Shown here: positions 1-64,000 of the stretch, in pieces | How positions within the stretch are numbered: position 1 is the stretch's first letter | Layout: each line of letters opens with the position of its first letter | DNA from: Kangiella sediminilitoris | GTDB lineage: Bacteria > Pseudomonadota > Gammaproteobacteria > Enterobacterales > Kangiellaceae | NCBI RefSeq assembly: GCF_001708405.1 | Contig: NZ_CP012418.1 | Coordinates: 1,054,001-1,118,000 of the forward strand | DNA: 64,000 nt | Direction: 5' to 3' | Made by a program: the position numbers and the translations under genes | The notes under the pieces: model-generated | Databases searched by the model: none | The model's input: the letters and a program-made list of their open reading frames with translations, nothing else | Told to the model about the DNA's origin: nothing

Positions 1-378
1 ATAACTCTTCACAAAGGTGCCAGAGTTGGTTCTAATGCAGTGGTCAATCGAGATGTGCCAGAAGATACGACCGTAGTAGGTATCCCAGCCAGACAAGTTT
101 CAAAACAGAAAGATACTGAGCAAACGGTCTTTGAGGCTTATGGTATCAGTACCCAGCAGCAAGATCCTATCTCCCAGGCAATTCGAAGCCTGCATGAGCA
201 TTCTAGAGCAGTAGAAAAGCAGATGCATTTGATCGCCTGTGCTTTACAAAAGCAAGGTATCGATTGCACAGAGCTTGAATTACCGGATGTTGACTGCGAA
301 GAGTTGCGCCGATTTGATACAAATGGACAGCCACCTTCAGACACAGAAGACAACCCTGAGTCGGGAGACAAATCTTAA
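1..378 (+). CDS. cysE: serine O-acetyltransferase, C-terminal part (cut by window edge)
   Basis: This is the 3' end of a gene that begins before the window; the frame is open from base 1. The first residues (H-K-G-A-R-V-G-S-N-A-V-V) are a left-handed beta-helix hexapeptide repeat, followed by D-V-P-x-x-x-T-V-V-G-I-P-A-R, the typical end of the CysE catalytic domain. CysE acetylates serine with acetyl-CoA in cysteine synthesis. After the helix comes a charged tail of about 85 residues, ending in acidic and Ser/Pro-rich sequence, longer than in the E. coli enzyme. Its place just before iscR fits, since cysteine is the sulfur source for IscS; a cysE-iscR neighbourhood is known in other gammaproteobacteria. 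The serine acetyltransferase call rests on this C-terminal part only. Confidence 0.85.
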   Translation: MTLHKGARVGSNAVVNRDVPEDTTVVGIPARQVSKQKDTEQTVFEAYGISTQQQDPISQAIRSLHEHSRAVEKQMHLIACALQKQGIDCTELELPDVDCEELRRFDTNGQPPSDTEDNPESGDKS

Positions 379-553
379 TCTAAGTCCTTGATTTGCAAAT
401 AATGAGAATCAGTTGCATTTAACCCAGTGCTGAGCTTGGTATTTATAGTTATCAATCCGCCGCCCACCTATTAGATACACTAATGCTTTCGATTTAATAT
501 TATATATTTCAATAGTTTATTGGCTGATCAGTAGCTGTTCCTGCTTGTTTGCT

Positions 554-586
554 AAAGTTGACTAAAATACTCGGGTATGAGATCAT
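554..586 (+). promoter_or_regulatory. iscR promoter with type 1 IscR box
   Basis: Bases 554-578 match the 25-bp type 1 IscR consensus (ATASYYGACTRWWWYAGTCRRSTAT) at 23 positions by my count; the mismatches are the second base and the G of AGTC. TTGACT at 558-563 inside the box can serve as -35. A TGn extension (578-580) leads to GATCAT (581-586), a weak -10 at 17-bp spacing. In E. coli, [2Fe-2S]-IscR binds such boxes to repress its own operon, so the same feedback loop is inferred here. Confidence 0.8.
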
Positions 587-612
587 TAACTCATTGAAGT
601 AAAGGTACTGAT

Positions 613-1080
613 ATGAAGTTAAGCACCAAAGGTCGTTATGCAGTGACAGCAATGCTGGACCTAGCATTGCACTCTGGAGAAGGCCCAATCACATTGGCGG
701 AAGTTTCAGGTAGGCAACATATTTCTTTGTCCTACCTTGAGCAGCTTTTTGCACGTTTGCGCAAGGCTAATCTTGTCGACAGTATACGTGGGCCGGGCGG
801 TGGTTATGAGTTAAAGCGACCACCAACACAAATAAGTGTTGCAGAGGTTGTTTTAGCGGTGAATGAACCCATTACTGCTACACGTTGTAATGGTAAAGGC
901 GACTGTCAGGGTGGAGATGTATGTCTATCCCATCAGCTTTGGACAGAGCTTAGCGATCAGATTTATCAGTTTTTAAGTGGAATAACCTTGGACAAGGTTA
1001 TTCAGAGAGATTTTGTTCAGCAAGTGGCTGAACGTCAAAACACACGTTTCCAAGACAAAGACGTGATTGCTTTTGGCTAA
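613..1080 (+). CDS. iscR: Fe-S cluster regulator IscR
   Basis: Rrf2-family winged-helix repressor, 155 aa, the usual length. The N-terminal winged helix (about 1-75) holds S-L-S-Y-L-E-Q-L-F and the R-G-P-G-G-G-Y wing. Cluster ligands C92, C98, C104 and H107 are all present, so it should bind [2Fe-2S] and sense cellular Fe-S demand. It is the first gene of the isc operon, 36 bp before iscS, behind its own type 1 box. The ATG at 613 is preceded by AAAGGTA. Confidence 0.97.
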   Translation: MKLSTKGRYAVTAMLDLALHSGEGPITLAEVSGRQHISLSYLEQLFARLRKANLVDSIRGPGGGYELKRPPTQISVAEVVLAVNEPITATRCNGKGDCQGGDVCLSHQLWTELSDQIYQFLSGITLDKVIQRDFVQQVAERQNTRFQDKDVIAFG

Positions 1081-1116
1081 TTTAATTTGTGCTTTGAAAA
1101 TTTAGCGGAGAAGAGA

Positions 1117-2331
1117 ATGAAATTACCCATCTATCTTGATTATGCAGCAACGACGCCGGTTGACCCGCGTGTTGCCGAGAAGATGGTTCAATACATGAGT
1201 GTTGACGGCATCTACGGTAACCCTGCATCTCGTTCCCATAAATTCGGTTGGGAAGCAGAAGAGGCTGTTGATGAAGCAAGACAGCATGTGGCTGATTTAA
1301 TTAATGCAGACCCACGTGAAATTGTTTGGACCTCTGGTGCGACCGAGTCTGACAACTTGGCCATTAAAGGTGCAGCGCACTTTTACGGCAAAAAGGGTAA
1401 GCACATTATTACCGTAAAAACCGAGCACAAGGCGGTACTTGATACCACGCGTCAGCTTGAGCGAGAAGGTTATGAAGTTACTTATCTTGATGTGAAAGAT
1501 GACGGCTTGGTTGACCTGGAAGAGTTCAAAAAGGCACTACGTGATGACACAATTCTTGTCAGCATCATGCACGTTAACAATGAGACGGGTGTCGTTCAGG
1601 ATATTGATGCGATCGGTGAATTATGCCGTGAGCGTAAAATTATTTTCCATGTTGATGCTGCGCAAAGTGCCGGTAAATTACCGATCGATGTGCAAAACAC
1701 CAAAGTGGACCTGTTATCTATTTCTGGTCATAAAATGTATGGCCCTAAAGGTATTGGTGTTTTATACGTGCGTCGTAAGCCTCGTGTGCGTCTTGAAGCG
1801 CAAATGCACGGTGGTGGCCATGAACGTGGTATGCGTTCGGGTACATTACCTACTCACCAAATTGTGGGTATGGGCGAAGCTGCGCGAATTGCTAAAGAAG
1901 ATATGGCAAAAGACAACGAACGTATTATTGGTTTGCGTGAGCGCTTGTGGAATGGTGTTAATGATATGGAAGAAGTGTATCTTAATGGCCATGAAGAGAA
2001 GCGTGTAGCGGGAATTGTAAACATCAGCTTTAACTTTGTTGAAGGTGAATCATTAATTATGGCACTGAAAGACTTAGCAGTGTCTTCAGGTTCCGCTTGT
2101 ACATCAGCGAGCCTGGAGCCTTCGTATGTATTGCGTGCTTTGGGTCGTGACGATGAGTTGGCACACAGCTCAATTCGTTTCAGCATCGGTCGCTTCACAA
2201 CCGAAGAAGAGATTGATTACACGATTGAAAAAGTTCGTGAAGGAATTGGTCGTTTACGCGAGCTATCTCCTTTATGGGATATGTATAAAGAAGGCATCGA
2301 CCTGTCAAAAGTTGAATGGCAGGCGCACTAA
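1117..2331 (+). CDS. iscS: cysteine desulfurase IscS
   Basis: PLP-dependent class V aminotransferase fold. It takes sulfur from cysteine as a persulfide and passes it to IscU and other acceptors. K206 in S-G-H-K-M-Y-G-P binds PLP and C328 in S-S-G-S-A-C-T-S is the persulfide cysteine; both numbers equal those of the E. coli enzyme, as does the 404-aa length. The frame is open from 1087, but the ATG at 1117 follows GGAGAAGAGA and gives the canonical N-terminus M-K-L-P-I-Y-L-D-Y, so I choose it. iscU begins 19 bp downstream. Confidence 0.98.
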
Positions 2332-2350
2332 TTTAGTTGGAGATATTATT

Positions 2351-2734
2351 ATGGCATATAGTGAAAAAGTTATTGATCATTATGAGAACCCACGAAACGT
2401 TGGTTCGTTCGAAAAAGATGATACGACTGTTGGTACTGGCATGGTAGGCGCTCCGGCTTGTGGAGACGTCATGAAATTACAGATAAAAGTTAACGAACAA
2501 GGCATCATTGAAGACGCTAAGTTCAAAACTTATGGCTGTGGTTCAGCAATCGCTTCAAGCTCACTGGTAACTGAGTGGGTTAAAGGTAAGACTGTTGATG
2601 AAGCCCAAGCAATCAAGAATACAGAAATTGCTGAAGAGTTAGCGTTGCCACCAGTGAAAATTCACTGCTCAGTACTTGCTGAAGACGCGATCAAAGCAGC
2701 AGTTAAAGACTTTAAAGACAGAAGTCAGAAGTAA
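2351..2734 (+). CDS. iscU: Fe-S cluster assembly scaffold IscU
   Basis: Scaffold on which IscS-derived sulfur and iron form [2Fe-2S] clusters, later released to carriers by HscA/HscB. 127 aa, full length. Conserved C37 (A-P-A-C-G-D), C63 (Y-G-C-G-S-A) and the H105-C106 pair are present, as is the L-P-P-V-K motif at about 99-103 that HscA binds. The frame is open far upstream into iscS, but the ATG at 2351 behind TTGGAGAT is the real start. Third gene of the operon. Confidence 0.98.
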   Translation: MAYSEKVIDHYENPRNVGSFEKDDTTVGTGMVGAPACGDVMKLQIKVNEQGIIEDAKFKTYGCGSAIASSSLVTEWVKGKTVDEAQAIKNTEIAEELALPPVKIHCSVLAEDAIKAAVKDFKDRSQK

Positions 2735-2775
2735 ATTAGTTACACCAACGACCGAAGATAGGTACAGATTACATT

Positions 2776-3099
2776 ATGGCTATCACTTTATCCGATGCAG
2801 CAGCAGAGCGCGTAAAGTCATTTTTAGAGAACCGTGGTAAGGGCCTGGGCGTACGTCTTGGTGTCACTACGACCGGTTGCTCAGGCTTGGCTTACGTACT
2901 TGAGTTTGTAGACGATTTAAATGACGAAGACATTGTATACGAAGATAAAGGCGTAAAAGTCATTATCGATCCCAAAAGTAAGCTGTATCTTGACGGTACT
3001 CGCCTTGAGTTTAAAAAAGAAGGGTTAAATGAAGGTTTCGAATTTGTTAACCCGAATGTGAAGGGTGAGTGTGGTTGTGGTGAGTCCTTCACCGTCTAA
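2776..3099 (+). CDS. iscA: A-type Fe-S carrier protein IscA
   Basis: HesB/IscA family protein, 107 aa. The three cluster- or iron-binding cysteines are C35 (T-T-G-C-S-G) and C99/C101 in the C-terminal C-G-C-G. It transfers clusters to apoproteins, mainly [4Fe-4S] targets in aerobic growth. It lies 41 bp after iscU and is followed by 176 bp holding a large inverted repeat before hscB, so this is the point where expression of the two halves of the operon could be set apart. Confidence 0.97.
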
Positions 3100-3130
3100 A
3101 CAAGTTGACTAATTATTTTATGACTTTGTT

Positions 3131-3192
3131 AAATCTAAATTAAAGATTCGGTCATTTACTGGGTATAAACTCCCTCACTTTAATTTAGATTT
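3131..3192 (+). repeat. perfect 15-bp inverted repeat between iscA and hscB
   Basis: Arms 3131-3145 (AAATCTAAATTAAAG) and 3178-3192 (its exact reverse complement) enclose a 32-nt loop. It lies within the operon, 32 bp after iscA and 84 bp before hscB. There is no T-run after the right arm, so it is not an ordinary terminator. An mRNA-processing or stabilising hairpin, or an AT-rich binding site, is the likeliest reading. Confidence 0.8.
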
Positions 3193-3275
3193 GCCTCGTC
3201 CTAAAAAAATTATCCTAACTTGTTAGTCAGACTTCAGACCTTAACTAAACTAACTCCACTAAAAGAATCTCAGCT

Positions 3276-3809
3276 ATGGCAAGTGCGCAGCAAAATCATT
3301 TTGAATTATTCGGCCTCGAGCCGAATTTTTTCGTCGACCAAAAAGAGTTGTCTGAAAAATTAAGACGTCTTTTACATAGTGCCCACCCCGATCGCCATAC
3401 CTCGGGCGGTAGCCAACAGCAAATGCTTGCCATGCAAAAAACGACTCAGCTGAATGACGCCTACGCGGTACTGAAGCATCCAGTCAAAAGGGCTCAGTAT
3501 CTACTACAGGTCGTGAGAGATATTGACACCACAAAAGATCATACAGTTAATGATCCTGATTTTTTGATGCAACAATTAGAGCTTAGAGAAGAACTCCACA
3601 ATATTACTGCTGACAAAGATACGTCCGCACTGATGGAGTTTGCTGATAAAATAGAAAGTATGGCTGAACAGCAGGAAGCAGAGTTGGGTGAATTATTTAA
3701 GCAGGAAGCGTGGGATATTGATGCATTGAAGGTAGCTATTTATAAGCTACAGTTTTTACATAAGACATTGCATGATATTGAGCTTGCAGAAGACAAAATT
3801 ATAGACTGA
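3276..3809 (+). CDS. hscB: Fe-S co-chaperone HscB (Hsc20)
   Basis: J-type co-chaperone, 177 aa, that brings IscU to HscA and stimulates its ATPase. The N-terminal J domain (about 8-75) carries the H37-P38-D39 tripeptide in S-A-H-P-D-R-H. The C-terminal three-helix bundle (about 95-170) is the IscU-binding part. The ATG at 3276 gives [14 protein letters not shown], the usual start. hscA follows after 5 bp, so the two are co-translated. Confidence 0.96.
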
Positions 3810-3814
3810 TTACT

Positions 3815-5671
3815 ATGGCATTATTGCAAATTTCAGAGCCAGGACAGAGTACTGAGCCACACCAACATAAGTTGGCGGCAGGGATTGACCTTGGTACGAC
3901 AAATTCATTGATTGCTACCGTGCGTAGCGGTCAAGCTCAAACACTACCTGATACCGATGGAAAGCATACCTTACCATCCGTTGTTCATTACAATGACGAT
4001 GGTTCTTTCGAGGTAGGTTATAAGGCAAAAGAACAACAGGCTATAGAACCAGGTAACGTTATCAGCTCTATAAAACGTCTTATGGGACGTGGTCTAGCTG
4101 ACATGGACAAAATAAAAGAATTCAGTGCTAACCAATTGGTTGAATCAGACTCTGGCATGCCTGGTGTCGTTCTTGAAAATGGTATCGAAAAAAATCCTGT
4201 CCAGGTATCCAGTGATATATTGCGAACATTAGCTGACAGAGCTGAAGAAACACTTGGTGGTGAGCTTGGCGGAGTTGTGATTACTGTTCCTGCCTACTTT
4301 GATGAGGCTCAACGTCAAGCAACAAAAGATGCTGCTAAACTGGCCGGGTTGAAAGTGTTGCGTTTACTGAATGAGCCTACTGCTGCGGCCGTAGCCTATG
4401 GGCTGGATACTGGTAGCGAAGGAATACATGCGATATATGATCTTGGCGGTGGTACGTTCGATATTTCAATTTTACGCCTTCAAAAAGGTGTTTTTGAAGT
4501 ATTGGCCACAGGAGGCGATAGTGCTTTGGGTGGAGATGATTTTGACCGTGCAATTGGTCAATATCTAGTTGAGCAGGCGGGGGTTGATAGTGACGATCGT
4601 CGTGCTTACCAGTTAGCTATGATTAAGGCTCGTGAGATTAAAGAAGGATTAACAGATACCGAGGCTGTTAAGGTGAATTTCCTTGAGTGGGATGGTCAAA
4701 TCACACGCCAGCAAATTGAAGAAATTATTGCACCTATTGTTGATAAAACACTGCTATCCTGTCGCCGCACCTTGAAAGATGCAGGCGTCAAGGTCGGTGA
4801 AGTTGATAAAGTCGTGATGGTGGGTGGTTCCACGAGAGTTCCACTGGTTCGAGAGAAAGTCGAAAAGCATTTTAAAGTACCACCTCTGACTGATATCGAC
4901 CCAGATAAAGTCGTGGCAATTGGTGCTGCAATTCAAGCCAATGTTCTGATTGGTAACAAGTCTGATGATGACATGTTATTGCTGGATGTTATTCCGCTTT
5001 CTTTAGGTGTCGAAACAATGGGTGGTCTAGCCGAAAAAATTATTCCAAGAAACACGCCGATTCCAATAGCTAAGGCTCAAGAGTTTACCACTTTTAAAGA
5101 TGGTCAAACTGCTATGGCTATTCATGTGGTGCAAGGTGAACGGGAGCTCGTTGATGACTGCCGCTCGCTTGCTCGTTTTGAACTGCGTGGTATACCCCCT
5201 ATGGTTGCTGGGGCTGCTAGAATTAAGGTTACTTACCAAGTTGATGCTGATGGTCTATTGCAGGTCATGGCTGAGGAAACGACCAGTGGCGTTAAAGCTG
5301 ATATCACAGTGAAGCCATCATACGGTTTAAGTGATGATCAAATTACCAGTATGCTTGAAAGCTCCTTCAGTCACGCTGAAGATGATATGCAGGCGCGTAT
5401 GCTACGTGAGCAAAAGGTAGAGGCGGCACGTGTTATAGAGGCTGTGTCAGCGGCTCTGCATGAAAACGGTAAGGAATTATTAAGTGAAGAAGAGTATCAA
5501 GCGATAGAGTCTTCGCTTGAGCAACTTAATCAAACGTCTCAGGGGGATAGTGTTGAAGCTATTGAGTCTGCGATAGAAGTTGTTGAGAAAAGTACGAATG
5601 AGTTTGCTAGCCGTAGAATGGATGCTAGCATTGCAAAGGCTCTAGTGGGCCATGAAGTTGATGAACTATAG
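3815..5671 (+). CDS. hscA: Fe-S chaperone HscA (Hsp70 class)
   Basis: Specialised Hsp70, 618 aa, that drives cluster release from IscU. The nucleotide-binding domain (about 20-385) shows G-I-D-L-G-T-T-N-S, the phosphate-2 loop D-L-G-G-G-T-F-D and V-G-G-S-T-R. The substrate domain begins near [10 protein letters not shown] and is followed by a helical lid rich in Glu and Ala. The N-terminus before the ATPase core is about 20 residues long, as usual for HscA. Coupled to hscB (5 bp) and fdx (9 bp). Confidence 0.97.
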
Positions 5672-5680
5672 GGTTATTTG

Positions 5681-6019
5681 ATGCCAAAAGTAATATTTTT
5701 ACCAAATGAAGAGCTTTGTCCAGAAGGTGCTGAAGTAGAAGCAGAAAAAGGGCAAACAATTCTGGATGTTGCTTTAGACAACAAGATTTTTATCGAGCAT
5801 GCCTGTGAAATGTCATGTGCCTGTACGACTTGTCACGTAGTGGTACGTGAAGGGTTTGACTCACTTGAAGAAAGTGATGAATTGGAAGATGATATGTTAG
5901 ATAAGGCATGGGGATTAGAGCCTGAATCTCGTCTAAGCTGCCAGGCTGTGGTCGATGATGAAGACTTAGTGGTAGAGATCCCTAAGTATACGGTTAATCA
6001 GGTCTCAGAGCGTCACTAG
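5681..6019 (+). CDS. fdx: [2Fe-2S] ferredoxin of the ISC system
   Basis: Adrenodoxin-type ferredoxin, 112 aa, that supplies electrons for cluster assembly on IscU. Ligands C42, C48, C51 (in A-C-E-M-S-C-A-C-T-T-C-H) and C87 (R-L-S-C-Q) are present, as is the extra cysteine C46 known from E. coli Fdx. A TTG just upstream (5678) is also in frame, but the ATG at 5681 yields M-P-K-V-I-F-L-P as in relatives. Located between hscA and iscX. Confidence 0.96.
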   Translation: MPKVIFLPNEELCPEGAEVEAEKGQTILDVALDNKIFIEHACEMSCACTTCHVVVREGFDSLEESDELEDDMLDKAWGLEPESRLSCQAVVDDEDLVVEIPKYTVNQVSERH

Positions 6020-6028
6020 GAGCGAATT

Positions 6029-6229
6029 ATGGGTCTTAAATGGACAGACAGCCTTGATATAGCTATTGAGCTATTTGAAAAGTATCCAGAGGTAGATCCG
6101 ACGCGTATTAACTTTGTCGATCTACGTAATTATGTAATGGAACTTGAAGAATTTGATGATGAGCCAAATCGAAGTGGCGAGCGTATTCTTGAGGCCATTC
6201 AGGCAGCCTGGATAGAAGAAGCAGAATAG
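6029..6229 (+). CDS. iscX: ISC accessory protein IscX (YfhJ)
   Basis: Small acidic protein of 66 aa with the family signature W-x-D-x-x-D-I-A at the N-terminus and D-P-x-x-I-x-F-V-D-L in the middle. In E. coli it binds IscS and iron and tunes desulfurase activity. It is the last gene of the operon, 9 bp after fdx with a GGAG Shine-Dalgarno. I see no terminator hairpin directly after it; the next element is the promoter of a tRNA gene. Confidence 0.96.
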   Translation: MGLKWTDSLDIAIELFEKYPEVDPTRINFVDLRNYVMELEEFDDEPNRSGERILEAIQAAWIEEAE

Positions 6230-6272
6230 CTTTATAACATCGTCAAAAAAGGAAAAAAATCGCGTATAAAGG

Positions 6273-6300
6273 TTGTATTTTCCGTAAAAAACAGTATTAT
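6273..6300 (+). promoter_or_regulatory. promoter of first tRNA-Lys
   Basis: TTGTAT (6273-6278) and TATTAT (6295-6300) with a 16-bp spacer, followed by the GC-rich discriminator ACGCG typical of stable-RNA promoters. Nearly the same sequence precedes the second tRNA-Lys, which supports the call. Confidence 0.7.
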
Positions 6301-6352
6301 ACGCGTCTCACCACAGATGGTGATGTTTGGTTAGAAAAATAACCAAATCAAT

Positions 6353-6428
6353 GGGTTGCTAGCTCAGTCGGTAGAGCATCTGACTTTTAATCAGGTGGTC
6401 ACAGGTTCGATTCCTGTGCAACCCACCA
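6353..6428 (+). tRNA. tRNA-Lys (anticodon TTT), copy 1
   Basis: 76 nt with CCA encoded. The acceptor stem GGGTTGC pairs with GCAACCC, the anticodon loop CTTTTAA has TTT at 6386-6388, and the T loop is TTCGATT. Sequence identical to copy 2 at 6698-6773. Confidence 0.97.
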
Positions 6429-6434
6429 TATTCA

Positions 6435-6466
6435 AAACCGCTAAGTACTGCTTAGCGGTTTTTTTA
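6435..6466 (+). terminator. terminator of tRNA-Lys copy 1
   Basis: An 11-bp perfect stem (AAACCGCTAAG, 6435-6445, with 6451-6461), loop TACTG, then a T-run. Confidence 0.9.
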
Positions 6467-6631
6467 TACCTACCCATTTATCCAAACTCTCGCTGTTAAG
6501 CGGGCACTCCAAATAGCTTATAATTGTTTAAAAAATAACTAGTTATAGGGTCTTTTTTGAGCTTTTAATACAGTGTAAAACAACCATATATGATTTCTAT
6601 AAATTTATTGTATTTTTATAACGATCAAGGG

Positions 6632-6659
6632 TTGTCTTTTCAGTAAAAAAAGGTATTAT
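6632..6659 (+). promoter_or_regulatory. promoter of second tRNA-Lys
   Basis: TTGTCT (6632-6637), 16-bp spacer, TATTAT (6654-6659), then ACGCGCC. It is a close copy of the first tRNA-Lys promoter, including the A-rich spacer. Confidence 0.7.
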
Positions 6660-6697
6660 ACGCGCCATCGGATGAGGTCACGCCTCAGAAGAGATAT

Positions 6698-6773
6698 GGG
6701 TTGCTAGCTCAGTCGGTAGAGCATCTGACTTTTAATCAGGTGGTCACAGGTTCGATTCCTGTGCAACCCACCA
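6698..6773 (+). tRNA. tRNA-Lys (anticodon TTT), copy 2
   Basis: 76 nt, CCA encoded, same sequence as copy 1 (6353-6428) and same TTT anticodon. The 224 bp between copy 1's terminator region and this gene hold only its promoter; I see no gene there. Confidence 0.97.
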
Positions 6774-6781
6774 TATCCAAG

Positions 6782-6813
6782 AAACCGTTGATAGAGATAT
6801 CAACGGTTTTTTT
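6782..6813 (+). terminator. terminator of tRNA-Lys copy 2
   Basis: The stem AAACCGTTGATA (6782-6793) pairs with 6798-6809, loop GAGA, followed by a T-run. The arm sequence differs from the copy 1 terminator, so the duplication did not simply copy the whole unit. Confidence 0.9.
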
Positions 6814-6839
6814 ATGTCTGGATGATTTTAGGGCAGGGG

Positions 6840-7547
6840 TTATTGGTTATCAATTTTATAGAACCGAGCTTCGACAATAAGTCCGAGTACGCCCAGAGTA
6901 ATCAGAAATACGGCCAGTATCAGAAAGATATTATTTGCCATGCTTCTTTTGTCATCCAATTGCTTAGCATGGTACAGCCTAAAGCCCACATCCAGCTTCT
7001 CGTATATGCGACTGCCCTGATAAACCGGTGTAATGAATGACTTAGTTACAAAGTTCATATCTCTCCGGGGATCGCCTGCATATTTTAAATTACACTCTTG
7101 GACACTATTGTCTTTACTACAATGTGCAATTTCCTCTTCAAAAGATACTCCTGAAGAGCTGTACTCCCATCGTTGATTACTCGACAATAGCTCCAGCTGT
7201 GCGATAAAGAAGAAAAGTACAGCAACCAAAATAAATGTTGAGCATACGATAACAGCTGCCTTGCGTTTTCCTTTAGCAACCTCAAATTTACTATTAGTCG
7301 CGTTGGCGATAAGGGGGATATGCATCAGCTTTTGTCGCACATAGTCTTTATCTAAATCTTTTATCATTTCATCTGGCGTGACTTCATAAGCAGTACATAG
7401 CTTATCGAATATTTCTACCGAGGGAATGCTTCTATCATTTTCCAGCTTTGATAAATAAGACTGCTCAATACCAAGCTTCTGAGCAAATTCAGGCTGAGTC
7501 CAGCCGCTGATTGAACGTAGTGATCTTAACTTTTCACCGAGTGTCAT
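6840..7547 (-). CDS. membrane-anchored XRE-family regulator
   Basis: 235 aa. Residues 5-62 form a helix-turn-helix of the Cro/C1 (HTH_3) type: L-R-S-x-x-x-x-T-Q-x-E-F-A-x-K-L-G-I, then S-x-L-S-K-L-E-N-D-R-S. Two hydrophobic segments follow (about 97-119 and 206-224), so the DNA-binding domain faces the cytoplasm and about 85 residues with two cysteines (C143, C152) lie between the helices, probably in the periplasm. The layout suggests a one-component sensor that reads an envelope signal. Upstream of its start lies a phased GGAAT array that may be its operator. I recognise no named homologue and its targets are unknown. Confidence 0.8.
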   Translation of the reverse strand: MTLGEKLRSLRSISGWTQPEFAQKLGIEQSYLSKLENDRSIPSVEIFDKLCTAYEVTPDEMIKDLDKDYVRQKLMHIPLIANATNSKFEVAKGKRKAAVIVCSTFILVAVLFFFIAQLELLSSNQRWEYSSSGVSFEEEIAHCSKDNSVQECNLKYAGDPRRDMNFVTKSFITPVYQGSRIYEKLDVGFRLYHAKQLDDKRSMANNIFLILAVFLITLGVLGLIVEARFYKIDNQ

Positions 7548-7620
7548 TGTTTATCTCCATATGATTTATTGACACGATTATTGTTTTAAAAAGTCCTAAG
7601 AATAACCAGATGAATTGATT

Positions 7621-7655
7621 GGAATAGTTAGGAATATACAGGAATGTTTTGGAAT
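7621..7655. repeat. four GGAAT repeats at exact 10-bp spacing
   Basis: GGAAT begins at 7621, 7631, 7641 and 7651, each followed by five unrelated bases. The array lies 74-108 bp upstream of the start codon of the minus-strand XRE gene. Repeats once per helical turn fit cooperative protein binding on one DNA face, so an operator, possibly autoregulatory, is inferred. Confidence 0.6.
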
Positions 7656-7732
7656 TTGAAGAGGTTAAACGTCATTCTTGTCATGCCACGGCTTGCTTTT
7701 GTTGTTTGAGCTGTTGTTTTGCCTATGCCGAG

Positions 7733-7990
7733 ATACTTTCTTGGTGAGCAATAGAAAGTATTCAAAGAGAAGCTCACCCCAATATCAAGGTCATTGAAAT
7801 GACTACCTTCGCATGGTGTTAATCATTTACGGACCATGAAATACAGCCCGTCTGCCTAAAGGGATTCCTTATAGTCACCGTCTGAATTTCATTATTCAAA
7901 TCTTCTACCTAAAGGCATTTCCGTTGGTCACAGATTTGAATTCCTATTCCTAACACTAAGCTCAGCTTGATATTAAGGGAGTTAACCATG
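7733..7990 (+). repeat. structured dispersed repeat, copy A
   Basis: Starts with a 9-bp hairpin (ATACTTTCT at 7733-7741 with 7753-7761), then CAAAGAGAAG, CACCCC, ATATCAAGGTCAT and a small GTCATT/AATGAC hairpin. The same order occurs in copy C (20609-20935) with sequence changes that keep the stems. The remainder to about 7990 holds further short inverted repeats (CATGGT/ACCATG at about 7814-7840) and no credible gene. No transposase or target-site duplication is seen. Confidence 0.6.
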
Positions 7991-8097
7991 ACTTAAACAA
8001 TTTCCTTTTTAGTAAACTAGGAAGTTGCCGACAAGTTTTAGTTACATGTTATGTAGCTTCCCCTTTAAGTTAGCCGAAGGTTTCAAAAGTCATCGTG

Positions 8098-8255
8098 TAA
8101 ATTGGGCAGGGATAGCCCAATTTAGCAAAGACGAAACTGGATGTTTCGTTTTGCGGCGCGTTAATGACTTTTTAAAGCGAGGGCAGTGCGAAGCGCCTAA
8201 CGATACGGGGTGTCTTTTCTTTTCGCCCTTTTCTTTGGACAAGCAAAGAAAAGGG
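8098..8255 (-). repeat. structured dispersed repeat, copy B (opposite orientation)
   Basis: Contains a 12-bp perfect hairpin (8226-8237 with 8244-8255, CCCTTTTCTTTG) and two more perfect hairpins (8098-8107 with 8114-8123; 8131-8137 with 8143-8149). Read on the minus strand, the large hairpin is followed by GAAAAGAAAAG then ACACCCCGTAT, the same order (stem, AAGARAAG, CACCCC) as copies A and C. It lies directly before the next gene and supplies only a spurious N-terminal extension to it. Confidence 0.6.
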
Positions 8256-8282
8256 TATAAAATCAATAATAAAGGAGCAAAT

Positions 8283-9023
8283 ATGCAGTTAGGAATTCAT
8301 ACCTCTTATTACTCTAAAACGATGTTTAATAAACACTTAAATAAAATTTTATTCACCCTAGCCACTATTTACATATTTAGTATGGGGATATGGCCATTAC
8401 TTGCTAGTAAAGGTAGTTGGGATTACACATTAGGTGTTTGGCATCACTGGCAAGGATTCAATGTTGGTGTACTGGCATTGCTGACCAGTTTAATGGCTTT
8501 TAAAATTACTAGGTATCGAGAAGATGTACAGCGGAAGAGAGATTTTATTGCTGAAAGTTCACTTTTACCTCACGTACTTAGTGACTTATGTGAATACTTA
8601 GATGACAGCGCGGAGCTTTTGATTGAAGCCTATCAAAAGGTGCGTGAATATGGCAGAGCTAATTGTAATGAACCTCTTGAGCACCAAGTCCCAGAGCTTG
8701 ATGAGGTTTATAAAGAGGTTTTTAGAGACTGTATAAGATTCGCTGAACCAGATGTAGCAAAATATTTGGCTGATATTATTGTCAGGTTGCAAGTTCATCA
8801 TTCAAGGATGGTTCATTTATCAGATGAGTTTAGACCGGACCGTCGTATGGTCAATCGTGCAGAGAATATTGAGTCATATATTTCGTGTTTAATTGATATA
8901 AGAGCACTAGTAAACCACATATTTGAATTTGCTAGAGGAGAAGAAAGGTTTTATTTTGAAAGTATTAGTGATGAAATGAAACGTAATGCTAGAAGCAACT
9001 TAGGAATAAGTGATGAGTTTTGA
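8283..9023 (+). CDS. hypothetical membrane protein
   Basis: 246 aa from the ATG at 8283, which follows AAAGGAGCAAAT; the open frame runs further upstream but only through repeat copy B. Two hydrophobic segments (about 22-42 and 58-76) form a hairpin in the membrane, followed by a mostly helical soluble part of about 170 residues rich in charged residues. I recognise no family or motif. It sits alone between the dispersed repeats and the convergent proA gene, which points to an accessory gene. Confidence 0.65.
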   Translation: MQLGIHTSYYSKTMFNKHLNKILFTLATIYIFSMGIWPLLASKGSWDYTLGVWHHWQGFNVGVLALLTSLMAFKITRYREDVQRKRDFIAESSLLPHVLSDLCEYLDDSAELLIEAYQKVREYGRANCNEPLEHQVPELDEVYKEVFRDCIRFAEPDVAKYLADIIVRLQVHHSRMVHLSDEFRPDRRMVNRAENIESYISCLIDIRALVNHIFEFARGEERFYFESISDEMKRNARSNLGISDEF

Positions 9024-9034
9024 GGGAGATAAAT

Positions 9035-9067
9035 ATAAAAAAGCCGCGGGGGTTAACCCGCGGCTTT
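9035..9067 (-). terminator. terminator of the proBA operon
   Basis: An 11-bp perfect stem (AAAGCCGCGGG, 9040-9050, with 9057-9067). On the minus strand it is followed by a T6 run, so it mainly ends transcription coming from proA; the T-run on the plus side is poor. Confidence 0.85.
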
Positions 9068-9114
9068 GAGTATAGGGCTTGGTAGAACCCTATTGCTCGA
9101 ACGCTTTCTAATAA

Positions 9115-10401
9115 TTAATAGTGCTTCGCTTGGCCTTGACCTGTTACCACATATTTTTCAGTAGTCAGTTGTACAAGACCCATTGGACCATAGGCGTGAA
9201 GTTTACTGGTTGAGATACCAATCTCTGCGCCTAGACCCAGCTCGCCACCGTCTGAGAAGCGTGATGAAGCGTTTACCATCACAACAGACGAATTGATGCG
9301 TTTAACGAACTCGTTACCACGGTCAATATCTTTGGTTACGATAACTTCAGTATGGCTTGAGCTGTGGTTCTGAATGTGTTCAACAGCAGCTTCATAGCTG
9401 TCTACTTGCTTCACGCTCATCGCCAGGCTTAAGTATTCATTGTGGTAATCTTCTTCGCTAGCTACTTCTGCATTGTCGAGTTTGCTGGCAGAGTCTTTAT
9501 CTGCTTTAAACTGAATGCCGAATTCGTTGCCAAGAGCGTTCACACGCTCCAGGAATTCGTCAGCAATGTCTTTGTGTATCACCAGGCTTTCTAGTGCATT
9601 ACACACGCCCGGACGCGATACTTTACCGTCTTTCAGTAGCTTCTCTGCTTTATCCAAGTCAGCATACTTATCAACGTATAAGTGACATACGCCTTTAAAG
9701 TGCTGAATTACTGGAATTTTACTGTTATCCGTTACCGCTTGAATCAAGCGCTCGCCACCACGTGGGATGACAAGATCAATGGTGTCACGGAACTGAAGCA
9801 GATGGTTCACAGCTGAGTGGCTTTGTGAAGGCACGATGCAGACCATTTCTTTACTGAAGCCACAAGCTTCAATCGCTTGGTGCCAGCAGTCGATAATGGC
9901 GTTGTTTGAGTGCCATGCTTCTTTACCACCACGCAGAATAACCACGTTACCTGATTTAAGCGTCAGTGCTGCTGCTTCTACCGCCACGTTTGGGCGTGCT
10001 TCATAAATCATCAGCACAACGCCAAGTGGAATACGCATTTTAGCGACACGGATGCCGTTAGGGCGCAAAGAGCTTGGGCCCATTTCACCAACAGGGTCAG
10101 CCAAGGCCATAACGTTTTCCAGTGCAGCGACCATACCGTCTACACGTTCTTCGTCTAATAGAAGACGGTCGACCATTGCATCTGATAAATCGTTTTCTTT
10201 CGCGTAATCAATATCTTTTTTGTTCGCTTCAAGAATCTGTGCTTGATTTGCTTTGAGCTGTTTAGCCATCGCAGCCAGCACATCATTCTTTTGGCTACTG
10301 GTTAATGTAGCAAGAGTTTTTGCCGCTTCTTTAGCACGAAGCGTTAACTCATATAGCTCTTGCTGTTCTTGGTCTTCAAATGTTTTCTCTTTCATATTCA
10401 T
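9115..10401 (-). CDS. proA: gamma-glutamyl phosphate reductase
   Basis: Aldehyde-dehydrogenase-fold enzyme, 428 aa, that reduces gamma-glutamyl phosphate with NADPH to glutamate semialdehyde, the second step of proline synthesis. The active-site cysteine lies in R-P-G-V-C-N-A-L-E, and the conserved E-A-R-P-N-V and S-S-R-F-S-D-G-G-E-L-G-L-G-A-E-I-G motifs are intact. The ATG at 10401 follows AGGAGATAGT; a second in-frame ATG is two codons on. proB1 ends 20 bp upstream, so the pair forms an operon closed by the terminator at 9035-9067. Confidence 0.97.
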   Translation of the reverse strand: MNMKEKTFEDQEQQELYELTLRAKEAAKTLATLTSSQKNDVLAAMAKQLKANQAQILEANKKDIDYAKENDLSDAMVDRLLLDEERVDGMVAALENVMALADPVGEMGPSSLRPNGIRVAKMRIPLGVVLMIYEARPNVAVEAAALTLKSGNVVILRGGKEAWHSNNAIIDCWHQAIEACGFSKEMVCIVPSQSHSAVNHLLQFRDTIDLVIPRGGERLIQAVTDNSKIPVIQHFKGVCHLYVDKYADLDKAEKLLKDGKVSRPGVCNALESLVIHKDIADEFLERVNALGNEFGIQFKADKDSASKLDNAEVASEEDYHNEYLSLAMSVKQVDSYEAAVEHIQNHSSSHTEVIVTKDIDRGNEFVKRINSSVVMVNASSRFSDGGELGLGAEIGISTSKLHAYGPMGLVQLTTEKYVVTGQGQAKHY

Positions 10402-10421
10402 ACTATCTCCTAAGCGATCTC

Positions 10422-11231
10422 CTAAGCAACGTTTGCTTCTTCATCTTGAGCTGTGTTGCGAACTAAAGTACCTGGGTTCTGGTTATTGAATAGACGCATG
10501 TAACTTTCGTTTGTACCGTTACAGATAATCGTATCAATACCATTTTCCGAGGCAAATTTCGCAGCTTTCAGCTTGGTACGCATACCACCAGTACCTTGTG
10601 CACTTGTGCTTTGCTTACCCATTGCTAAGGCTTCTTCGCTAATGCCTTCAAATTGATTCACTAACTCAGCGTCAGGGTTGGTTTTCGGGTTGTCGTCGTA
10701 GACACCGTCAATATCACTACAGATGATCAATAGATCAGCGTTAGTTAATTTTGCAACCTGTGCAACGAGGTTATCGTTGTCACCAACCGTTAACTCTTCA
10801 GTCGCTACCGTATCGTTCTCATTAACAATCGGCAGTGCGCCAAGTTCTTCTAGTGTTTTGAATGTGTTGCGTGCGTTCTGTGCGCGCTCAGGATTTTTAA
10901 TATCGGCTGAAGTCAGTAATACCTGGGCCACAACATCATCAAAGAAACGCTGCCAGTGTGCAACGACCATTGATTGGCCGACAGCGGCTAGCGGCTGCTT
11001 TTCTTTACGAGTTAATTTATCGTAGTCTGGTTTAAGCAAGTTGAAACCTGCTGCTACCGCACCAGAAGAAACTAATGTAACTTGTTTCCCTGCTTTACGA
11101 CATTTTCTGACAAAGTGGGCGATAGGCAAGCAATACTCCGCAGAGCATGAATGACCATCAGGCGCGATAAGCGCTGATCCAACTTTAACGACGATGTTGT
11201 TGTAATTACCAAATTCAATATGTTCGAGCAT
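10422..11231 (-). CDS. proB: glutamate 5-kinase, short form (copy 1)
   Basis: Amino-acid-kinase family, 269 aa, phosphorylating glutamate in the first step of proline synthesis. Seen: V-V-K-V-G-S-A-L-I, V-S-S-G-A-V-A-A-G, V-N-E-N-D-T-V-A and D-N-D-N-L-V-A. The protein ends about 100 residues before the 367-aa E. coli enzyme, so it lacks the C-terminal PUA domain. Twenty bp separate it from proA. A second, clearly related kinase gene lies upstream on the same strand. Its long leader contains a reading frame related to that of copy 2. A perfect TTGACA promoter lies about 180 bp upstream. Confidence 0.95.
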   Translation of the reverse strand: MLEHIEFGNYNNIVVKVGSALIAPDGHSCSAEYCLPIAHFVRKCRKAGKQVTLVSSGAVAAGFNLLKPDYDKLTRKEKQPLAAVGQSMVVAHWQRFFDDVVAQVLLTSADIKNPERAQNARNTFKTLEELGALPIVNENDTVATEELTVGDNDNLVAQVAKLTNADLLIICSDIDGVYDDNPKTNPDAELVNQFEGISEEALAMGKQSTSAQGTGGMRTKLKAAKFASENGIDTIICNGTNESYMRLFNNQNPGTLVRNTAQDEEANVA

Positions 11232-11260
11232 GAAATGACCTTTCTCTTTTAAAGGATTAG

Positions 11261-11419
11261 TTAATGACGAGTTAAAAGTAGACGTGGTGTGCTAGAACAC
11301 GTTACCCAAGCGCCAGGCTTGTTTTCTAATCGCAGACATAAACGACTTGGCTGGCCTGATTCGCCTGCCGTGGATAGTGTCGATTTGTCTAGTCGATTAA
11401 TGTTAAGCACGGTTTGCAT
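11261..11419 (-). other. possible leader reading frame of proB1
   Basis: A 52-codon frame from an ATG at 11419 to a TAA 29 bp before proB1. It shares S-T-A and G-Q-P-x-x-x-C-L, in the same phase, with the leader frame of proB2 (12530-12631). The predicted promoter would start transcription near 11411, inside codons 3-4, so the ATG is probably not used; the GTG at 11408-11410 could act as a leaderless start. Three prolines only. Translation is unproven. A 7-bp inverted repeat, CTTTTAA with TTAAAAG (11246-11278), sits next to the proB1 ribosome-binding site. Confidence 0.4.
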
Positions 11420-11445
11420 TATTAATATACAGATCTATATGTCAA
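11418..11445 (-). promoter_or_regulatory. proB1-proA promoter
   Basis: On the minus strand TTGACA (11440-11445) is a perfect -35; 16 bp later AATAAT (11418-11423) matches the -10 at five of six bases. It predicts a 5' leader of about 180 nt. The rest of the 405-bp gap between proB2 and proB1 (11446-11636) shows no gene and no convincing terminator for proB2. Confidence 0.7.
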
Positions 11446-11636
11446 ATTTGACTCGGAAAAAATCTGAGAGACGCTCTGAGCGGCTGTTAGCGCCTTTAAC
11501 CCTATGCAACTGGGGGGTATGTTGGTTATACCGAATGCACTTCAACTTTAGATCTCGTCCGATCTCAGCGAAATCCGCATATATCAAAAATAATTCGAAA
11601 TAACAGTAACTTATGGCTGGAATTAGAAAAACTAAT

Positions 11637-12443
11637 CTATCGTGTTGTAACACTATCAAATTGGTTATTAATACCAATCCAGGTTCCTGCATTATTATTG
11701 GACAATAAACGGCAATAAGCTTCCTTACGACCATTACAGATAATGGTATCTATGCCATGATTATCGGCAATTAAGGCTGCTTCGAGTTTAGTCTGCATTC
11801 CGCCGCGTGCCTGCGGGTTATGACTACATTTTCCCATCTGCATTATATCCGGTGTAATATTTTCCACTCGATGCAATAATTTCGCTTCGGGGGCAAGGTG
11901 TGGGTTTTCAGTAAATAATCCATCAACATCACTGCAAATAATTAATAAATCTGCTCCAGTCAATGCTGCCACTTTTGCTGCGAGATTATCATTGTCACCT
12001 ATCATAAGTTCCTCAATAGCTACAGTATCATTTTCGTTAACAATAGGGATGACCCGGTGTTGGTGAAGTGTGGAAATCGTTTTCTTTGCGTTAACGGATC
12101 GAGTAGGGTTTTGAATATCAGCGGCAGTCAGTAATACCTGTGCGACAGGCTGATCAAAAAATTGTTGCCAGTGGTTTATGACTTTTGACTGACCAATTGC
12201 GGCAAGTGCCTGTCTTTCGACCGTTGATAAGTCTTCCTCTGAAGGACGTAAAGTATTATAACCCGCTGCCACTGCCCCCGAGCTTACCAGGGTTATGGTT
12301 TTCCCAAGCTCCTGGCATTTTTTGATGAAGTTTGCGATCGGTAGGCAATACCGCGCCGAACATGAATGACCATCAGGTGCAATTAGGGCTGATCCTACTT
12401 TTACAACAATGTTCTTGTACTTTGTGAAATCAAATTCGTTCAT
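11637..12443 (-). CDS. glutamate 5-kinase paralogue, short form (copy 2)
   Basis: 268 aa, without the PUA domain, related over its whole length to copy 1 (shared V-V-K-V-G-S-A-L-I-A-P-D-G-H-S-C-S-A, V-S-S-G-A-V-A-A-G, I-V-N-E-N-D-T-V-A, V-L-L-T-x-A-D-I). The open frame extends upstream to 12566, but the ATG at 12443 follows ACTAGGAACAGAG and aligns with the copy 1 start. Catalytic motifs look intact, so it should be active; a difference in proline feedback or in regulation is the likely reason for two copies. It is separated from copy 1 by 405 bp and has its own leader with an intrinsic terminator (12459-12492). Confidence 0.9.
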   Translation of the reverse strand: MNEFDFTKYKNIVVKVGSALIAPDGHSCSARYCLPIANFIKKCQELGKTITLVSSGAVAAGYNTLRPSEEDLSTVERQALAAIGQSKVINHWQQFFDQPVAQVLLTAADIQNPTRSVNAKKTISTLHQHRVIPIVNENDTVAIEELMIGDNDNLAAKVAALTGADLLIICSDVDGLFTENPHLAPEAKLLHRVENITPDIMQMGKCSHNPQARGGMQTKLEAALIADNHGIDTIICNGRKEAYCRLLSNNNAGTWIGINNQFDSVTTR

Positions 12444-12458
12444 CTCTGTTCCTAGTAT

Positions 12459-12492
12459 AAAAAAACCCGCGAAGCAGGGCTTGCGGGCTTTT
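12459..12492 (-). terminator. intrinsic terminator inside the proB2 leader (probable attenuator)
   Basis: Minus-strand hairpin CCCGC-AAG / CTT-C-GCGGG with loop CCCTG and one bulged C, flanked by A and T tracts, then seven T. It ends 15 nt before the proB2 ATG, too close for a promoter to fit between. The upstream peptidase gene has its own terminator at 12722-12746, so this one must act on proB2 transcription. Confidence 0.8.
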
Positions 12493-12529
12493 GGTTTTCT
12501 ATTTTCGTGGTTTAAATTAATCTCACCAT

Positions 12530-12631
12530 TTATAAATAAGCACGTACCTGCATTTGTTCGAGACAATAGGGTATGGGCTGTCCGGGAAGGACAGTGATTG
12601 GATTAGACGCTGTGCTTATTAATTCACTCAT
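12530..12631 (-). other. proline-rich leader reading frame of proB2
   Basis: A 33-codon frame, ATG (12629-12631) to TAA (12530-12532), reading M-S-E-L-I-S-T-A-S-N-P then I-T-V-L-P-G-Q-P-I-P-Y-C-L. Proline codons are 11 (CCA), 16, 19 and 21 (CCC). A GGA lies 10 nt before the ATG, a usable but not strong ribosome site. Within the frame CTGTCC/GGACAG forms a hairpin, and bases 12612-12620 are exactly complementary to 12535-12543 (9 bp), so the RNA can fold in more than one way depending on where a ribosome stands. Terminator and proB2 follow. Inferred function: attenuation by proline supply. Confidence 0.5.
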
Positions 12632-12721
12632 GTCTTAAATATCCTACAGTTTTGAATAGTTCGCAATTAAAATTTTAAACATTCCATTTTCCATCGATGC
12701 GTTAGTTCCTTGTAGTGGAAA

Positions 12722-12746
12722 ACAAAAAGGCGCCATTTGGCGCCTT
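12722..12746 (-). terminator. terminator of the prolyl oligopeptidase gene
   Basis: An 8-bp perfect stem AAGGCGCC (12727-12734) with GGCGCCTT (12739-12746), loop ATTT, followed on the minus strand by T5. Between it and the proB2 leader frame (12632-12721) a weak promoter TTGCGA-17-GATATT can be drawn, with low confidence. Confidence 0.85.
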
Positions 12747-12764
12747 ATGTTAGATGAGGGGAAT

Positions 12765-14867
12765 TTAATCCATAAGCTGGTCAGCGAGATAAGTATAAAC
12801 CAATGCATTTAACTTGGCTGATTGCTCGTTATTGGCTGCGCCACCATGACCCCCCTCTGTGTTTTCATAATATAGTAGGTCATGACCCTGGTCGGTCATT
12901 TTGGCGACCATTTTTCGAGCATGTCCCGGGTGAACCCGATCATCACGTGTGGATGTAGTAAAGAATATTTTTGGATATTCCGTATCCTCATCTACATTAT
13001 GATAAGGAGAGTAGGTTTTAATGTAGTTCCACTCGTCTTCATTATCTGGGTTGCCGTATTCACCCATCCAGCTCGCTCCGGCAAGTAGCTTATTAAAACG
13101 CTTCATATCCAATAAAGGAACCTGACACACAACGGCTTCATAGAGGTCAGGACGCATCGTTGCTACAGTTCCAACTAAAAGACCGCCATTACTGCCACCT
13201 CTGATGCCCAGTTTATTTTTTGAAGTTACTTTACGTTCTATAAGATCTTCCGCGACACGAATAAAATCAGAAAAGGCAATGTGTCTATTCTCTTTGAGTG
13301 CCGCTTGATGCCATGCAGGGCCGTATTCACCACCACCACGTATGTTAGCCAGGGCGTAAACGCCGCCTTGCTCCAGCCAATCGATGCCAACTGTCGCTGA
13401 ATAACTAGGACGTAACGATACTTCAAATCCACCATATCCAAACAGCAAAGTAGGATTTTTACCATCAAGTACCGTATCTTTTGCCATGATCAGGAAGTAA
13501 GGTATCTTGGTACCGTCTTTTGCTTCGGCAAAATGCTGCTCTACCTTGTAGGGTGACGCATCGAAGAACTCAGGCAGACTTTTCAGTACTGCTGTAGATT
13601 CTTTCTCAGCATCAAAGTAGTAAAGACTACTTGGAGTAAGGAAGTTCTGGTAATTAATGAAAAAATTATTATGCTCATCGCTAGTTCCAGTGACAGACAA
13701 TGTGCCCAGTTCAGGCATATCTATCTGCTCATGGGACCATTCGCCATCATTATAGGTATAACGATAAAGCTCACTACTTACGTCTTTTAATGTTGTAACC
13801 AGTACATGGTCTTTAGTCATGCTAACACTTGCAATAGACGTACGAGAATCAGGCACCAGGACTTCGGTAAATGTCTTTTTACCTGCCATAAAGTCATCTA
13901 TGGAAATAGAAAGAAGAGAGGCTTGCTTGTAGGTTTTGTCACCGATAGTCCAGTCTGATTTGAGCTCCAGCAATAATTGCCCGTTGATAATTCCACTAAA
14001 GTCACTGTCCTTAGGGCGGTCCATCTTTACAAGTCCGTGGTCTGTCGACATATATATATCGGAGCTATAGAAGTCGATGCCTTGATATATAATTTGATAT
14101 TTTTCGTCGCCGTCGTGAATGACCATTCCAGCGTTCCATACGTTGTCTTTTTCACCTTCGAATACTGTCTTGGCTTTTTCTAGAGGCTGGCCTCGCTCCC
14201 ATACTTTGACTACTCGTGGATAGCCTGAGTCAGTCATACTGCCTTTACCAAAATCTGTTCCGACATAAAGTGTATCTTTATCGATCCAGCTTAAGCTGCT
14301 TTTTGCTTCTGGTAGCTGAAACCCGTCTTCAACAAATGACTTTTTATTCATGTCAAATTCACGAACAACCGTTGCATCAGCTCCGCCGCGTGACAGGTTG
14401 ATTAAACAGCGATCATAATCTGGGTAGAGGCAGTTAGTGCCTTTATATACCCAGTTTTCATCTTCTTTTTCTGCCAGTTCATCTAGATTAAGTACGATCT
14501 CCCACTCAGGATTCTCTTTCTTATATTCTTCAAGAGTGGTTCTACGCCATAGGCCGCGAGGGTTTTCATCATCACGCCAGAAATTATAAAAGAAGTCACC
14601 CATCTGGCTGACATACGGAATACGTTCATCGGAGTTATAGACTTCAAGATTTTTAGCATATAGCTCTTTATAAAGAGGCTTTGACTGGAGGTACCCTAAT
14701 GACTTCTCATTATTTTTTTCAACCCATTCAAGTGCTTTTTTACCCTCAACCTCTTCAAGCCAGATATAAGGATCATTACTTTTAGGTTCTTCAGACATAG
14801 TTTTCGCCATCACTCCCATGGATGTCATCGAGGCTAGCGCTAACCCAGTGATCAGTTTCTTATTCAT
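12765..14867 (-). CDS. prolyl oligopeptidase (S9A family), secreted
   Basis: 700 aa. A signal peptide of about 21 residues ends in M-A-K. The N-terminal beta-propeller (about 80-430) covers a C-terminal alpha/beta-hydrolase domain with S559 in G-G-S-N-G-G, the aspartate pair D642-D643 in T-R-D-D-R-V-H-P and H674 in G-G-H-G-G, the full catalytic triad. Such enzymes cut short proline-containing peptides after proline; here it probably acts in the periplasm. It lies between the proline biosynthesis genes and the 2-oxoacid dehydrogenase operon on the same strand, but each has its own terminator. Confidence 0.92.
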   Translation of the reverse strand: MNKKLITGLALASMTSMGVMAKTMSEEPKSNDPYIWLEEVEGKKALEWVEKNNEKSLGYLQSKPLYKELYAKNLEVYNSDERIPYVSQMGDFFYNFWRDDENPRGLWRRTTLEEYKKENPEWEIVLNLDELAEKEDENWVYKGTNCLYPDYDRCLINLSRGGADATVVREFDMNKKSFVEDGFQLPEAKSSLSWIDKDTLYVGTDFGKGSMTDSGYPRVVKVWERGQPLEKAKTVFEGEKDNVWNAGMVIHDGDEKYQIIYQGIDFYSSDIYMSTDHGLVKMDRPKDSDFSGIINGQLLLELKSDWTIGDKTYKQASLLSISIDDFMAGKKTFTEVLVPDSRTSIASVSMTKDHVLVTTLKDVSSELYRYTYNDGEWSHEQIDMPELGTLSVTGTSDEHNNFFINYQNFLTPSSLYYFDAEKESTAVLKSLPEFFDASPYKVEQHFAEAKDGTKIPYFLIMAKDTVLDGKNPTLLFGYGGFEVSLRPSYSATVGIDWLEQGGVYALANIRGGGEYGPAWHQAALKENRHIAFSDFIRVAEDLIERKVTSKNKLGIRGGSNGGLLVGTVATMRPDLYEAVVCQVPLLDMKRFNKLLAGASWMGEYGNPDNEDEWNYIKTYSPYHNVDEDTEYPKIFFTTSTRDDRVHPGHARKMVAKMTDQGHDLLYYENTEGGHGGAANNEQSAKLNALVYTYLADQLMD

Positions 14868-14963
14868 TTATAACAGACTCCGTTGATTAACTAACTGAAT
14901 GAGAATAGCAAAGCGGGGAGAAGGGTGCTAGGGCTTAAATGTGTAAAAGTATTACAGGAAAGC

Positions 14964-14998
14964 AAAAAAAAGCGGTGCTATGAGGCACCGCTTTTTTG
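14964..14998 (-). terminator. terminator of the 2-oxoacid dehydrogenase operon
   Basis: The stem AGCGGTGC (14971-14978) pairs with 14985-14992, extended by A and T tracts on both sides. On the minus strand it closes the E1-E2 operon. The symmetry would let it work in both directions. Confidence 0.85.
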
Positions 14999-15017
14999 TG
15001 GCAGAAAAGTCTTAGTG

Positions 15018-16733
15018 TTACTGAGCTTTCTGCAGGTCTTCCATTACAGCTGCAAGGAATCGGGCTGCTTCACCGCCTGTACAGGCACGGTGATCAAAAG
15101 TCAGTGATAATGGAAGCATTTTAGCGTTTACAATTCCCTTATCAGTTAACTTCAATTCATTACGGAAGCGGCCAGTACCCAGGATTGCAACCTGTGGTGG
15201 TGATACTACTGGCGTGCCGTATCGACCAGCAATTGAACCAAAGTTAGACAGGGTAATCGTAGCGTTTTGCTGATCTTCCTGCTTTAACGATTTTGATTCA
15301 ATTTTCTGACGAAGCTCCTGAACGTTGGCACGGACATCTGCCATGCTCATACGGTCTGCATTATGCACCACAGGCACATACAATCCATCGCCAGAATCTA
15401 CCGCGATACCTACATTGACATTAGGGTGCAATAGACGCTCGAACTTCTCACCGTCAAACCAGGCGTTAACTGCTGGTACAGCTTTTGCTGCAACAACCAA
15501 CGCTCTAACGTAACGAGCAAGAGAGTCAGTACCTTTTGGCCATGCCGAGATATCAACATCTTCAACCAGGCTGGTTGGTACGACTGTTGAATGTGAATGG
15601 GCCATACCCATTGCCATTGCACGACGAACACCACGAACACTTTCTGGTTTTACTTCCACATTCAATGTTGGAAGGCCACCAGTGCTGGAAGGTGTTGAAG
15701 AAGCTTTTGCTTGTGCTTGGCTAGTCGCTGCTGGAGCTGAGCCACCACCTTTTGATGCCTGCTCAACATCATCACGTGTGATTGAGCCTTTGCGACCAGA
15801 AGCTTGGCAGTTACCCAGGTCAACACCCAGTTTACGTGCCAGTGCTCTAACCGCTGGAGAAGCTTTATAAGCCAGTGGATTGCTTGTATCGAAGCCTGAC
15901 TCTGGTTGCGGCGCAGCCTTTGCTGCTTTTGCAGAACCAGTACCGTTTTTGGCTGCTTCACGCACGTCTTTTTGCGTAATAGCGCCATCTTTACCAGTAC
16001 CTGAGACCTGGGTCAGATCTACTTTTAATTTACGTGCCAGTGCTTTGACTACTGAATTTGTGGTTTCAGCAACAACGTTGTTACCAACTTCAACTGCACC
16101 AACTACCGTACCGCTATCAGCACGCTTTTCTTCACCAGACTCTTCTTTCTTAGGGGCCGATGATTTTCCGCTGCCGCCAAATTCCACCAGTGGATCGCCA
16201 GTATTAATAACATCACCTGGCTGACCATATAGCTTGGAAACTTTTGCAGCAAAAGGCGAGGGCACTTCGACCACTGCTTTTGCCGTTTCCATCTCAACCA
16301 TAGGTTGATCTACAGTGACTGTATCGCCTTCTTTAACTAACCAGCGAACGATTTCTGCATCCGGTAAACCTTCACCAAGATCAGGAAGCATAAAAGTATC
16401 ACCAACAATATCGTCGGATGAGACTTCTGCTGATGCTTCAGCTTCATTGGTTTCTGCTGGAGCTTCTTCAGCTGGAGCCTCATCTTCATCTGCGACTGCG
16501 CCATCACCGAAAGAAACCAGCAAATCACCGGTATTGATGACATCACCTTCCTGTCCGTGTAGTTTAGCTATTCGGCCAGCAAAAGGAGAGGGTACTTCAA
16601 CCACGGCTTTGGCGGTTTCCATTTCTACCATTGGTTGGTCTATAGCAACAGTATCGCCTTCCTTTACTAACCAGCGAACGATTTCCGCATCCGGTAAACC
16701 TTCACCTAAATCGGGTAAATTGAACTGTTTCAT
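15018..16733 (-). CDS. 2-oxoacid dehydrogenase E2, dihydrolipoyl acyltransferase
   Basis: 571 aa core subunit. Two nearly identical lipoyl domains carry the lipoyl lysines K42 and K152 in M-E-T-A-K-A-V-V-E-V. Acidic Ala/Glu/Pro linkers follow. Then come two E3-binding domains, about 226-262 and 291-327, each with V-x-x-L-A-R-K-L-x-V-D-L; one is normal. The catalytic domain (about 360-571) ends in D-H-R-A-C-T-G-G-E, so H548 is present but the aspartate of the classic H-R-x-x-D-G is threonine. The start overlaps the E1 beta stop (ATGA). Substrate could be pyruvate or branched-chain 2-oxoacids; see the E1 alpha entry. Confidence 0.9.
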   Translation of the reverse strand: MKQFNLPDLGEGLPDAEIVRWLVKEGDTVAIDQPMVEMETAKAVVEVPSPFAGRIAKLHGQEGDVINTGDLLVSFGDGAVADEDEAPAEEAPAETNEAEASAEVSSDDIVGDTFMLPDLGEGLPDAEIVRWLVKEGDTVTVDQPMVEMETAKAVVEVPSPFAAKVSKLYGQPGDVINTGDPLVEFGGSGKSSAPKKEESGEEKRADSGTVVGAVEVGNNVVAETTNSVVKALARKLKVDLTQVSGTGKDGAITQKDVREAAKNGTGSAKAAKAAPQPESGFDTSNPLAYKASPAVRALARKLGVDLGNCQASGRKGSITRDDVEQASKGGGSAPAATSQAQAKASSTPSSTGGLPTLNVEVKPESVRGVRRAMAMGMAHSHSTVVPTSLVEDVDISAWPKGTDSLARYVRALVVAAKAVPAVNAWFDGEKFERLLHPNVNVGIAVDSGDGLYVPVVHNADRMSMADVRANVQELRQKIESKSLKQEDQQNATITLSNFGSIAGRYGTPVVSPPQVAILGTGRFRNELKLTDKGIVNAKMLPLSLTFDHRACTGGEAARFLAAVMEDLQKAQ

Positions 16734-17710
16734 TTGTACTCCATAATCGTGCGCACTTCGTCAAGAATACGATCGACGTTAGGCATATATTGTTTTTCTA
16801 AACGATAGTATGGCATAACCGTATCGTAGCCAGAAACTCGACCAATCGGCGCTAAGAGACTGAGTACTGCTTTTTCAGCAATTTCAGCAGCAATTTCAGA
16901 ACCAACTGAGCCAGATTTTGGCGCTTCCTGAATGATACAGGCGCGACCGGTTTTCTCGACCGATTCTAAAATGGTGTCCATATCTATAGGACTAACAGTA
17001 GCAACATCAATAACTTCGGCATCAATGCCTTCCGCTGCAAGCTTTTCTGCTGCTTGAAGCGTTTCATGCATCATAGCGCCCCATGAGATAAGTGTAATAT
17101 CACTACCTTCACGGTCAACAAAACATGCTTCCAGCGGATATTCTTCACCATTATCTTCAACTTCGTGTTTTACGATACGGTAAACACGCTTTGGCTCCAA
17201 GAAAATCACAGGATCAGGATCACGAATTGCTGCCAGCATCAGGCCATAAGCACGTGATGGGTTTGAAGGAATGACAACCTTCAAGCCAGGGATGTGTGAG
17301 AATAATGCCTCAGTTGATTCTGAGTGGTGTTCTGGGGCGTGAATGCCACCACCAAAAGGGGCGCGGATTACTAGCGGCTGAGTGATGCGTCCGCGAGTAC
17401 GATGACGCATACGAGCTGCATGACAGAAAATCTGATCAACTGCAGGGAAGATGAAACCCATAAACTGCATTTCTGCAATCGGCTTCATACCTTGAGCGGC
17501 CATACCCACGGCTAAACCAGCAATCATAGATTCCGCCAGAGGTGTATCTATCACTCGATCCTTACCGTATTTCTTCTGTAAGCCGTCTGTTGCACGGAAT
17601 ACACCACCGTTTTTACCAACGTCTTCACCAAAAAGTACCACGTCTTGATCATGCTCAAGTTCGTAGGCCATTGCTGCGTTTACAGCTTCAATTAAAGTAA
17701 TCGCCGCCAT
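16730..17710 (-). CDS. 2-oxoacid dehydrogenase E1 beta subunit
   Basis: 326 aa, transketolase-like beta subunit that completes the thiamine-diphosphate site with E1 alpha. Motifs seen: G-E-D-V-G-x-N-G-G-V-F near 28-38, the catalytic glutamate region D-T-P-L-A-E-S, and R-A-P-F-G-G-G-I-H-A-P-E-H-H-S-E. The length is typical for both pyruvate and branched-chain enzymes. Start and stop overlap those of its neighbours by 1 and 4 bp, so the three subunits are translationally coupled. Confidence 0.93.
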   Translation of the reverse strand: MAAITLIEAVNAAMAYELEHDQDVVLFGEDVGKNGGVFRATDGLQKKYGKDRVIDTPLAESMIAGLAVGMAAQGMKPIAEMQFMGFIFPAVDQIFCHAARMRHRTRGRITQPLVIRAPFGGGIHAPEHHSESTEALFSHIPGLKVVIPSNPSRAYGLMLAAIRDPDPVIFLEPKRVYRIVKHEVEDNGEEYPLEACFVDREGSDITLISWGAMMHETLQAAEKLAAEGIDAEVIDVATVSPIDMDTILESVEKTGRACIIQEAPKSGSVGSEIAAEIAEKAVLSLLAPIGRVSGYDTVMPYYRLEKQYMPNVDRILDEVRTIMEYK

Positions 17711-18786
17711 TATTTTGCACCTCTTTTGATTGCTGCTTCTCGCTGAGGTTTAGTTAATTCAGGAAGTTCCGCATACAGGTAGTCAAACATCTCTTCTGGA
17801 CCAGGCATTGGTGCCTCTTCGTATGCTTTAACAGCCGCTTCAACTTCTTTGGCGACTTCTTCTTTCATTTTTTCTTCGTCTTCATCAGACCACGCTTTAT
17901 TATCTTCGAGGTACTTACGTAAACGAACAAGAGGTTCATTCTTCCAAGCTTCTTCTTTAACTTTAGGATCGTCGTAGCGCGATGCATCATCTGCTGTCGT
18001 GTGGTCACATAAACGATAAGTAATAGCTTCAATTACTGTTGGGCCTCCACCGCTACGAGCTTTTTCAAGCGCATAGTTAGCCACTTCGCGAACAGCGATA
18101 ATGTCATTACCATCGACCTGGATGCCTTCGACACCTGCTGCGATAGCTTTTTGAGCATAGGTTTCACAAGCTGTCTGGATGTCCGTAGGTACGGAAATTG
18201 CCCATTGGTTGTTGTTAATAAAGAATACTGCGCCTAGATTCCAGATCCCCGCAACGTTGACACCTTCGTAGAAGTCACCTTCCGATGTACCGCCTTCGCC
18301 TATCTCTGTCACAACTGCGCGCTTTTGTTTGCGCATTTGGATAGCTTTAGCTACTCCGGAAGCATGAATAATCTGGTTTGCGATTGGTACACAGATTGGG
18401 AAATCTTCTTTAGCTACAGAGTAGTTAGCACCTTCTTCATCACCGCCCCAATAACGCAAGATCTCCTCCATGGTGACACCATGCTTTAAAAGACCGCCAG
18501 TTGAGCGATAGTATGGAATTAACACATCTTCCTTAGTCATCACATCGCCGTAACCAATACCAATGGCTTCCTGACCCAGTGATGCAGGGTATGTACCCAT
18601 TTTACCGGTACGCTGAAGTGCATAAGCTTTGGCATCGAATACACGTAATTTATACATGTCACGGTAAAGCTCGCGCATTGTGTTCATGTCTTTGGCAAAC
18701 TTCGGTAAATCTTTCGCTGGCTTGCCACTGGCATCAAGATATTGATGATACTTGATCTCGAAAGAAGCAACAGTTGTAGTCGTCAA
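17710..18786 (-). CDS. 2-oxoacid dehydrogenase E1 alpha subunit
   Basis: 358 aa, thiamine-diphosphate-binding alpha subunit of a heterotetrameric E1: G-E-G-G-T-S-E-G-D-F-Y-E-G then N-N-N-Q-W-A-I-S, and the phosphorylation-loop region H-T-T-A-D-D-A-S-R-Y. The sequence resembles the Bacillus-type pyruvate dehydrogenase alpha chain, while the upstream palindrome fits control of branched-chain amino acid breakdown. I therefore leave open whether the complex is PDH or BCKDH. No E3 gene is in the operon, so E3 is shared from elsewhere. First gene of the operon. Confidence 0.9.
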   Translation of the reverse strand: MTTTTVASFEIKYHQYLDASGKPAKDLPKFAKDMNTMRELYRDMYKLRVFDAKAYALQRTGKMGTYPASLGQEAIGIGYGDVMTKEDVLIPYYRSTGGLLKHGVTMEEILRYWGGDEEGANYSVAKEDFPICVPIANQIIHASGVAKAIQMRKQKRAVVTEIGEGGTSEGDFYEGVNVAGIWNLGAVFFINNNQWAISVPTDIQTACETYAQKAIAAGVEGIQVDGNDIIAVREVANYALEKARSGGGPTVIEAITYRLCDHTTADDASRYDDPKVKEEAWKNEPLVRLRKYLEDNKAWSDEDEEKMKEEVAKEVEAAVKAYEEAPMPGPEEMFDYLYAELPELTKPQREAAIKRGAK

Positions 18787-18952
18787 GGCTACATTCTCCT
18801 TTATTGAAGGGGCTGACTTTTAAGATTTAAATACTCAATAAAAGCTTTAGATTTCAATCATTTAACGATGGAATCTATGGGTTCCCCTAAGGTTCAATCT
18901 CATAATTAGCGACGCCGATTGTACGTATTTTTGGCTAATTTGTATAGTGAGA

Positions 18953-18968
18953 TTTACGTTAACGTAAA
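18953..18968. promoter_or_regulatory. 16-bp perfect palindrome, probable repressor operator
   Basis: TTTACGTTAACGTAAA is a perfect palindrome 167 bp upstream of E1 alpha. On the minus strand its left half could be a -35 (TTTACG), with TATACA as -10 16 bp on, so a bound protein would block the promoter. From memory it resembles the MerR-family LiuR motif of gammaproteobacterial leucine/branched-chain catabolism; this is not checked. The rest of 18787-19171 holds no gene; a possible plus-strand promoter is TTGGTC (19031) with TATAAA (19052), 15-bp spacing. Confidence 0.55.
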
Positions 18969-19171
18969 CCCTTACTAGTTTTATTTTAAATTAAGTCGCT
19001 TTTGATAAGCAAAACTTATGCAAAAGCGTATTGGTCTTACCTCTTTTGCGGTATAAATTATAACGCAACTGGATGAAATTACTGTGACGGCCTTGCGGGA
19101 AGACCGCATCTAGCTATGATACAACAAGTAATGCCAATGAGGGCAAAAAGGAAAAATATACGGGGGTAACA

Positions 19172-19774
19172 ATGATTGGACGAAAGAAACTTCTCTTGAG
19201 TGTGCTTGGATTCATAGTTTTGAGTTCTGTTGCAATTGCGGGTGTTATCGCATCTCAGGAATTTAAGAAAATAGATACGACTAAAGTCAACTCAGTTAAA
19301 GCAATCAATCCAACAGCAATAAAAAAGGTCAAAGACATTGGTAAGGTCGAAATGTTGTCTGGATCTGAATATCGAAAGAAACTCAATGCACATAATTTGA
19401 AAGTTAAATCTAAGGCAGTTAAGACGAGCGCTCAGGCTAACACTCGTTTGCGTACTCAAAATACCGAATTTGATACCACCACTTATGATTGCGATGATTC
19501 TAAGCGTGCCGTGAACATAGGTGCGCAAGAAATATGCGACGGTATTGATAACAACTGTAATGGTGATATTGATGAAGGTGTCTCTGTAGCCTATTACTTG
19601 GATGCTGACTCAGATTTATGGGGAGACGCATCTAAAGTTTACTATGCTTGTAGCCTACCGGATGGATATTCACAAAGAAGGGGGGACTGTAATGATAGAA
19701 GCTCTGCCATTAATCCCTCAGCGCAGGAGATTCCTGGTAATAACATTGATGAAAACTGTGACCGAGTAAAATAA
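19172..19774 (+). CDS. secreted or anchored protein with MopE-type metal-binding motifs
   Basis: 200 aa. An N-terminal hydrophobic stretch (about 6-26) acts as signal or anchor, followed by a basic linker. The second half has two Asp/Cys-rich motifs of the kind found in the copper protein MopE and in myxobacterial surface proteins: C-D-D-S-x(7)-A-Q-E-I-C-D-G-I-D-N-N-C-N-G-D-I-D, then a D-A-D-S-D calcium-like loop and G-D-C-N-D-x(8)-A-Q-E-I-P-G-N-N-I-D-E-N-C. Probably an envelope metal-binding protein; its function is unknown. GGGGGTAAC precedes the ATG. Cotranscribed with the next gene (12-bp gap). Confidence 0.75.
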   Translation: MIGRKKLLLSVLGFIVLSSVAIAGVIASQEFKKIDTTKVNSVKAINPTAIKKVKDIGKVEMLSGSEYRKKLNAHNLKVKSKAVKTSAQANTRLRTQNTEFDTTTYDCDDSKRAVNIGAQEICDGIDNNCNGDIDEGVSVAYYLDADSDLWGDASKVYYACSLPDGYSQRRGDCNDRSSAINPSAQEIPGNNIDENCDRVK

Positions 19775-19786
19775 CGGAGAAGGGAC

Positions 19787-20461
19787 ATGAAAAAATTATT
19801 AATATCGTTTATATCATCAGCTTCTCTTGTAGGTTTTTGGATATTCGCTTCTTCTATATTTACCCCTTCGGTAGCTTATGCTGACGCTGAAGAGGAGGCC
19901 CGAGAGTTCTGTAGCGCTTACGAGGATAAATCTGGGTATGGGTGTCAAGTTGAACGATGTCGTTGTAGTAACAGGGAAACTGAACTCAAGCGATGGAATC
20001 GTAAAATGAGGTTTGATTTGTGCGCTTGCGTGAATACTTCAGCCTACAACACTTACCTTGAGAAAGTTGAAGCCGAACGAAACCGTAACCGCTGTAATAC
20101 TAATGCTGACTGTTCTGATGGTGTTTTCTGTAACGGTGAAGAGGTGTGCCGTACAGATGGAAGATACCGTGTAAACTCATCTGCTGGTAATGGTACTTGC
20201 ATACCAGGTAAGCCGCCTTGTGAAAATGGCTTATGCTTCGAACGAGAAAAGAAGTGCAAAATGCCTTGTGAAGACAAGGATGGCGATGGTTATAAGGCTA
20301 TGCACTGCGGTGGCGATGACTGTGACGATAACGATCCCAGACGCAGCCCGGGTAATAAAGAGATCTGTGACTCAGATGGAATTGACGAGGACTGTAATGC
20401 CAGAACTGTCGGTGATTTAGATGTTGACGGTGATGGTTATATTTCTATGAAGTGTCGATAA
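19787..20461 (+). CDS. secreted cysteine-rich protein with MopE-type motif
   Basis: 224 aa with a signal peptide ending near Y-A-D-A (about residue 33). The mature part has many cysteines: one block at about 45-85, a C-N-T-N-A-D-C-S-D-G-V-F-C-N-G-E block, then the MopE-type D-K-D-G-D-G-Y-K followed by G-D-D-C-D-D-N-D and E-I-C-D-S-D-G-I-D-E-D-C-N. It ends with D-V-D-G-D-G-Y-I-S-M-K-C-R, the opening of a second identical module, so the C-terminus looks cut short. Repeat sequences begin 70 bp downstream. Operon partner of the preceding gene. Confidence 0.75.
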   Translation: MKKLLISFISSASLVGFWIFASSIFTPSVAYADAEEEAREFCSAYEDKSGYGCQVERCRCSNRETELKRWNRKMRFDLCACVNTSAYNTYLEKVEAERNRNRCNTNADCSDGVFCNGEEVCRTDGRYRVNSSAGNGTCIPGKPPCENGLCFEREKKCKMPCEDKDGDGYKAMHCGGDDCDDNDPRRSPGNKEICDSDGIDEDCNARTVGDLDVDGDGYISMKCR

Positions 20462-20533
20462 AGTAACTAAGATGGGTTACGACTGATGTCTAACCCATCC
20501 TATGTTTGCTGTTCAGACTTTTCAGTCCCTGTC

Positions 20534-20553
20534 ATTCCCGCGAAGGCGGGAAT
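20534..20553. repeat. ATTCCCGC-GAAG-GCGGGAAT dispersed repeat unit
   Basis: An 8-bp perfect inverted repeat with a GAAG loop, preceded by GTC. Short ATTCCC...GGGAAT units of this kind are common dispersed repeats in proteobacteria (for example dRS3 of Neisseria). It lies between the truncated MopE-type gene and repeat copy C. Confidence 0.6.
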
Positions 20554-20608
20554 CTAACGTCTTTATTTGTTTTGGGCTTTTTAACTCATAGTTTCGCTCC
20601 TCAGCGAG

Positions 20609-20935
20609 TTACTTTCTCTTACATGGATAAGAGAAAGTAACCAAAGAGAAGTCCACCCCGATATTGAGGTCATGCAAGCATGACTTCCTGCTCTACTCTC
20701 AAAATACTTAACGCAGGGTCTGCCCCTCAGGGTATCAGAGTTTACAGCACTTCCTTGTGCTGAAAACTCTTAGCAAAATCGTCCTGATTTTGCTTGCTAT
20801 ATTTTGTTCATAGCGCAGCTCAATATAAGGGAAACTGGTCGTAACCTTTGCCGCAGGTTGGTGCTGAACGATGTGAAGCCCAACAGAATATCGCTGTGGT
20901 TTAAGGGTTGTTGGGCATCGTAAACTCAGCCCAAC
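20609..20935 (+). repeat. structured dispersed repeat, copy C
   Basis: Begins with a 12-bp perfect hairpin (TTACTTTCTCTT, 20609-20620, with 20629-20640), then CCAAAGAGAAG, CCACCCC, GATATTGAGGTCAT and a GTCATGC/GCATGAC hairpin, matching copy A in order. Further perfect hairpins follow: CAGCAC/GTGCTG and GCAAAATC/GATTTTGC near 20745-20795, and AGCCCAACA / TGTTGGGC near 20877-20917. The whole 20462-20940 gap holds this and the previous repeat, and no gene. Confidence 0.6.
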
Positions 20936-20940
20936 TCGAC

Positions 20941-21337
20941 CTACTTTGGCTTCATACGTGTTCTCACTAGTTTTTTTTCGTCAGCGTTCAGTAAAATCAT
21001 TTCTTTATCGTTAATATCTATAATAGTGTCAGTTACTACTTTATTCATCGCCTCATTTCTATACTTCTTTAGCGGTTTGAAAGTTATTTTGTTGCCATGT
21101 ATTTCCCAGGAATCATTAAATTTTGTTTCTTTAATTGTCCCATCCGAAAAAGCAGCTTTACCCCAGCCCACCATTTCTCCACTTTCTTTATATTCGGCTT
21201 GACCGTAATAGTATGGGATACCAGGTATTATTAATAACCCACTTACCAATAATTTTGTTTTTGTAGTCTGGACTAGTGTTTCCGGAGCTACAGGAGGCTA
21301 AGTTGATAACGATAAGAAGTAATGCAAGTATTTTCAT
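20941..21337 (-). pseudogene. small lipoprotein gene with a frameshift
   Basis: From an ATG at 21337, minus strand, one frame encodes a clear lipoprotein signal (M-K-I-L-A-L-L-L-I-V-I-N-L-A-S-C, lipobox L-A-S-C) and about 30 more residues, then stops. The adjacent frame, open from about 21250 to 20941, encodes about 100 residues (G-W-G-K-A-A-F-S-D-G-T-I, then F-K-P-L-K-K-Y) but has no signal of its own and only a TTG start. A one-base change in the A-rich tract near 21270 (A5-C-A4) would join them. Either a real frameshift, a slippage site or a sequencing error. Family not recognised. Confidence 0.6.
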
Positions 21338-21376
21338 ATCTTCTATTATCCTTAATTTATTGTTTAACCTTTTGAT

Positions 21377-21745
21377 TTACTGCTTTATATCCATTTCAAA
21401 ATAGGCATGACTGGGACAGAAGGCGAGTCCTTTAACACATTTTTCTTCGCACTGTTTCCATTGGCAGGTGTCGTCGCTGAGGCCGCCGCGGTTTTGGACC
21501 ATGAGTTGGACTTTGAGGTTGGTGGTGTCGAGTTGGTGCCAGACTTCCCGACTTGGAATTTTTGCGCAGACACCAATGTCATTCTGTTTGGCGATATCAA
21601 TATGCCATAGCTGACCGCATTCAGGACAACGGTTCAGAGTGGCCCAGCGTTGTGGTGCCCATTCGAGCTCTTCGAGAGTGTCATCGAAAGGGTGGCTTTC
21701 GTCATTTCCTAAAAATACGTTGGGTAATTGATTGCATTGACACAT
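21377..21745 (-). CDS. hypothetical zinc-ribbon-like protein
   Basis: 122 aa, cytosolic, with no signal or membrane segment. Cysteines occur in groups: C2/C4 at the start, C-P-E-C at about 39-42, and a C-terminal C-x4-C-x3-C with a further C and H (C-P-S-H), which suggests bound zinc. The C-x2-C with nearby G-Q-L-W-H-I is like a zinc ribbon. Family not recognised. Fifteen bp after the next gene upstream (22119 start), so the two probably form an operon. Confidence 0.6.
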   Translation of the reverse strand: MCQCNQLPNVFLGNDESHPFDDTLEELEWAPQRWATLNRCPECGQLWHIDIAKQNDIGVCAKIPSREVWHQLDTTNLKVQLMVQNRGGLSDDTCQWKQCEEKCVKGLAFCPSHAYFEMDIKQ

Positions 21746-21759
21746 CTTGTGGTTATCTC

Positions 21760-22119
21760 TTATTCGTTTGGCTCTTTGTCTGTACTTTCTTCATTTTCTT
21801 CGTGTTTATCTCTCACCAGCCAAACCGTGAACGGGATGATAAAAGCTATGCAGAGTGCCACCTGCATACCGAAGGCATCCGTTCTTGTGTAGGTATGGCT
21901 AGTCATAAACAGGGTCATAAAAATAGTGGCCAGTGCCAAACCTATAATCGTTACCATTCCTGACGGTTTGTTTTGTTTAAAAGCCACCTTTAGAGCAACG
22001 ATAAGAAGAAAAATACTGGCGGGAATTGTCACCAGGTAAAAAATGCCCCCCATATCTGAAGCCAGAGCAGTTGCCGGCGATAGCAGGATGATAAAGCAGA
22101 GCCTATCTAAGATGTTCAT
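21760..22119 (-). CDS. hypothetical small membrane protein
   Basis: 119 aa. The first hydrophobic segment (about 5-22, ending A-L-A-S) could be a cleaved signal or a helix. Three further segments at about 26-46, 54-72 and 84-101 cross the membrane, followed by a charged C-terminal tail rich in Glu, Asp and Lys. No recognised family. It is the first gene of a two-gene unit and is transcribed away from pepN. Confidence 0.6.
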   Translation of the reverse strand: MNILDRLCFIILLSPATALASDMGGIFYLVTIPASIFLLIVALKVAFKQNKPSGMVTIIGLALATIFMTLFMTSHTYTRTDAFGMQVALCIAFIIPFTVWLVRDKHEENEESTDKEPNE

Positions 22120-22240
22120 GTTTTCTTTTCCCTGAAATATTTTGTCGTTGTTTGTTGGACACTGTTATATCGAATCTGGTCTAAGATTGCTACAATCAAG
22201 ACTTTATTGATTAAAACTTACCCCATACCTTACCAATACC

Positions 22241-24922
22241 ATGAGCGACAGTATGAATCAGCAGGAGAATGTAGCGCCTAACCGGGACGTTCAAGTCCAT
22301 TATCGTAGCGATTATAAAGCCTATCCATTTGATATAAATAGTGTGTCCTTGAGCTTTGAGTTAGATCCCGATGCAACTATTGTTAGCTCAATACTGGATA
22401 TTAAGCGGAAGGCCGATGCTGAGAACAATGAACCGCTTTGTCTAGATGGGGTTGATTTAGAACTGCTAACGATTGAAATCAACGGAAAGGGGCTGACCGA
22501 AGATGAGTACCGTTTTGTGGAAGATGGGCTGGAGATTCACAATGTTCCGGATGCGTTTGAATTAAAAACACGAGTTAAAATCTCACCAGAGACCAACACC
22601 AGTCTCGAGGGATTATATTTGTCCAGTGGCAAATACTGTACTCAGTGCGAAGCAGAAGGGTTCCGAAAGATCACTTTTTATCCTGACCGTCCAGACGTGA
22701 TGAGCCAGTTTACGGTCCGTATTGAAGCTAGTAAGTCAGATTTTCCTCACTTACTGTCCAACGGGAATCGTGTGGATTACGGTAAATTAGAGAAGGGAAA
22801 GCATTTTGCGGTCTGGGAAGACCCCTTTAAAAAACCAAGTTACTTATTTGCACTGTGCGCGGGTGATTACGATTTATTGACGGATAGCTTCCAGACCATG
22901 TCAGGACGTGAGGTACGTCTGGAAATATATGTGGATAAGGGCAAGCTTGATCAGTGCCATCATGCTATGGCTTCTTTGAAAAAAGCGATGAAGTGGGATG
23001 AGGAAGTATTTGGGCTGGAGTACGATCTGGATATTTATATGATCGTGGCAGTTGGTGACTTCAACATGGGCGCTATGGAAAATAAAGGCCTTAATATCTT
23101 TAACACCAAATATGTTCTGGCAAGCCAGGATACAGCAACTGATACGGACTTTATTGATGTTGAAGGGGTTATCGGTCATGAGTACTTCCATAACTGGACC
23201 GGAAACCGTGTTACATGCCGAGACTGGTTCCAGCTTAGCTTGAAAGAAGGCTTAACGGTGTTCAGGGACCAGGAATTTACAGCCGATCAGACGGATCATG
23301 GTGTGAAGCGCATTGAGGATGTTAAGGTGATACGCTCCCACCAGTTTGCAGAAGATGCAGGGCCTATGGCGCACCCCATCCGCCCAGACTCCTATATAGA
23401 GATGAATAACTTCTATACTGTCACAGTCTATAATAAAGGGGCGGAAGTGATTCGTATGTACCAGACGCTTTTAGGACGTGACGGTTTTAAGCGTGGGCTT
23501 GATGTTTACTTCGAACGCCACGATGGTCAAGCCGTTACCTGCGAAGATTTTGTAAGGGCAATGGAAGATGCCAATCATTATGATCTTGAACAGTTTAGAC
23601 GCTGGTATTCACAGGCTGGTACTCCAGAAGTTCATATTAGAAGTTACTATGATGCAGAAAAACGCCAACTTAGTCTGAATTTGAAGCAAACCTGCCCTGA
23701 AACTCCAGGACAAAAAGCAAAAGCTCCATTTCATATTCCCCTAAAGCTTGGTTTGTTAGATTCTGCGGGTGCTAATATCCCGTTAAAGCCGCTTCTTACA
23801 GGTGAAGGAGATACTCCTGTGGAAGGTGATATTGTTCACCTCAAGCAAGCCGAGCAAACGGTGATTTTTGATGATGTTCCAGAGGGAACTATCCCGTCAT
23901 TATTGCGCGGCTTCTCAGCACCGGTAAAACTTGATTATAACTACTCCCTAAATGAATTAATTTTCTTATTCGCCCACGATACAGATTCGTTTAATCGTTG
24001 GCAGGCGGGGCAGGAGCTTTTCAGTCATGTGATTTTTGGTTTATGTGAGCAGTTAGCGTCTGGAAAAACGTTAAATTTCAATGAGTCGGTGATAAAGGCT
24101 GTAAAGAATATTCTGGATGATCCGGACCTTGATGGTCAGTTTAAGTCTCTAGCTCTGACTATCCCAGGCGTTAACACCCTGATTGAAGAAGTTGATTCAG
24201 TAAATATAGATCATCTGACAGAGGCTCGACACTATTTAAAGCAACGCCTGGCCGAGGAGCTTGAGCTAGACTGGTTGCTTCATTATCAGACGAATCATCA
24301 GACTGGGGAGTTTGAGCAGAGTAAAGAGGCTGTTTCCAAAAGGGCGCTATCCGGTACTTGCCTAAGTTACCTTATGACTCTTGAAAAAGATGCCGTTTAC
24401 CAACTGGCATTACAGCAGCTGGACGATGCCAATAATATGACTGACGCCAGTACGGCGTTAAAACTTATCATGCACTCGGAGTATGATGACAAGCTAGCCG
24501 TTGCCGAAGATTTTTATCAGAAGTGGCAAAATGAAGACCTGGTAGTTAATAAATGGCTACTGATTATGGCTACTGACCCGGCGGACGAAACCATTGACAG
24601 AATAGAGTCATTACTGGATCATCCATCATTCGAACTGAAGAACCCTAATAAGGTCCGTTCACTGATAGGTGGCTTTACCAGCGCCAACCCCACTCAGTTC
24701 CATCGTGCTGATGGAAGAGGATATCAGTATCTAGCGCGTCAAATTAAGTCCCTGTACGCGGTAAACCCGCAGACGGCAGCCCGCCTAACCGGTGCTTTTA
24801 ACCGCTGGCGTAAATTTGATGAGAAGCGCCAATTGATGATGCGGGAGCAGCTTGAAGAAATACTACAGATGCCAGAGCTGTCGAAAGATGTCTATGAAAT
24901 TGCCAGTAAGGCTTTAAAGTAG
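22241..24922 (+). CDS. pepN: aminopeptidase N (M1 family)
   Basis: 893 aa, close to the E. coli length of 870. The substrate-binding G-A-M-E-N is at about 277-281 and the zinc site is H313-E-Y-F-H317 with N-W-T-G-N-R. The C-terminal helical domain is complete. PepN removes N-terminal residues from peptides in the cytosol and is the main general aminopeptidase of gammaproteobacteria. There is no signal peptide. The ATG at 22241 is taken as start; another in-frame ATG four codons on is possible. Divergent from the small membrane protein gene. Confidence 0.96.
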   Translation: MSDSMNQQENVAPNRDVQVHYRSDYKAYPFDINSVSLSFELDPDATIVSSILDIKRKADAENNEPLCLDGVDLELLTIEINGKGLTEDEYRFVEDGLEIHNVPDAFELKTRVKISPETNTSLEGLYLSSGKYCTQCEAEGFRKITFYPDRPDVMSQFTVRIEASKSDFPHLLSNGNRVDYGKLEKGKHFAVWEDPFKKPSYLFALCAGDYDLLTDSFQTMSGREVRLEIYVDKGKLDQCHHAMASLKKAMKWDEEVFGLEYDLDIYMIVAVGDFNMGAMENKGLNIFNTKYVLASQDTATDTDFIDVEGVIGHEYFHNWTGNRVTCRDWFQLSLKEGLTVFRDQEFTADQTDHGVKRIEDVKVIRSHQFAEDAGPMAHPIRPDSYIEMNNFYTVTVYNKGAEVIRMYQTLLGRDGFKRGLDVYFERHDGQAVTCEDFVRAMEDANHYDLEQFRRWYSQAGTPEVHIRSYYDAEKRQLSLNLKQTCPETPGQKAKAPFHIPLKLGLLDSAGANIPLKPLLTGEGDTPVEGDIVHLKQAEQTVIFDDVPEGTIPSLLRGFSAPVKLDYNYSLNELIFLFAHDTDSFNRWQAGQELFSHVIFGLCEQLASGKTLNFNESVIKAVKNILDDPDLDGQFKSLALTIPGVNTLIEEVDSVNIDHLTEARHYLKQRLAEELELDWLLHYQTNHQTGEFEQSKEAVSKRALSGTCLSYLMTLEKDAVYQLALQQLDDANNMTDASTALKLIMHSEYDDKLAVAEDFYQKWQNEDLVVNKWLLIMATDPADETIDRIESLLDHPSFELKNPNKVRSLIGGFTSANPTQFHRADGRGYQYLARQIKSLYAVNPQTAARLTGAFNRWRKFDEKRQLMMREQLEEILQMPELSKDVYEIASKALK

Positions 24923-24973
24923 GCTTATAACCTTAGATTCTTAGATTAAATGTAAAGATTAAGAGACAATATT

Positions 24974-25297
24974 ATGGCTATAATTCAATGTATCGTGTGC
25001 GGTAAAAGAATTTCGAATAAAGCGGAGTCTTGCAGCCACTGTGGTGCTAAATTGCGAGGCACGACAGAAGAGCAGCTCGAGCGTGCAGCTCACTTACAAC
25101 GATTGAGGAAAAACCGTCGCTTACAATCGCTATCTTTCATTGCGGTAATTGCTTTTGCTGCAGGCTTTCTATTGAAGTTCTTCAGTCCAGGAGACAATGT
25201 CGATATTTGGGAGAAAGTTTCATTATATCTAATGGCAGCGGGCTTCTTGGGCTATGTAGTTATGCGTGTCTGGATTATGTTGAATAAACGTAAATAA
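24974..25297 (+). CDS. zinc-ribbon membrane protein
   Basis: 107 aa. An N-terminal zinc ribbon C6-x2-C9 ... C19-x2-C22 (C-I-V-C-G and C-S-H-C-G) precedes a short basic coiled region and two membrane helices (about 52-69 and 82-100). This is a widespread small architecture (zinc-ribbon domain plus transmembrane) with no defined function. It lies between pepN and asd on the same strand. Confidence 0.7.
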   Translation: MAIIQCIVCGKRISNKAESCSHCGAKLRGTTEEQLERAAHLQRLRKNRRLQSLSFIAVIAFAAGFLLKFFSPGDNVDIWEKVSLYLMAAGFLGYVVMRVWIMLNKRK

Positions 25298-25348
25298 TAA
25301 TTTATACGTTAAATTTTTGATTTAATTGTCTTTTATAGGAGCAGTTCA

Positions 25349-26368
25349 TTGGAAAAGGCAAATGTAGCAATCGTCGGCGCCACAGGCGCAGTTGGCGTAA
25401 CAATTCGTGAAATTTTAGAAGAGCGACAGTTTCCTGTTGAGAATCTGTATTTATTGGCCAGTGAGCGCTCAGCTGGTGAGAGGCTGATGTTTAATGGCAA
25501 GTCAGTGATGGTCCAGAACCTTGAGGACTTTGATTTTTCACAGGCTGATGTTGCACTTTTTTCGGCTGGAGGATCTATCTCCAGAGAATACGCACCTAAG
25601 GCCGTAGCAGCAGGGTGTGTGGTTGTCGATAATACGTCTGAGTTCCGTTATGAAGATGACATCCCTTTGGTTGTGACAGAAGTGAATCCGGATAGAATCG
25701 CTGATTATAAAAATAGAGGTATTATTGCTAATCCGAACTGTTCAACCATGCAGTTACTAGTAGCTCTAAAACCGATTCAGGATGCTGTGGGTATTGAACA
25801 TATTAATGTCTGTACCTATCAGGCGGTTTCCGGCTCAGGGCAGAAAGCCATAGAAGAATTGGCGAAACAAACAGCAGAGCTTCTAAACGCAAAAGACCCC
25901 AGTATTGAAGTCTATGATAAGCAAATTGCTTTTAATGTATTGCCTAACATAGATGTGATTCAAGAAAATGGCTACACCAAAGAAGAAATGAAAATGGTGT
26001 GGGAAACTAAAAAGATTTTTGAGGATGACAGTATCGAGGTCAGCCCTACAGCTGTCAGAGTACCAGTTTTCTATGGACACTCTGAAGCGGTCCATCTTAA
26101 GACTCGGGCTCCATTAGCTTCAGTACAGGCAAAAGAATTACTGGAGCGCGCTGAAGGCGTTACTGTTATTGATAATATGGACAACTTGGAGTACGCCACT
26201 GCGGTTACTGATGCTAGTGGTAAAGATGATGTATTTGTCAGTAGAATTCGCGAGGATGTGGGGATGGAAAATGGCCTCGCGATGTGGATTGTTTCTGACA
26301 ATGTGCGCAAGGGGGCTGCATTAAATACCGTCCAAATTGCAGAGATACTTGTAAAAAATCATTTATAG
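25349..26368 (+). CDS. asd: aspartate-semialdehyde dehydrogenase
   Basis: 339 aa. It reduces aspartyl phosphate to aspartate semialdehyde for lysine, threonine, methionine and diaminopimelate synthesis. The NADP-binding G-A-T-G-A-V-G is at the N-terminus and catalytic C131 lies in N-P-N-C-S-T-M. The start codon is TTG at 25349, supported by TAGGAG seven bases before it and by the usual N-terminus; there is no suitable ATG. asd upstream of fimV and truA is a common order in gammaproteobacteria. The gap 26369-26631 to fimV shows no gene. Confidence 0.96.
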   Translation: MEKANVAIVGATGAVGVTIREILEERQFPVENLYLLASERSAGERLMFNGKSVMVQNLEDFDFSQADVALFSAGGSISREYAPKAVAAGCVVVDNTSEFRYEDDIPLVVTEVNPDRIADYKNRGIIANPNCSTMQLLVALKPIQDAVGIEHINVCTYQAVSGSGQKAIEELAKQTAELLNAKDPSIEVYDKQIAFNVLPNIDVIQENGYTKEEMKMVWETKKIFEDDSIEVSPTAVRVPVFYGHSEAVHLKTRAPLASVQAKELLERAEGVTVIDNMDNLEYATAVTDASGKDDVFVSRIREDVGMENGLAMWIVSDNVRKGAALNTVQIAEILVKNHL

Positions 26369-26631
26369 TAGCAAAATTAGTACCTAACGAGCGAAAAGTT
26401 AAAGTATATTCTTAAATGCGGCGCTGCATTAGAGGCGCCCCAAGGAAGCAACTCTATTGTTTTCTGTTGTATTTTGTGAGGCGTTTATCAAAACGGATGT
26501 CTGCCTACACCTATTTAGCAAGATTCACGGTGTATTATGGTAAGTTCGCTGGTTAAAAATTGAGACATTAAAAAGTTGAGCGTTAGGAAAAAGTTAGAGT
26601 ATCAACGATTTTTATCAATGAGGGGAAAGTT

Positions 26632-28944
26632 ATGTTTCGTAAATTAGCTGCAACAGTTGCTGTGTCAACTGCGCTAATCACTCCATCTGCCTGGCCACTG
26701 GGGTTGGGTGATATAGATGCCGATTCGGGATTGAATCAGCCGCTGAAAGCTGAGATTACGCTTTTATCATCACGTAATGTGAGCGAAGAGGATTTACGTG
26801 CAAAACTCGCTTCGTATGAGTCCTATAGTAAATTTGGCGTTCGACGCGAAGCTTATCATAATACTCTAATTTTTGATGTGATCACGAAAGAGGATGGTAG
26901 TAAAGCCATTCTTGTCGAGAGTCGCGATCCAATAAAAGAACCCTTCATTAACTTCTTAGTTGAGCTCAACTGGGCACAGGGACGCTTGATGCGTGAATAT
27001 ACCTTGTTACTTGACCCTCCAGTTTTTGCCAGAACAACACCAACTCCTCAACCCAGTGAAACCCCAGTAGCTTCGCCGGTGGCGCAAAGTAACGTCGCGC
27101 AAAATAAACCGTTTAAGCCGACCGAGGTTGATAGAAAATTCGATACTCCGACTGAAGAACAAAAAACGGTTGAAAAGAAGACTGAAGAACCTGTAACAAA
27201 GGCTTCGAAGGAGCCCGCGGTTACAGAAGAAACGCGCAAACTAGCTTCTTCAACAGAATTCAACGACGATAACTGGACAGTTGAAAGAGGGCAGACCTTG
27301 TGGAGTATCGCTGAGTCGGTACGCCCTCAGGGTGTTTCTGTACAACAAACTCTGTTAGCTATATTTCATAATAATCCAGAGGCATTTATCAACAATGATA
27401 TCAATAGGGTAAAAGCCGGCGCAATTTTGACCGTACCTGAAAGAAGTGTCATCAGTGACGTTTCTCAGGCTGCGGCTATTAACAAAATAAGGAGTTCGAC
27501 GGTCAGTGCTGACGCACCTCTCGATGTTCGAAAAAGCGTTGATGAGACAGAAGAGGTAGAAAGTTCTGACTCGCAAACAGGCCGCTTGAGTATTGCTAGC
27601 GTAGAAGAAAGCTCCACAGAGCAGTCTGGTGGTAGTGATCTAGATAGCAACTCTGAAGAAGAGCTCAGTTCTGATGCTAGCTCTGCGGATTCTGATTTGG
27701 CTTCAACAGAGGGTGAAACCTCTTCTGATTTTGAATCTACCTTGAGCGATACGGGCACTGATACAGAGTCTGGAGTCGCAGTTGAAGACGAAACTCTGTC
27801 CGTACTTTCCGGTGCTGCAGATAAGGCGGAAGACGTTGACGAAAGTTCAGTGGCTGATGAATCAACAGGTGAACCGTCAGAGACGGCATCTGCTACTCCT
27901 GAGCAAAGCAGTAACGAAGAACCTGCTCCTAAAGACGTGAATAGTTTAGAGCAAAACACTAAGAAAGCATTTTATGAGTCAGAAAATTTCTGGCTTTATG
28001 CGGGTGGTGGTCTTTTAGTTGTGTTATTGGCGGGTGGCGGCTTACTGTATCGTCGTAATAGTCGAGTCGAGGATGATGGTGGCCTGCTTGGTATGATGTC
28101 TGACTCTAATAATTCGGATAGACAGAATGAGCCTGAATCATTCTTGAAGGGTCGTGGAATGAAGGCTCCTGAAGAAGAGGCTGATCCACTAAGTCAGGCT
28201 GACATTCTTATTGCCAGAGGGAAGTTGCGTCAGGCAGAAAGCCTGCTTGAAGATGCCCTGGCAGCTGAGCCACATAATCAGGAAGTTAGAGTAAAGCTAA
28301 TGGAAGTTGTGGCTAGTTCTCAAAATACTGAGAAGTTTAATCAGCTGAAAGCAGAACTACCTTCTGATTTTGATCATGACTCAGCGCTTGGTCTGAAAGT
28401 GGCCAGCCTGGGGAGCTTGCTAGAAGAAGATGATACTGAGTTTAGAATTGACGAGTCTACCGACTTCGAGCTTCCGAGCGAAGGTGATATTTTTGGTGAT
28501 GATGAGTCATCTTCACCATCTGATCTGGATCTCAGTGAGGAGCTTGAATCGGCAACATCTGATGTTGATACGGTAAAGGATGTAGACGACTCAGAAGAGC
28601 TGCTGGAACTTGATTTAAGTGACTTTGAGAAGCAGGTAGAAGATTCTGCTTCAACAGAGACAAACTCTGATGATAACAGCATTGAGTTTACAACTGGTCA
28701 GGATGACGAGGCATTAGTTACTCATGAAGATGATAGTGTTTCAAATGATGTTTTAGATAACACTGCTAACGACGACAGTGGTGATGGCCTGAGTGCTGAT
28801 GATGCTGCAACAAAATTTGATCTTGCTAAAGCTTACATGGAGCTTGGGGACGAGGAAGCGGCCCGAGATATCCTCGAAGAAGTTAAGCAGGAGGGCAACA
28901 GCTCACAGCGGGCCGAGGCTGATAAATTATTATCACAAATGTAG
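26632..28944 (+). CDS. fimV: FimV/HubP-like polar protein
   Basis: 770 aa. Signal peptide, then the FimV N-terminal domain (L-G-L-G-D-I-x-x-x-S-x-L-N-Q-P-L-x-A-E-I). A LysM domain (about 213-268, W-T-V-E-R-G-Q-T-L-W-S-I-A) binds peptidoglycan. A long Ser/Asp/Glu-rich stretch leads to one membrane helix (about 453-472), an acidic cytoplasmic region with a tetratricopeptide-like segment, and the C-terminal FimV domain ending K-L-L-S-Q-M. Relatives act as pole organisers and support type IV pilus secretin assembly and twitching. Antisense open frames here are shadows of the biased composition. Confidence 0.93.
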   Translation: MFRKLAATVAVSTALITPSAWPLGLGDIDADSGLNQPLKAEITLLSSRNVSEEDLRAKLASYESYSKFGVRREAYHNTLIFDVITKEDGSKAILVESRDPIKEPFINFLVELNWAQGRLMREYTLLLDPPVFARTTPTPQPSETPVASPVAQSNVAQNKPFKPTEVDRKFDTPTEEQKTVEKKTEEPVTKASKEPAVTEETRKLASSTEFNDDNWTVERGQTLWSIAESVRPQGVSVQQTLLAIFHNNPEAFINNDINRVKAGAILTVPERSVISDVSQAAAINKIRSSTVSADAPLDVRKSVDETEEVESSDSQTGRLSIASVEESSTEQSGGSDLDSNSEEELSSDASSADSDLASTEGETSSDFESTLSDTGTDTESGVAVEDETLSVLSGAADKAEDVDESSVADESTGEPSETASATPEQSSNEEPAPKDVNSLEQNTKKAFYESENFWLYAGGGLLVVLLAGGGLLYRRNSRVEDDGGLLGMMSDSNNSDRQNEPESFLKGRGMKAPEEEADPLSQADILIARGKLRQAESLLEDALAAEPHNQEVRVKLMEVVASSQNTEKFNQLKAELPSDFDHDSALGLKVASLGSLLEEDDTEFRIDESTDFELPSEGDIFGDDESSSPSDLDLSEELESATSDVDTVKDVDDSEELLELDLSDFEKQVEDSASTETNSDDNSIEFTTGQDDEALVTHEDDSVSNDVLDNTANDDSGDGLSADDAATKFDLAKAYMELGDEEAARDILEEVKQEGNSSQRAEADKLLSQM

Positions 28945-28963
28945 GTTCTCAATTAAGAGTTGA

Positions 28964-28992
28964 AAAACACCGGGTGTTGACCCGGTGTTTTT
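28964..28992 (+). terminator. terminator after fimV
   Basis: An 11-bp stem AAAACACCGGG (28964-28974) with 28981-28991, loop TGTTGA, then T. It separates fimV from truA. Confidence 0.85.
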
Positions 28993-29031
28993 GTAATGAG
29001 TTGACGTTAAGAACGAAAGGTAACTTTTACG

Positions 29032-29820
29032 ATGAAGTTCGCTTTAGGAATTGAGTATGATGGCAGCTACTACTATGGTTGGCAGAGGCAGTCCCATGCT
29101 AAGTCAGTACAGCAAACGCTCGAAGAGGTTCTAAGTAAAATTGCCGATGAACCCGTTCAAGTAAACTGCGCTGGTAGAACTGATACGGGGGTCCATGCCA
29201 CAGGTCAGGTAGTCAGCTTCGACATTAGTAATGAAAGACCGCTCAAGGCATGGACAATGGGTGCTAATACTCAACTTCCAGACTCCGTCGCGGTACGCTG
29301 GGCCCATGAGGTGCCTGATGATTTTCACGCCAGATTTAGTGCTACTGCTCGACGTTACCGCTATATCATCGCCAATACACATGCCCGCCCGGCAATATTG
29401 AACCATGGTCTGACATGGTGTAGACAAGAGTTGGATGTTGAAGCAATGAATGCTGCCTGTACATATTTTCCTGGCGAACAAGACTTTGCCTCCTTTCAGG
29501 CTTCGAGTTGTCAGTCTCGAACTTCATTTCGATTTATTAACCATCTTACTGTAGAGCGCTACCATGACTATGTTGTTATAGACATAAAAGCTAATGCCTT
29601 TTTACATCATATGGTCAGAAATATTGCTGGAACTTTAATTGAAGTTGGAAAAGGGTTAAAGCCCGCCTCATGGGTAAAAGAGCTAATCGAAGAAAGAAAC
29701 CGGGCCTCAGCACCCGCAACCGCAAGCCCCAACGGGTTATATCTGGTTGATGTTGATTACCCAGAAAAGTTTGAATTGCCAAGACTGGCGATAGGACCTG
29801 TTTTTTTGCCAAAAACCTAG
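29032..29820 (+). CDS. truA: tRNA pseudouridine(38-40) synthase
   Basis: 262 aa. It isomerises uridines 38-40 in the anticodon arm of tRNAs. The catalytic aspartate is D51 in G-R-T-D-T-G-V-H, and the family segments Y-D-G-x-x-Y-x-G-W-Q-R-Q and F-L-H-H-M-V-R-N are present. Full length. It begins 40 bp after the fimV terminator and starts the truA-accD-folC-SPOR-cvpA-purF block, whose order matches that of other gammaproteobacteria. Confidence 0.96.
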
Positions 29821-29908
29821 AAGTGGTTTTACCAGAAGTCTGTTCCGTTTAGGGCGAAACCTGTTACAATGCAACGACTTAAATGTTGATATCAAACAAA
29901 GATAGAAT

Positions 29909-30772
29909 ATGAGCTGGTTAGAACGATTATTACCGAAGCGCAACCCGGATGGTGAACGCAAAAAATCCATCCCAGAAGGTGTTTGGAGCAAGTGTAATGC
30001 TTGTGAAGCTGTTTTGTATTACGCTGAAGTAGAGCGTAATCAGTCAGTTTGCCCTAAATGTAATAGCCATATCCGAATCAATGCGCGCAAGCGTCTGGAT
30101 TTGTTTTTGGATAAGGATGCCCGGCAGGAGATTGCTGCTGATATGAAGCCAGTTGATATGCTGCGCTTCCGAGATTCTAAAAAATACAAAGACCGCCTTT
30201 CTGCAGCTCAAAAGAAAACCAAAGAAAATGACGCTTTGGTCGCTTTTGAAGGCAGTGTAAAAGGAGTACCCGTCGTTGCGTGTTCCTTTAATTTCGATTT
30301 CATGGGCGGCTCTATGGGATCAGTGGTTGGTGAAAAATTTGTGCGCTCGGTAAATCGAGCTATTGAGAAACGTGCCGCTTTTGTATGTTTTACTGCCAGT
30401 GGCGGTGCACGAATGCAAGAGGCTTTAGTTTCTTTAATGCAAATGGCTAAAACCAGCGCTGTACTCGCTAAGTTATCTGACAGCGGCCTGCCCTATATTA
30501 CAGTATTGACAGATCCGACAATGGGTGGTGTTACCGCGAGTCTTGCCATGCTTGGCGATATTCATATCGCTGAGCCGAAAGCATTGATTGGCTTTGCAGG
30601 GCAGCGTGTCATTGAGCAGACTATTCGTGAAAAACTACCAGAAGGCTTCCGCTTAAGTGAATTTTGGTTGGAACATGGTGCGATTGATATGATAGTTGAT
30701 CGACGTGACATGCGGGATAAAGTTGCCTCTTTAGCCGCTAAGTTGTTGAAAGTAGATGAACCTGCGGCTTAA
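29909..30772 (+). CDS. accD: acetyl-CoA carboxylase carboxyltransferase beta subunit
   Basis: 287 aa. With AccA it transfers carboxyl from biotin to acetyl-CoA, giving malonyl-CoA for fatty acid synthesis. The N-terminal zinc ribbon has C29, C32, C48 and C51. The carboxyltransferase domain shows [18 protein letters not shown] and T-D-P-T-x-G-G-V-T-A-S. folC begins 14 bp downstream, as in E. coli. Confidence 0.97.
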
Positions 30773-30786
30773 TAGAGATTACCGCC

Positions 30787-32103
30787 TTGTCATCTTTTGA
30801 CAGCCCACTACATTTCACCCATCTTAATGAGTGGCTTGCTTGGTTAGAGCAAGCACACTCTATTCATAAAATAGAGCTTGGGCTAGACAGAGTCAAAACC
30901 GTAGCCTCAAGACTCGATTTATTACATCCCACCTCTAAAATAATTACCGTAGCCGGTACTAATGGTAAGGGTACTACCGTGGCGGCAATTGAAGCTTTAG
31001 CTTCGAGTCACAAGTTATCGGTAGGCACTTACACCTCCCCCCATCTTGTTGAATTTAATGAGCGCATCAGGATTAACCAGGAAAACTGTAACGATGAGTT
31101 ATTAGTCGAAGGCTTTAAGGCTGTATACACTGCCAAAAGAGACGCTGAGCTTACTTATTTTGAATTTACCACACTGGTGGGGCTGTGGGTTTTTAATCAT
31201 CTTGAACTGGATTTAGTCGTTCTTGAGGTTGGCTTGGGCGGTAGACTCGATGCGGTCAATATAGTTGATGCAGATATTGCCGTGATTACTTCAATAGGGC
31301 TAGATCATACCGACTGGCTGGGTAACGACTTAAAAACTATAGCCCGTGAAAAAGCTGGCGTTGCCCGGCATAACAAACCATTGGTTATAGCTGACTCAGC
31401 AATAGAAAAGCTTCTTGAGTCGAACATAGAAGCAATTGGCTGTATTCCTATAATCGCTGATAAAGACTACAAGGCAGTTCTCGACAAGAAATATTGGAGT
31501 TACAGTAATCAAGCTTTATCTGTAGAGTTTTATGAATTGCCTCTTAATGATTTGTATTTGCCCAATTTAGCCGCAGCTTTAACCGCTTTCAGTTATGTTT
31601 ACCAAGAGCTACTAAACAAAACTCTGTCTTACGCTTCGTGTTATAAGTCCTATGAGACATTAACTCTTTTAGGTAGGTTTCAATTTTTATCAAAGCAGCC
31701 TCATATCATTGTTGATGTTGCCCATAATGTTGACTCAGCAAAGCTATTAAACCAGAAGCTACTGGAACTAAAGGCCAGCGGAGTTGAGAGAGTGGTTGCC
31801 CTGTGTGGTATGTTGAAAGATAAAGACGCTGACTCCTGTCTTAATGCCATGACAGCCATCGATCAGTGGCATTTTATAGATTTACCTGCCCCCAGGGGGA
31901 GAAAAGCAAAGGAACTGTTGCAAAAACTTCCACAAATGTCGCAAAATAACGCTAAATGTTATTCATCACTAAAAGCATTTAATGAGTCATGTGTCACTCA
32001 TTCATGCCTTAAGTCGTCAGAAGCATTGATTGTTTTTGGCTCTTTTGTAACAGTTGGTTTGTTTGTAGATCAGTGGAATAAAGAAGGTTTTGCGTGGATA
32101 TAA
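30787..32103 (+). CDS. folC: dihydrofolate/folylpolyglutamate synthase
   Basis: 438 aa. It joins glutamate to dihydropteroate and adds further glutamates to folates. The ATP-binding loop V-A-G-T-N-G-K-G-T-T lies at about 57-66, and G-x-Y-T-S-P-H-L and L-E-V-G-L-G-G-R-L-D-A-V-N are intact. The start codon appears to be TTG at 30787: it gives the usual distance to the ATP loop, but the ribosome site is poor, so translation may depend on coupling to accD. The 3' end overlaps the SPOR gene by 10 bp. Confidence 0.94.
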   Translation: MSSFDSPLHFTHLNEWLAWLEQAHSIHKIELGLDRVKTVASRLDLLHPTSKIITVAGTNGKGTTVAAIEALASSHKLSVGTYTSPHLVEFNERIRINQENCNDELLVEGFKAVYTAKRDAELTYFEFTTLVGLWVFNHLELDLVVLEVGLGGRLDAVNIVDADIAVITSIGLDHTDWLGNDLKTIAREKAGVARHNKPLVIADSAIEKLLESNIEAIGCIPIIADKDYKAVLDKKYWSYSNQALSVEFYELPLNDLYLPNLAAALTAFSYVYQELLNKTLSYASCYKSYETLTLLGRFQFLSKQPHIIVDVAHNVDSAKLLNQKLLELKASGVERVVALCGMLKDKDADSCLNAMTAIDQWHFIDLPAPRGRKAKELLQKLPQMSQNNAKCYSSLKAFNESCVTHSCLKSSEALIVFGSFVTVGLFVDQWNKEGFAWI

Positions 32104-32843
32104 AACTTAAACATCGCCTAGTCGGTGCCTGTGTCATATTGGCGTTAGCCGTATTCTTTTTACCAATGATATTGGATAGCGAAAAGTATCGCTCAGACAT
32201 CAAGAGCCAAATTCCAGCAACCCCCACTTTGCAAAGTAGTGAACCAGAAGTTTCAGTTTCTAATGCAGAGGATTCTGGATCTCTTACTATAAACCTGGAT
32301 GAGGATGAGCCTCAGAAAGCCATTGAGGAACCTGTGTCTGAGACAGAAGGCGATAAAACAAGTTCTGTCACGGAGCAAAGTGAAGCTACTACTAAAGAGT
32401 CTAAAGAAGAACTTACGGAAGCTAATAAGCAAGAAGGCATTTCTAAACAAGAGCCGACTTCAGAGGGTGGCTCTGAATCCAACCTAAACGATTCCATCGC
32501 TGACACAAATGATAATTCTGGTGACCAGGTCGTAGAAGATAACCGCGCAGCTGACAAAGAGCCTACAGAGAATGCGCCTTCACAGTCGACCGAAACAAAC
32601 TTTGAAGGTCAACCATGGGTGATTCAAATAGGCTCATTTTCAAATAAGGACAATGCAACTGGCCTGATTGCTGACCTACGAGATCAGGGGTACAGAGCGT
32701 ACCAGCGCCAAAGTGGTAAGTTCACAAGAGTTTTTGTTGGACCTTATCCAGATAAAGAGGCTGCCCTGGAACGACAGCCTGGCCTTGAGAAAATTATCGG
32801 CACGCCTGTAAAGCTCATAGAGTTTGATGCCGGCGAACATTAG
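32094..32843 (+). CDS. SPOR-domain inner-membrane protein (DedD-like)
   Basis: 249 aa, starting with GTG at 32094 behind AAGAAGG inside the end of folC. A short cytoplasmic N-terminus and one membrane helix (about 9-26) are followed by a long Glu/Ser/Lys-rich periplasmic linker (about 45-170) and a C-terminal SPOR domain (about 172-248: W-V-I-Q-I-G-S-F, Y-R-A-Y, R-V-F-V-G-P-Y). SPOR domains bind denuded septal peptidoglycan. Position between folC and cvpA is that of E. coli dedD, a cell-division protein. Confidence 0.9.
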   Translation: MDIKLKHRLVGACVILALAVFFLPMILDSEKYRSDIKSQIPATPTLQSSEPEVSVSNAEDSGSLTINLDEDEPQKAIEEPVSETEGDKTSSVTEQSEATTKESKEELTEANKQEGISKQEPTSEGGSESNLNDSIADTNDNSGDQVVEDNRAADKEPTENAPSQSTETNFEGQPWVIQIGSFSNKDNATGLIADLRDQGYRAYQRQSGKFTRVFVGPYPDKEAALERQPGLEKIIGTPVKLIEFDAGEH

Positions 32844-32937
32844 AGTCTGATTTGACAGATAAAGCTGTTATTGGTTATTCCTCTGAGCTTAATGCTCTGG
32901 TAAAATGCGCACTGAATTCCTCGAGGCACTCTCTTTA

Positions 32938-33588
32938 ATGATTTGGGTTGATTGGGTCATTTTGGCGATTATTGGCGTATCAGCGCTAATCAGTCTATTG
33001 CGTGGCTTTGTGCGAGAAGCATTGTCTCTAGCCGGTTGGATTGCGGCATTCTTCCTTGCTAAGTTCTTCTACGTTCCTCTATCCGAACTTCTTGTTGATC
33101 ATATCGAAACAAATAGTATCCGCTTAGGAGTGTCTTGGGCTGCTATTTTCGTGGCTACTTTAGTATTAGCCGGAATAATAAATTATATGGTGGGTAAAAT
33201 GGTCGATGCTGCTGGTATGAGTGGTATGGATCGTCTCCTGGGAATGTTTTTTGGTGCACTTCGCGGTGTTTTGATCGTGGCGCTAATAGTCCTTGGTTTA
33301 AAACAATTTACCCCTGTCCCTAAAGATAAATGGTGGGGGCAATCCAGCTTAATTCCCCACATGGGGATGGTAGCTGCCTGGTTTTATGAAAAGCTGGGAG
33401 AAGTGGTACCGGAATTAAAGGATAATGAACAGTCAGAGGAAAAGACTGTAGAACCACTTATAGATCCTGAGTCGGATGCCATTGGAGCGCTGATCAAGAT
33501 GAACGCATTGGATCAAAGAGACATCCCCGAAAATGAGGATGATTCCTCAGAAACTCATTCTTCAACTGAAAAAGACGAGCAAAATTAA
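32938..33588 (+). CDS. cvpA: CvpA family membrane protein
   Basis: 216 aa from the ATG at 32938, which gives [12 protein letters not shown], the same start as relatives; an upstream in-frame ATG (32905) would add 11 unlikely residues. Four hydrophobic helices in the first 130 residues include the family signature [11 protein letters not shown]. The C-terminus is acidic. CvpA is needed for colicin V production in E. coli and for envelope stress resistance in others; its activity is unknown. purF begins one base after its stop. Confidence 0.93.
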
Positions 33589-33589
33589 T

Positions 33590-35110
33590 ATGTGTGGTAT
33601 TGTTGGTATCGTTGGTAAGTCCCCCGTTAATCAAAGCTTATTTGATGCATTAACTGTATTGCAGCACAGAGGACAAGATGCTGCGGGTATTGTAACCAGT
33701 GATCAGGGAAAGCTCTATTTACGTAAGGATAATGGTCTGGTTCGAGATGTTTTCCATACTCGACATATGCGTCGGCTAACCGGTAATTCTGGTATTGGCC
33801 ACGTTCGCTATCCAACCGCTGGCAGTTCCACCTCAGCAGAAGCCCAGCCGCTTTACGTAAACTCACCATATGGCATTACTTTAGCTCATAATGGTAACCT
33901 GACCAATTCAGATAGTCTGAAAAAAGAATTATACTCTACCGACCGTCGACACCTGAATACTAATTCAGACTCAGAAGTTCTACTTAATGTTTTAGCTCAT
34001 GAACTTCAAATTTTAGACAAAAATCATCTTGACCCAGATGATATATTCAAAGCGGTTGGAGAGGTATTTAAGCGTTGCAAAGGTGCTTATGCTGCAGTTG
34101 CATTAATCAGTGGTCATGGGTTACTTTGTTTCAGAGACCCTTACGGAATTCGCCCAGCTGTTTATGGTAAACGGCAGACCGAAAATGGTGTTGAGTACAT
34201 GGTAGCGTCAGAATCTGTTGCGCTTGATGCTCTGGGTTATGAGTTAATAGATGATATAGGCCCAGGTCATGCTGTTTTCATTTCAGAAGATGGCACTCTG
34301 CACTCCCAGAAATGCATTGACGATGACACATTTGCACCTTGTATTTTTGAACATGTATACCTGGCTCGTCCCGACTCACTGATCGATAATGTTTCTGTCT
34401 ATAAAGCTCGTTTAAGGATGGGTGAAAAACTTGCCGAGAAAATTCTCCGTGACTGGCCTGATCATGATATCGATGTGGTTATTCCGATTCCTGATACTTC
34501 AACCACATCAGCGATGCAGCTAGCTAACGAGCTTAATGTGAAAATGCGTCATGGCTTTATTAAAAATCGTTACATTGGACGCACATTTATTATGCCGGGC
34601 CAGCAAATGAGAAAGAAAAGTGTTCGTCAGAAGTTGAATGCTATTGACCTTGAATTTGGTGGAAAAAATGTCCTATTGGTAGATGACTCGATTGTGCGGG
34701 GCACTACTTCGGAGCAAATTATCGAAATGGCACGCGAGGCTGGCGCCAAAAAAGTATACTTTGCCTCAGCTGCGCCACCTGTTCGATTCCCTAACGTCTA
34801 TGGCATTGATATGCCGGCAGCTAAAGAATTGATAGCCCACGGTAGGACAGAGGAAGAGATCGGACAAATCATCGGAGCTGATCGCATCATCTATCAGGAA
34901 GTTGATGCAATGGTTGATGCAGTGCAAGAAGGTAACCCAAACATCAAGCAATTTGATTTATCTGTGTTTACAGGCGAATATGTCACTGGCGATATTGATG
35001 AACAGTATTTGAACGATCTTGAGAAACTTCGTAATGACATGGCTAAGTCATCAAAAGAATCAAGTGAAGTAGAAAACTCAGCTATGGTTATGGATTTGCA
35101 CAACCAATAA
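33590..35110 (+). CDS. purF: amidophosphoribosyltransferase
   Basis: 506 aa. First committed enzyme of purine synthesis, making phosphoribosylamine from PRPP and glutamine. The ATG at 33590 yields M-C-G-I-V-G, so C2 becomes the N-terminal nucleophile of the glutaminase domain after Met removal; the longer open frame upstream is not used. The phosphoribosyltransferase domain has the PRPP loop [13 protein letters not shown]. Translationally coupled to cvpA. I saw no PurR-like box upstream. Confidence 0.96.
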
Positions 35111-35133
35111 GTTGAATTGAAGAGTACCAGTTT

Positions 35134-35703
35134 ATGCGTTTTATTATGCGAGCTATATTGAAGTTACTAGGATGGAGGATCGAAGGCGATCTTCCTGCCT
35201 TTAACAAGTGCGTTATTATATTTGCTCCGCATACATCGAATTGGGACTTCGTGCTTATGCTTATGACGCGCTTCTGCTTCAAAATGGATGTAGCTTTCTT
35301 GGGAAAGCATACCCTTTTTAAACCGCCGCTTGGCTGGTTTTTCCGCTGGGTTGGTGGTATACCTGTGGTGCGTTCAAGCAAAAATGATGTAGTACAGCAG
35401 GTTGTTGCTGAAATTAAAAACAGGGAAAGTATACAGCTTGCGTTAGCTCCAGAGGGGACTCGCAGTAAGACTCAACATTGGAAAAGTGGTTTTTACCATA
35501 TCGCTGTTCAAGCTGGGGTACCAATTGTCTTTACCTACTTGGATACCAAAACGAAAACTATAGGTGTTGGTCAGTATATACAACCGACTGGAGATATCCG
35601 GTCGGATATGGCCAAAATCAAGGACTTTTATAAAGATAAAGCAGGAATAAGGCCAGAGTTAGCTAGTGAAATACAAATTGAGGATAAAAGACAATCACAA
35701 TGA
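35134..35703 (+). CDS. PlsC-like lysophospholipid acyltransferase family protein
   Basis: 189 aa. The acyltransferase block I motif H-x4-D is seen as A-P-H-T-S-N-W-D near residue 33-38, and block III as A-P-E-G-T-R-S at about 108-114. This belongs to the short acyltransferase group close to 1-acylglycerol-3-phosphate acyltransferases; the substrate cannot be named. No full membrane helix is evident apart from a hydrophobic N-terminal segment. It lies 23 bp after purF, and the next gene starts one base after its stop. Confidence 0.8.
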   Translation: MRFIMRAILKLLGWRIEGDLPAFNKCVIIFAPHTSNWDFVLMLMTRFCFKMDVAFLGKHTLFKPPLGWFFRWVGGIPVVRSSKNDVVQQVVAEIKNRESIQLALAPEGTRSKTQHWKSGFYHIAVQAGVPIVFTYLDTKTKTIGVGQYIQPTGDIRSDMAKIKDFYKDKAGIRPELASEIQIEDKRQSQ

Positions 35704-35704
35704 T

Positions 35705-38700
35705 ATGACTGTGTTCTTCCGTATTCAGTCATTATTTTTTGTTACGCTATTATTAAGCGTTTCATTTCTTTTTAATTTTTCTGCTGAAGCCGCAACAAAA
35801 GTTTCTGAAAGAATCCGATTCCACTCATTGACCATTGAGGATGGCCTGAGCCAAAGCACCGTTAACAGTATTACTGAAGATCGCTTTGGTTACATGTGGT
35901 TTGCTACTCAGGACGGTTTAAACCGTTACGATGGTGTTTTATTCGACCAAATAAAACACATTCCCAATGATGCCTCATCCTTGGCCTCGCCATCGATTGA
36001 AAAGTTAATTTATGACTCTATGGATACGATGTGGGCGTTGACTGCGCAAGGTATTGATAGCGTAGATGTTAATGACTTGAGTGTTACACACTGGATGTCT
36101 GAATTAAAGCTGTTAGCAGATGGTGGTAAGGATGTAGAGCTCGAAGTAGAGTCCATAGCTCTCATGCCAGACAACACCCTGCTAGTTGTTACAAATCTAT
36201 TTATAGCCAAAATTGATGTAAATAATGGAGATATTTCTCGTATTGATGAGCTTCAGTCTTTGGTTGATGAGCACACCATTAAAAATTCTTTAGTCATCGA
36301 AGACCGTTTTTACTTTGTAGAGGATAGCTGCCTTATTGCCATTTCTCTATCAGGTCTTGGTAAACAGACCAGGTGCTTATCAAGTGACCTCGAACTTGAG
36401 TTATTAATTTCTGACAGGGATGAACCAAACCATTTTTTTATTACTGGAGCTAAGGGGTTTGCAACATACTCAATAGAGCAGCAAGAGCTTGTACACTTTC
36501 CAATTTTTGACGGACGTACTGACAGCCCAACTAAAGTATTAAATCTGGCCAGTCATAAGAATGGCTACTGGCTTGCTACTGGTTCAGGTTTAAAGTATTG
36601 GAGTAATGAAGAGAAAAAGGTAACGGTCGAATACTTTTCAGACTTTACCGATCATTATTCTATAAACAATGATTACAGCATGGATATATGGAAGTCATCA
36701 GATGGATTATTCTGGCTGGGCACCTTATCTGGCGTGAATTACTGGCAGTCAGAACAGCAATTTCTTCACCTACTGCAAAAGCGTGAAGTAATGCAGTTTA
36801 AACGGGACAACTACACAACCAGTTTATTAAAAAACCATAAGGGCGATCTTTGGGTTGGTACGGACTCGTCTGGACTCTATAAGTATAGTTCTGATTTTTC
36901 TACCTTAGAGCACTATGCTGGACTGAAAGTCGGAGACCAGCTTGTTAAAACGGATTATGTTGCTGGAATGCTTGAGGATCGTTACCGAAACTTTTGGATC
37001 ATCGCATCAGCCGGATTATTTTTTAGTCCTTTTGGAGAAGATGGCTTCAGTTTACTAAAAGAAGTTTATGATACTAACGGTAAACCGATTACGTTGACTG
37101 ATATGTCGAGCATTATCGAGGCAAGGAATGGTGATATTTGGTTAGGTGGAGCAGAGGGCTTTTATAAAATTGAAGTTGAGTACACGAATAATAATGATAT
37201 ACAAACCTCCAAGCTAAAATTTATTGATTATACTGATACTGTTCCTGACGTAGTTATGGATACGCGCTACGGGGTATATACGATTTATGAAGACTTACAG
37301 GGTTACCTTTGGTTAGGGGGATCAAAAGGGCTTGTAAGGTTTAATCCTATTAACAGCGAAGTTAAATTATTTGAAAGTCATCCTGAGGATACACAAACAT
37401 TATCCAGTTCAGATATCACAGTAATCTACGAGGATCTTCTTGGTGTACTCTGGGTGGGAACTGTTTCAGGTCTAAACCGAGTAAGATACGATTCTAAAGG
37501 CGAGGTTTATTTTCAGCGTATTACTCAGCATGATGGATTTGTCGATGACTTTATCTGTTCAATTTTGGCAGATAATTCAGGCTTTTTATGGATCTCCACA
37601 GCTAATGGTCTAGTTAAATTTCATCCGGATAAAGGGACTCCTGCAAATTTCACTTATAAGGATGGCCTTCAATATAACGAATTTTTTACTAACGCAGATT
37701 TTGCCGATGATGATGGAAATTTATATTTCGGAGGTATTAATGGAATCACTATGTTTAATCCAGATGAAATCAGCATTCAGAAAGAAGAGAAAGAATTAAA
37801 GGTTGTTTCTGTTAAGCATGAGGGCTTGGTCAGTGGATTAACTAAAGAAGGCGACACCTATTTCGCTGATGTCAGTGATGAGGGGCTGGTATCAATTCGA
37901 CTGTCATCCTTTGATTTCATTAACGAGTCAGAGTACCGTTACAAAATTGATGCTTTCTCTGATGACTGGATCATGTCAAATGGCCCCATCATTAATCTTC
38001 ATGATATACAAAATGAGAGGCTGCTCATCAGAGCGCAAATACGTCAAAAAAGTGGTCGCTGGGGCGACAAAGAAACTGCGTTATTATTAGCTGTTGAAAA
38101 GTCCTTCTGGTCAAGCGCGCATGGGTTTCTTCTATATTTGATGATGTTAACTTTTGTCGTTATTGGAGTGGCTGTTTATCTTTCAAGTTACTTTTCAAAA
38201 AGAATTGATCGTCAGGAAAGGAAGTTAAAAGAACGAAAAGCTCAGTCACAGTTATTACTGAGTGAAAAAAAGGCTTTGCTTTATCAAGTAGAAGATTTGC
38301 AGTACTCATTATCTGAGCAACGGTATCAGTCTGAGCGTTTGGAAAATCAACTTGAGCAACTTAAGGTTAACGATCAGCTTACAGGTTTCAAAACTAAACA
38401 TTACTTAAAACAGCATATTGGGAAAGAGTTAGAAATTATTGGTAACACCTGGGTAGAGAACGATGGTATTGCAGGAGTATATCTTGGTGTTTTTGCTGTT
38501 GATATTGATAACCTTGCGATGATTAATAAAGAGTATGGACATTTATGTGGCAACGAGGTGTTAAAGCAGGCTGCAGAGTGCCTAAGAACAATCAGCTATG
38601 GTACAGACACACTGGTAAGATGGCAGGGCGCTACGCTGCTAATTCTTAGCCGAGGTATTGAAAAGCGTGAGCAAATGATTTTGGCTGAAAAAATCCGCTC

Positions 38701-39031
38701 TATTATTGCCTCTAGAAAGTTTGACCTGGGTAATGGTGCGAGTATTGATGTTACCTGTAGTGTTGGTTTCGGGCGTTTTCCATTCCTCCAGGATCCTAAT
38801 GAAGTCATAACCTGGGATCAGCTCATTTATGTGATTGGGCGTGCTTTGTCGGTAGCAAAAAGTAATAGTCGGAATGCCTGGCTTGGCATCTTCACCAATC
38901 AATTTTCTCATCCACAGGAAATTAGGGCAAAAATAACAACCGATTTAAGCAGTCTGTTGAACAGTGGACAGCTGGATTATGTATCGTCAATACCTAAGTC
39001 CAACAAAATTAATTGGGACACTACCGGCTAA
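35705..39031 (+). CDS. two-component-propeller sensor with degenerate GGDEF domain
   Basis: 1108 aa from the ATG at 35705, right after the preceding stop, with a signal peptide (about 1-30). A periplasmic propeller follows, made of repeats such as D-R-F-G-Y-M-W-F-A-T, G-D-L-W-V-G-T and G-Y-L-W-L-G-G (reg_prop, two seven-bladed propellers likely), then a Y_Y_Y domain, one membrane helix (about 803-829), a coiled coil and a GGDEF-fold domain (about 890-1050). The upstream part of that domain is conserved (D-I-D-N-L-A-M-I-N, Y-G-H-x-C-G-N), but the signature after R972-W is Q-G-A-T-L instead of G-G-D-E-F. Cyclic-di-GMP synthesis is therefore unlikely. Confidence 0.88.
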   Translation: MTVFFRIQSLFFVTLLLSVSFLFNFSAEAATKVSERIRFHSLTIEDGLSQSTVNSITEDRFGYMWFATQDGLNRYDGVLFDQIKHIPNDASSLASPSIEKLIYDSMDTMWALTAQGIDSVDVNDLSVTHWMSELKLLADGGKDVELEVESIALMPDNTLLVVTNLFIAKIDVNNGDISRIDELQSLVDEHTIKNSLVIEDRFYFVEDSCLIAISLSGLGKQTRCLSSDLELELLISDRDEPNHFFITGAKGFATYSIEQQELVHFPIFDGRTDSPTKVLNLASHKNGYWLATGSGLKYWSNEEKKVTVEYFSDFTDHYSINNDYSMDIWKSSDGLFWLGTLSGVNYWQSEQQFLHLLQKREVMQFKRDNYTTSLLKNHKGDLWVGTDSSGLYKYSSDFSTLEHYAGLKVGDQLVKTDYVAGMLEDRYRNFWIIASAGLFFSPFGEDGFSLLKEVYDTNGKPITLTDMSSIIEARNGDIWLGGAEGFYKIEVEYTNNNDIQTSKLKFIDYTDTVPDVVMDTRYGVYTIYEDLQGYLWLGGSKGLVRFNPINSEVKLFESHPEDTQTLSSSDITVIYEDLLGVLWVGTVSGLNRVRYDSKGEVYFQRITQHDGFVDDFICSILADNSGFLWISTANGLVKFHPDKGTPANFTYKDGLQYNEFFTNADFADDDGNLYFGGINGITMFNPDEISIQKEEKELKVVSVKHEGLVSGLTKEGDTYFADVSDEGLVSIRLSSFDFINESEYRYKIDAFSDDWIMSNGPIINLHDIQNERLLIRAQIRQKSGRWGDKETALLLAVEKSFWSSAHGFLLYLMMLTFVVIGVAVYLSSYFSKRIDRQERKLKERKAQSQLLLSEKKALLYQVEDLQYSLSEQRYQSERLENQLEQLKVNDQLTGFKTKHYLKQHIGKELEIIGNTWVENDGIAGVYLGVFAVDIDNLAMINKEYGHLCGNEVLKQAAECLRTISYGTDTLVRWQGATLLILSRGIEKREQMILAEKIRSIIASRKFDLGNGASIDVTCSVGFGRFPFLQDPNEVITWDQLIYVIGRALSVAKSNSRNAWLGIFTNQFSHPQEIRAKITTDLSSLLNSGQLDYVSSIPKSNKINWDTTG

Positions 39032-39762
39032 TGATGAAGCTGGTGAAGAACAAGAACCAATAGAACTGCTACTGAAAGTCCGGTGATAAAATATCCTTTG
39101 TGATGAATAGAGCTTATAAATTGTTGCTCCGCGGCTTCTTCATGTTTATGTACATGAGTTTCTCCCTCACCGTGCTCGTGGCTATGAGGACGATGAATAA
39201 TGACATGTAAAAGTGTTCCGCTTACGATTGCCTGGAAGTAATCAATAAAAATGTTGTGAAGTCCAAATAGTTGTTTTTCTCCGATATAAAAACCCGCTGT
39301 TGTAGCGATAAGCATAAAGCCAAAAACGATTGCAGAACGTCGTGAACCCCATAGAGGGTTTACAATCCACCATAAGCTCAGTCCAACAACCAGACGATGT
39401 AAGATAACTGCATAGGGAAGCATCTCATTTCCCTCCACAGTGACCACAGCTGCCCCGTCTATTGCCGAATGTGTCATCAGTCCGGTAATCCCTAGAATTA
39501 ACGCAATACTATGTGTCTTGTGAGCAAAGCGTCTAAAGGTTATTTCGGCTAATGCTGGGCCGAAGAAGCCGAGTAGAAGCAGTGGGAACAGAGCAAAACC
39601 GATGTTACTCCATAACACTGGCAAAACGTCGAAAATAAGCAACGACCCAACTGACACCAGGACGAACGGGAATAAAAAGTCATCCATACGCCTATTCTGG
39701 CCAATTACCTTGAGCATCAAAGGGCCTATCAATAACGCGATAAGACTGAGCAGCAGTAGCAT
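39028..39762 (-). CDS. ZIP-family metal transporter homologue
   Basis: 244 aa with about seven hydrophobic helices. H-S-A-I-D-G-A-A in the middle and L-H-R-L-V-V-G-L resemble the metal-site helices TM4 and TM5 of ZIP transporters. A His-rich loop (H-S-H-E-H-G-E-G-E-T-H-V-H-K-H) sits before the last helix, as in many zinc transporters. Zinc or another divalent metal is likely. The ATG at 39762 overlaps the stop of the next upstream gene (TGATG). Its 3' end overlaps the convergent sensor gene by 4 bp. Confidence 0.75.
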   Translation of the reverse strand: MLLLLSLIALLIGPLMLKVIGQNRRMDDFLFPFVLVSVGSLLIFDVLPVLWSNIGFALFPLLLLGFFGPALAEITFRRFAHKTHSIALILGITGLMTHSAIDGAAVVTVEGNEMLPYAVILHRLVVGLSLWWIVNPLWGSRRSAIVFGFMLIATTAGFYIGEKQLFGLHNIFIDYFQAIVSGTLLHVIIHRPHSHEHGEGETHVHKHEEAAEQQFISSIHHKGYFITGLSVAVLLVLVLHQLHH

Positions 39763-41156
39763 CAAAATACCTTACCCGGATTCATGATATTGTTAGGATC
39801 AAACGCTAACTTGATACCCTGCATATAGGCAATTTCCTGTTCCGATCGGCTATAAGAAAGATAGGGTTTTTTCAACAGACCAACGCCATGCTCGGCCGAA
39901 ATACTGCCTCCCATTTTCTGAAGTTCGGAGAATATAAGAGGGTTAACTTTTTCACATGCGGATATAAAGTCTTTATACTCCATATCCTCGGGAGCTAAGA
40001 TATTGAGGTGTAAGTTTCCATCTCCAATATGGCCAAACCAAATCACTTCAAATGCTGGGTAGTGTTCGGACACAATCGAATCTACCTTATGAAGAAAGTC
40101 GGATACTTTATCAGGAGTTACCGCGATATCGTTTTTATAGGGTTTGCGAGAGGATATTGTTTCTGAAATATATTCCCTGTATTTCCATAGCTCATCAGCT
40201 TGCTGCTGGCTTTGACTCATAACGCCATTAAGGATTGCTTCATCCTCCAGCCCTGATTCAAAACATGACAGGGCTCTTTCGATAATTTCTTCTGAAGTTG
40301 CATCGAACTCCAACAAACAATAGAAAGGGGCTTCACTTTCTACCGGTCTTGGTAAGTTATGATGCTTCATTACTTTTTCCATCGCCTTGTCAGAGAAAAA
40401 CTCAAATGCCGTCAGCTCAATATCCTTTTGGAAAAGATTAAGCAGGGTTTTTACTTTTTCAAGCTCTGGAATAGCCAACAGTAAAACCGTCAAACTTGTA
40501 GGCTGGCGTGTCAGTTTAATGGTTGCCTCAGTGATAAAACCGAGGATTCCTTCGCTGCCTATGAAAAGATGGCGTAGATCAAAACCCGTTGCGTTTTTAA
40601 TCAGGCCAGAATTAAGGTTTAAGATATCACCTTTACCGGTAACTACAGTAAGCCCCATAACCCAGTCTCTGGTTAAACCATAACGGATAACCTTAATGCC
40701 GCCTGCATTGGTAGCGATGTTACCACCGATCTGGCTAGAGCCGCTGGAGGCAAAATCCACTGGATAGTACAGGTCATTATCCATGGCAAACTGCTGTAAT
40801 TGTTCTGTTATTACTCCGGCCTGGCAGGTGACCTGCTGGGTGGATTGCTCAAAGTTTTCTATCTGATTCATTTTGTCAAATGCAACTACGAGCTCATGGT
40901 TACTGGCCACAGCACCGCCACTCAGGCCCGTTCGTCCTCCAGAGGGGACTAGAGCTACCTGATTTTTATTGGCCCAGCGAACAATCTCAGCGACCTGATC
41001 GGTCGTTTTAGGGAACGCAATGGCTAATGGTGAAATGGAGTAGTTATTGGTCCAGTCTTTACCATATTGTTGCAGTGAGTCGTTATCTGTGAGTAAGCAG
41101 TCAGCGTCAAGGATGCTTTTTAAAGCGTCTAGTGAAGATTGCACAAAGAGCTCCAT
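39762..41156 (-). CDS. FAD-linked D-2-hydroxyacid dehydrogenase (GlcD family)
   Basis: 464 aa. FAD-binding type 4 (PCMH) domain: S-G-G-R-T-G-L-S-G-G-A near 73-83, then S-S-G-S-S-Q-I-G-G-N-I-A-T-N-A-G-G. The C-terminal FAD-oxidase domain has W-F-G-H-I-G-D-G-N-L-H-L-N and the metal/substrate motif S-A-E-H-G-V-G. The closest characterised groups are D-lactate and D-2-hydroxyglutarate dehydrogenases; the sequence alone does not decide the substrate. No Fe-S domain is fused. In operon with the ZIP-like gene. Confidence 0.88.
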   Translation of the reverse strand: MELFVQSSLDALKSILDADCLLTDNDSLQQYGKDWTNNYSISPLAIAFPKTTDQVAEIVRWANKNQVALVPSGGRTGLSGGAVASNHELVVAFDKMNQIENFEQSTQQVTCQAGVITEQLQQFAMDNDLYYPVDFASSGSSQIGGNIATNAGGIKVIRYGLTRDWVMGLTVVTGKGDILNLNSGLIKNATGFDLRHLFIGSEGILGFITEATIKLTRQPTSLTVLLLAIPELEKVKTLLNLFQKDIELTAFEFFSDKAMEKVMKHHNLPRPVESEAPFYCLLEFDATSEEIIERALSCFESGLEDEAILNGVMSQSQQQADELWKYREYISETISSRKPYKNDIAVTPDKVSDFLHKVDSIVSEHYPAFEVIWFGHIGDGNLHLNILAPEDMEYKDFISACEKVNPLIFSELQKMGGSISAEHGVGLLKKPYLSYSRSEQEIAYMQGIKLAFDPNNIMNPGKVF

Positions 41157-41255
41157 TTGTCTTTGATTTCAAAAGGCTGAGGCATATTTTGCCAGAGCTT
41201 TTAAAGAAAAGAAATGAGTTGTCACTTAATCTTTTGGCTGATAAAGCATTCAGAC

Positions 41256-41285
41256 AAAAAAAAGCCCCTGACTTAGTCAGAGGCC
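41256..41285 (-). terminator. terminator of tRNA-Val
   Basis: The stem CCCCTGAC (41265-41272) with GTCAGAGG (41276-41283, one G-T pair), loop TTA, then on the minus strand a long T-run. Confidence 0.85.
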
Positions 41286-41319
41286 TAGAATACATTTCAA
41301 TCTAAAAGGGTATGGAAAG

Positions 41320-41395
41320 TGGTGGGTGGTACTGGGCTCGAACCAGTGACCCTCGCCTTGTAAGGGCGATGCTCTCCCAACTGAGCTAACCACCC
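41320..41395 (-). tRNA. tRNA-Val (anticodon TAC)
   Basis: 76 nt on the minus strand with CCA encoded. The acceptor GGGTGGT pairs with ACCACCC, the anticodon loop is CTTACAA, and the T loop is TTCGAGC. Convergent-free position between the flavoprotein gene and gltX; own terminator downstream. Confidence 0.96.
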
Positions 41396-41603
41396 ACATT
41401 CCAAAGTGTTCCTCAAGAACGGGGCGCATTCTAAGAGGGGGAGGGCCGAAGGTCAACTGTTTTTTAATAAAAAGTTATAAAAAGTTTAAAATCAACGAAA
41501 TAGATGTAGAACTTGCCTAATTATTAGACGTTTACTTCAAATAGGTTTTGAAAAAGCCTGACCCTTGGTAGAATAGCGCCAACTTTGATAACTCATTTAC
41601 ATT

Positions 41604-43022
41604 ATGACCGTTAAAACTCGATTTGCTCCAAGTCCTACAGGGTACTTACATGTTGGTGGCGCTCGAACAGCGCTTTATTGTTGGCTCTATGCTAAAAAGC
41701 ATCAGGGGAAATTTATATTGCGTATCGAAGATACGGATAGGGAGCGCTCTACGGAAGAGTCTGTTCAGGCTATTTTTGATGGTATGAACTGGTTAGGTCT
41801 TCAGCACGATGAGGGACCTTATTACCAGACTGATCGTTTCGATAGATACAAAGAGCAAATTGATCATTTATTAGAATCTGGTCATGCTTACCGCTGTTAC
41901 TGCTCAAAGGAGCGCTTAGATGCATTACGAGAAGAGCAACAGGCTAACAAACAGAATATCGGTTATGACGGTCATTGCCGTGACTTATCAGAAGCAGAAC
42001 AAGATACTACTAAGCCGCATGTAATCCGTTTCAAGAATCCAAAGGAAGGGAAAGTCGTTTTCAATGATTTGATCAAGGGCGAAATCGCGGTCAGTAATAG
42101 TGAACTTGATGACTTAATTATTGCGCGAACCGACGGTACTCCAACCTATAACTTTACTGTTGTAGTTGATGACTCAGACATGAATATCAGCCACGTAATC
42201 CGAGGTGATGATCATGTTAATAATACTCCTAGACAAATAAATATGATAAAAGCTCTCGGAGCAGAAGTACCATTGTACGCACACGTTCCTATGATCCTAG
42301 GTGATGATGGTAAGCGTTTGTCTAAACGTCATGGTGCAGTAAGCGTCATGCAATATCGAGACCAGGGTTATCTGCCACAGGCAATGTTGAATTATCTGGT
42401 AAGACTTGGCTGGTCTCATGGTGATCAGGAAGTTTTTTCTAAAGAAGAGATGGTTGAGCTATTTGATCTTAAGGATGTAAACCGAGCGCCTTCAGCATTT
42501 AACACCGAAAAATTAAACTGGCTTAATCAGCATTACATGAAAACTCTTCCTGTAGAAGAAGTTGTATCCCATCTAGAATGGCATATTGAACAAGCAGGTA
42601 TAGACACTAGTAAGGGGCCTGATATAAAAGAGCTGATACCTGTAATGGCTGATCGCGTTAAGACTCTGAAAGAACTGGTTGGCGCCGTGAGTTATTTCTA
42701 TCAAGAATTTGATGAGTTTGATGCAAAGGCAGCCAAAAAACATTTACGTCCTGTTGCCAAAGAACCATTGGAAACAATAAAGCAAAAACTGACTGAACAA
42801 AATGACTGGTCTGCTGATAACTTGCATAAGCTGGTCAGTGCTACGGCAGATGAACTTGAGATTGGTATGGGCAAAGTCGGTATGCCTCTAAGAGTAGCTG
42901 TAACGGGTTCAGGAATGTCGCCTGACCTTGGAATTACTCTTCAGTGGGTAGGCAAAGAAAGAGCTCTTCAACGAATTGACAGGGCTTTGAATTTTGTTGC
43001 TGAACGTGAGGCACAAAGTTAA
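41604..43022 (+). CDS. gltX: glutamyl-tRNA synthetase
   Basis: 472 aa, class I synthetase. The HIGH-type motif is [11 protein letters not shown] near 8-18 and the KMSKS-type motif is [12 protein letters not shown] plus Y-D-G-H-C pair about 25 residues apart marks the zinc site region found in E. coli GltX. The C-terminal anticodon-binding domain is complete. A weak promoter (TAGAAT at 41569-41574) lies 30 bp upstream. Confidence 0.97.
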
Positions 43023-43042
43023 GACTTTAATCATCATGCATT

Positions 43043-43071
43043 AAAAAAGCCTGCTCAATGCAGGCTTTTTT
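43043..43071. terminator. bidirectional terminator between gltX and the lipoprotein gene
   Basis: The stem AAAAAAGCCTGC (43043-43054) with 43060-43071, loop TCAAT, A-run before and T-run after, between two convergent genes. Confidence 0.9.
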
Positions 43072-43087
43072 ACAAGACGGTAAAAAC

Positions 43088-43702
43088 CTATTTTTGGGTA
43101 AGCTTCATACCCGCTTTGTCCTGAACACTTTTAATTGCTTGGACAACATCCTCAGCGTGAACTCCATCCAGGTTATCAACACCAGCAGTGATTGTGTATT
43201 TCATACCGCCTGCGAAGAAATCTGCGGCAATTACTGAACGCCAGTTTGAAAGAGGGAAGACCTGGTAACATTTTGTATTACTGCTACAGGTATGGTGCGT
43301 GTAGCCACCCACTTTATAATTATCAGTAATTTGTTTGTATGTTTTACGTTTTAGTTTTGAACCAGTTCTATACAGAATTGTTACGCTTGCCAGATCTTTT
43401 TTGCTTTTATCAATACTAAAGCTTGATCGCTTCGCCTTATAGCCCGAAACAACCATATGTACATCATCATTTTTAATGGTATAGCTAACATAGCCCTTTG
43501 GCATGAAGTTTTCTTTTAATGTCCAGTCGGAAGGAACTTTCATATAGTTGTCACCGCCAATGTTAGCCTGGGTGTATGTTTTAGCCTTCTCGGCCGGAGC
43601 AGCCGGAGTTTTTGCTTCTTTTTTTGGTGCTGAAGTACAGGCCCATAGAAATAATGTTCCTACTGTGATGATACCAAGATTTTTTAAATTACTTTTTGTC
43701 AT
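43088..43702 (-). CDS. hypothetical lipoprotein
   Basis: 204 aa. The ATG at 43702, five bases after AGGTGG, is chosen over an in-frame GTG three codons upstream. The lipoprotein signal ends L-F-L-W-A-C, followed by a Lys/Ala/Pro linker and a globular part of about 150 residues with a cysteine pair (T-C-S-S-N-T-K-C) that may form a disulfide. No family recognised. Convergent with gltX; the cyanophycinase-like gene lies 42 bp upstream on the same strand. Confidence 0.7.
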   Translation of the reverse strand: MTKSNLKNLGIITVGTLFLWACTSAPKKEAKTPAAPAEKAKTYTQANIGGDNYMKVPSDWTLKENFMPKGYVSYTIKNDDVHMVVSGYKAKRSSFSIDKSKKDLASVTILYRTGSKLKRKTYKQITDNYKVGGYTHHTCSSNTKCYQVFPLSNWRSVIAADFFAGGMKYTITAGVDNLDGVHAEDVVQAIKSVQDKAGMKLTQK

Positions 43703-43744
43703 TAATGCCACCTGATGAATAATAAGTTAGTAAATGTCAATAAA

Positions 43745-44569
43745 TTAAGCCCAGTGCTCATTAAATGAGTCTTGTTCTGCGGCTTTAAAACGGCTTCCTG
43801 GTGCCAAAATATGCATCTGCAATCCAAATAACGAGATATAGTCACCGCTTCCTGCTGTTCCCATTGATGAATATTGCAAGTTGCTGGGATCTATGAGGGT
43901 TGCAGAACCTTCCCCGTAAACTTGCAGTTCCTCCCTGGGACTTATGAACAAGGCAGACCCTTCGTCAATACCAATCCCTATTGTAAAGGGATTATAGGAT
44001 AGAGCTGTTAATAGCCGTCCTAGTCTACCGGGTTGCTCAAAGTGATAATCCAGCATAAAACGATTTGTTAAACCAAGCCCTGGAGCCATTGTTACTCCTC
44101 CATGCCTGGGTGTGATTGAGTCTTCACCGCCAGCAATCATGTGCTCGCTAAGCAGCGCAGCTGCTCCATAGCTTCCCGCAACATGAACACCATCAGCATT
44201 TAACTTTCTTAACTGCTTGGCTATTGCTGTTCCCCCAATAATAGTCGAAATCTGTAACGGCCGCTCACCAATAATAATTATAAGATCTTGGTTATTAAGC
44301 TGGCTTACGATACTTTCATCGCTTGCTTCTTGCCTGGTACCAACCTTTATTTCCGAGCAAGAACTAAATCCGTTTTCTATTAAAGTATTTTGCAGACTAT
44401 GTTCAATATTGTCTTCGCTAACACTCAATACGGCGGCCGACGCTTCAGCTGTCAGACAGATACCTCTTATCTGTTCGGCAATCTCATTCGTTATCTGGTG
44501 CTTGCATCCACCTATAGGAATGATATATCCCCGATCATATTTACCGCTACCTGATGATGGCATTGGCAT
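43745..44569 (-). CDS. cyanophycinase-like protein (S51 fold) lacking the catalytic serine
   Basis: 274 aa. Overall features of cyanophycinase are clear: A-x-x-L-S-E-x-M-I-A-G-G, A-P-G-L-G-L, D-Y-H-F-E-Q-x-G-R-L-G-R-L-L and G-I-G-I-D-E-G. However the nucleophile elbow G-T-S-A-G-A reads G-S-Y-G-A-A here, putting Y134 where the serine belongs, and the G-G-N/D-Q motif reads G-E-R-P (101-104). Hydrolysis of cyanophycin or beta-Asp-Arg peptides is therefore unlikely; a binding or regulatory role is inferred. No signal peptide. There is no cyanophycin synthetase gene in the window. Confidence 0.75.
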   Translation of the reverse strand: MPMPSSGSGKYDRGYIIPIGGCKHQITNEIAEQIRGICLTAEASAAVLSVSEDNIEHSLQNTLIENGFSSCSEIKVGTRQEASDESIVSQLNNQDLIIIIGERPLQISTIIGGTAIAKQLRKLNADGVHVAGSYGAAALLSEHMIAGGEDSITPRHGGVTMAPGLGLTNRFMLDYHFEQPGRLGRLLTALSYNPFTIGIGIDEGSALFISPREELQVYGEGSATLIDPSNLQYSSMGTAGSGDYISLFGLQMHILAPGSRFKAAEQDSFNEHWA

Positions 44570-44869
44570 ACTCCATGGGCTTTATGTATGTCATATCGCT
44601 ATCGGTGTAAGCACCTCTAGCTTTTAATACTAGCACCAACAATTGACAAAAAATGTGCATGAGTTGGTGCTACGCGTAAAAAAACTTGACACTTTAACCA
44701 ATAGACTTTTGAAGTTTACTTTATAACTTGTTGTTTTTAATGTAAATCACAAATTATGTATATAATTTATACAAATTAGGGTCGTTGAGGCTGTCAGTTC
44801 CTTCAGGAGCTTTACTTCAAATTTTATTATTGGTTAAATGTCCGTCTTCTAAGATAAAAGAGAAGTCTA

Positions 44870-46813
44870 ATGAAGACAAGTTATAAGTATTTAATGATGG
44901 CTGCGGTTCTCGGTCTGACCGCATGTCAGCAGGAGTCTGAAGAAAGAACTGAGACTGCTGAAGTTTCGGATGTTCAAGAGGTGACTACTGAAGTCAAGTC
45001 AGAGAAACCCGGAACAGGAAAAGCTGAAACGTCTGATATTGACGAACATTCTTATGGTAACCTTGATGAAGTCGATCTTCATCACTTGGATTTGAATTTA
45101 ACGGTTAACTTCGAAGCCAAGTCCCTTCAAGGTTATGTTGACCTTAGTTTTGAACGATTAAAAGATAACGTAACCGAACTCGACCTGGATACGCGCGATA
45201 TTACCATTGAGAAAGCACAAATCTGGTCTAGTGGAGAGTGGAAGGATACAACCTTTGAACTAGCTGAAAAAGATCCCGTTCTTGGTTCAGAATTAACCGT
45301 AGCTTTAGATGATGAAACTACGAAAGCACGCGTTTATTATCAGACTCAGCCTCAAGCGAGCGGTCTGCAGTGGTTAACTCCTGAGCAAACAGCTGGTAAG
45401 AAGCATCCTTTTGTATACAGCCAGGCTCAGGCAATACATGCTCGTAGTTTCATTCCTATTCAAGACTCTCCATCAGTGCGTGTAACTTACAACGCCAACT
45501 TGAAAACCCCAAAAGAATTATTGGCTGTAATGAGCGCTTTCAATGAGCCTGATACAGAGCTTGACGGTGACTACTACTTTGAAATGCCGCAGCCTATACC
45601 TCCTTACTTGATTGCCCTGGGCGTTGGTAACCTTGAGTTTAAGGCTATGAGTGATCGTACAGGTGTATATGCAGAGCCTAGTCTGGTTGATGCCTCTGTA
45701 GCGGAGTTTGAAGATACAGAAGAAATGGTCCGCGTCACTGAAGACATGTTCGGTCCATATCGCTGGGGACGCTACGATTTATTAATTCTTCCACCAAGCT
45801 TTCCATATGGTGGCATGGAAAACCCTCGGTTATCATTTATTACTCCAACAGTAATCGCTGGTGATAAAAGCCTGGTTAACTTGATTGCACATGAATTGGC
45901 TCACTCATGGTCAGGCAACTTGGTGACAAATGCTACATGGAGAGATTTCTGGCTTAATGAAGGATTCACCAGTTACGTTGAAAATCGCATTATGGAGGAG
46001 TTATATGGTGAAGACCGTGCCATGATGGAAAAAGCTCTTGCTGTACAGGATCTGCGTAATGAAGTTCAGGAGTTACCTGAGCGTTACACAGTTTTAAATG
46101 TTAACTTGGATGGAAATGACCCGGATGATGCTTTTTCTGGCGTACCGTACGTTAAAGGGCAGATGTTTTTGGTTTATCTTGAAAAGAAATTTGGTCGCGA
46201 AGTTTTTGATCAATTTTTAGTAGATTATTTTAATAACCATGCTTTTCAGAGTTTAACTACTCAAGAGTTCGAATCTTATTTAAAGAAGAACTTGCTTGAT
46301 AAGCACCCAGGTATCGTTTCTATGGATCAAGTTAAAGTCTGGCTACATGAACCGATGCTTCCAGATATGATGCCTAACCCTACGTCTGATGCCTTTACGA
46401 CCATTGACTCTGAGACAAAGTCCTGGCTTGCAGGTGAGGCCAAGTTAGATAGTCTTGGTTCAGCAGACTGGACCGTGCATGAGTGGCTTCACTTCTTAAA
46501 TAACCTTCCTGAAGATCTTACTCAAGAGCGTATGAAGCAGCTGGATAGCGAGTTTAATTTAACTGACTCTACTAATAATGAGATTGCTCATGCTTGGTTA
46601 TTACTATCATTGAAGACCGGATACGATGCAATTATGCCAAGATTGGAAACATACCTTGTGTCTATAGGCCGTCGTAAGCTGATAGTACCTTTATACAAGC
46701 AGCTTATGGAAACCGAAGAGGGAGCCCAGTTTGCAAAACGGGTCTATGATATTGCTCGTCCAGGATATCATCCGTTAGCGCAGGGTACTCTTGATGAAGT
46801 AATCAACAAGTAA
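44870..46813 (+). CDS. M1 family metallopeptidase lipoprotein (LTA4-hydrolase-like)
   Basis: 647 aa. The lipoprotein signal ends G-L-T-A-C (C19) and is followed by an acidic Thr/Glu linker. The catalytic part has G-G-M-E-N, the zinc site H341-E-L-A-H345 and E364 in L-N-E-G-F, and a C-terminal helical leukotriene-A4-hydrolase domain. It is an aminopeptidase anchored to the envelope, distinct from cytosolic PepN in this window. The 300 bp before it contain a TATAAT at 44761-44766 without a good -35; I see no gene there. Confidence 0.92.
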   Translation: MKTSYKYLMMAAVLGLTACQQESEERTETAEVSDVQEVTTEVKSEKPGTGKAETSDIDEHSYGNLDEVDLHHLDLNLTVNFEAKSLQGYVDLSFERLKDNVTELDLDTRDITIEKAQIWSSGEWKDTTFELAEKDPVLGSELTVALDDETTKARVYYQTQPQASGLQWLTPEQTAGKKHPFVYSQAQAIHARSFIPIQDSPSVRVTYNANLKTPKELLAVMSAFNEPDTELDGDYYFEMPQPIPPYLIALGVGNLEFKAMSDRTGVYAEPSLVDASVAEFEDTEEMVRVTEDMFGPYRWGRYDLLILPPSFPYGGMENPRLSFITPTVIAGDKSLVNLIAHELAHSWSGNLVTNATWRDFWLNEGFTSYVENRIMEELYGEDRAMMEKALAVQDLRNEVQELPERYTVLNVNLDGNDPDDAFSGVPYVKGQMFLVYLEKKFGREVFDQFLVDYFNNHAFQSLTTQEFESYLKKNLLDKHPGIVSMDQVKVWLHEPMLPDMMPNPTSDAFTTIDSETKSWLAGEAKLDSLGSADWTVHEWLHFLNNLPEDLTQERMKQLDSEFNLTDSTNNEIAHAWLLLSLKTGYDAIMPRLETYLVSIGRRKLIVPLYKQLMETEEGAQFAKRVYDIARPGYHPLAQGTLDEVINK

Positions 46814-46820
46814 TTAACTC

Positions 46821-46848
46821 AAAGGCTTTCTTCGGAAAGCCTTTTTTT
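46821..46848 (+). terminator. terminator after the M1 peptidase gene
   Basis: A 10-bp perfect stem AAAGGCTTTC (46821-46830) with 46835-46844, stable TTCG tetraloop, then T8. Confidence 0.92.
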
Positions 46849-46908
46849 TCTGAAGCTCACTCTACTAGCGAGCTTATGTATATTACTTTAACTAAAAAGG
46901 ACAGAATA

Positions 46909-47499
46909 ATGGCATTCATGAAACCGCTTCCAAAAGATCTACATCCGGAGCTAGAAAAAGATTTTGCAATTTTTGAAGATATACTGGGGTTTGTTCCTAA
47001 TAGTTTACTGACGATGCAGCGTCGTCCCGATATTGTAAAAGGGTTTGGTGTATTAACTAAAGCGGTCATGTCGCCAGATGGAGATGTTGATCTTGGGTTT
47101 AAACGTCTTCTGGCGCATTTTGCCAGTCGCGCTGCTGGCTGCCAGTATTGCGAGGCACACTCTTTGGTTGCAGCGAAAATTCATGGCATCAGTGATGAGA
47201 AACTTGAACAGATTTGGGATTATAAAACCAGCAACCTATATACAGATGCAGAGCGAGTGGCACTGGATTATGCGTTGGCAGCAGGTTCTGTGCCGAATGA
47301 TGTTGATCAGGACTTGATGGATAAAATGAGACAGCACTGGACAGAGGATCAAATCGTAGAAATATTAGGCGCTATCTGCCTTTATGGTTTTCTTAACCGG
47401 TGGAATGACTCTATGGCTACTGAGCTGGAAGAAGCACCAACTGAAATGGGCCAGAAGATACTGAGTAAAGGGGGCTGGGACGGTAAACGCCATAAGTAG
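46909..47499 (+). CDS. carboxymuconolactone decarboxylase / AhpD-like protein
   Basis: 196 aa from the ATG at 46909, behind AAAAAGGA; an upstream in-frame ATG (46876) has no ribosome site. The AhpD-type redox motif is C-Q-Y-C-E-A-H-S (C-x2-C-x2-H), within the all-helical CMD domain. Related proteins act as peroxidase partners; a disulfide-based antioxidant role is inferred. Single gene behind a terminator. The 192 bp after it carry a very short frame with a strong ribosome site (47511-47558). Confidence 0.85.
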   Translation: MAFMKPLPKDLHPELEKDFAIFEDILGFVPNSLLTMQRRPDIVKGFGVLTKAVMSPDGDVDLGFKRLLAHFASRAAGCQYCEAHSLVAAKIHGISDEKLEQIWDYKTSNLYTDAERVALDYALAAGSVPNDVDQDLMDKMRQHWTEDQIVEILGAICLYGFLNRWNDSMATELEEAPTEMGQKILSKGGWDGKRHK

Positions 47500-47691
47500 G
47501 AGGGGGTTTTATGCCTTGTTGGCTTCAATTTCGGCAGATAAAGTCGTCAGAACCGTAATAACCTTCATTATCTTGGAAAGAGAAGCGCTTTGACACAGCA
47601 TTCTGGTCACTTGAATTTTACAGGTAAATCAGTGATATTGCTTCTACAGTGCTGGCAAAGGCAGCTAACTTAACAAGACGAGGAAAGCAGG

Positions 47692-48024
47692 ATGGCTGGA
47701 AAATATGTGATCTCAAAAGGTAATGACGGAAAAAGCTATTTTGTGTTAAAGGCTGGTAATGGTGAAGTGATTCTACAAAGTCAGGGCTACTCGTCACGAT
47801 CGGCCTGTGAAAATGGTATAAATTCAGTTCGTAGAAATTCGCAGGATAGTGACCGCTTTGAAAAGAAAAAGGCAAAAGATGGCCGGTTTTATTTTGTACT
47901 AAATGCTTCTAATGGCCAGCAAGTGGGGAAAAGCCAGATGTATAGATCGGAAAGCGGCAGAAATAACGGAATATCTTCTGTTACCAGAAATGCTCCTGAC
48001 GCAACAATAGTAGACGAAGTTTGA
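47692..48024 (+). CDS. YegP family protein (DUF1508 tandem)
   Basis: 110 aa made of two repeats of about 48 residues, each with F-x-x-K-x-x-x-D-G-x-x-Y-F-V-L and a later S-x-x-x-x-N-G-I-x-S-V. This tandem DUF1508 architecture is that of E. coli YegP. Function unknown; some members respond to stress. The ATG follows GGAAAGCAGG. Convergent with the YqhA-like gene, separated by a terminator. Confidence 0.88.
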   Translation: MAGKYVISKGNDGKSYFVLKAGNGEVILQSQGYSSRSACENGINSVRRNSQDSDRFEKKKAKDGRFYFVLNASNGQQVGKSQMYRSESGRNNGISSVTRNAPDATIVDEV

Positions 48025-48028
48025 TTTG

Positions 48029-48055
48029 AAAAAGCCCCAAAAGGGGCTTTTTTTT
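48029..48055. terminator. terminator after the YegP-family gene
   Basis: The stem AAAAGCCCC with GGGGCTTTT, loop AAAA, T-run of eight, and an A-run on the other side, so it may also serve the convergent gene. Confidence 0.9.
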
Positions 48056-48056
48056 G

Positions 48057-48578
48057 CTAATGGTTATGACCACTCTTTGAGGTAAGATAATCCATAACCG
48101 CAAAAAGTAGACCGGATATAACAAACACACCGTGAATTAACAGTTTCCATTTTACAATCTCCAGACTAATAGTCCCGTCATTGTCGAGTTGCATATAAGT
48201 TCTCAATAAGTCGATACCAGAAATAGCGACAATAGAGCTGATTAGCTTAACCTTTAGCGTAGAAAAGCCTACTTTACCCATCCAGCCAGGTTTGTCTTCA
48301 TGCTCCGCGACGTCAAGCTTTGAAACAAAACTCTCATAGCCACTGAAAATAATAATTATCAATAGATTGGCCAGTAAAGTCATATCGACTAAAGCTAAGA
48401 TCCCTAAGATGGTATCTGTTTCGGTTAAGCCACCGAAGTGACTAATTAAATGCCACAATTCTTTTGCAAAACCACCAAAAAGTACTGCTATTGATAGTAT
48501 CAACCCGACAAAAAATGGAGCCAGGATCCAGCGACTGCTAAAAATTCCTGCTTCAAATATATGTTCAACCTTTTTCAT
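48057..48578 (-). CDS. YqhA family (UPF0114) membrane protein
   Basis: 173 aa with four hydrophobic helices (about 17-36, 57-80, 107-125, 142-163) and the family start S-S-R-W-I-L-A-P-F-F-V-G-L. UPF0114 proteins are widespread integral membrane proteins of unknown function. Single gene, divergent from sixA. Confidence 0.85.
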   Translation of the reverse strand: MKKVEHIFEAGIFSSRWILAPFFVGLILSIAVLFGGFAKELWHLISHFGGLTETDTILGILALVDMTLLANLLIIIIFSGYESFVSKLDVAEHEDKPGWMGKVGFSTLKVKLISSIVAISGIDLLRTYMQLDNDGTISLEIVKWKLLIHGVFVISGLLFAVMDYLTSKSGHNH

Positions 48579-48769
48579 TTAATATCCTAAGTATCATTGT
48601 ATTTTTATTCGCTGATATTGTAGACAATAGAACAATCCTGTAAATAATTAAGTTAGGGCAATGATGTAACAACTTTTAACACGTCATAAAATTGTATTTT
48701 TTGTGTCATAAAGTCGTATTCGGGCGCCCTTATTATCAATATAGTTTTCATAAACCCTGAGGCACAATA

Positions 48770-49273
48770 ATGGGGAGCAAAAAACTCTATATCTTTAGGC
48801 ATGGTAAGTCTGACTGGAAAACAAAATACACAACAGATTATGAGCGGCCCCTGGCTGATAGAGGAATTGAAGCGGCTAAAAATATTGGTGCTCACCTGTC
48901 AAAGATTGGTCAGATACCAGACTATATAGTATCGTCAAGCGCTAAACGTTGTTCTGACACCGTTAATCTAGCAGTAGTGTCTGGCGGATGGGATAGTTCA
49001 ATTAAGACAACGCGATCGCTTTATTTAGCTGGTGTTGAGGAGACTATAGAGGTAATACAGACCCTTCAGGTGGACGCTAAGCGTCTTATGCTTGTAACTC
49101 ACGAGCCGCTATGTTCCAGCTTGGTTTCCGAGCTTTGCATGGGAGCGAATGTTAAATTTCCTACTGCCAGTATTGCCCGACTTGATTTTAAGATTAAGGA
49201 TTGGTCTGAAATTGATAGTGATAAAGGACAGTTGGCCTGGCTATTGACTCCAAAAAGTGTATTTGGGAAGTAA
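48770..49273 (+). CDS. sixA: SixA-type phosphohistidine phosphatase
   Basis: 167 aa, histidine phosphatase superfamily. R10-H11-G12 in F-R-H-G-K-S-D-W is the catalytic motif and the second histidine lies in V-T-H-E-P-L. The start of the core (R-P-L-x-x-R-G) is typical of SixA. E. coli SixA dephosphorylates the HPt domain of ArcB and the PTS protein NPr; the target here is not known. Single gene. Confidence 0.88.
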   Translation: MGSKKLYIFRHGKSDWKTKYTTDYERPLADRGIEAAKNIGAHLSKIGQIPDYIVSSSAKRCSDTVNLAVVSGGWDSSIKTTRSLYLAGVEETIEVIQTLQVDAKRLMLVTHEPLCSSLVSELCMGANVKFPTASIARLDFKIKDWSEIDSDKGQLAWLLTPKSVFGK

Positions 49274-49275
49274 AA

Positions 49276-49303
49276 AAGCAAAAGCGGGATTCCGCTTTTG
49301 CTT
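49276..49303. terminator. terminator between sixA and the YfaZ-like gene
   Basis: A 12-bp perfect stem AAGCAAAAGCGG (49276-49287) with 49292-49303, loop GATT. The A6 run on its left makes it a good terminator for the minus-strand gene; the plus-strand T-run is short. Confidence 0.75.
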
Positions 49304-49317
49304 ATACTTATCTAGAA

Positions 49318-49875
49318 CTAAAAGTAGAAGTGAGCAAAAGCCGCAATATTATTTCCATCGAACTTAAGAGTAGAGTCACTGTGCTGATAACTAATGTCAG
49401 TATAGCGTACACCCCAGCCCCATCTATCGTAGTTATTTTCATACTCCAGAACTAAACCAGTCGTATCGTCAAAGTCTGCTGTACCACTGATATACGGCAG
49501 GTCGATATCAAGTTCCGGGTTCATTTCGTGAGTAAAACCACCACCAAAGTAGTGACCATTAACGTTATAGGCTGCTACAAAAGTTAGCGGGAATCTATTA
49601 AAAGTTGCATCACCATTAGCTGCGAAGGTTCCGCCTGTCTTGTAACCAGTTGTCCCTTTCAATGCCCAAGTTTCAAAGTCTAAACGAACACCAATATCAA
49701 CCCAGAAACCTTCTCCAGCATCAACGTCATCAGATGAGCCATCATCAAAACGAATATCTTCAATCATCGTATCGCCACCAAAGGCTAGTCCACCACCCAA
49801 AATACCATTGGTTTTCACTTCTGCGTGACTATTGGCCGCAAGACCTAATGTAATTAACAATAATGTTTTTTTCAT
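49318..49875 (-). CDS. YfaZ-like outer-membrane beta-barrel protein
   Basis: 185 aa from the ATG at 49875 (M-K-K-T-L-L-L-I), preceded by GGATATAAAT; a longer frame upstream would spoil the signal peptide, which ends S-H-A. The mature part has alternating amphipathic strands, many Gly and aromatic residues and a C-terminal F-A-H-F-Y-F ending in Phe, the outer-membrane insertion signal. Similar in size and pattern to YfaZ; specific function unknown. Confidence 0.75.
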   Translation of the reverse strand: MKKTLLLITLGLAANSHAEVKTNGILGGGLAFGGDTMIEDIRFDDGSSDDVDAGEGFWVDIGVRLDFETWALKGTTGYKTGGTFAANGDATFNRFPLTFVAAYNVNGHYFGGGFTHEMNPELDIDLPYISGTADFDDTTGLVLEYENNYDRWGWGVRYTDISYQHSDSTLKFDGNNIAAFAHFYF

Positions 49876-50009
49876 ATTTATATCCATATTTTCCATTTTA
49901 AAAGCAGGGCGTATTATAGGTAAACTTTATCAGTTAACAAGCTTGAACTCCTTCCAAATGCCCTCATTAATAGACATAATAGAGGTAACAATGCCAGTAT
50001 TGATACATT

Positions 50010-50342
50010 ATGAGTAACGAGCGTAAGTTTAATGAAGAAAAAGACCATGGGTTAGCGGTAGCTGAGGCAAAGCCGAAGCTAAAAAAGCCCCCTATGTATA
50101 AGGTCATGATTTTAAACGATGATTACACTCCCATGGATTTTGTAGTGGAAGTATTACGGAAGTTTTTTTCTATGGATCAGGATCAGGCTACGCGAGTAAT
50201 GCTTCAGGTTCATAATGAAGGTCAGGGAGTTTGCGGTATTTATACCCCTGATATTGCGGAAACTAAGGTCGTCCAGGTCAATGAGTTTTCGCGCTCTAAT
50301 GAGCATCCTTTACTATGTGTAATGGAGCCAGAAGAGGAATAG
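50010..50342 (+). CDS. clpS: ClpAP adaptor ClpS
   Basis: 110 aa. N-recognin that binds N-terminal Leu, Phe, Trp or Tyr and delivers the protein to ClpA. The core reads [20 protein letters not shown], with the N-D-D-Y-T substrate-pocket residues, and V-H-x-E-G-x-G-V-C-G. The flexible N-terminal tail is about 30 residues. clpA follows after 47 bp. Both aminoacyl transferases that create its substrates are encoded within 4 kb. Confidence 0.97.
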
Positions 50343-50389
50343 CTTAAATATGGTCGGCGATTGAGCTGACCTGGCAAGAAGAGGTTATC

Positions 50390-52663
50390 ATGCTTGATAA
50401 AGAATTAGAGCGCTCTCTGAATAAGGCTTTTCACCGAGCTAGAGAGTATCGTCATGAGTTCATCACCATTGAGCACTTAATGCTGGCGCTATTGGATAAT
50501 AAAGATGCAGTAGAGGTGTTAAAGGCCTGTTCGGTCGATCTTTCCAAACTTCGTGACGAGCTGGAGAACTTTGTGGGTAAGACCACACCACAGTTCTCTG
50601 AAGACAACGATGAGTATGAAATTCAGCCTACTATCGGTTTTCAGCGTGTATTACAACGTGCGGTATTTCATGTCCAGTCATCTGGAAAAGAATCCGTAAG
50701 CGGAGCCAACGTTCTTGTTGCAATGTTCAGTGAACCAGAGTCACAGGCCGTCTATCTGCTTTCCAAACAAGACGTTTCCCGACTCGACGTTGTGAACTTT
50801 ATTTCACACGGTGTGGCTGATGAAGAAGAGTTTGATACATCAGAAATAGAAGATGATGTTCAACCAGAAGAGTCTGCTGAAGCAAAACCACTTGATCAGT
50901 ATGCTATAAATCTCAATCAATTAGCCGAAGAGGGCAAAATTGACCCTTTGATTGGTCGAAAGCATGAGGTCGAGAGAGTGGTTCAGATTCTATGCCGTCG
51001 TCGAAAAAATAACCCCTTGCTTGTCGGTGATGCCGGTGTCGGTAAAACGGCTATTGCAGAAGGGCTGGCCAAACGAATCGTGGATGAAGATGTACCCGAA
51101 GTTATTTCTGATGCAGTAGTATATTCTCTGGATTTAGGTGTTCTACTCGCTGGTACGAAATATCGTGGTGACTTTGAAAAAAGATTAAAAGCAGTTTTAG
51201 CACAGCTGAAAAAAGAGCGTCACGCCATCCTTTTTATTGATGAAATTCATACGATTATTGGAGCAGGTGCAGCCTCAGGTGGCACTATGGATGCATCTAA
51301 CCTTATCAAACCCGTCTTAGCTAACGGTGACTTGCGCTGTATCGGTTCTACGACTTTCCAGGAGTACCGCGGTATTTTTGAAAAGGACCATGCTTTGGCC
51401 AGACGTTTTCAGAAAGTAGATGTTAACGAACCCAGCATTTCGGAAACTGTGTCTATTTTGGAAGGTTTAAAAGAACGATATGAGAAACATCATCAGGTTA
51501 AGTACACGCCGTCAGCACTGAAGTCAGCTGCTGAGCTCTCTGCAAAATACATCAATGATCGTCAGTTACCTGACAAGGCTATTGATGTGATTGATGAAGC
51601 TGGCGCCCGCCAGCGTATACAGCCTGATGAAAATCGTAAAAAAGTTATCGACACCACCGATATTGAACAGGTTATTTCTAAAATAGCTAGAATCCCTGAA
51701 AAAACAGTATCGTCTTCTGACAAGAAACTATTACGTAATCTGGATAGAAACCTGAAGATGGTTGTTTTCGGCCAGGATAAGGCTATTGATACATTATCTG
51801 AAGCGATTAAATTATCCCGTGCAGGTCTTGGACAAGAGAATCGTCCCGTTGGCTCTTTTCTGTTTGCTGGCCCTACTGGGGTGGGTAAAACGGAGGTTAC
51901 TCGCCAACTTGCCAAGCTAATGGGGGTTGAATTAATCCGCTTTGATATGTCTGAGTATATGGAGCGACATACTGTGTCGCGTTTGATTGGCGCGCCTCCC
52001 GGGTACGTAGGATATGATAAGGGCGGTCTTCTGACAGAAGCCGTTAATAAGAACCCACATGCTGTTGTTCTGCTCGATGAAATTGAAAAAGCTCATCCTG
52101 ATGTCTTTAATATCTTGCTACAGGTTATGGACCACGGCACTTTGACTGATAATAATGGCCGCAAGGCCGATTTCCGTAATGTTGTTCTTGTGATGACCAG
52201 TAATGCTGGCGCTCAGGATCTTATAAGACAGTCTATTGGTTTTAAAGAACAAGATATGTCGCGGAATAATGAGGAGGCGATTAACAAAACATTCTCGCCT
52301 GAGTTCCGTAACAGACTGGATGCCATTGTATGGTTCAACTCACTACCGAAAAAAGTCATTTTATCTATCGTCGATAAGTTCCTGACCGAGGTTCAGGGAC
52401 AGCTGGATGCAAAACAGGTAAATTTACATGTGGATGACGACGCTCGTGAGTGGTTTGCGGAGAATGGCTATGATGTCAATATGGGCGCACGTCCTATGGC
52501 TAGACTGATTAGCGATAAGGTAAGAAAACCTCTGGCTAATGAGATATTGTTTGGAGAACTTGTGGATGGGGGCGATGTGTATATTGACCTTAAAGATGGA
52601 AATCTGGACATCCACGTTGAGCCATTACGTAAAAAAATAACTCAAAAACAAGGGACAGAGTAG
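50390..52663 (+). CDS. clpA: ATP-dependent Clp protease ATPase subunit ClpA
   Basis: 757 aa AAA+ unfoldase of ClpAP. N domain (about 1-140, binds ClpS), then AAA modules with Walker A G-D-A-G-V-G-K-T and G-P-T-G-V-G-K-T, Walker B L-F-I-D-E-I-H and V-L-L-D-E-I-E-K, and the ClpP-binding loop at I-G-F-K-E-Q. The length matches the E. coli protein (758). It unfolds N-degron and other substrates for ClpP, which is encoded elsewhere. Confidence 0.97.
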
Positions 52664-52684
52664 TAGGCCATTCCTTATACAAAT

Positions 52685-52720
52685 AAAAAAAGGTGTTGCT
52701 CTTAAGCAACACCTTTTTTT
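52685..52720. terminator. bidirectional terminator between clpA and infA
   Basis: The stem AGGTGTTGCT with AGCAACACCT extended by A and T tracts to 16 bp (52685-52700 with 52705-52720), loop CTTA, between convergent genes. Confidence 0.93.
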
Positions 52721-52758
52721 ATTCTAACGCCAGGCTGCTAGCCTGCGTTAAAATCTAA

Positions 52759-52977
52759 TTAACGCGCACGGAAGGTAATTCTACCTTTGCTTAGATCGTA
52801 TGGGCTGATCTCTACTGTTACTTTATCGCCTGTTAAAATACGAATATAATTTTTACGCATTTTTCCCGAAATATGGGCTGTAACAATATGACCATTTTCT
52901 AGTTCAACTCGGAACATAGTATTTGGAAGGGTTTCTAATACTTTACCTTCTAATTCAATTACGTCTTCTTTCGCCAT
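52759..52977 (-). CDS. infA: translation initiation factor IF-1
   Basis: 72 aa, the universal length. S1/OB-fold protein reading [13 protein letters not shown] and ending G-R-I-T-F-R-A-R. It binds the ribosomal A site during initiation. In many gammaproteobacteria infA lies next to aat, bpt, clpA and clpS, as here. Confidence 0.98.
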
Positions 52978-53079
52978 CCGGCCAATCTCTCCTGTGCAAT
53001 TAATTTACAATATGCTTAAAAAATGGGCGTATGATGCACTATTTGGCCCATAATCGCAAAGTATTTTAACACTTTTTAG

Positions 53080-53799
53080 TTAATCTAAGCTTAACCAGCG
53101 TTTGTTCCTAAATACCTCTGCTGGTTTATATTTTACTTTATAATTCATTTTTTGACACCCTTTGACGTAGTACCCGAGGTAACAGTAAGGAAGGTACATT
53201 CGCTGACAATATTCTATACTTTTTAGTATGATGAAAACACCCAGGCTTGAGTACTGTGAGCTGGTATCAAAAAAGGAATAAACCGCTGATAGTCCATCAT
53301 CGAGAACGTCAAGGCAAATAACCGCAACAAGTTTCTCCTCATCTCTAACTTTAAGAAGAATGGTATCGCACCAGTCTGAAAACAAAAAGTCAGTATACTG
53401 TCTTTTTGAGGGTGGAAACATATCGCCATCACGGTGCCGAATTTTTATGTAGTCCTCATACAGCTGGTAATCTTCTTCCTTAAACTCGGGAGGCGCCATG
53501 CTAACACTCAAGTGTCGATTGTTACGTAATACTCTGCGTTGACTTTTACTCGGTTTAAAATGCTCTGTTAGTACACGATATGCCCAACATGCGGAGCAGC
53601 CAGGGCAATGGGGGCGATAAACGTGTTCGCCACTACGTCTAAATCCTTGGCGACTTAACTCTGAATAAAGTTCACTGCTGAGTAGGAGACTGGGGTCAGC
53701 AAAAACCGATACGGCAATCTTATTATCCAAGTAGCCACAAGCATGCTCCGGCCCTTTAAAAAGCCGTATGTGTTGTGTGGTTTTTTCCTTGTTACTCAT
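53080..53799 (-). CDS. bpt: aspartate/glutamate leucyltransferase
   Basis: 239 aa, homologous to eukaryotic arginyl transferase ATE1 and the bacterial Bpt group. It adds leucine from Leu-tRNA to proteins with N-terminal Asp or Glu, making them ClpS substrates. Seen: the cysteine-rich G-E-H-V-Y-R-P-H-C-P-G-C-S-A-C and the C-terminal Y-L-G-Y-Y-V-K-G-C-x-K-M-N-Y-K. Bpt rather than arginyl transferase is the usual bacterial specificity. Forty bp after aat, same strand. Confidence 0.93.
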   Translation of the reverse strand: MSNKEKTTQHIRLFKGPEHACGYLDNKIAVSVFADPSLLLSSELYSELSRQGFRRSGEHVYRPHCPGCSACWAYRVLTEHFKPSKSQRRVLRNNRHLSVSMAPPEFKEEDYQLYEDYIKIRHRDGDMFPPSKRQYTDFLFSDWCDTILLKVRDEEKLVAVICLDVLDDGLSAVYSFFDTSSQYSSLGVFIILKSIEYCQRMYLPYCYLGYYVKGCQKMNYKVKYKPAEVFRNKRWLSLD

Positions 53800-53839
53800 G
53801 CTGTTAGAGTACTACTGTTGAAATATATTTGCTACTACC

Positions 53840-54550
53840 TTAGCGCCAGTCGGTTAAGTCCCTGGGGTTCCACATACCAGTAGGCTGAACCCAGTTGATA
53901 TGCTTGTCCAGGAGATCTAAAAACTCCACTCTAGGTAGATCAACAGCTCCCATACTATATAGGTGCGGGTTACCAACCTGGCTATCCAGCATGAGAAAGC
54001 CCTGACTTTTGAGGTAATGCCCCAAATATACTAATGCGAATTTAGAGGCATTAGCTGCTTGACTAAACATAGATTCGCCAAAGAAAAAGCGACCTATGCT
54101 GACACCGTACAAACCGCCTACCAGCTGTTCATTACTCCATACCTCTATGGAGTGGGCGAAGCCCTGCTGGTGCAGGTCGATATAGGCTTGCTTCATTTCA
54201 GGCAGAATCCACGTTTCAGGCTGCTTAGCCCTCGGTGCGGCGCAACCCTCGACCACTTCATTGAAGACTTTATTTAAGGTGATGTGATAAGGAGACTTTT
54301 TAAGTTCTCTCCTCATAGAACGAGAGATATGAATATTCTCAAGAAAGAAAACACAGCGTGGATCTGGAGACCACCAGAGTATTGGCTCGCCTTCAGAGTA
54401 CCAGGGGAAAATACCATGACGATAGGCTTCAACTAATCTTGGTAGCGATAGATCGCCTCCTATGGCCAATAAACCGTTAGGTTCCTCTTGTGCAAGATCT
54501 GCATCAGGAAATTTAGGAGACTCTCCCAATAAAAAAACTTGGTTGGTCAT
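53840..54550 (-). CDS. aat: leucyl/phenylalanyl-tRNA-protein transferase
   Basis: 236 aa. It adds Leu or Phe to proteins with N-terminal Arg or Lys, creating N-degrons for ClpS. Family motifs seen: L-L-A-I-G-G-D-L, G-I-F-P-W-Y-x-E-G-E-P-I-L-W-W-S-P-D-P-R and F-F-G-E-S-M-F. Forms an operon with bpt and perhaps infA. The 298 bp upstream contain an 8-bp inverted repeat (54708-54759) and no gene. Confidence 0.96.
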   Translation of the reverse strand: MTNQVFLLGESPKFPDADLAQEEPNGLLAIGGDLSLPRLVEAYRHGIFPWYSEGEPILWWSPDPRCVFFLENIHISRSMRRELKKSPYHITLNKVFNEVVEGCAAPRAKQPETWILPEMKQAYIDLHQQGFAHSIEVWSNEQLVGGLYGVSIGRFFFGESMFSQAANASKFALVYLGHYLKSQGFLMLDSQVGNPHLYSMGAVDLPRVEFLDLLDKHINWVQPTGMWNPRDLTDWR

Positions 54551-54848
54551 AAGGTATCGTAATTAGAATTTGTTACAGTTTACTATAAAAGTTGAAATGA
54601 CTTTAAGGGCTTTGCACATCTCTGTAATCTGAAATATTGGTTAGATGTTATTTTCAATATAATAGGTAATGGTTGGATTAATTATCCCGAGCTCTGACAA
54701 AGGGAACTTTATTCCATAAAACTCGGTTTTATTTGCCTCGAGTTCTCCCTGGGAATAAAACACTAAGTCTCATTTTTGTATATCCAAATTGATTTTCTTA
54801 GCTAGCTCCCCATAATCTATAGGTGAGTCCGTTACACAGAGTTTATTC

Positions 54849-55676
54849 ATGACCTTTTTCCGTAAAATTCTTGGGCCTGCCCAAAATAAGCCTTCAGAAT
54901 TGCCCCATATTGAGGGTGAGCAGCTGTATTGCAATTATTTTGAAAAAACCCCTAACTGGGGAGACAGTATCAATAAATATTTGCTTGAAAGAATATCAGG
55001 GAAAGATATTAAAGTAGACTCAGGGCGTCAGCATATCCTGGGTGTGGGTAGCATTCTACGTCAGGCCAATAGTAATAGTATTGTCTGGGGATCTGGGTTT
55101 ATATCTAAGAAGGGTAATATAAAGTGTAAGCCTTTAAAGGTATGTGCAGTACGTGGCCCCCTGACAAGAAAGCTGTTGAGGAAGAAAAAAATTGACGCAC
55201 CTGAAGTTTATGGTGACCCTGCCTTATTAATGCCTCGGTTTTATTTTCCCAATATAGAAAAACAATACACCCTTGGCGTTGTCCCTCACTACCGAGATAA
55301 AGATCATCCATTGCTAAAAAAGTTAGCCAGTGAGGGTGCTAAAATACTGGATATTTCAAAAAGCTCAGAAGCTTTTATTGATGATCTTTTAGAGTGTAAA
55401 AATGTTATTTCATCCTCGCTTCACGGTCTTATCGCCTCAGACAGCTACGGTATTCCTAACCAGTGGGTAAAATTTTCAAATGAGTTGACTGGGGGAGGTT
55501 TTAAGTTTCAGGATTATTACCATTCTATTGAACAGTATGAGCAGCGACCCATACCGGTTGAAGAGTTAACCAATATGTCGTTAACAGATATTGTTCATCG
55601 GTGTCAGCTTAAACCGATTACTTTGGATCTTGATAAGTTACTGCAGGCATTTCCTGCAGCTGAGCGGCAAAAGTAG
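54849..55676 (+). CDS. polysaccharide pyruvyl transferase family protein
   Basis: 275 aa. The GT-B-like PS_pyruv_trans pattern is visible: N-W-G-D-S-I-N near 36-42, V-W-G-S-G-F-I, C-A-V-R-G-P-L-T-R, G-D-P-A-L-L-M-P, and S-S-S-L-H-G-L-I-A-S-D-S-Y-G-I-P. Such enzymes add pyruvate ketals from PEP to sugars of exopolysaccharides. It stands alone here without other polysaccharide genes, so the acceptor is unknown and it could be an isolated acquisition. No signal peptide. Confidence 0.82.
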   Translation: MTFFRKILGPAQNKPSELPHIEGEQLYCNYFEKTPNWGDSINKYLLERISGKDIKVDSGRQHILGVGSILRQANSNSIVWGSGFISKKGNIKCKPLKVCAVRGPLTRKLLRKKKIDAPEVYGDPALLMPRFYFPNIEKQYTLGVVPHYRDKDHPLLKKLASEGAKILDISKSSEAFIDDLLECKNVISSSLHGLIASDSYGIPNQWVKFSNELTGGGFKFQDYYHSIEQYEQRPIPVEELTNMSLTDIVHRCQLKPITLDLDKLLQAFPAAERQK

Positions 55677-55689
55677 ATAGTTCTTTAGG

Positions 55690-56937
55690 CTACTTCACCT
55701 GTATGACATCGCTCCATCGACTGGTATAGCGTGGGGATCTGGAGTTGCATCGCATAGCCCAGCGCTTTGCGAAGCCCAGGCTGCCAAACTTAATAGTATC
55801 CTGCCCATATTTAGCATTAATTGAGTCCAGACTGCTCATGAGTTCTGGGCGTTGAGGAGCTTTATTAAAAATATCGGACTGGTACCCTTTGCTTGGAACT
55901 AAACCTAATAGCGTCACACCGGCCTTTTTATAGTGGCATCCTTTTCTGTAGATACCCTGTAATCCCAGTTCAATAGCTTTCAGGAAAAGGCTTGTATCGT
56001 CGTTTGGCTCGGTAAAGGTTAGCGTTTTACTTAAGTGCTGACCATCGCGGGTATACAGGAATAGTTGAATGCTGGACGCCAGGGAGGACTGTAGACGTAA
56101 CTTTTCACAGCATCTTGTTGCATGGTAGGCGAGGGCTTCTTTTAAATCTTTATACTCGGTAATGGTGTTGCCAAAAGAGCGTGAGTTAAGGATTGATTGC
56201 TTTGGTTGTGGCAGCTCATCAAAAGCAAGGCAGGGCTGGCCCCTTAGCTCTAAGATAGTTCGCTCCATATTAACCGAGAACATGCGCTGTAGAGTCTTAT
56301 ATTCAGCATTATGCAGCTCCCACGCGCTATTAATACCATGGAGGCGAAGTTTTTGTGAGAGCCGTCGTCCTATACCCCAGACCTGATCAACCCGCATTCG
56401 TCTCAGGGCCCACTCCCGGTGTCGTGTGTTGCTTAAGTCAACGACGCCGTGGGTAGATACTTTATGCTTTTTGGCATAGTGATTGGCGACTTTGGCCAGA
56501 GTTTTCGTTGGACCCAGACCTATGCAGATGGGGAGGGACAGCCACTCATTCACGGTATCCTTTAAGGTTCTGCAGTATTCGGTCAGATCGTTATTAAAGC
56601 CATCAAGCTTAAGAAATGACTCATCCACGGAGTAGGGGGAAACCTTGTCTGCAAACTGGTTTAGAACCCAGTTGAAGCGTTGCGAGATATCGCCGTATAA
56701 ACCGTAATTTGATGAAAAACACTCGATGCGATGCTTTTTAACCAGGGACTGTATTTGGAAGTAAGGGGCCCCCATTTTTATGCCTAACGATTTTGAGCGA
56801 TCGCACATAGCGATCGCACAGCCATCATTATTACTCAGTACAATAACCGGTTTATTCTGTAAATCTGGACGGAATAATCGCTCGCAGGCTACATAAAAGC
56901 TGTTAACATCACAAAGTGCATAGGTGCTTTCACTCAT
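55690..56937 (-). CDS. umuC: DNA polymerase V catalytic subunit UmuC
   Basis: 415 aa Y-family translesion polymerase. It shows Y-A-L-C-D-V-N-S-F-Y-V-A-C-E with the first metal aspartate, S-V-D-E-S-F-L-K with the second acidic pair, and the C-terminal little-finger domain. Length close to E. coli UmuC (422). The start overlaps the umuD stop by 4 bp. Its 3' end is only 14 bp from the convergent pyruvyl-transferase-like gene. Confidence 0.96.
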   Translation of the reverse strand: MSESTYALCDVNSFYVACERLFRPDLQNKPVIVLSNNDGCAIAMCDRSKSLGIKMGAPYFQIQSLVKKHRIECFSSNYGLYGDISQRFNWVLNQFADKVSPYSVDESFLKLDGFNNDLTEYCRTLKDTVNEWLSLPICIGLGPTKTLAKVANHYAKKHKVSTHGVVDLSNTRHREWALRRMRVDQVWGIGRRLSQKLRLHGINSAWELHNAEYKTLQRMFSVNMERTILELRGQPCLAFDELPQPKQSILNSRSFGNTITEYKDLKEALAYHATRCCEKLRLQSSLASSIQLFLYTRDGQHLSKTLTFTEPNDDTSLFLKAIELGLQGIYRKGCHYKKAGVTLLGLVPSKGYQSDIFNKAPQRPELMSSLDSINAKYGQDTIKFGSLGFAKRWAMRCNSRSPRYTSRWSDVIQVK

Positions 56938-57356
56938 CGTAAGCTCCGAGCTAAGCCAGTAACCACACCCCAGATCATTAGCTCATGCTCGCCAGTGATC
57001 TGAATATTGGGGTAGTCAGGATTTTCAGCTTGCAAAGTCAATGTGTCAGACTTTTTGAGCCGTTTTACTGTAAACTCGTTATCCAGTAAGGCGACCACTA
57101 TATCACCATCCTTCGCGCTGACGGACCGATCCACTACTAGAATATCACCTTGGAATATACCTGCACCAATCATTGAGTCGCCTTCAACGCGAGCGAAAAA
57201 CGTTGTGGCCGCATTTTTAATTAATAGCTGATCAAGACTTAACGTTTCTTCCATGTGCTCATCAACAACACCAGGAAAGCCAGCGGATACTCTGCCTGAG
57301 TATAGAGGGATATCGGAGTAACTACCCTGGGGCTTTAGTATGGAAACTTTGCTCAT
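56934..57356 (-). CDS. umuD: UmuD, self-cleaving subunit of DNA polymerase V
   Basis: 140 aa, LexA-like S24 protease. The self-cleavage site is A25-G26 in V-S-A-G-F-P-G (E. coli has Cys-Gly), with S61 in G-D-S-M and K98 in F-T-V-K-R-L as the catalytic dyad. RecA-stimulated cleavage gives the active form, which joins UmuC. I do not find a canonical CTGT-N8-ACAG LexA box before it, only half-site-like CTGT sequences, so SOS control here may use a variant box. Confidence 0.95.
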   Translation of the reverse strand: MSKVSILKPQGSYSDIPLYSGRVSAGFPGVVDEHMEETLSLDQLLIKNAATTFFARVEGDSMIGAGIFQGDILVVDRSVSAKDGDIVVALLDNEFTVKRLKKSDTLTLQAENPDYPNIQITGEHELMIWGVVTGLARSLR

Positions 57357-57593
57357 GATAATTGGTTCTATTAAGAGGTGTATTATTGAAACAGTTACAG
57401 GTTAGCATATTGTCTAAAATTGGTCAGCTAGCTTTGCAAGCCATCCCTCAAGTTTCATTAGGAATAGATCCCTTGGAGTGTAACAAATTGTACAAAACGG
57501 ATAAAATTCTTCTCAAATGTGAATTGTTCCATTATTATAATTTGGCCGAACGGTTCTATCGGTGAATGAAAGTAATAGGGGAGATTAAAAACA

Positions 57594-60404
57594 ATGACAA
57601 AGCAAAATATTATCGCTAAGGCGGTAAAACTTGCTCTTTTTGCCACAGCTTCAGTGGCCTTTTCAACAACAGCTTACGCTGCTGAAGAGGGAGATGATGA
57701 GGAGCAACAGGAAGAGCAGGCGGGAGTAGAGGTAATTACAGTTGTAGGCTCGCGTCTGAAAAGAAATAATGTTGAAGGTGCGTCACCTGTATTAATAATT
57801 ACTAGTGATGACATGAAGGAGCAGGGACACACTACAGTTTACGACGCTCTAAACGATCTAACCATCAACAACGGTATTCAGATTGAAGGTCCAGAGTTTT
57901 CCAATGGTTTTACGCCTGATATTCGTACATTAAATATTCGTGGTTTTGGTGTGGGTAACTCGTTAACCTTGATCAATGGTAGACGTGTTGCGAACTACCC
58001 AGCAGCGTATCAAGGCTCCAGCTCTGCGGTGAATTTTGGTGCAATTCCACAGGCTGCAATTGAACGCATTGAGGTTCTAAGTGGTGGTGGTTCATCTATT
58101 TATGGTTCAGATGCTGTGGCAGGTGTTATTAACATCGTCCTGAAAAATGATGTTGATGAAACAACTCTAAACGTTGTTTATGGTCGCCCTGTAGAAGCTG
58201 AAGGTGATGATTACCGTATTGACTTGACCACAGGTGCAGTTTCTGGAAATGGTAATTTCACAATAGGTATATCTTATCGTCAAACGGATCCAATTAGTGC
58301 CGGTGACTATGATAAGTACGATTCAAATGATGATTACCCATACCAAGACATCGAGCCATCAACACTAAACTTTGACACGTACGTCCTTGATAGGTTTGCA
58401 GGCCAGTTAGTTGATCCGGGTGATCAGTGTGAAAACTTTGGCTCACAGCGTTTCTTGTATTCAGAATCTCTAGGTTACTTGTGTGGCCGTGATAATATTG
58501 CGCTAACTAATTTCCGTAACGAACGTGAACAGCTTTCTGTATTTGCGAACGGAACTTATAACGTAGGTGAAACGGAGTTATTTGGTGAACTTCTATATAA
58601 CTCCAGTGAGTCGACGGTAGACCGTTACAGCATTTTTATTCAAGATCGAATTTATAATGGTTCTGAATACTATACTGTGCTTCGAAGCTTCTATGAAGAG
58701 GACTTGCAGCGTTCGCTAGATTCATTCTATGAAGATGATTCATTTAATGTTTCATTCGGTGCCCGTGGCTACATTGGTGAACATGAATGGGAAGCTTCTG
58801 TATACCGTAGTCAGTATGAATTAGAAAGTAGCCGTGTACGCTTTAAAGCACAAGAAGCTATTGATGTATTCTTTGGTGACTTCTTTACCTATGTAGGCTC
58901 AACACCAGTATTTTTTGGTAACGGCTCATTTGGCTTGTTTGATAACTTGTTCGCACAGATAGATGACTCTAACCGAGATTTGGTTAACAGTGCACTAGGG
59001 GTTCAAACCTACGGCAATGAAACATCCTCAACTGGCACCCAGTTCATATTAAGAGGTGACCTATGGGATATGGCTGCTGGGCCTGTATCATACGCCGCTA
59101 TACTTGAGTATGAAAAACAAGAACTTAAATTTAAACCTGATGAGTTAATTACTCAGCCGCCAGTGTTCCCTTACACTTCTGGTTCAGGCTGGTTAGGTTT
59201 AACAGGCTATGATGGTGAAGGTGATAGAGACCGAGTTGCCGTTGGTATGGAAATGAATGTTCCACTACATGAAACATTTGATTTAAATGTTGCGGCTCGA
59301 GCTGATAAATATGACAAGGATTCATCGTCAATTGGTACTCGTGTGACACCTTCGATTAAGTATGAATGGCGTCCAACTGACAGCGTCTTATTCCGTGGTG
59401 GGTATTCAGAATCTTTCCGTGCACCGGACTTAGTTCAGGTATACAGCCGTACAGGTTTCTATACAACCGTTACGGATTTGTATTCTTGCTGGCAAGGGTT
59501 GGGCTCTCCAGACACATTTGATGCAGTGGACGACTGTGTTGGTACTCAAATCTTTGCTCGTCGATTAGGCCCTGGCGAAGTTGGTAATGAGCCCCTTAAA
59601 GATGAGACAGGTGATACGCGTTGGGTCGGTTTCGTCTATGATGTTACTGACGACTTAACTTTCCAAGTCGACTGGCAGAAAGTAACACTGGAGGATAGAG
59701 TATCTCAGCTATCTACTAGTTCTTTATTGTTCCGTGAGTTTGAGTGTTTAACTGACGGAGTTACAATAACTGGTTCTAGACCATCTCAAGACTTATCAGA
59801 CATTAACTGTGATCAGGTGTCTAACTTGATTACTCGTGTCTTTAATGAAGATACAGGTGTTGATGAAATTAATTCATTTAACGTTACACCGCGAAATATT
59901 TCTGAAGAGTCAGTGGAAACTGTTGATGCGCGTCTATTGTACGGGTTTGATATTGATTATGGTCGCTTTGACTTCCAAATTAACTACTCACACCTACTGA
60001 GTCATAAGTTTGACGGAATTGAGTTGAGAGATGATCCAATCCTTGGTGGTTGGGAGCCTCGCACGAAAATTAATGCAACAGCCAAATATACTTATAATGA
60101 CTTTGGTATGGCATTAACTATGTTACGAGAAGGCTCGACAACGGTTTATGACCCTGGTCATCCATTAGTGCAGGACGGTACCCTGAGTGATCGAGTTCCT
60201 CCGCATTTCCGTTATAATTTGACCACTAGTTATAACTGGTCTTCGGACTTCCGTACTCGCCTTACAATACGTGACTTGTTCGACAATGGAGCTCCTAGAG
60301 ATAGAACCATTGGTCCTAACGCATTCCCATGGTACAACAACTTTGTATATGGTGGTGCTGGTATTGGCCGAGAGGTTTATTTAGAAGCAACCTATCGATT
60401 TTAG
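57594..60404 (+). CDS. TonB-dependent outer-membrane receptor
   Basis: 936 aa. Signal peptide ending A-Y-A-A-E, an acidic stretch, then the TonB box region (E-V-I-T-V-V-G-S-R). The plug domain (about 60-185) shows I-R-G-F-G, L-I-N-G-R-R and G-S-D-A-V-A-G-V-I-N-I-V. The beta-barrel ends in Y-L-E-A-T-Y-R-F. The size and plug fit the large receptors for peptides or other nutrients rather than a named siderophore. An S9 peptidase gene lies 84 bp downstream, which suggests uptake coupled to peptide breakdown. A TATAAT at 57536-57541 may be its -10. Confidence 0.92.
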   Translation: MTKQNIIAKAVKLALFATASVAFSTTAYAAEEGDDEEQQEEQAGVEVITVVGSRLKRNNVEGASPVLIITSDDMKEQGHTTVYDALNDLTINNGIQIEGPEFSNGFTPDIRTLNIRGFGVGNSLTLINGRRVANYPAAYQGSSSAVNFGAIPQAAIERIEVLSGGGSSIYGSDAVAGVINIVLKNDVDETTLNVVYGRPVEAEGDDYRIDLTTGAVSGNGNFTIGISYRQTDPISAGDYDKYDSNDDYPYQDIEPSTLNFDTYVLDRFAGQLVDPGDQCENFGSQRFLYSESLGYLCGRDNIALTNFRNEREQLSVFANGTYNVGETELFGELLYNSSESTVDRYSIFIQDRIYNGSEYYTVLRSFYEEDLQRSLDSFYEDDSFNVSFGARGYIGEHEWEASVYRSQYELESSRVRFKAQEAIDVFFGDFFTYVGSTPVFFGNGSFGLFDNLFAQIDDSNRDLVNSALGVQTYGNETSSTGTQFILRGDLWDMAAGPVSYAAILEYEKQELKFKPDELITQPPVFPYTSGSGWLGLTGYDGEGDRDRVAVGMEMNVPLHETFDLNVAARADKYDKDSSSIGTRVTPSIKYEWRPTDSVLFRGGYSESFRAPDLVQVYSRTGFYTTVTDLYSCWQGLGSPDTFDAVDDCVGTQIFARRLGPGEVGNEPLKDETGDTRWVGFVYDVTDDLTFQVDWQKVTLEDRVSQLSTSSLLFREFECLTDGVTITGSRPSQDLSDINCDQVSNLITRVFNEDTGVDEINSFNVTPRNISEESVETVDARLLYGFDIDYGRFDFQINYSHLLSHKFDGIELRDDPILGGWEPRTKINATAKYTYNDFGMALTMLREGSTTVYDPGHPLVQDGTLSDRVPPHFRYNLTTSYNWSSDFRTRLTIRDLFDNGAPRDRTIGPNAFPWYNNFVYGGAGIGREVYLEATYRF

Positions 60405-60414
60405 TCGATAAAAG

Positions 60415-60441
60415 AAAAGCCCTGCTCAGCAGGGCTTTTTT
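60415..60441 (+). terminator. terminator after the TonB receptor gene
   Basis: An 11-bp perfect stem AAAAGCCCTGC (60415-60425) with 60429-60439, loop TCA, T-run. The receptor and the following peptidase are thus mostly transcribed separately. Confidence 0.9.
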
Positions 60442-60488
60442 GAATACTTATAATAATCATACAAATAGTTACATTAATGGATGAATAA

Positions 60489-62411
60489 ATGACAAAGTTA
60501 AAAAGCTTACTACTGGTTTTATTACTTTTTCCAATTGTTTCGAATGCTGAAATAACTGTAGAGGACTTTTTTAAGTATAGACAAGCCGATAGCTTAAAAT
60601 TATCGCCAGATGGAAGATACTTGGCTGTTAGGGGGGAAGTTTCAGGTAAAAGAGAAGTTTATATCCTGGATCGAAAGACAAAAGAGATTAAGCAACGATT
60701 TTTCTTTCCTCAAGATTATGAAGCAGGTACTTTTTACTGGGTGTCTGATAAACGGTTAGTTGTAGGCCGTAATAAGAAAGTGGGCCCCTTAGACCTTCCT
60801 GCTCAAACAGGTTATTACTTTGGTGGAGATGTTGATGGTTCTGATAAGTACCAAATTTGGCCTCCAAGGAATAAGGCTGGTGCTTCTACCTCTCTTCCGA
60901 AGGGCTTTAGAGTTGTAGATACTTTGGACAGTGACGAAGATACTGTTCTGACCGTCATGTATGAAAGAGGATATCCAGGACTTTATGAGTTTGATGTTTA
61001 CTCAAGCCGCTATAGAAAAATTGATACTGGCGCAGTCAAGGGTGGCAGTATACTTATAGGAGGTGACAACAAAGCTTATGTCAGTATTGGTGTTGACGAA
61101 GATAATCAGGATTTAATTCTACTCTATTTAAAAAATTCAGAAGGGAGCTGGGAGAAATTCGCTGAGTTTGAACGTGAAGATGGGATGATAAGCCCCCTTC
61201 AGGTCTACGATAATGACAGTAAGCTGATGGTTTTCTCTGATGTAGAAGAGGGAAAGGCAGGGATTTACTCTATTGATTTAAAAACAAAAGAGAAAGCTCC
61301 ACTTCATATTTTAAAAGGTGATGCCAGTGTCGAAGATTATATTTATGAGTTCAGTTACAACTCACCAAAAATCGTAGGAGTAGAGCGCCAACCAAATTAT
61401 CCTGAGTCAACATTCTTTGATAAGGATTCTAAGGTATATGCGATTCAGTCAACTTTAGAAAGTGCCTTTCCCGATAAAGTCGTTGATATTAGCCGACCTA
61501 CACGAGATAACCGTTTTGCAATAGTGCGAGTATCTAACGATCAAGATGCTGGTTCATTTTATTTATTTGATGCTAAGACGAATAAATTGTCTTTCGAAAT
61601 GAAAAGCTTCCCTTGGATCGACGCTGACCAATTAGGTTTAAGACACCCAGTATCATTCAAGGCGAGAGATGGTTTAGAAATTAGGGGATACCTAACACTG
61701 CCAAAAGGGAAAGAAAAAAACTTACCGATGGTAGTTCTGGTTCATGGAGGGCCTTATGGTGTCTACGATCGCTGGTACTATGATTCTGAAGCACAGTTTT
61801 ATGCCTACAATGGCTATGCAGTGTTACAGGTTAACTATCGCGGCTCTGGTGGAAGAGGGCGTAACTTCGAGTTCCCTTACTATCAGCAAATGGGTCGTGA
61901 AATGCAGGATGACTTAACTGATGCTACTCTGTGGGCTATTGATAAGGGAATAGCTGATAAAGATCGAGTCTGTATCGCTGGCGCTAGCTACGGAGCATAC
62001 GCTGCACTGATGGGTGTGGTGAAGGAACCTGATTTGTACCAGTGCGCTATAGGTTACGCTGGAGCTTATGACATTGAGGTATTTAAATACTCTGATATTT
62101 ATGAGCGAGAAAGCGGTAGAGAGTTTCTAAATGAAGCATGGGGCTATGATAATGCTGAATTTGCTTATGAACGCTCCCCTGTGAACTTTGTTGACAAGAT
62201 TAAAGCTAATTTGTTGTTGATTCATGGTACTGGTGATAGAAGAACACCAATTGAGCATTATGAAGTTCTAACAGAGAAGCTGGAAGAAAGTAATATTGCT
62301 TATGAGTCTTTGGTTAAGCCAAATGAAGGGCATGGTTTTGCAGATGAAGATAACCGTATTGAGGCATATACTAAAATGCTTGAGTTTCTCAACAGCAATC
62401 TGAAAAAGTAA
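60489..62411 (+). CDS. S9 family peptidase (acylaminoacyl/dipeptidyl peptidase type), exported
   Basis: 640 aa. Signal peptide M-T-K-L-K-S-L-L-L-V-L-L-L-F-P-I then V-S-N-A-E. Propeller-like N-terminal part, then an alpha/beta hydrolase: V-L-V-H-G-G-P-Y-G, nucleophile S500 in G-A-S-Y-G-A-Y, the aspartate in G-T-G-D-R-R-T-P and the histidine in E-G-H-G-F. Probably periplasmic, releasing amino acids or dipeptides from peptides taken up by the neighbouring TonB receptor. Confidence 0.92.
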   Translation: MTKLKSLLLVLLLFPIVSNAEITVEDFFKYRQADSLKLSPDGRYLAVRGEVSGKREVYILDRKTKEIKQRFFFPQDYEAGTFYWVSDKRLVVGRNKKVGPLDLPAQTGYYFGGDVDGSDKYQIWPPRNKAGASTSLPKGFRVVDTLDSDEDTVLTVMYERGYPGLYEFDVYSSRYRKIDTGAVKGGSILIGGDNKAYVSIGVDEDNQDLILLYLKNSEGSWEKFAEFEREDGMISPLQVYDNDSKLMVFSDVEEGKAGIYSIDLKTKEKAPLHILKGDASVEDYIYEFSYNSPKIVGVERQPNYPESTFFDKDSKVYAIQSTLESAFPDKVVDISRPTRDNRFAIVRVSNDQDAGSFYLFDAKTNKLSFEMKSFPWIDADQLGLRHPVSFKARDGLEIRGYLTLPKGKEKNLPMVVLVHGGPYGVYDRWYYDSEAQFYAYNGYAVLQVNYRGSGGRGRNFEFPYYQQMGREMQDDLTDATLWAIDKGIADKDRVCIAGASYGAYAALMGVVKEPDLYQCAIGYAGAYDIEVFKYSDIYERESGREFLNEAWGYDNAEFAYERSPVNFVDKIKANLLLIHGTGDRRTPIEHYEVLTEKLEESNIAYESLVKPNEGHGFADEDNRIEAYTKMLEFLNSNLKK

Positions 62412-62413
62412 TG

Positions 62414-62689
62414 TCATAAGGACTCGTCAGAATAAAAAGCCGCATACAGCGGCTTTTTTTCTAGAAAACACACTTCAAGCAAGGTGTTTTGCATGAAAAT
62501 TCGAGTATCCTTCAATAAATCACTAATGAAATAGCGGTTATGAACGCACCCTTCATGTTCACGATAAGAAAGTGGATAGTTTGCATATTTAGCTTCATCA
62601 CTACGTTTCGTGGGTTTAACTGCTCGATAAGAAAATCGTAAGCTAAACCTTGTGCAATCAACAATCGGAAAAATTTTGGAGGAAACAAT
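62414..62689 (-). other. 91-codon open frame without a start codon
   Basis: On the minus strand a frame stays open from a TAA at 62690 to a TGA at 62414, reading for example S-Y-R-A-V-K-P-T-K-R-S-D-E-A-K-Y and R-E-H-E-G-C-V-H-N-R-Y-F. No ATG, GTG or TTG occurs in its first two thirds. It may be a gene remnant next to the tRNA-Arg gene, or chance. No homologue recognised. This is all I see in 62461-62688. Confidence 0.25.
62434..62460 (+). terminator. terminator after the S9 peptidase gene
   Basis: The stem AGCCGC (62438-62443) with GCGGCT (62449-62454), flanked by A5 and T7, loop ATACA. Confidence 0.9.
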
Positions 62690-62716
62690 TTAACTTTTTA
62701 ATATAGTTCTTATAAT
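62689..62716 (+). promoter_or_regulatory. promoter of tRNA-Arg
   Basis: A perfect TATAAT (62711-62716) with a weak TTTAAC -35 (62689-62694), 16-bp spacing, 18 bp before the tRNA. Confidence 0.55.
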
Positions 62717-62734
62717 AGTGCAGTCTCTGTCAAC

Positions 62735-62810
62735 GTCCCCATCGATTAACAGGATAAATCATGGGCCTCCTAAGCCTAAGCTCCTGGTTCGAGTCCAGGT
62801 GGGGACGCCA
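62735..62810 (+). tRNA. tRNA-Arg (anticodon CCT)
   Basis: 76 nt, CCA encoded. The acceptor GTCCCCA pairs with TGGGGAC, D stem GATT/AATC, anticodon stem TGGGC/GCCTA with loop CTCCTAA (anticodon CCT), T arm CCTGG-TTCGAGT-CCAGG. It reads the rare AGG codon and corresponds to E. coli argW. No integrase is visible beside it. Confidence 0.93.
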
Positions 62811-62874
62811 CTTCTTGCTTTTAGCTTCTTATGCTATAACAATGGTCATATTGATTGTTTAAGGATAGAAGCTT

Positions 62875-63555
62875 ATGAAATTTTTAAAACTATTCGTCTC
62901 GTTATTAGTAGTTCTGCCTCTAGTTTTCTCATGCCGAGAACAAAAAGTAGAAACTGTCTCTGATAACTTACCCCGTGATTTTACATTGAGTGCCGGGGAA
63001 CATGTATTAGTAAACGATATTGATTTTCAATTCGAACGTGTTGCTGAGGATTATCGTTGTCCAAAAGGCACCCAGTGCAACCAAGCTGGGGCGGCAAAAG
63101 TCTTAGTTAATTACACTGTGAAGAATAAACCAATTCAACAGGCATTATTAATTGGTGTTACCGACATACCAGAAAGTAAACTGGTGGTTGGAGATACTCA
63201 ATTTCTCCTCGCTTATTTGAAACCAAGCCCGGCAGCTAATATAAAAATTGATCCTGCCAGCTATGAAGCACATTTCATTGTATACAAAGAAGGTGATCTT
63301 TCTGATGCCACGGTTATTGACGTTCGCACAAAGGCTGAATATCAGCAGGGTCACTATGCAGATGCAACCTTACTTCCTCTGGCGACGTTAACTGAAAATA
63401 TTGATTCGTTAAAATTAGACAAATCTGATCAGATTGTAGTCTATTGTAGAAGTGGAAACCGAGCAGGTAAAGCGAAAGTGGCTTTAGAGAAACTTGGCTA
63501 TACCAATGTTATTAATGGTGTTAATCAGGATATTACAGGATACGTCACTCAATAA
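62875..63555 (+). CDS. rhodanese-domain lipoprotein
   Basis: 226 aa. The lipoprotein signal ends L-V-F-S-C (C20). Residues about 40-135 form an unassigned domain with a C-P-K-G-T-Q-C motif, like small periplasmic proteins of unknown role. The C-terminal rhodanese domain (about 138-225) has V-I-D-V-R-T-K-A-E-Y and the active-site loop C-R-S-G-N-R, so the persulfide cysteine is present. Likely sulfur transfer or thiol chemistry in the envelope. Followed by the VOC gene after 18 bp. Confidence 0.85.
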   Translation: MKFLKLFVSLLVVLPLVFSCREQKVETVSDNLPRDFTLSAGEHVLVNDIDFQFERVAEDYRCPKGTQCNQAGAAKVLVNYTVKNKPIQQALLIGVTDIPESKLVVGDTQFLLAYLKPSPAANIKIDPASYEAHFIVYKEGDLSDATVIDVRTKAEYQQGHYADATLLPLATLTENIDSLKLDKSDQIVVYCRSGNRAGKAKVALEKLGYTNVINGVNQDITGYVTQ

Positions 63556-63573
63556 GGACTAATAGGATGTGTT

Positions 63574-63948
63574 ATGGGTAAAGTTATTGGTCTGGGCGGG
63601 GTGTTTTTTAAATCTAAAAACCGAAAGTCTCTAGCGGCATGGTATCGTGACACCCTAGGCCTTGAAATAGATCCAAGTTATGGTGGAACTCATTTCATGC
63701 AAGCCAATGCACCTAAGAATGCCTACACTGTCTGGAGTCCATTTACTGACAATACGGATTATTTTCAGCCTTCAAGCAAAGAGTTCATGATTAACTTTAT
63801 TGTGGATAATGTCGATGAATGCCTCACTCAGGTGGTTAGAAATGGAGGTCAAACAGTTGGTAACAAAACTGAGGATGAGTTCGGGATTTTCGGTTGGTTT
63901 ATGGACCCTGAAGGAAACAAGATTGAGCTGTGGCAACCCAATAAATAA
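63574..63948 (+). CDS. VOC-superfamily (glyoxalase/bleomycin resistance-like) protein
   Basis: 124 aa, one vicinal-oxygen-chelate domain: G-G-V-F-F-K-S, then W-Y-R-D-T-L-G-L-E-I and the C-terminal F-M-D-P-E-G-N-K-I-E-L-W-Q-P. The glutamate in I-E-L-W is a usual metal ligand. Substrate not predictable. The start is ATG at 63574, after AGGATGTGTT. An AAGGGCAG/CTGCCCTT hairpin (63947-63966) follows the stop but lacks a T-run. Confidence 0.85.
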   Translation: MGKVIGLGGVFFKSKNRKSLAAWYRDTLGLEIDPSYGGTHFMQANAPKNAYTVWSPFTDNTDYFQPSSKEFMINFIVDNVDECLTQVVRNGGQTVGNKTEDEFGIFGWFMDPEGNKIELWQPNK

Positions 63949-64000
63949 GGGCAGTTTACTGCCCTTATAATAGTTAGTGATTATAACTGGGTTATTCTAC

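Follow-up and report, generated by a model that had tools for sequence, protein, structure and literature searches.

A candidate proline-codon attenuator in front of proB2, the first of two tandem glutamate 5-kinase genes in Kangiella

Why should a gene for proline synthesis stand directly behind a strong intrinsic terminator, and why should a short reading frame with proline codons lie just before that terminator? The question is raised by a locus of Kangiella sediminilitoris contained in a window of 64,000 nucleotides, the whole stretch of DNA analysed here, from a source genome of 2.50 Mb in a single contig. On the minus strand, the order of elements is a peptidase-like gene with its own terminator, the leader frame, the second terminator, proB2, proB1 and proA (table 1). 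The gene upstream of the leader (12765-14867, minus strand) looks, by our assumption, like an S9-type peptidase, and the gene 3' of proB1 (9115-10401, minus strand) is one we take to be proA. ProB1 and ProB2 are 268-269 amino acids long, both shorter than the 367-aa chain 2j5t, and the 268-aa ProB2 is too short for the C-terminal PUA domain of E. coli ProB. We propose that the arrangement is very likely a ribosome-mediated transcription attenuator, which would sense charged tRNA-Pro through the rare codon CCC and control proB2.

The original prediction had read the locus in the same general way, and its anatomical claims withstood re-examination. Specifically, the 33-codon minus-strand frame with prolines at codons 11, 16, 19 and 21, three of them CCC, proved correct in coordinates and codons; a terminator scan recovered the terminators of both the leader and the preceding gene, including the gap of 15 nt before the proB2 ATG; and the 9-bp pairing of arm 1 with arm 2, as well as a CTGTCC/GGACAG hairpin, appeared in the computed fold.

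Table 1. Positions of the features discussed, in window coordinates.
Feature	Positions	Strand	Details or basis
Terminator stem of the preceding gene (12765-14867)	12727..12746	-	terminator scan
Predicted leader promoter	12638..12666	-	TTGCGA (12661-12666), 17-nt spacer, GATATT (12638-12643), 6 nt to leader ATG
Leader frame, 33 codons, MSELISTASNPITVLPGQPIPYCLEQMQVRAYL	12530..12631	-	Pro at 11 (CCA), 16, 19 and 21 (CCC each)
Arm 1 (AATAAGCAC)	12612..12620	-	9 bp with 12535-12543 in fold
Sensor codons CCC-GGA-CAG-CCC-ATA-CCC-TAT (Pro16, Pro19, Pro21)	12566..12586	-	comparison of seven clade-A leaders
Arm 2 (GCAGGTACGTGCTTATT)	12535..12551	-	12535-12543 pairs with arm 1, 12538-12551 with arm 3
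Arm 3 (AAGCCCGCAAGCCCTGC), terminator 5' half and loop	12474..12490	-	scan, duplex search, fold
Intrinsic terminator (putative attenuator), ends 15 nt before proB2 ATG (12443)	12459..12492	-	scan; -14.6 kcal/mol for the piece folded there
proB2, glutamate 5-kinase, 268 aa	11637..12443	-	best solved relatives 2w21 (E 4.9e-44) and 2j5t (367 aa, E 1.4e-43)
proB1 promoter-like site, TTGACA-N16-AATAAT	11418-11445	-	promoter scan
proB1 5' RNA, about 125 nt, conserved, structured	11287-11410	-	begins at predicted proB1 transcript start
proB1, second glutamate 5-kinase, next gene after proB2	10422..11231	-	best solved relative a glutamate 5-kinase, E 1.5e-47

The comparison covers 20 Kangiella genomes, among them K. 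taiwanensis KT1 (G001), K. aquimarina (G006), K. spongicola (G009) and K. shandongensis (G018). A proB2-type gene is found in 13 of the 20, with proB1 behind it in 12 of these; the proB1 downstream of proB2 in G003 is cut by the contig end. In G004, proB is directly followed by proA, and the same attenuator precedes this plain proB-proA pair. K. shandongensis has proB1 and no proB2. In six further genomes (G008, G010, G012, G015, G016 and G017) proB matches were absent or short and weak, which suggests a loss of the proB route to proline. Compared with the window copies, ProB2 is 56-67% identical in the 12 other loci, and ProB1 is 94-97% identical in six other tandem clade-A genomes, 89% in K. 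shandongensis and 79-80% in four clade-B genomes. That is, the tandem kinases differ strongly in evolutionary rate, ProB1 reaching 97% identity and ProB2 at most 67%. Used alone as a query in a first scan of genome contigs, ProB2 gave no match, and an alignment of ProB1 gave none against viral contigs.

An open leader frame of 28-46 codons, with three to five proline codons, precedes the gene in all 13 proB2-type loci. Under the codon usage of the window (taken from 44 mechanically chosen long ORFs), at least four prolines in 33 codons would arise by chance with P = 0.03, and at least three CCC codons with P = 0.0005. CCC is the rarest proline codon in the window's genes, and it accounts for 40 of the 52 prolines of the 13 leaders versus 81 of 634 in the 44 long ORFs. 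The source genome carries genes for both tRNA-Pro(GGG) and tRNA-Pro(UGG), as seen in the 20 tRNA loci scanned (37 matches, 30 loci fetched). By their peptides the leaders fall into three kinds. The seven of clade A, which include the window, all share the core LPG[QL]P[IM]P[YF], followed downstream by GLR except in the window; the five of clade B have PxxLP[AV]PG (LPVPGKSRLALC), and G004 has KPGYPAAP (KPGYPAAPYSLL). The three kinds are otherwise unlike one another, and the constant part is a set of spaced proline codons followed by arm 2.

Could the peptide itself stall the ribosome, either as an arrest peptide or through the kind of polyproline/EF-P stall discussed for mgtA/mgtB, so that the signal would be something other than charged tRNA-Pro? 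The retention of the core in seven of seven clade-A leaders agrees with such a role. However, an arrest peptide would have to survive the differences between clades, across which mainly the prolines persist, and none of the 13 leaders contains a Pro-Pro pair. The codons speak in the same direction: in the eight-codon core of clade A, the third base varies in all five non-proline codons and in none of the three proline codons, which are CCC in all seven leaders, a fixation unnecessary for a peptide sensor, though one that RNA pairing could explain as well. We therefore consider a stalling peptide unlikely, and return to a sensor of charged tRNA-Pro.

At the level of sequence comparison, we would call the presence of the system in 13 of 13 Kangiella proB2-type loci the decisive evidence. 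Had the terminator been kept and the frame or its prolines lost, the attenuator reading would have suffered; frame, clustered prolines and terminator occur together at every one of these loci. In K. shandongensis, a degenerate remnant (…LLPVQPIP…) stands where leader and proB2 would be, directly before an intact proB1 region, and, read by eye, this remnant has neither an in-frame start codon nor a terminator of the usual kind. Outside Kangiella, in family, order and class, a proline-rich frame with a terminator was found at none of 44 proB loci (16 + 28, the best-matching loci of each search, with start codons placed mechanically), and the same screen detected all three of the 13 leaders that were given to it as positive controls. 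A system common to the wider family or class was rejected on this count. When 40 family genomes were searched for the pattern of the proline core, 52 matches were returned versus 43 for the reversed control; eight of the 52 are the seven clade-A leaders and the decayed leader of K. shandongensis.

All 13 loci also have a terminator, about 15-67 nt before the proB start. Its 5' arm reads CGCAAGCC in 11 of them, CUCAAGCC in K. aquimarina and CGCAAAAC in G004. An antiterminator, which the original prediction could not find by eye, does exist: when the post-proline spacer is matched with the terminator 5' arm, the best duplex falls at the homologous place in 13 of 13 loci. In clade A apart from the window, the leader codons GGUUUGCG pair with the terminator 5' arm CGCAAGCC; in clade B, GGCUUGCG pairs with the terminator 5' arm, with one base pair lost in G003 and a break in K. 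aquimarina; and in G004, GUUGUGCGGG pairs with CCCGCAAAAC with one mismatch, a U-A replacing the G-C of the other loci. Window arm 2 occupies the position of GGUUUGCG in clade A and GGCUUGCG in clade B, and here the GCAGG/CCTGC pairing that had already been noticed is the central part of a weaker antiterminator, to which CG/CG and GCTT/AAGC also contribute. Compared with 1000 shuffled spacers, the best duplex reaches p < 0.05 in 11 of 13 loci (exceptions are K. aquimarina at 0.064 and the window at 0.074), but the loci are related, so these p-values are not independent and a pooled p-value should not be taken at face value.

Folding energies give a similar picture. In 12 of 13 loci, the window excepted, the piece from arm 2 to arm 3 (64-104 nt) is computed to fold at lower energy than the terminator piece (31 nt); in eight of 13 it also folds better than shuffles (p < 0.05). 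The window's antiterminator, at -10.9 kcal/mol (z -0.24) versus -14.6 for its terminator, is the weakest of the 13 by hairpin energy, and the complete 281-nt window leader folds no better than shuffles (z -0.63). Pairing of arm 1 with arm 2 near the frame start appears in the RNAalifold consensus of both clades (12 leaders), with arm 1 at about the same place in each; no assignment of arm 1 was found in G004. The arm sequences themselves differ among clade A, clade B and the window (AATAAGCAC/GTGCTTATT). The alignment of relatives that had been proposed as a check thus confirms the conservation of prolines and terminator (13 of 13), whereas within-clade covariation of the stems is slight, with changes on both sides in 2 of 29 and 1 of 38 pairs.

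The placement of these arms relative to the proline codons is what an attenuator would need. From the first base of the last sensor proline codon (the last proline within codons 1-22) to the start of arm 2, which was placed by hand from duplex and fold results, it is 11-23 nt at each of the 13 loci; a ribosome held at that codon would have its front edge at about this point. Every leader of the set shows the same order of sensor prolines, arm 2, stop codon and arm 3, with the stop codon 11-50 nt past the 8-nt arm 2 and 25-45 nt before arm 3. Together with the 13/13 anatomy and the decay in K. shandongensis, this placement supports the interpretation of the locus as an attenuator. Three leaders carry a later proline, at or beyond arm 2: codon 33 in K. 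taiwanensis KT1 and G005, and codon 25 in G003. A stall at these positions would work against the switch; in the folds computed for K. taiwanensis KT1 and G003, it breaks the antiterminator.

Where transcription of the leader might begin is suggested by the promoter position. The best -35/-10 pair has a spacer of 17 nt in 12 of 13 loci (18 in G004), and its -10 box lies 6-7 nt from the ATG in all 13, a shared position which suggests a transcript start at or next to the leader ATG. The match to the promoter is 8/12 in the window, where a fraction of 0.33 of shuffles do as well; for the remaining clade-A leaders the fraction is 0.07-0.29, and for clade B and G004 it is 0.004-0.044. A general promoter scan with a threshold of 9/12 listed no promoter at the leader. 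The leader transcript may thus be leaderless or nearly so, with a start predicted at or next to the A of the ATG. The best Shine-Dalgarno-like match is 4/6 in six leaders, 3/6 in two and 2/6 in five, and since the six 4-of-6 matches are all in clade A, a short 5' end is possible there. Five clade-B leaders (L036, L038, L039, L040 and L043) share a conserved stretch TATAACCAAAAG[TA]T[AC]ATTGAC that lies immediately 5' of the -35 box and reaches into it; the TATAACCAAAAG stretch could be an UP element or an activator site.

From these elements we infer the following sequence of events. The leader ATG, or a position next to it, would be the transcription start, and a ribosome would trail the polymerase through the leader frame. 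When proline is short, the CCC codons would stall the ribosome at a point where it has passed or covers arm 1 and its leading edge has not quite reached arm 2. The free arm 2 could then pair with arm 3 once the latter has been transcribed; this antiterminator would render arm 3 unavailable to arm 4, and the polymerase would continue into proB2 and perhaps beyond it. When proline is plentiful, the ribosome would instead reach the stop codon between arms 2 and 3, where it would cover or separate the two arms. Arm 2 would fold back on arm 1, arms 3 and 4 would form the terminator, and transcription would end 15 nt before proB2.

To what extent do folding models reproduce this switch? The outcome depends on how the ribosome is modelled. 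In a wall model, no pairing is allowed within a 28-nt ribosome footprint or across the ribosome. If the wall stands at the last sensor proline before arm 4 has been transcribed, the model expects 6.3-10.9 pairs between arms 2 and 3 at every one of the 13 loci; if it stands at arm 2 or the stop codon, pairing is between arms 3 and 4 and none is left between arms 2 and 3, because the wall itself excludes such pairs. When arm 4 is added and the wall is kept at the last sensor proline, the terminator is nearly complete in nine of 13 loci and three give a mixture, the antiterminator prevailing only in G019. The terminator thus wins at equilibrium in most genomes, so that antitermination would have to be kinetic, with the antiterminator forming first. 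In a footprint-only model, which allows pairing around the ribosome, six of 13 loci retain the antiterminator when the ribosome is at the stop codon, and K. aquimarina and, for the most part, G002 keep the arm 1-arm 2 pairing even with a stalled ribosome. In ribosome-free RNA before arm 4 is made, arm 1-arm 2 is clearly favoured in four of 13 (the window, G002, G014 and K. aquimarina), arm 2-arm 3 in seven, and two are mixed. Prediction of alternative folds, the second check proposed earlier, hence delivered the antiterminator, but the equilibrium fold of the complete leader is mostly the terminator and by itself lends no support to a switch.

The same equilibrium result is what one would expect of an ordinary double terminator behind a constitutive promoter, in which the frame would have no role and proB2 transcripts would come from leakage or a nearby promoter: the terminator is nearly complete in those nine loci even with a stalled ribosome, the predicted leader promoter is insignificant when the window is taken alone, and a second promoter is possible. 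Against this stand the conserved frame, the CCC bias, the alternative pairing at a homologous place and the decay of the leader where proB2 is absent, and a nearby promoter would have only the 15-67 nt between terminator and proB start to occupy. On balance we regard a simple double terminator as distinctly improbable.

Regulation by a tRNA-binding T-box or another known leader RNA has a precedent in Bacillus, where proBA and proI are under T-box control (PMC9245794). It is highly improbable here: within the window, only tRNAs reach the Rfam gathering score, and a permissive search of 11200-12800 returned no T-box match and nothing above threshold. Two known Rfam leaders among its sub-threshold matches were rejected for their scores (Leu_leader 19.5 bits vs 50 required, Trp_leader 18.8 vs 41). 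Equally remote is a functional small protein encoded by the leader frame, open as this frame is in all 13 loci, since its sequence is largely replaced between clades and, outside the proline core, all 10 clade-B comparisons show more raw nonsynonymous than synonymous codon differences. The variable columns of the clade-B frame, distributed over the three codon positions as 9, 12 and 12, likewise reveal no protein-like constraint; this fits a leader peptide, but it is no proof of translation. A ribosome-mediated attenuator thus remains the reading that we favour.

If proB2 is under such an attenuator, how is the second kinase controlled? The proB1 transcript is predicted to start with an RNA whose first bases, GUGCU, pair with AGCAC at the RNA end, and which contains a GGC.GGC/GCC.GCC hairpin. 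RNAalifold finds 19 pairs in it, seven of them with changes on both sides, and no Rfam family fits. The RNA occurs in 13 of the 20 Kangiella genomes; a search with a model of it (R1) over 99 genomes found 13 loci, all Kangiella loci that had been used to build the model, and none in the 79 others. A GTG frame inside this RNA encodes a partly conserved peptide and is shifted out of frame in the window.

A second conserved block lies between proB2 and the proB1 promoter (11447-11615, minus strand) and is also present in K. shandongensis, which is without proB2. Within it, CGCTGAG and TTTGACAT stand exactly 124 nt apart at 13 of 13 loci; CATACCCCCCAG is found in clade A, and CTCTCAGATTTTTT in most of clade A. 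The block could be a proB2 terminator, a small RNA or a proB1 operator array. In addition, a perfect palindrome, GTCAAATTTGAC (11441-11452, minus strand), overlaps the -35 box of the proB1 promoter; it is imperfect in several relatives and is a possible operator.

Taken together, it is conceivable, and we put it forward tentatively, that proline synthesis in these bacteria is split, ProB2 being placed under a leaderless, CCC-reading tRNA-Pro(GGG) attenuator and ProB1 under a new structured 5' RNA.

Ribosome-mediated amino-acid attenuators of proteobacteria include the his, leu, thr, ilv, phe and trp leaders. Like these, the Kangiella leader combines a frame containing codons for the product amino acid, arms that are predicted to pair as 2:3 and 3:4 and, less firmly, as 1:2, and a terminator before the first enzyme gene. 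The use of a rare codon as sensor, as of CCC here, also has a counterpart in leuL. Unlike the classical attenuators, the Kangiella leader targets proline and proB and is matched by no Rfam leader model at gathering score; its prolines are spaced and form no run, its stop codon lies 11-50 nt beyond the 8-nt arm 2, and it is possibly leaderless. Very probably, then, the mechanism is the classical one, and what is new is the amino acid and the target, together with the rare, spaced codons and a possible leaderless start. To our knowledge, the biosynthetic pathways recognised as being under leader-peptide attenuation do not include that of proline, although a comparative study of attenuation by Lopatovskaya et al. 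in 2010 (Mol Biol 44:128) could hold a proline case. That the original prediction knew of no described proline leader-peptide attenuator for proB agrees with the open PMC literature, where none for proB or another proline biosynthetic gene is among the matches listed; nor, among the matches listed, does any combine Kangiella with a leader peptide. Three papers that deal with leader peptides and attenuation (PMC2965389, PMC4833913 and PMC1262725) do not use the word proline in their main text.

Three described systems come closest. In Salmonella, mgtP of the mgtCBR leader and the mgtA leader contain proline-codon frames through which low charged tRNA-Pro raises transcription, as reported in PMC3641672. 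Their targets there are Mg2+ transport and virulence, and mgtP has three consecutive prolines, in contrast to proline synthesis and the absence of Pro-Pro pairs in Kangiella. In Sinorhizobium meliloti, the trpL transcript begins with the leader ATG (PMC7298713); this case concerns tryptophan, an alphaproteobacterium and a known 5' end, whereas the Kangiella start is only predicted. In Bacillus subtilis, T-boxes of proBA and proI exist beside an osmotically controlled proHJ (PMC9245794). Kangiella would resemble it in having one glutamate kinase under control of tRNA-Pro charging and a second one controlled otherwise; B. subtilis relies on direct tRNA binding, and Kangiella, as proposed here, on ribosome stalling. 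By this analogy, an osmotic role of Kangiella proB1 is a conjecture. If the attenuator is real, its 13 diverged natural versions, one of them weakened, and a decayed remnant would offer material for learning how the response of a single switch depends on spacing, rare codons and leaderless starts. Kangiella would then also use the ribosome for a task that falls to a T-box in Bacillus, and, if the split into two switches is true, the pair would form a ribosome-based counterpart of the Bacillus T-box proBA versus the osmotic proHJ.
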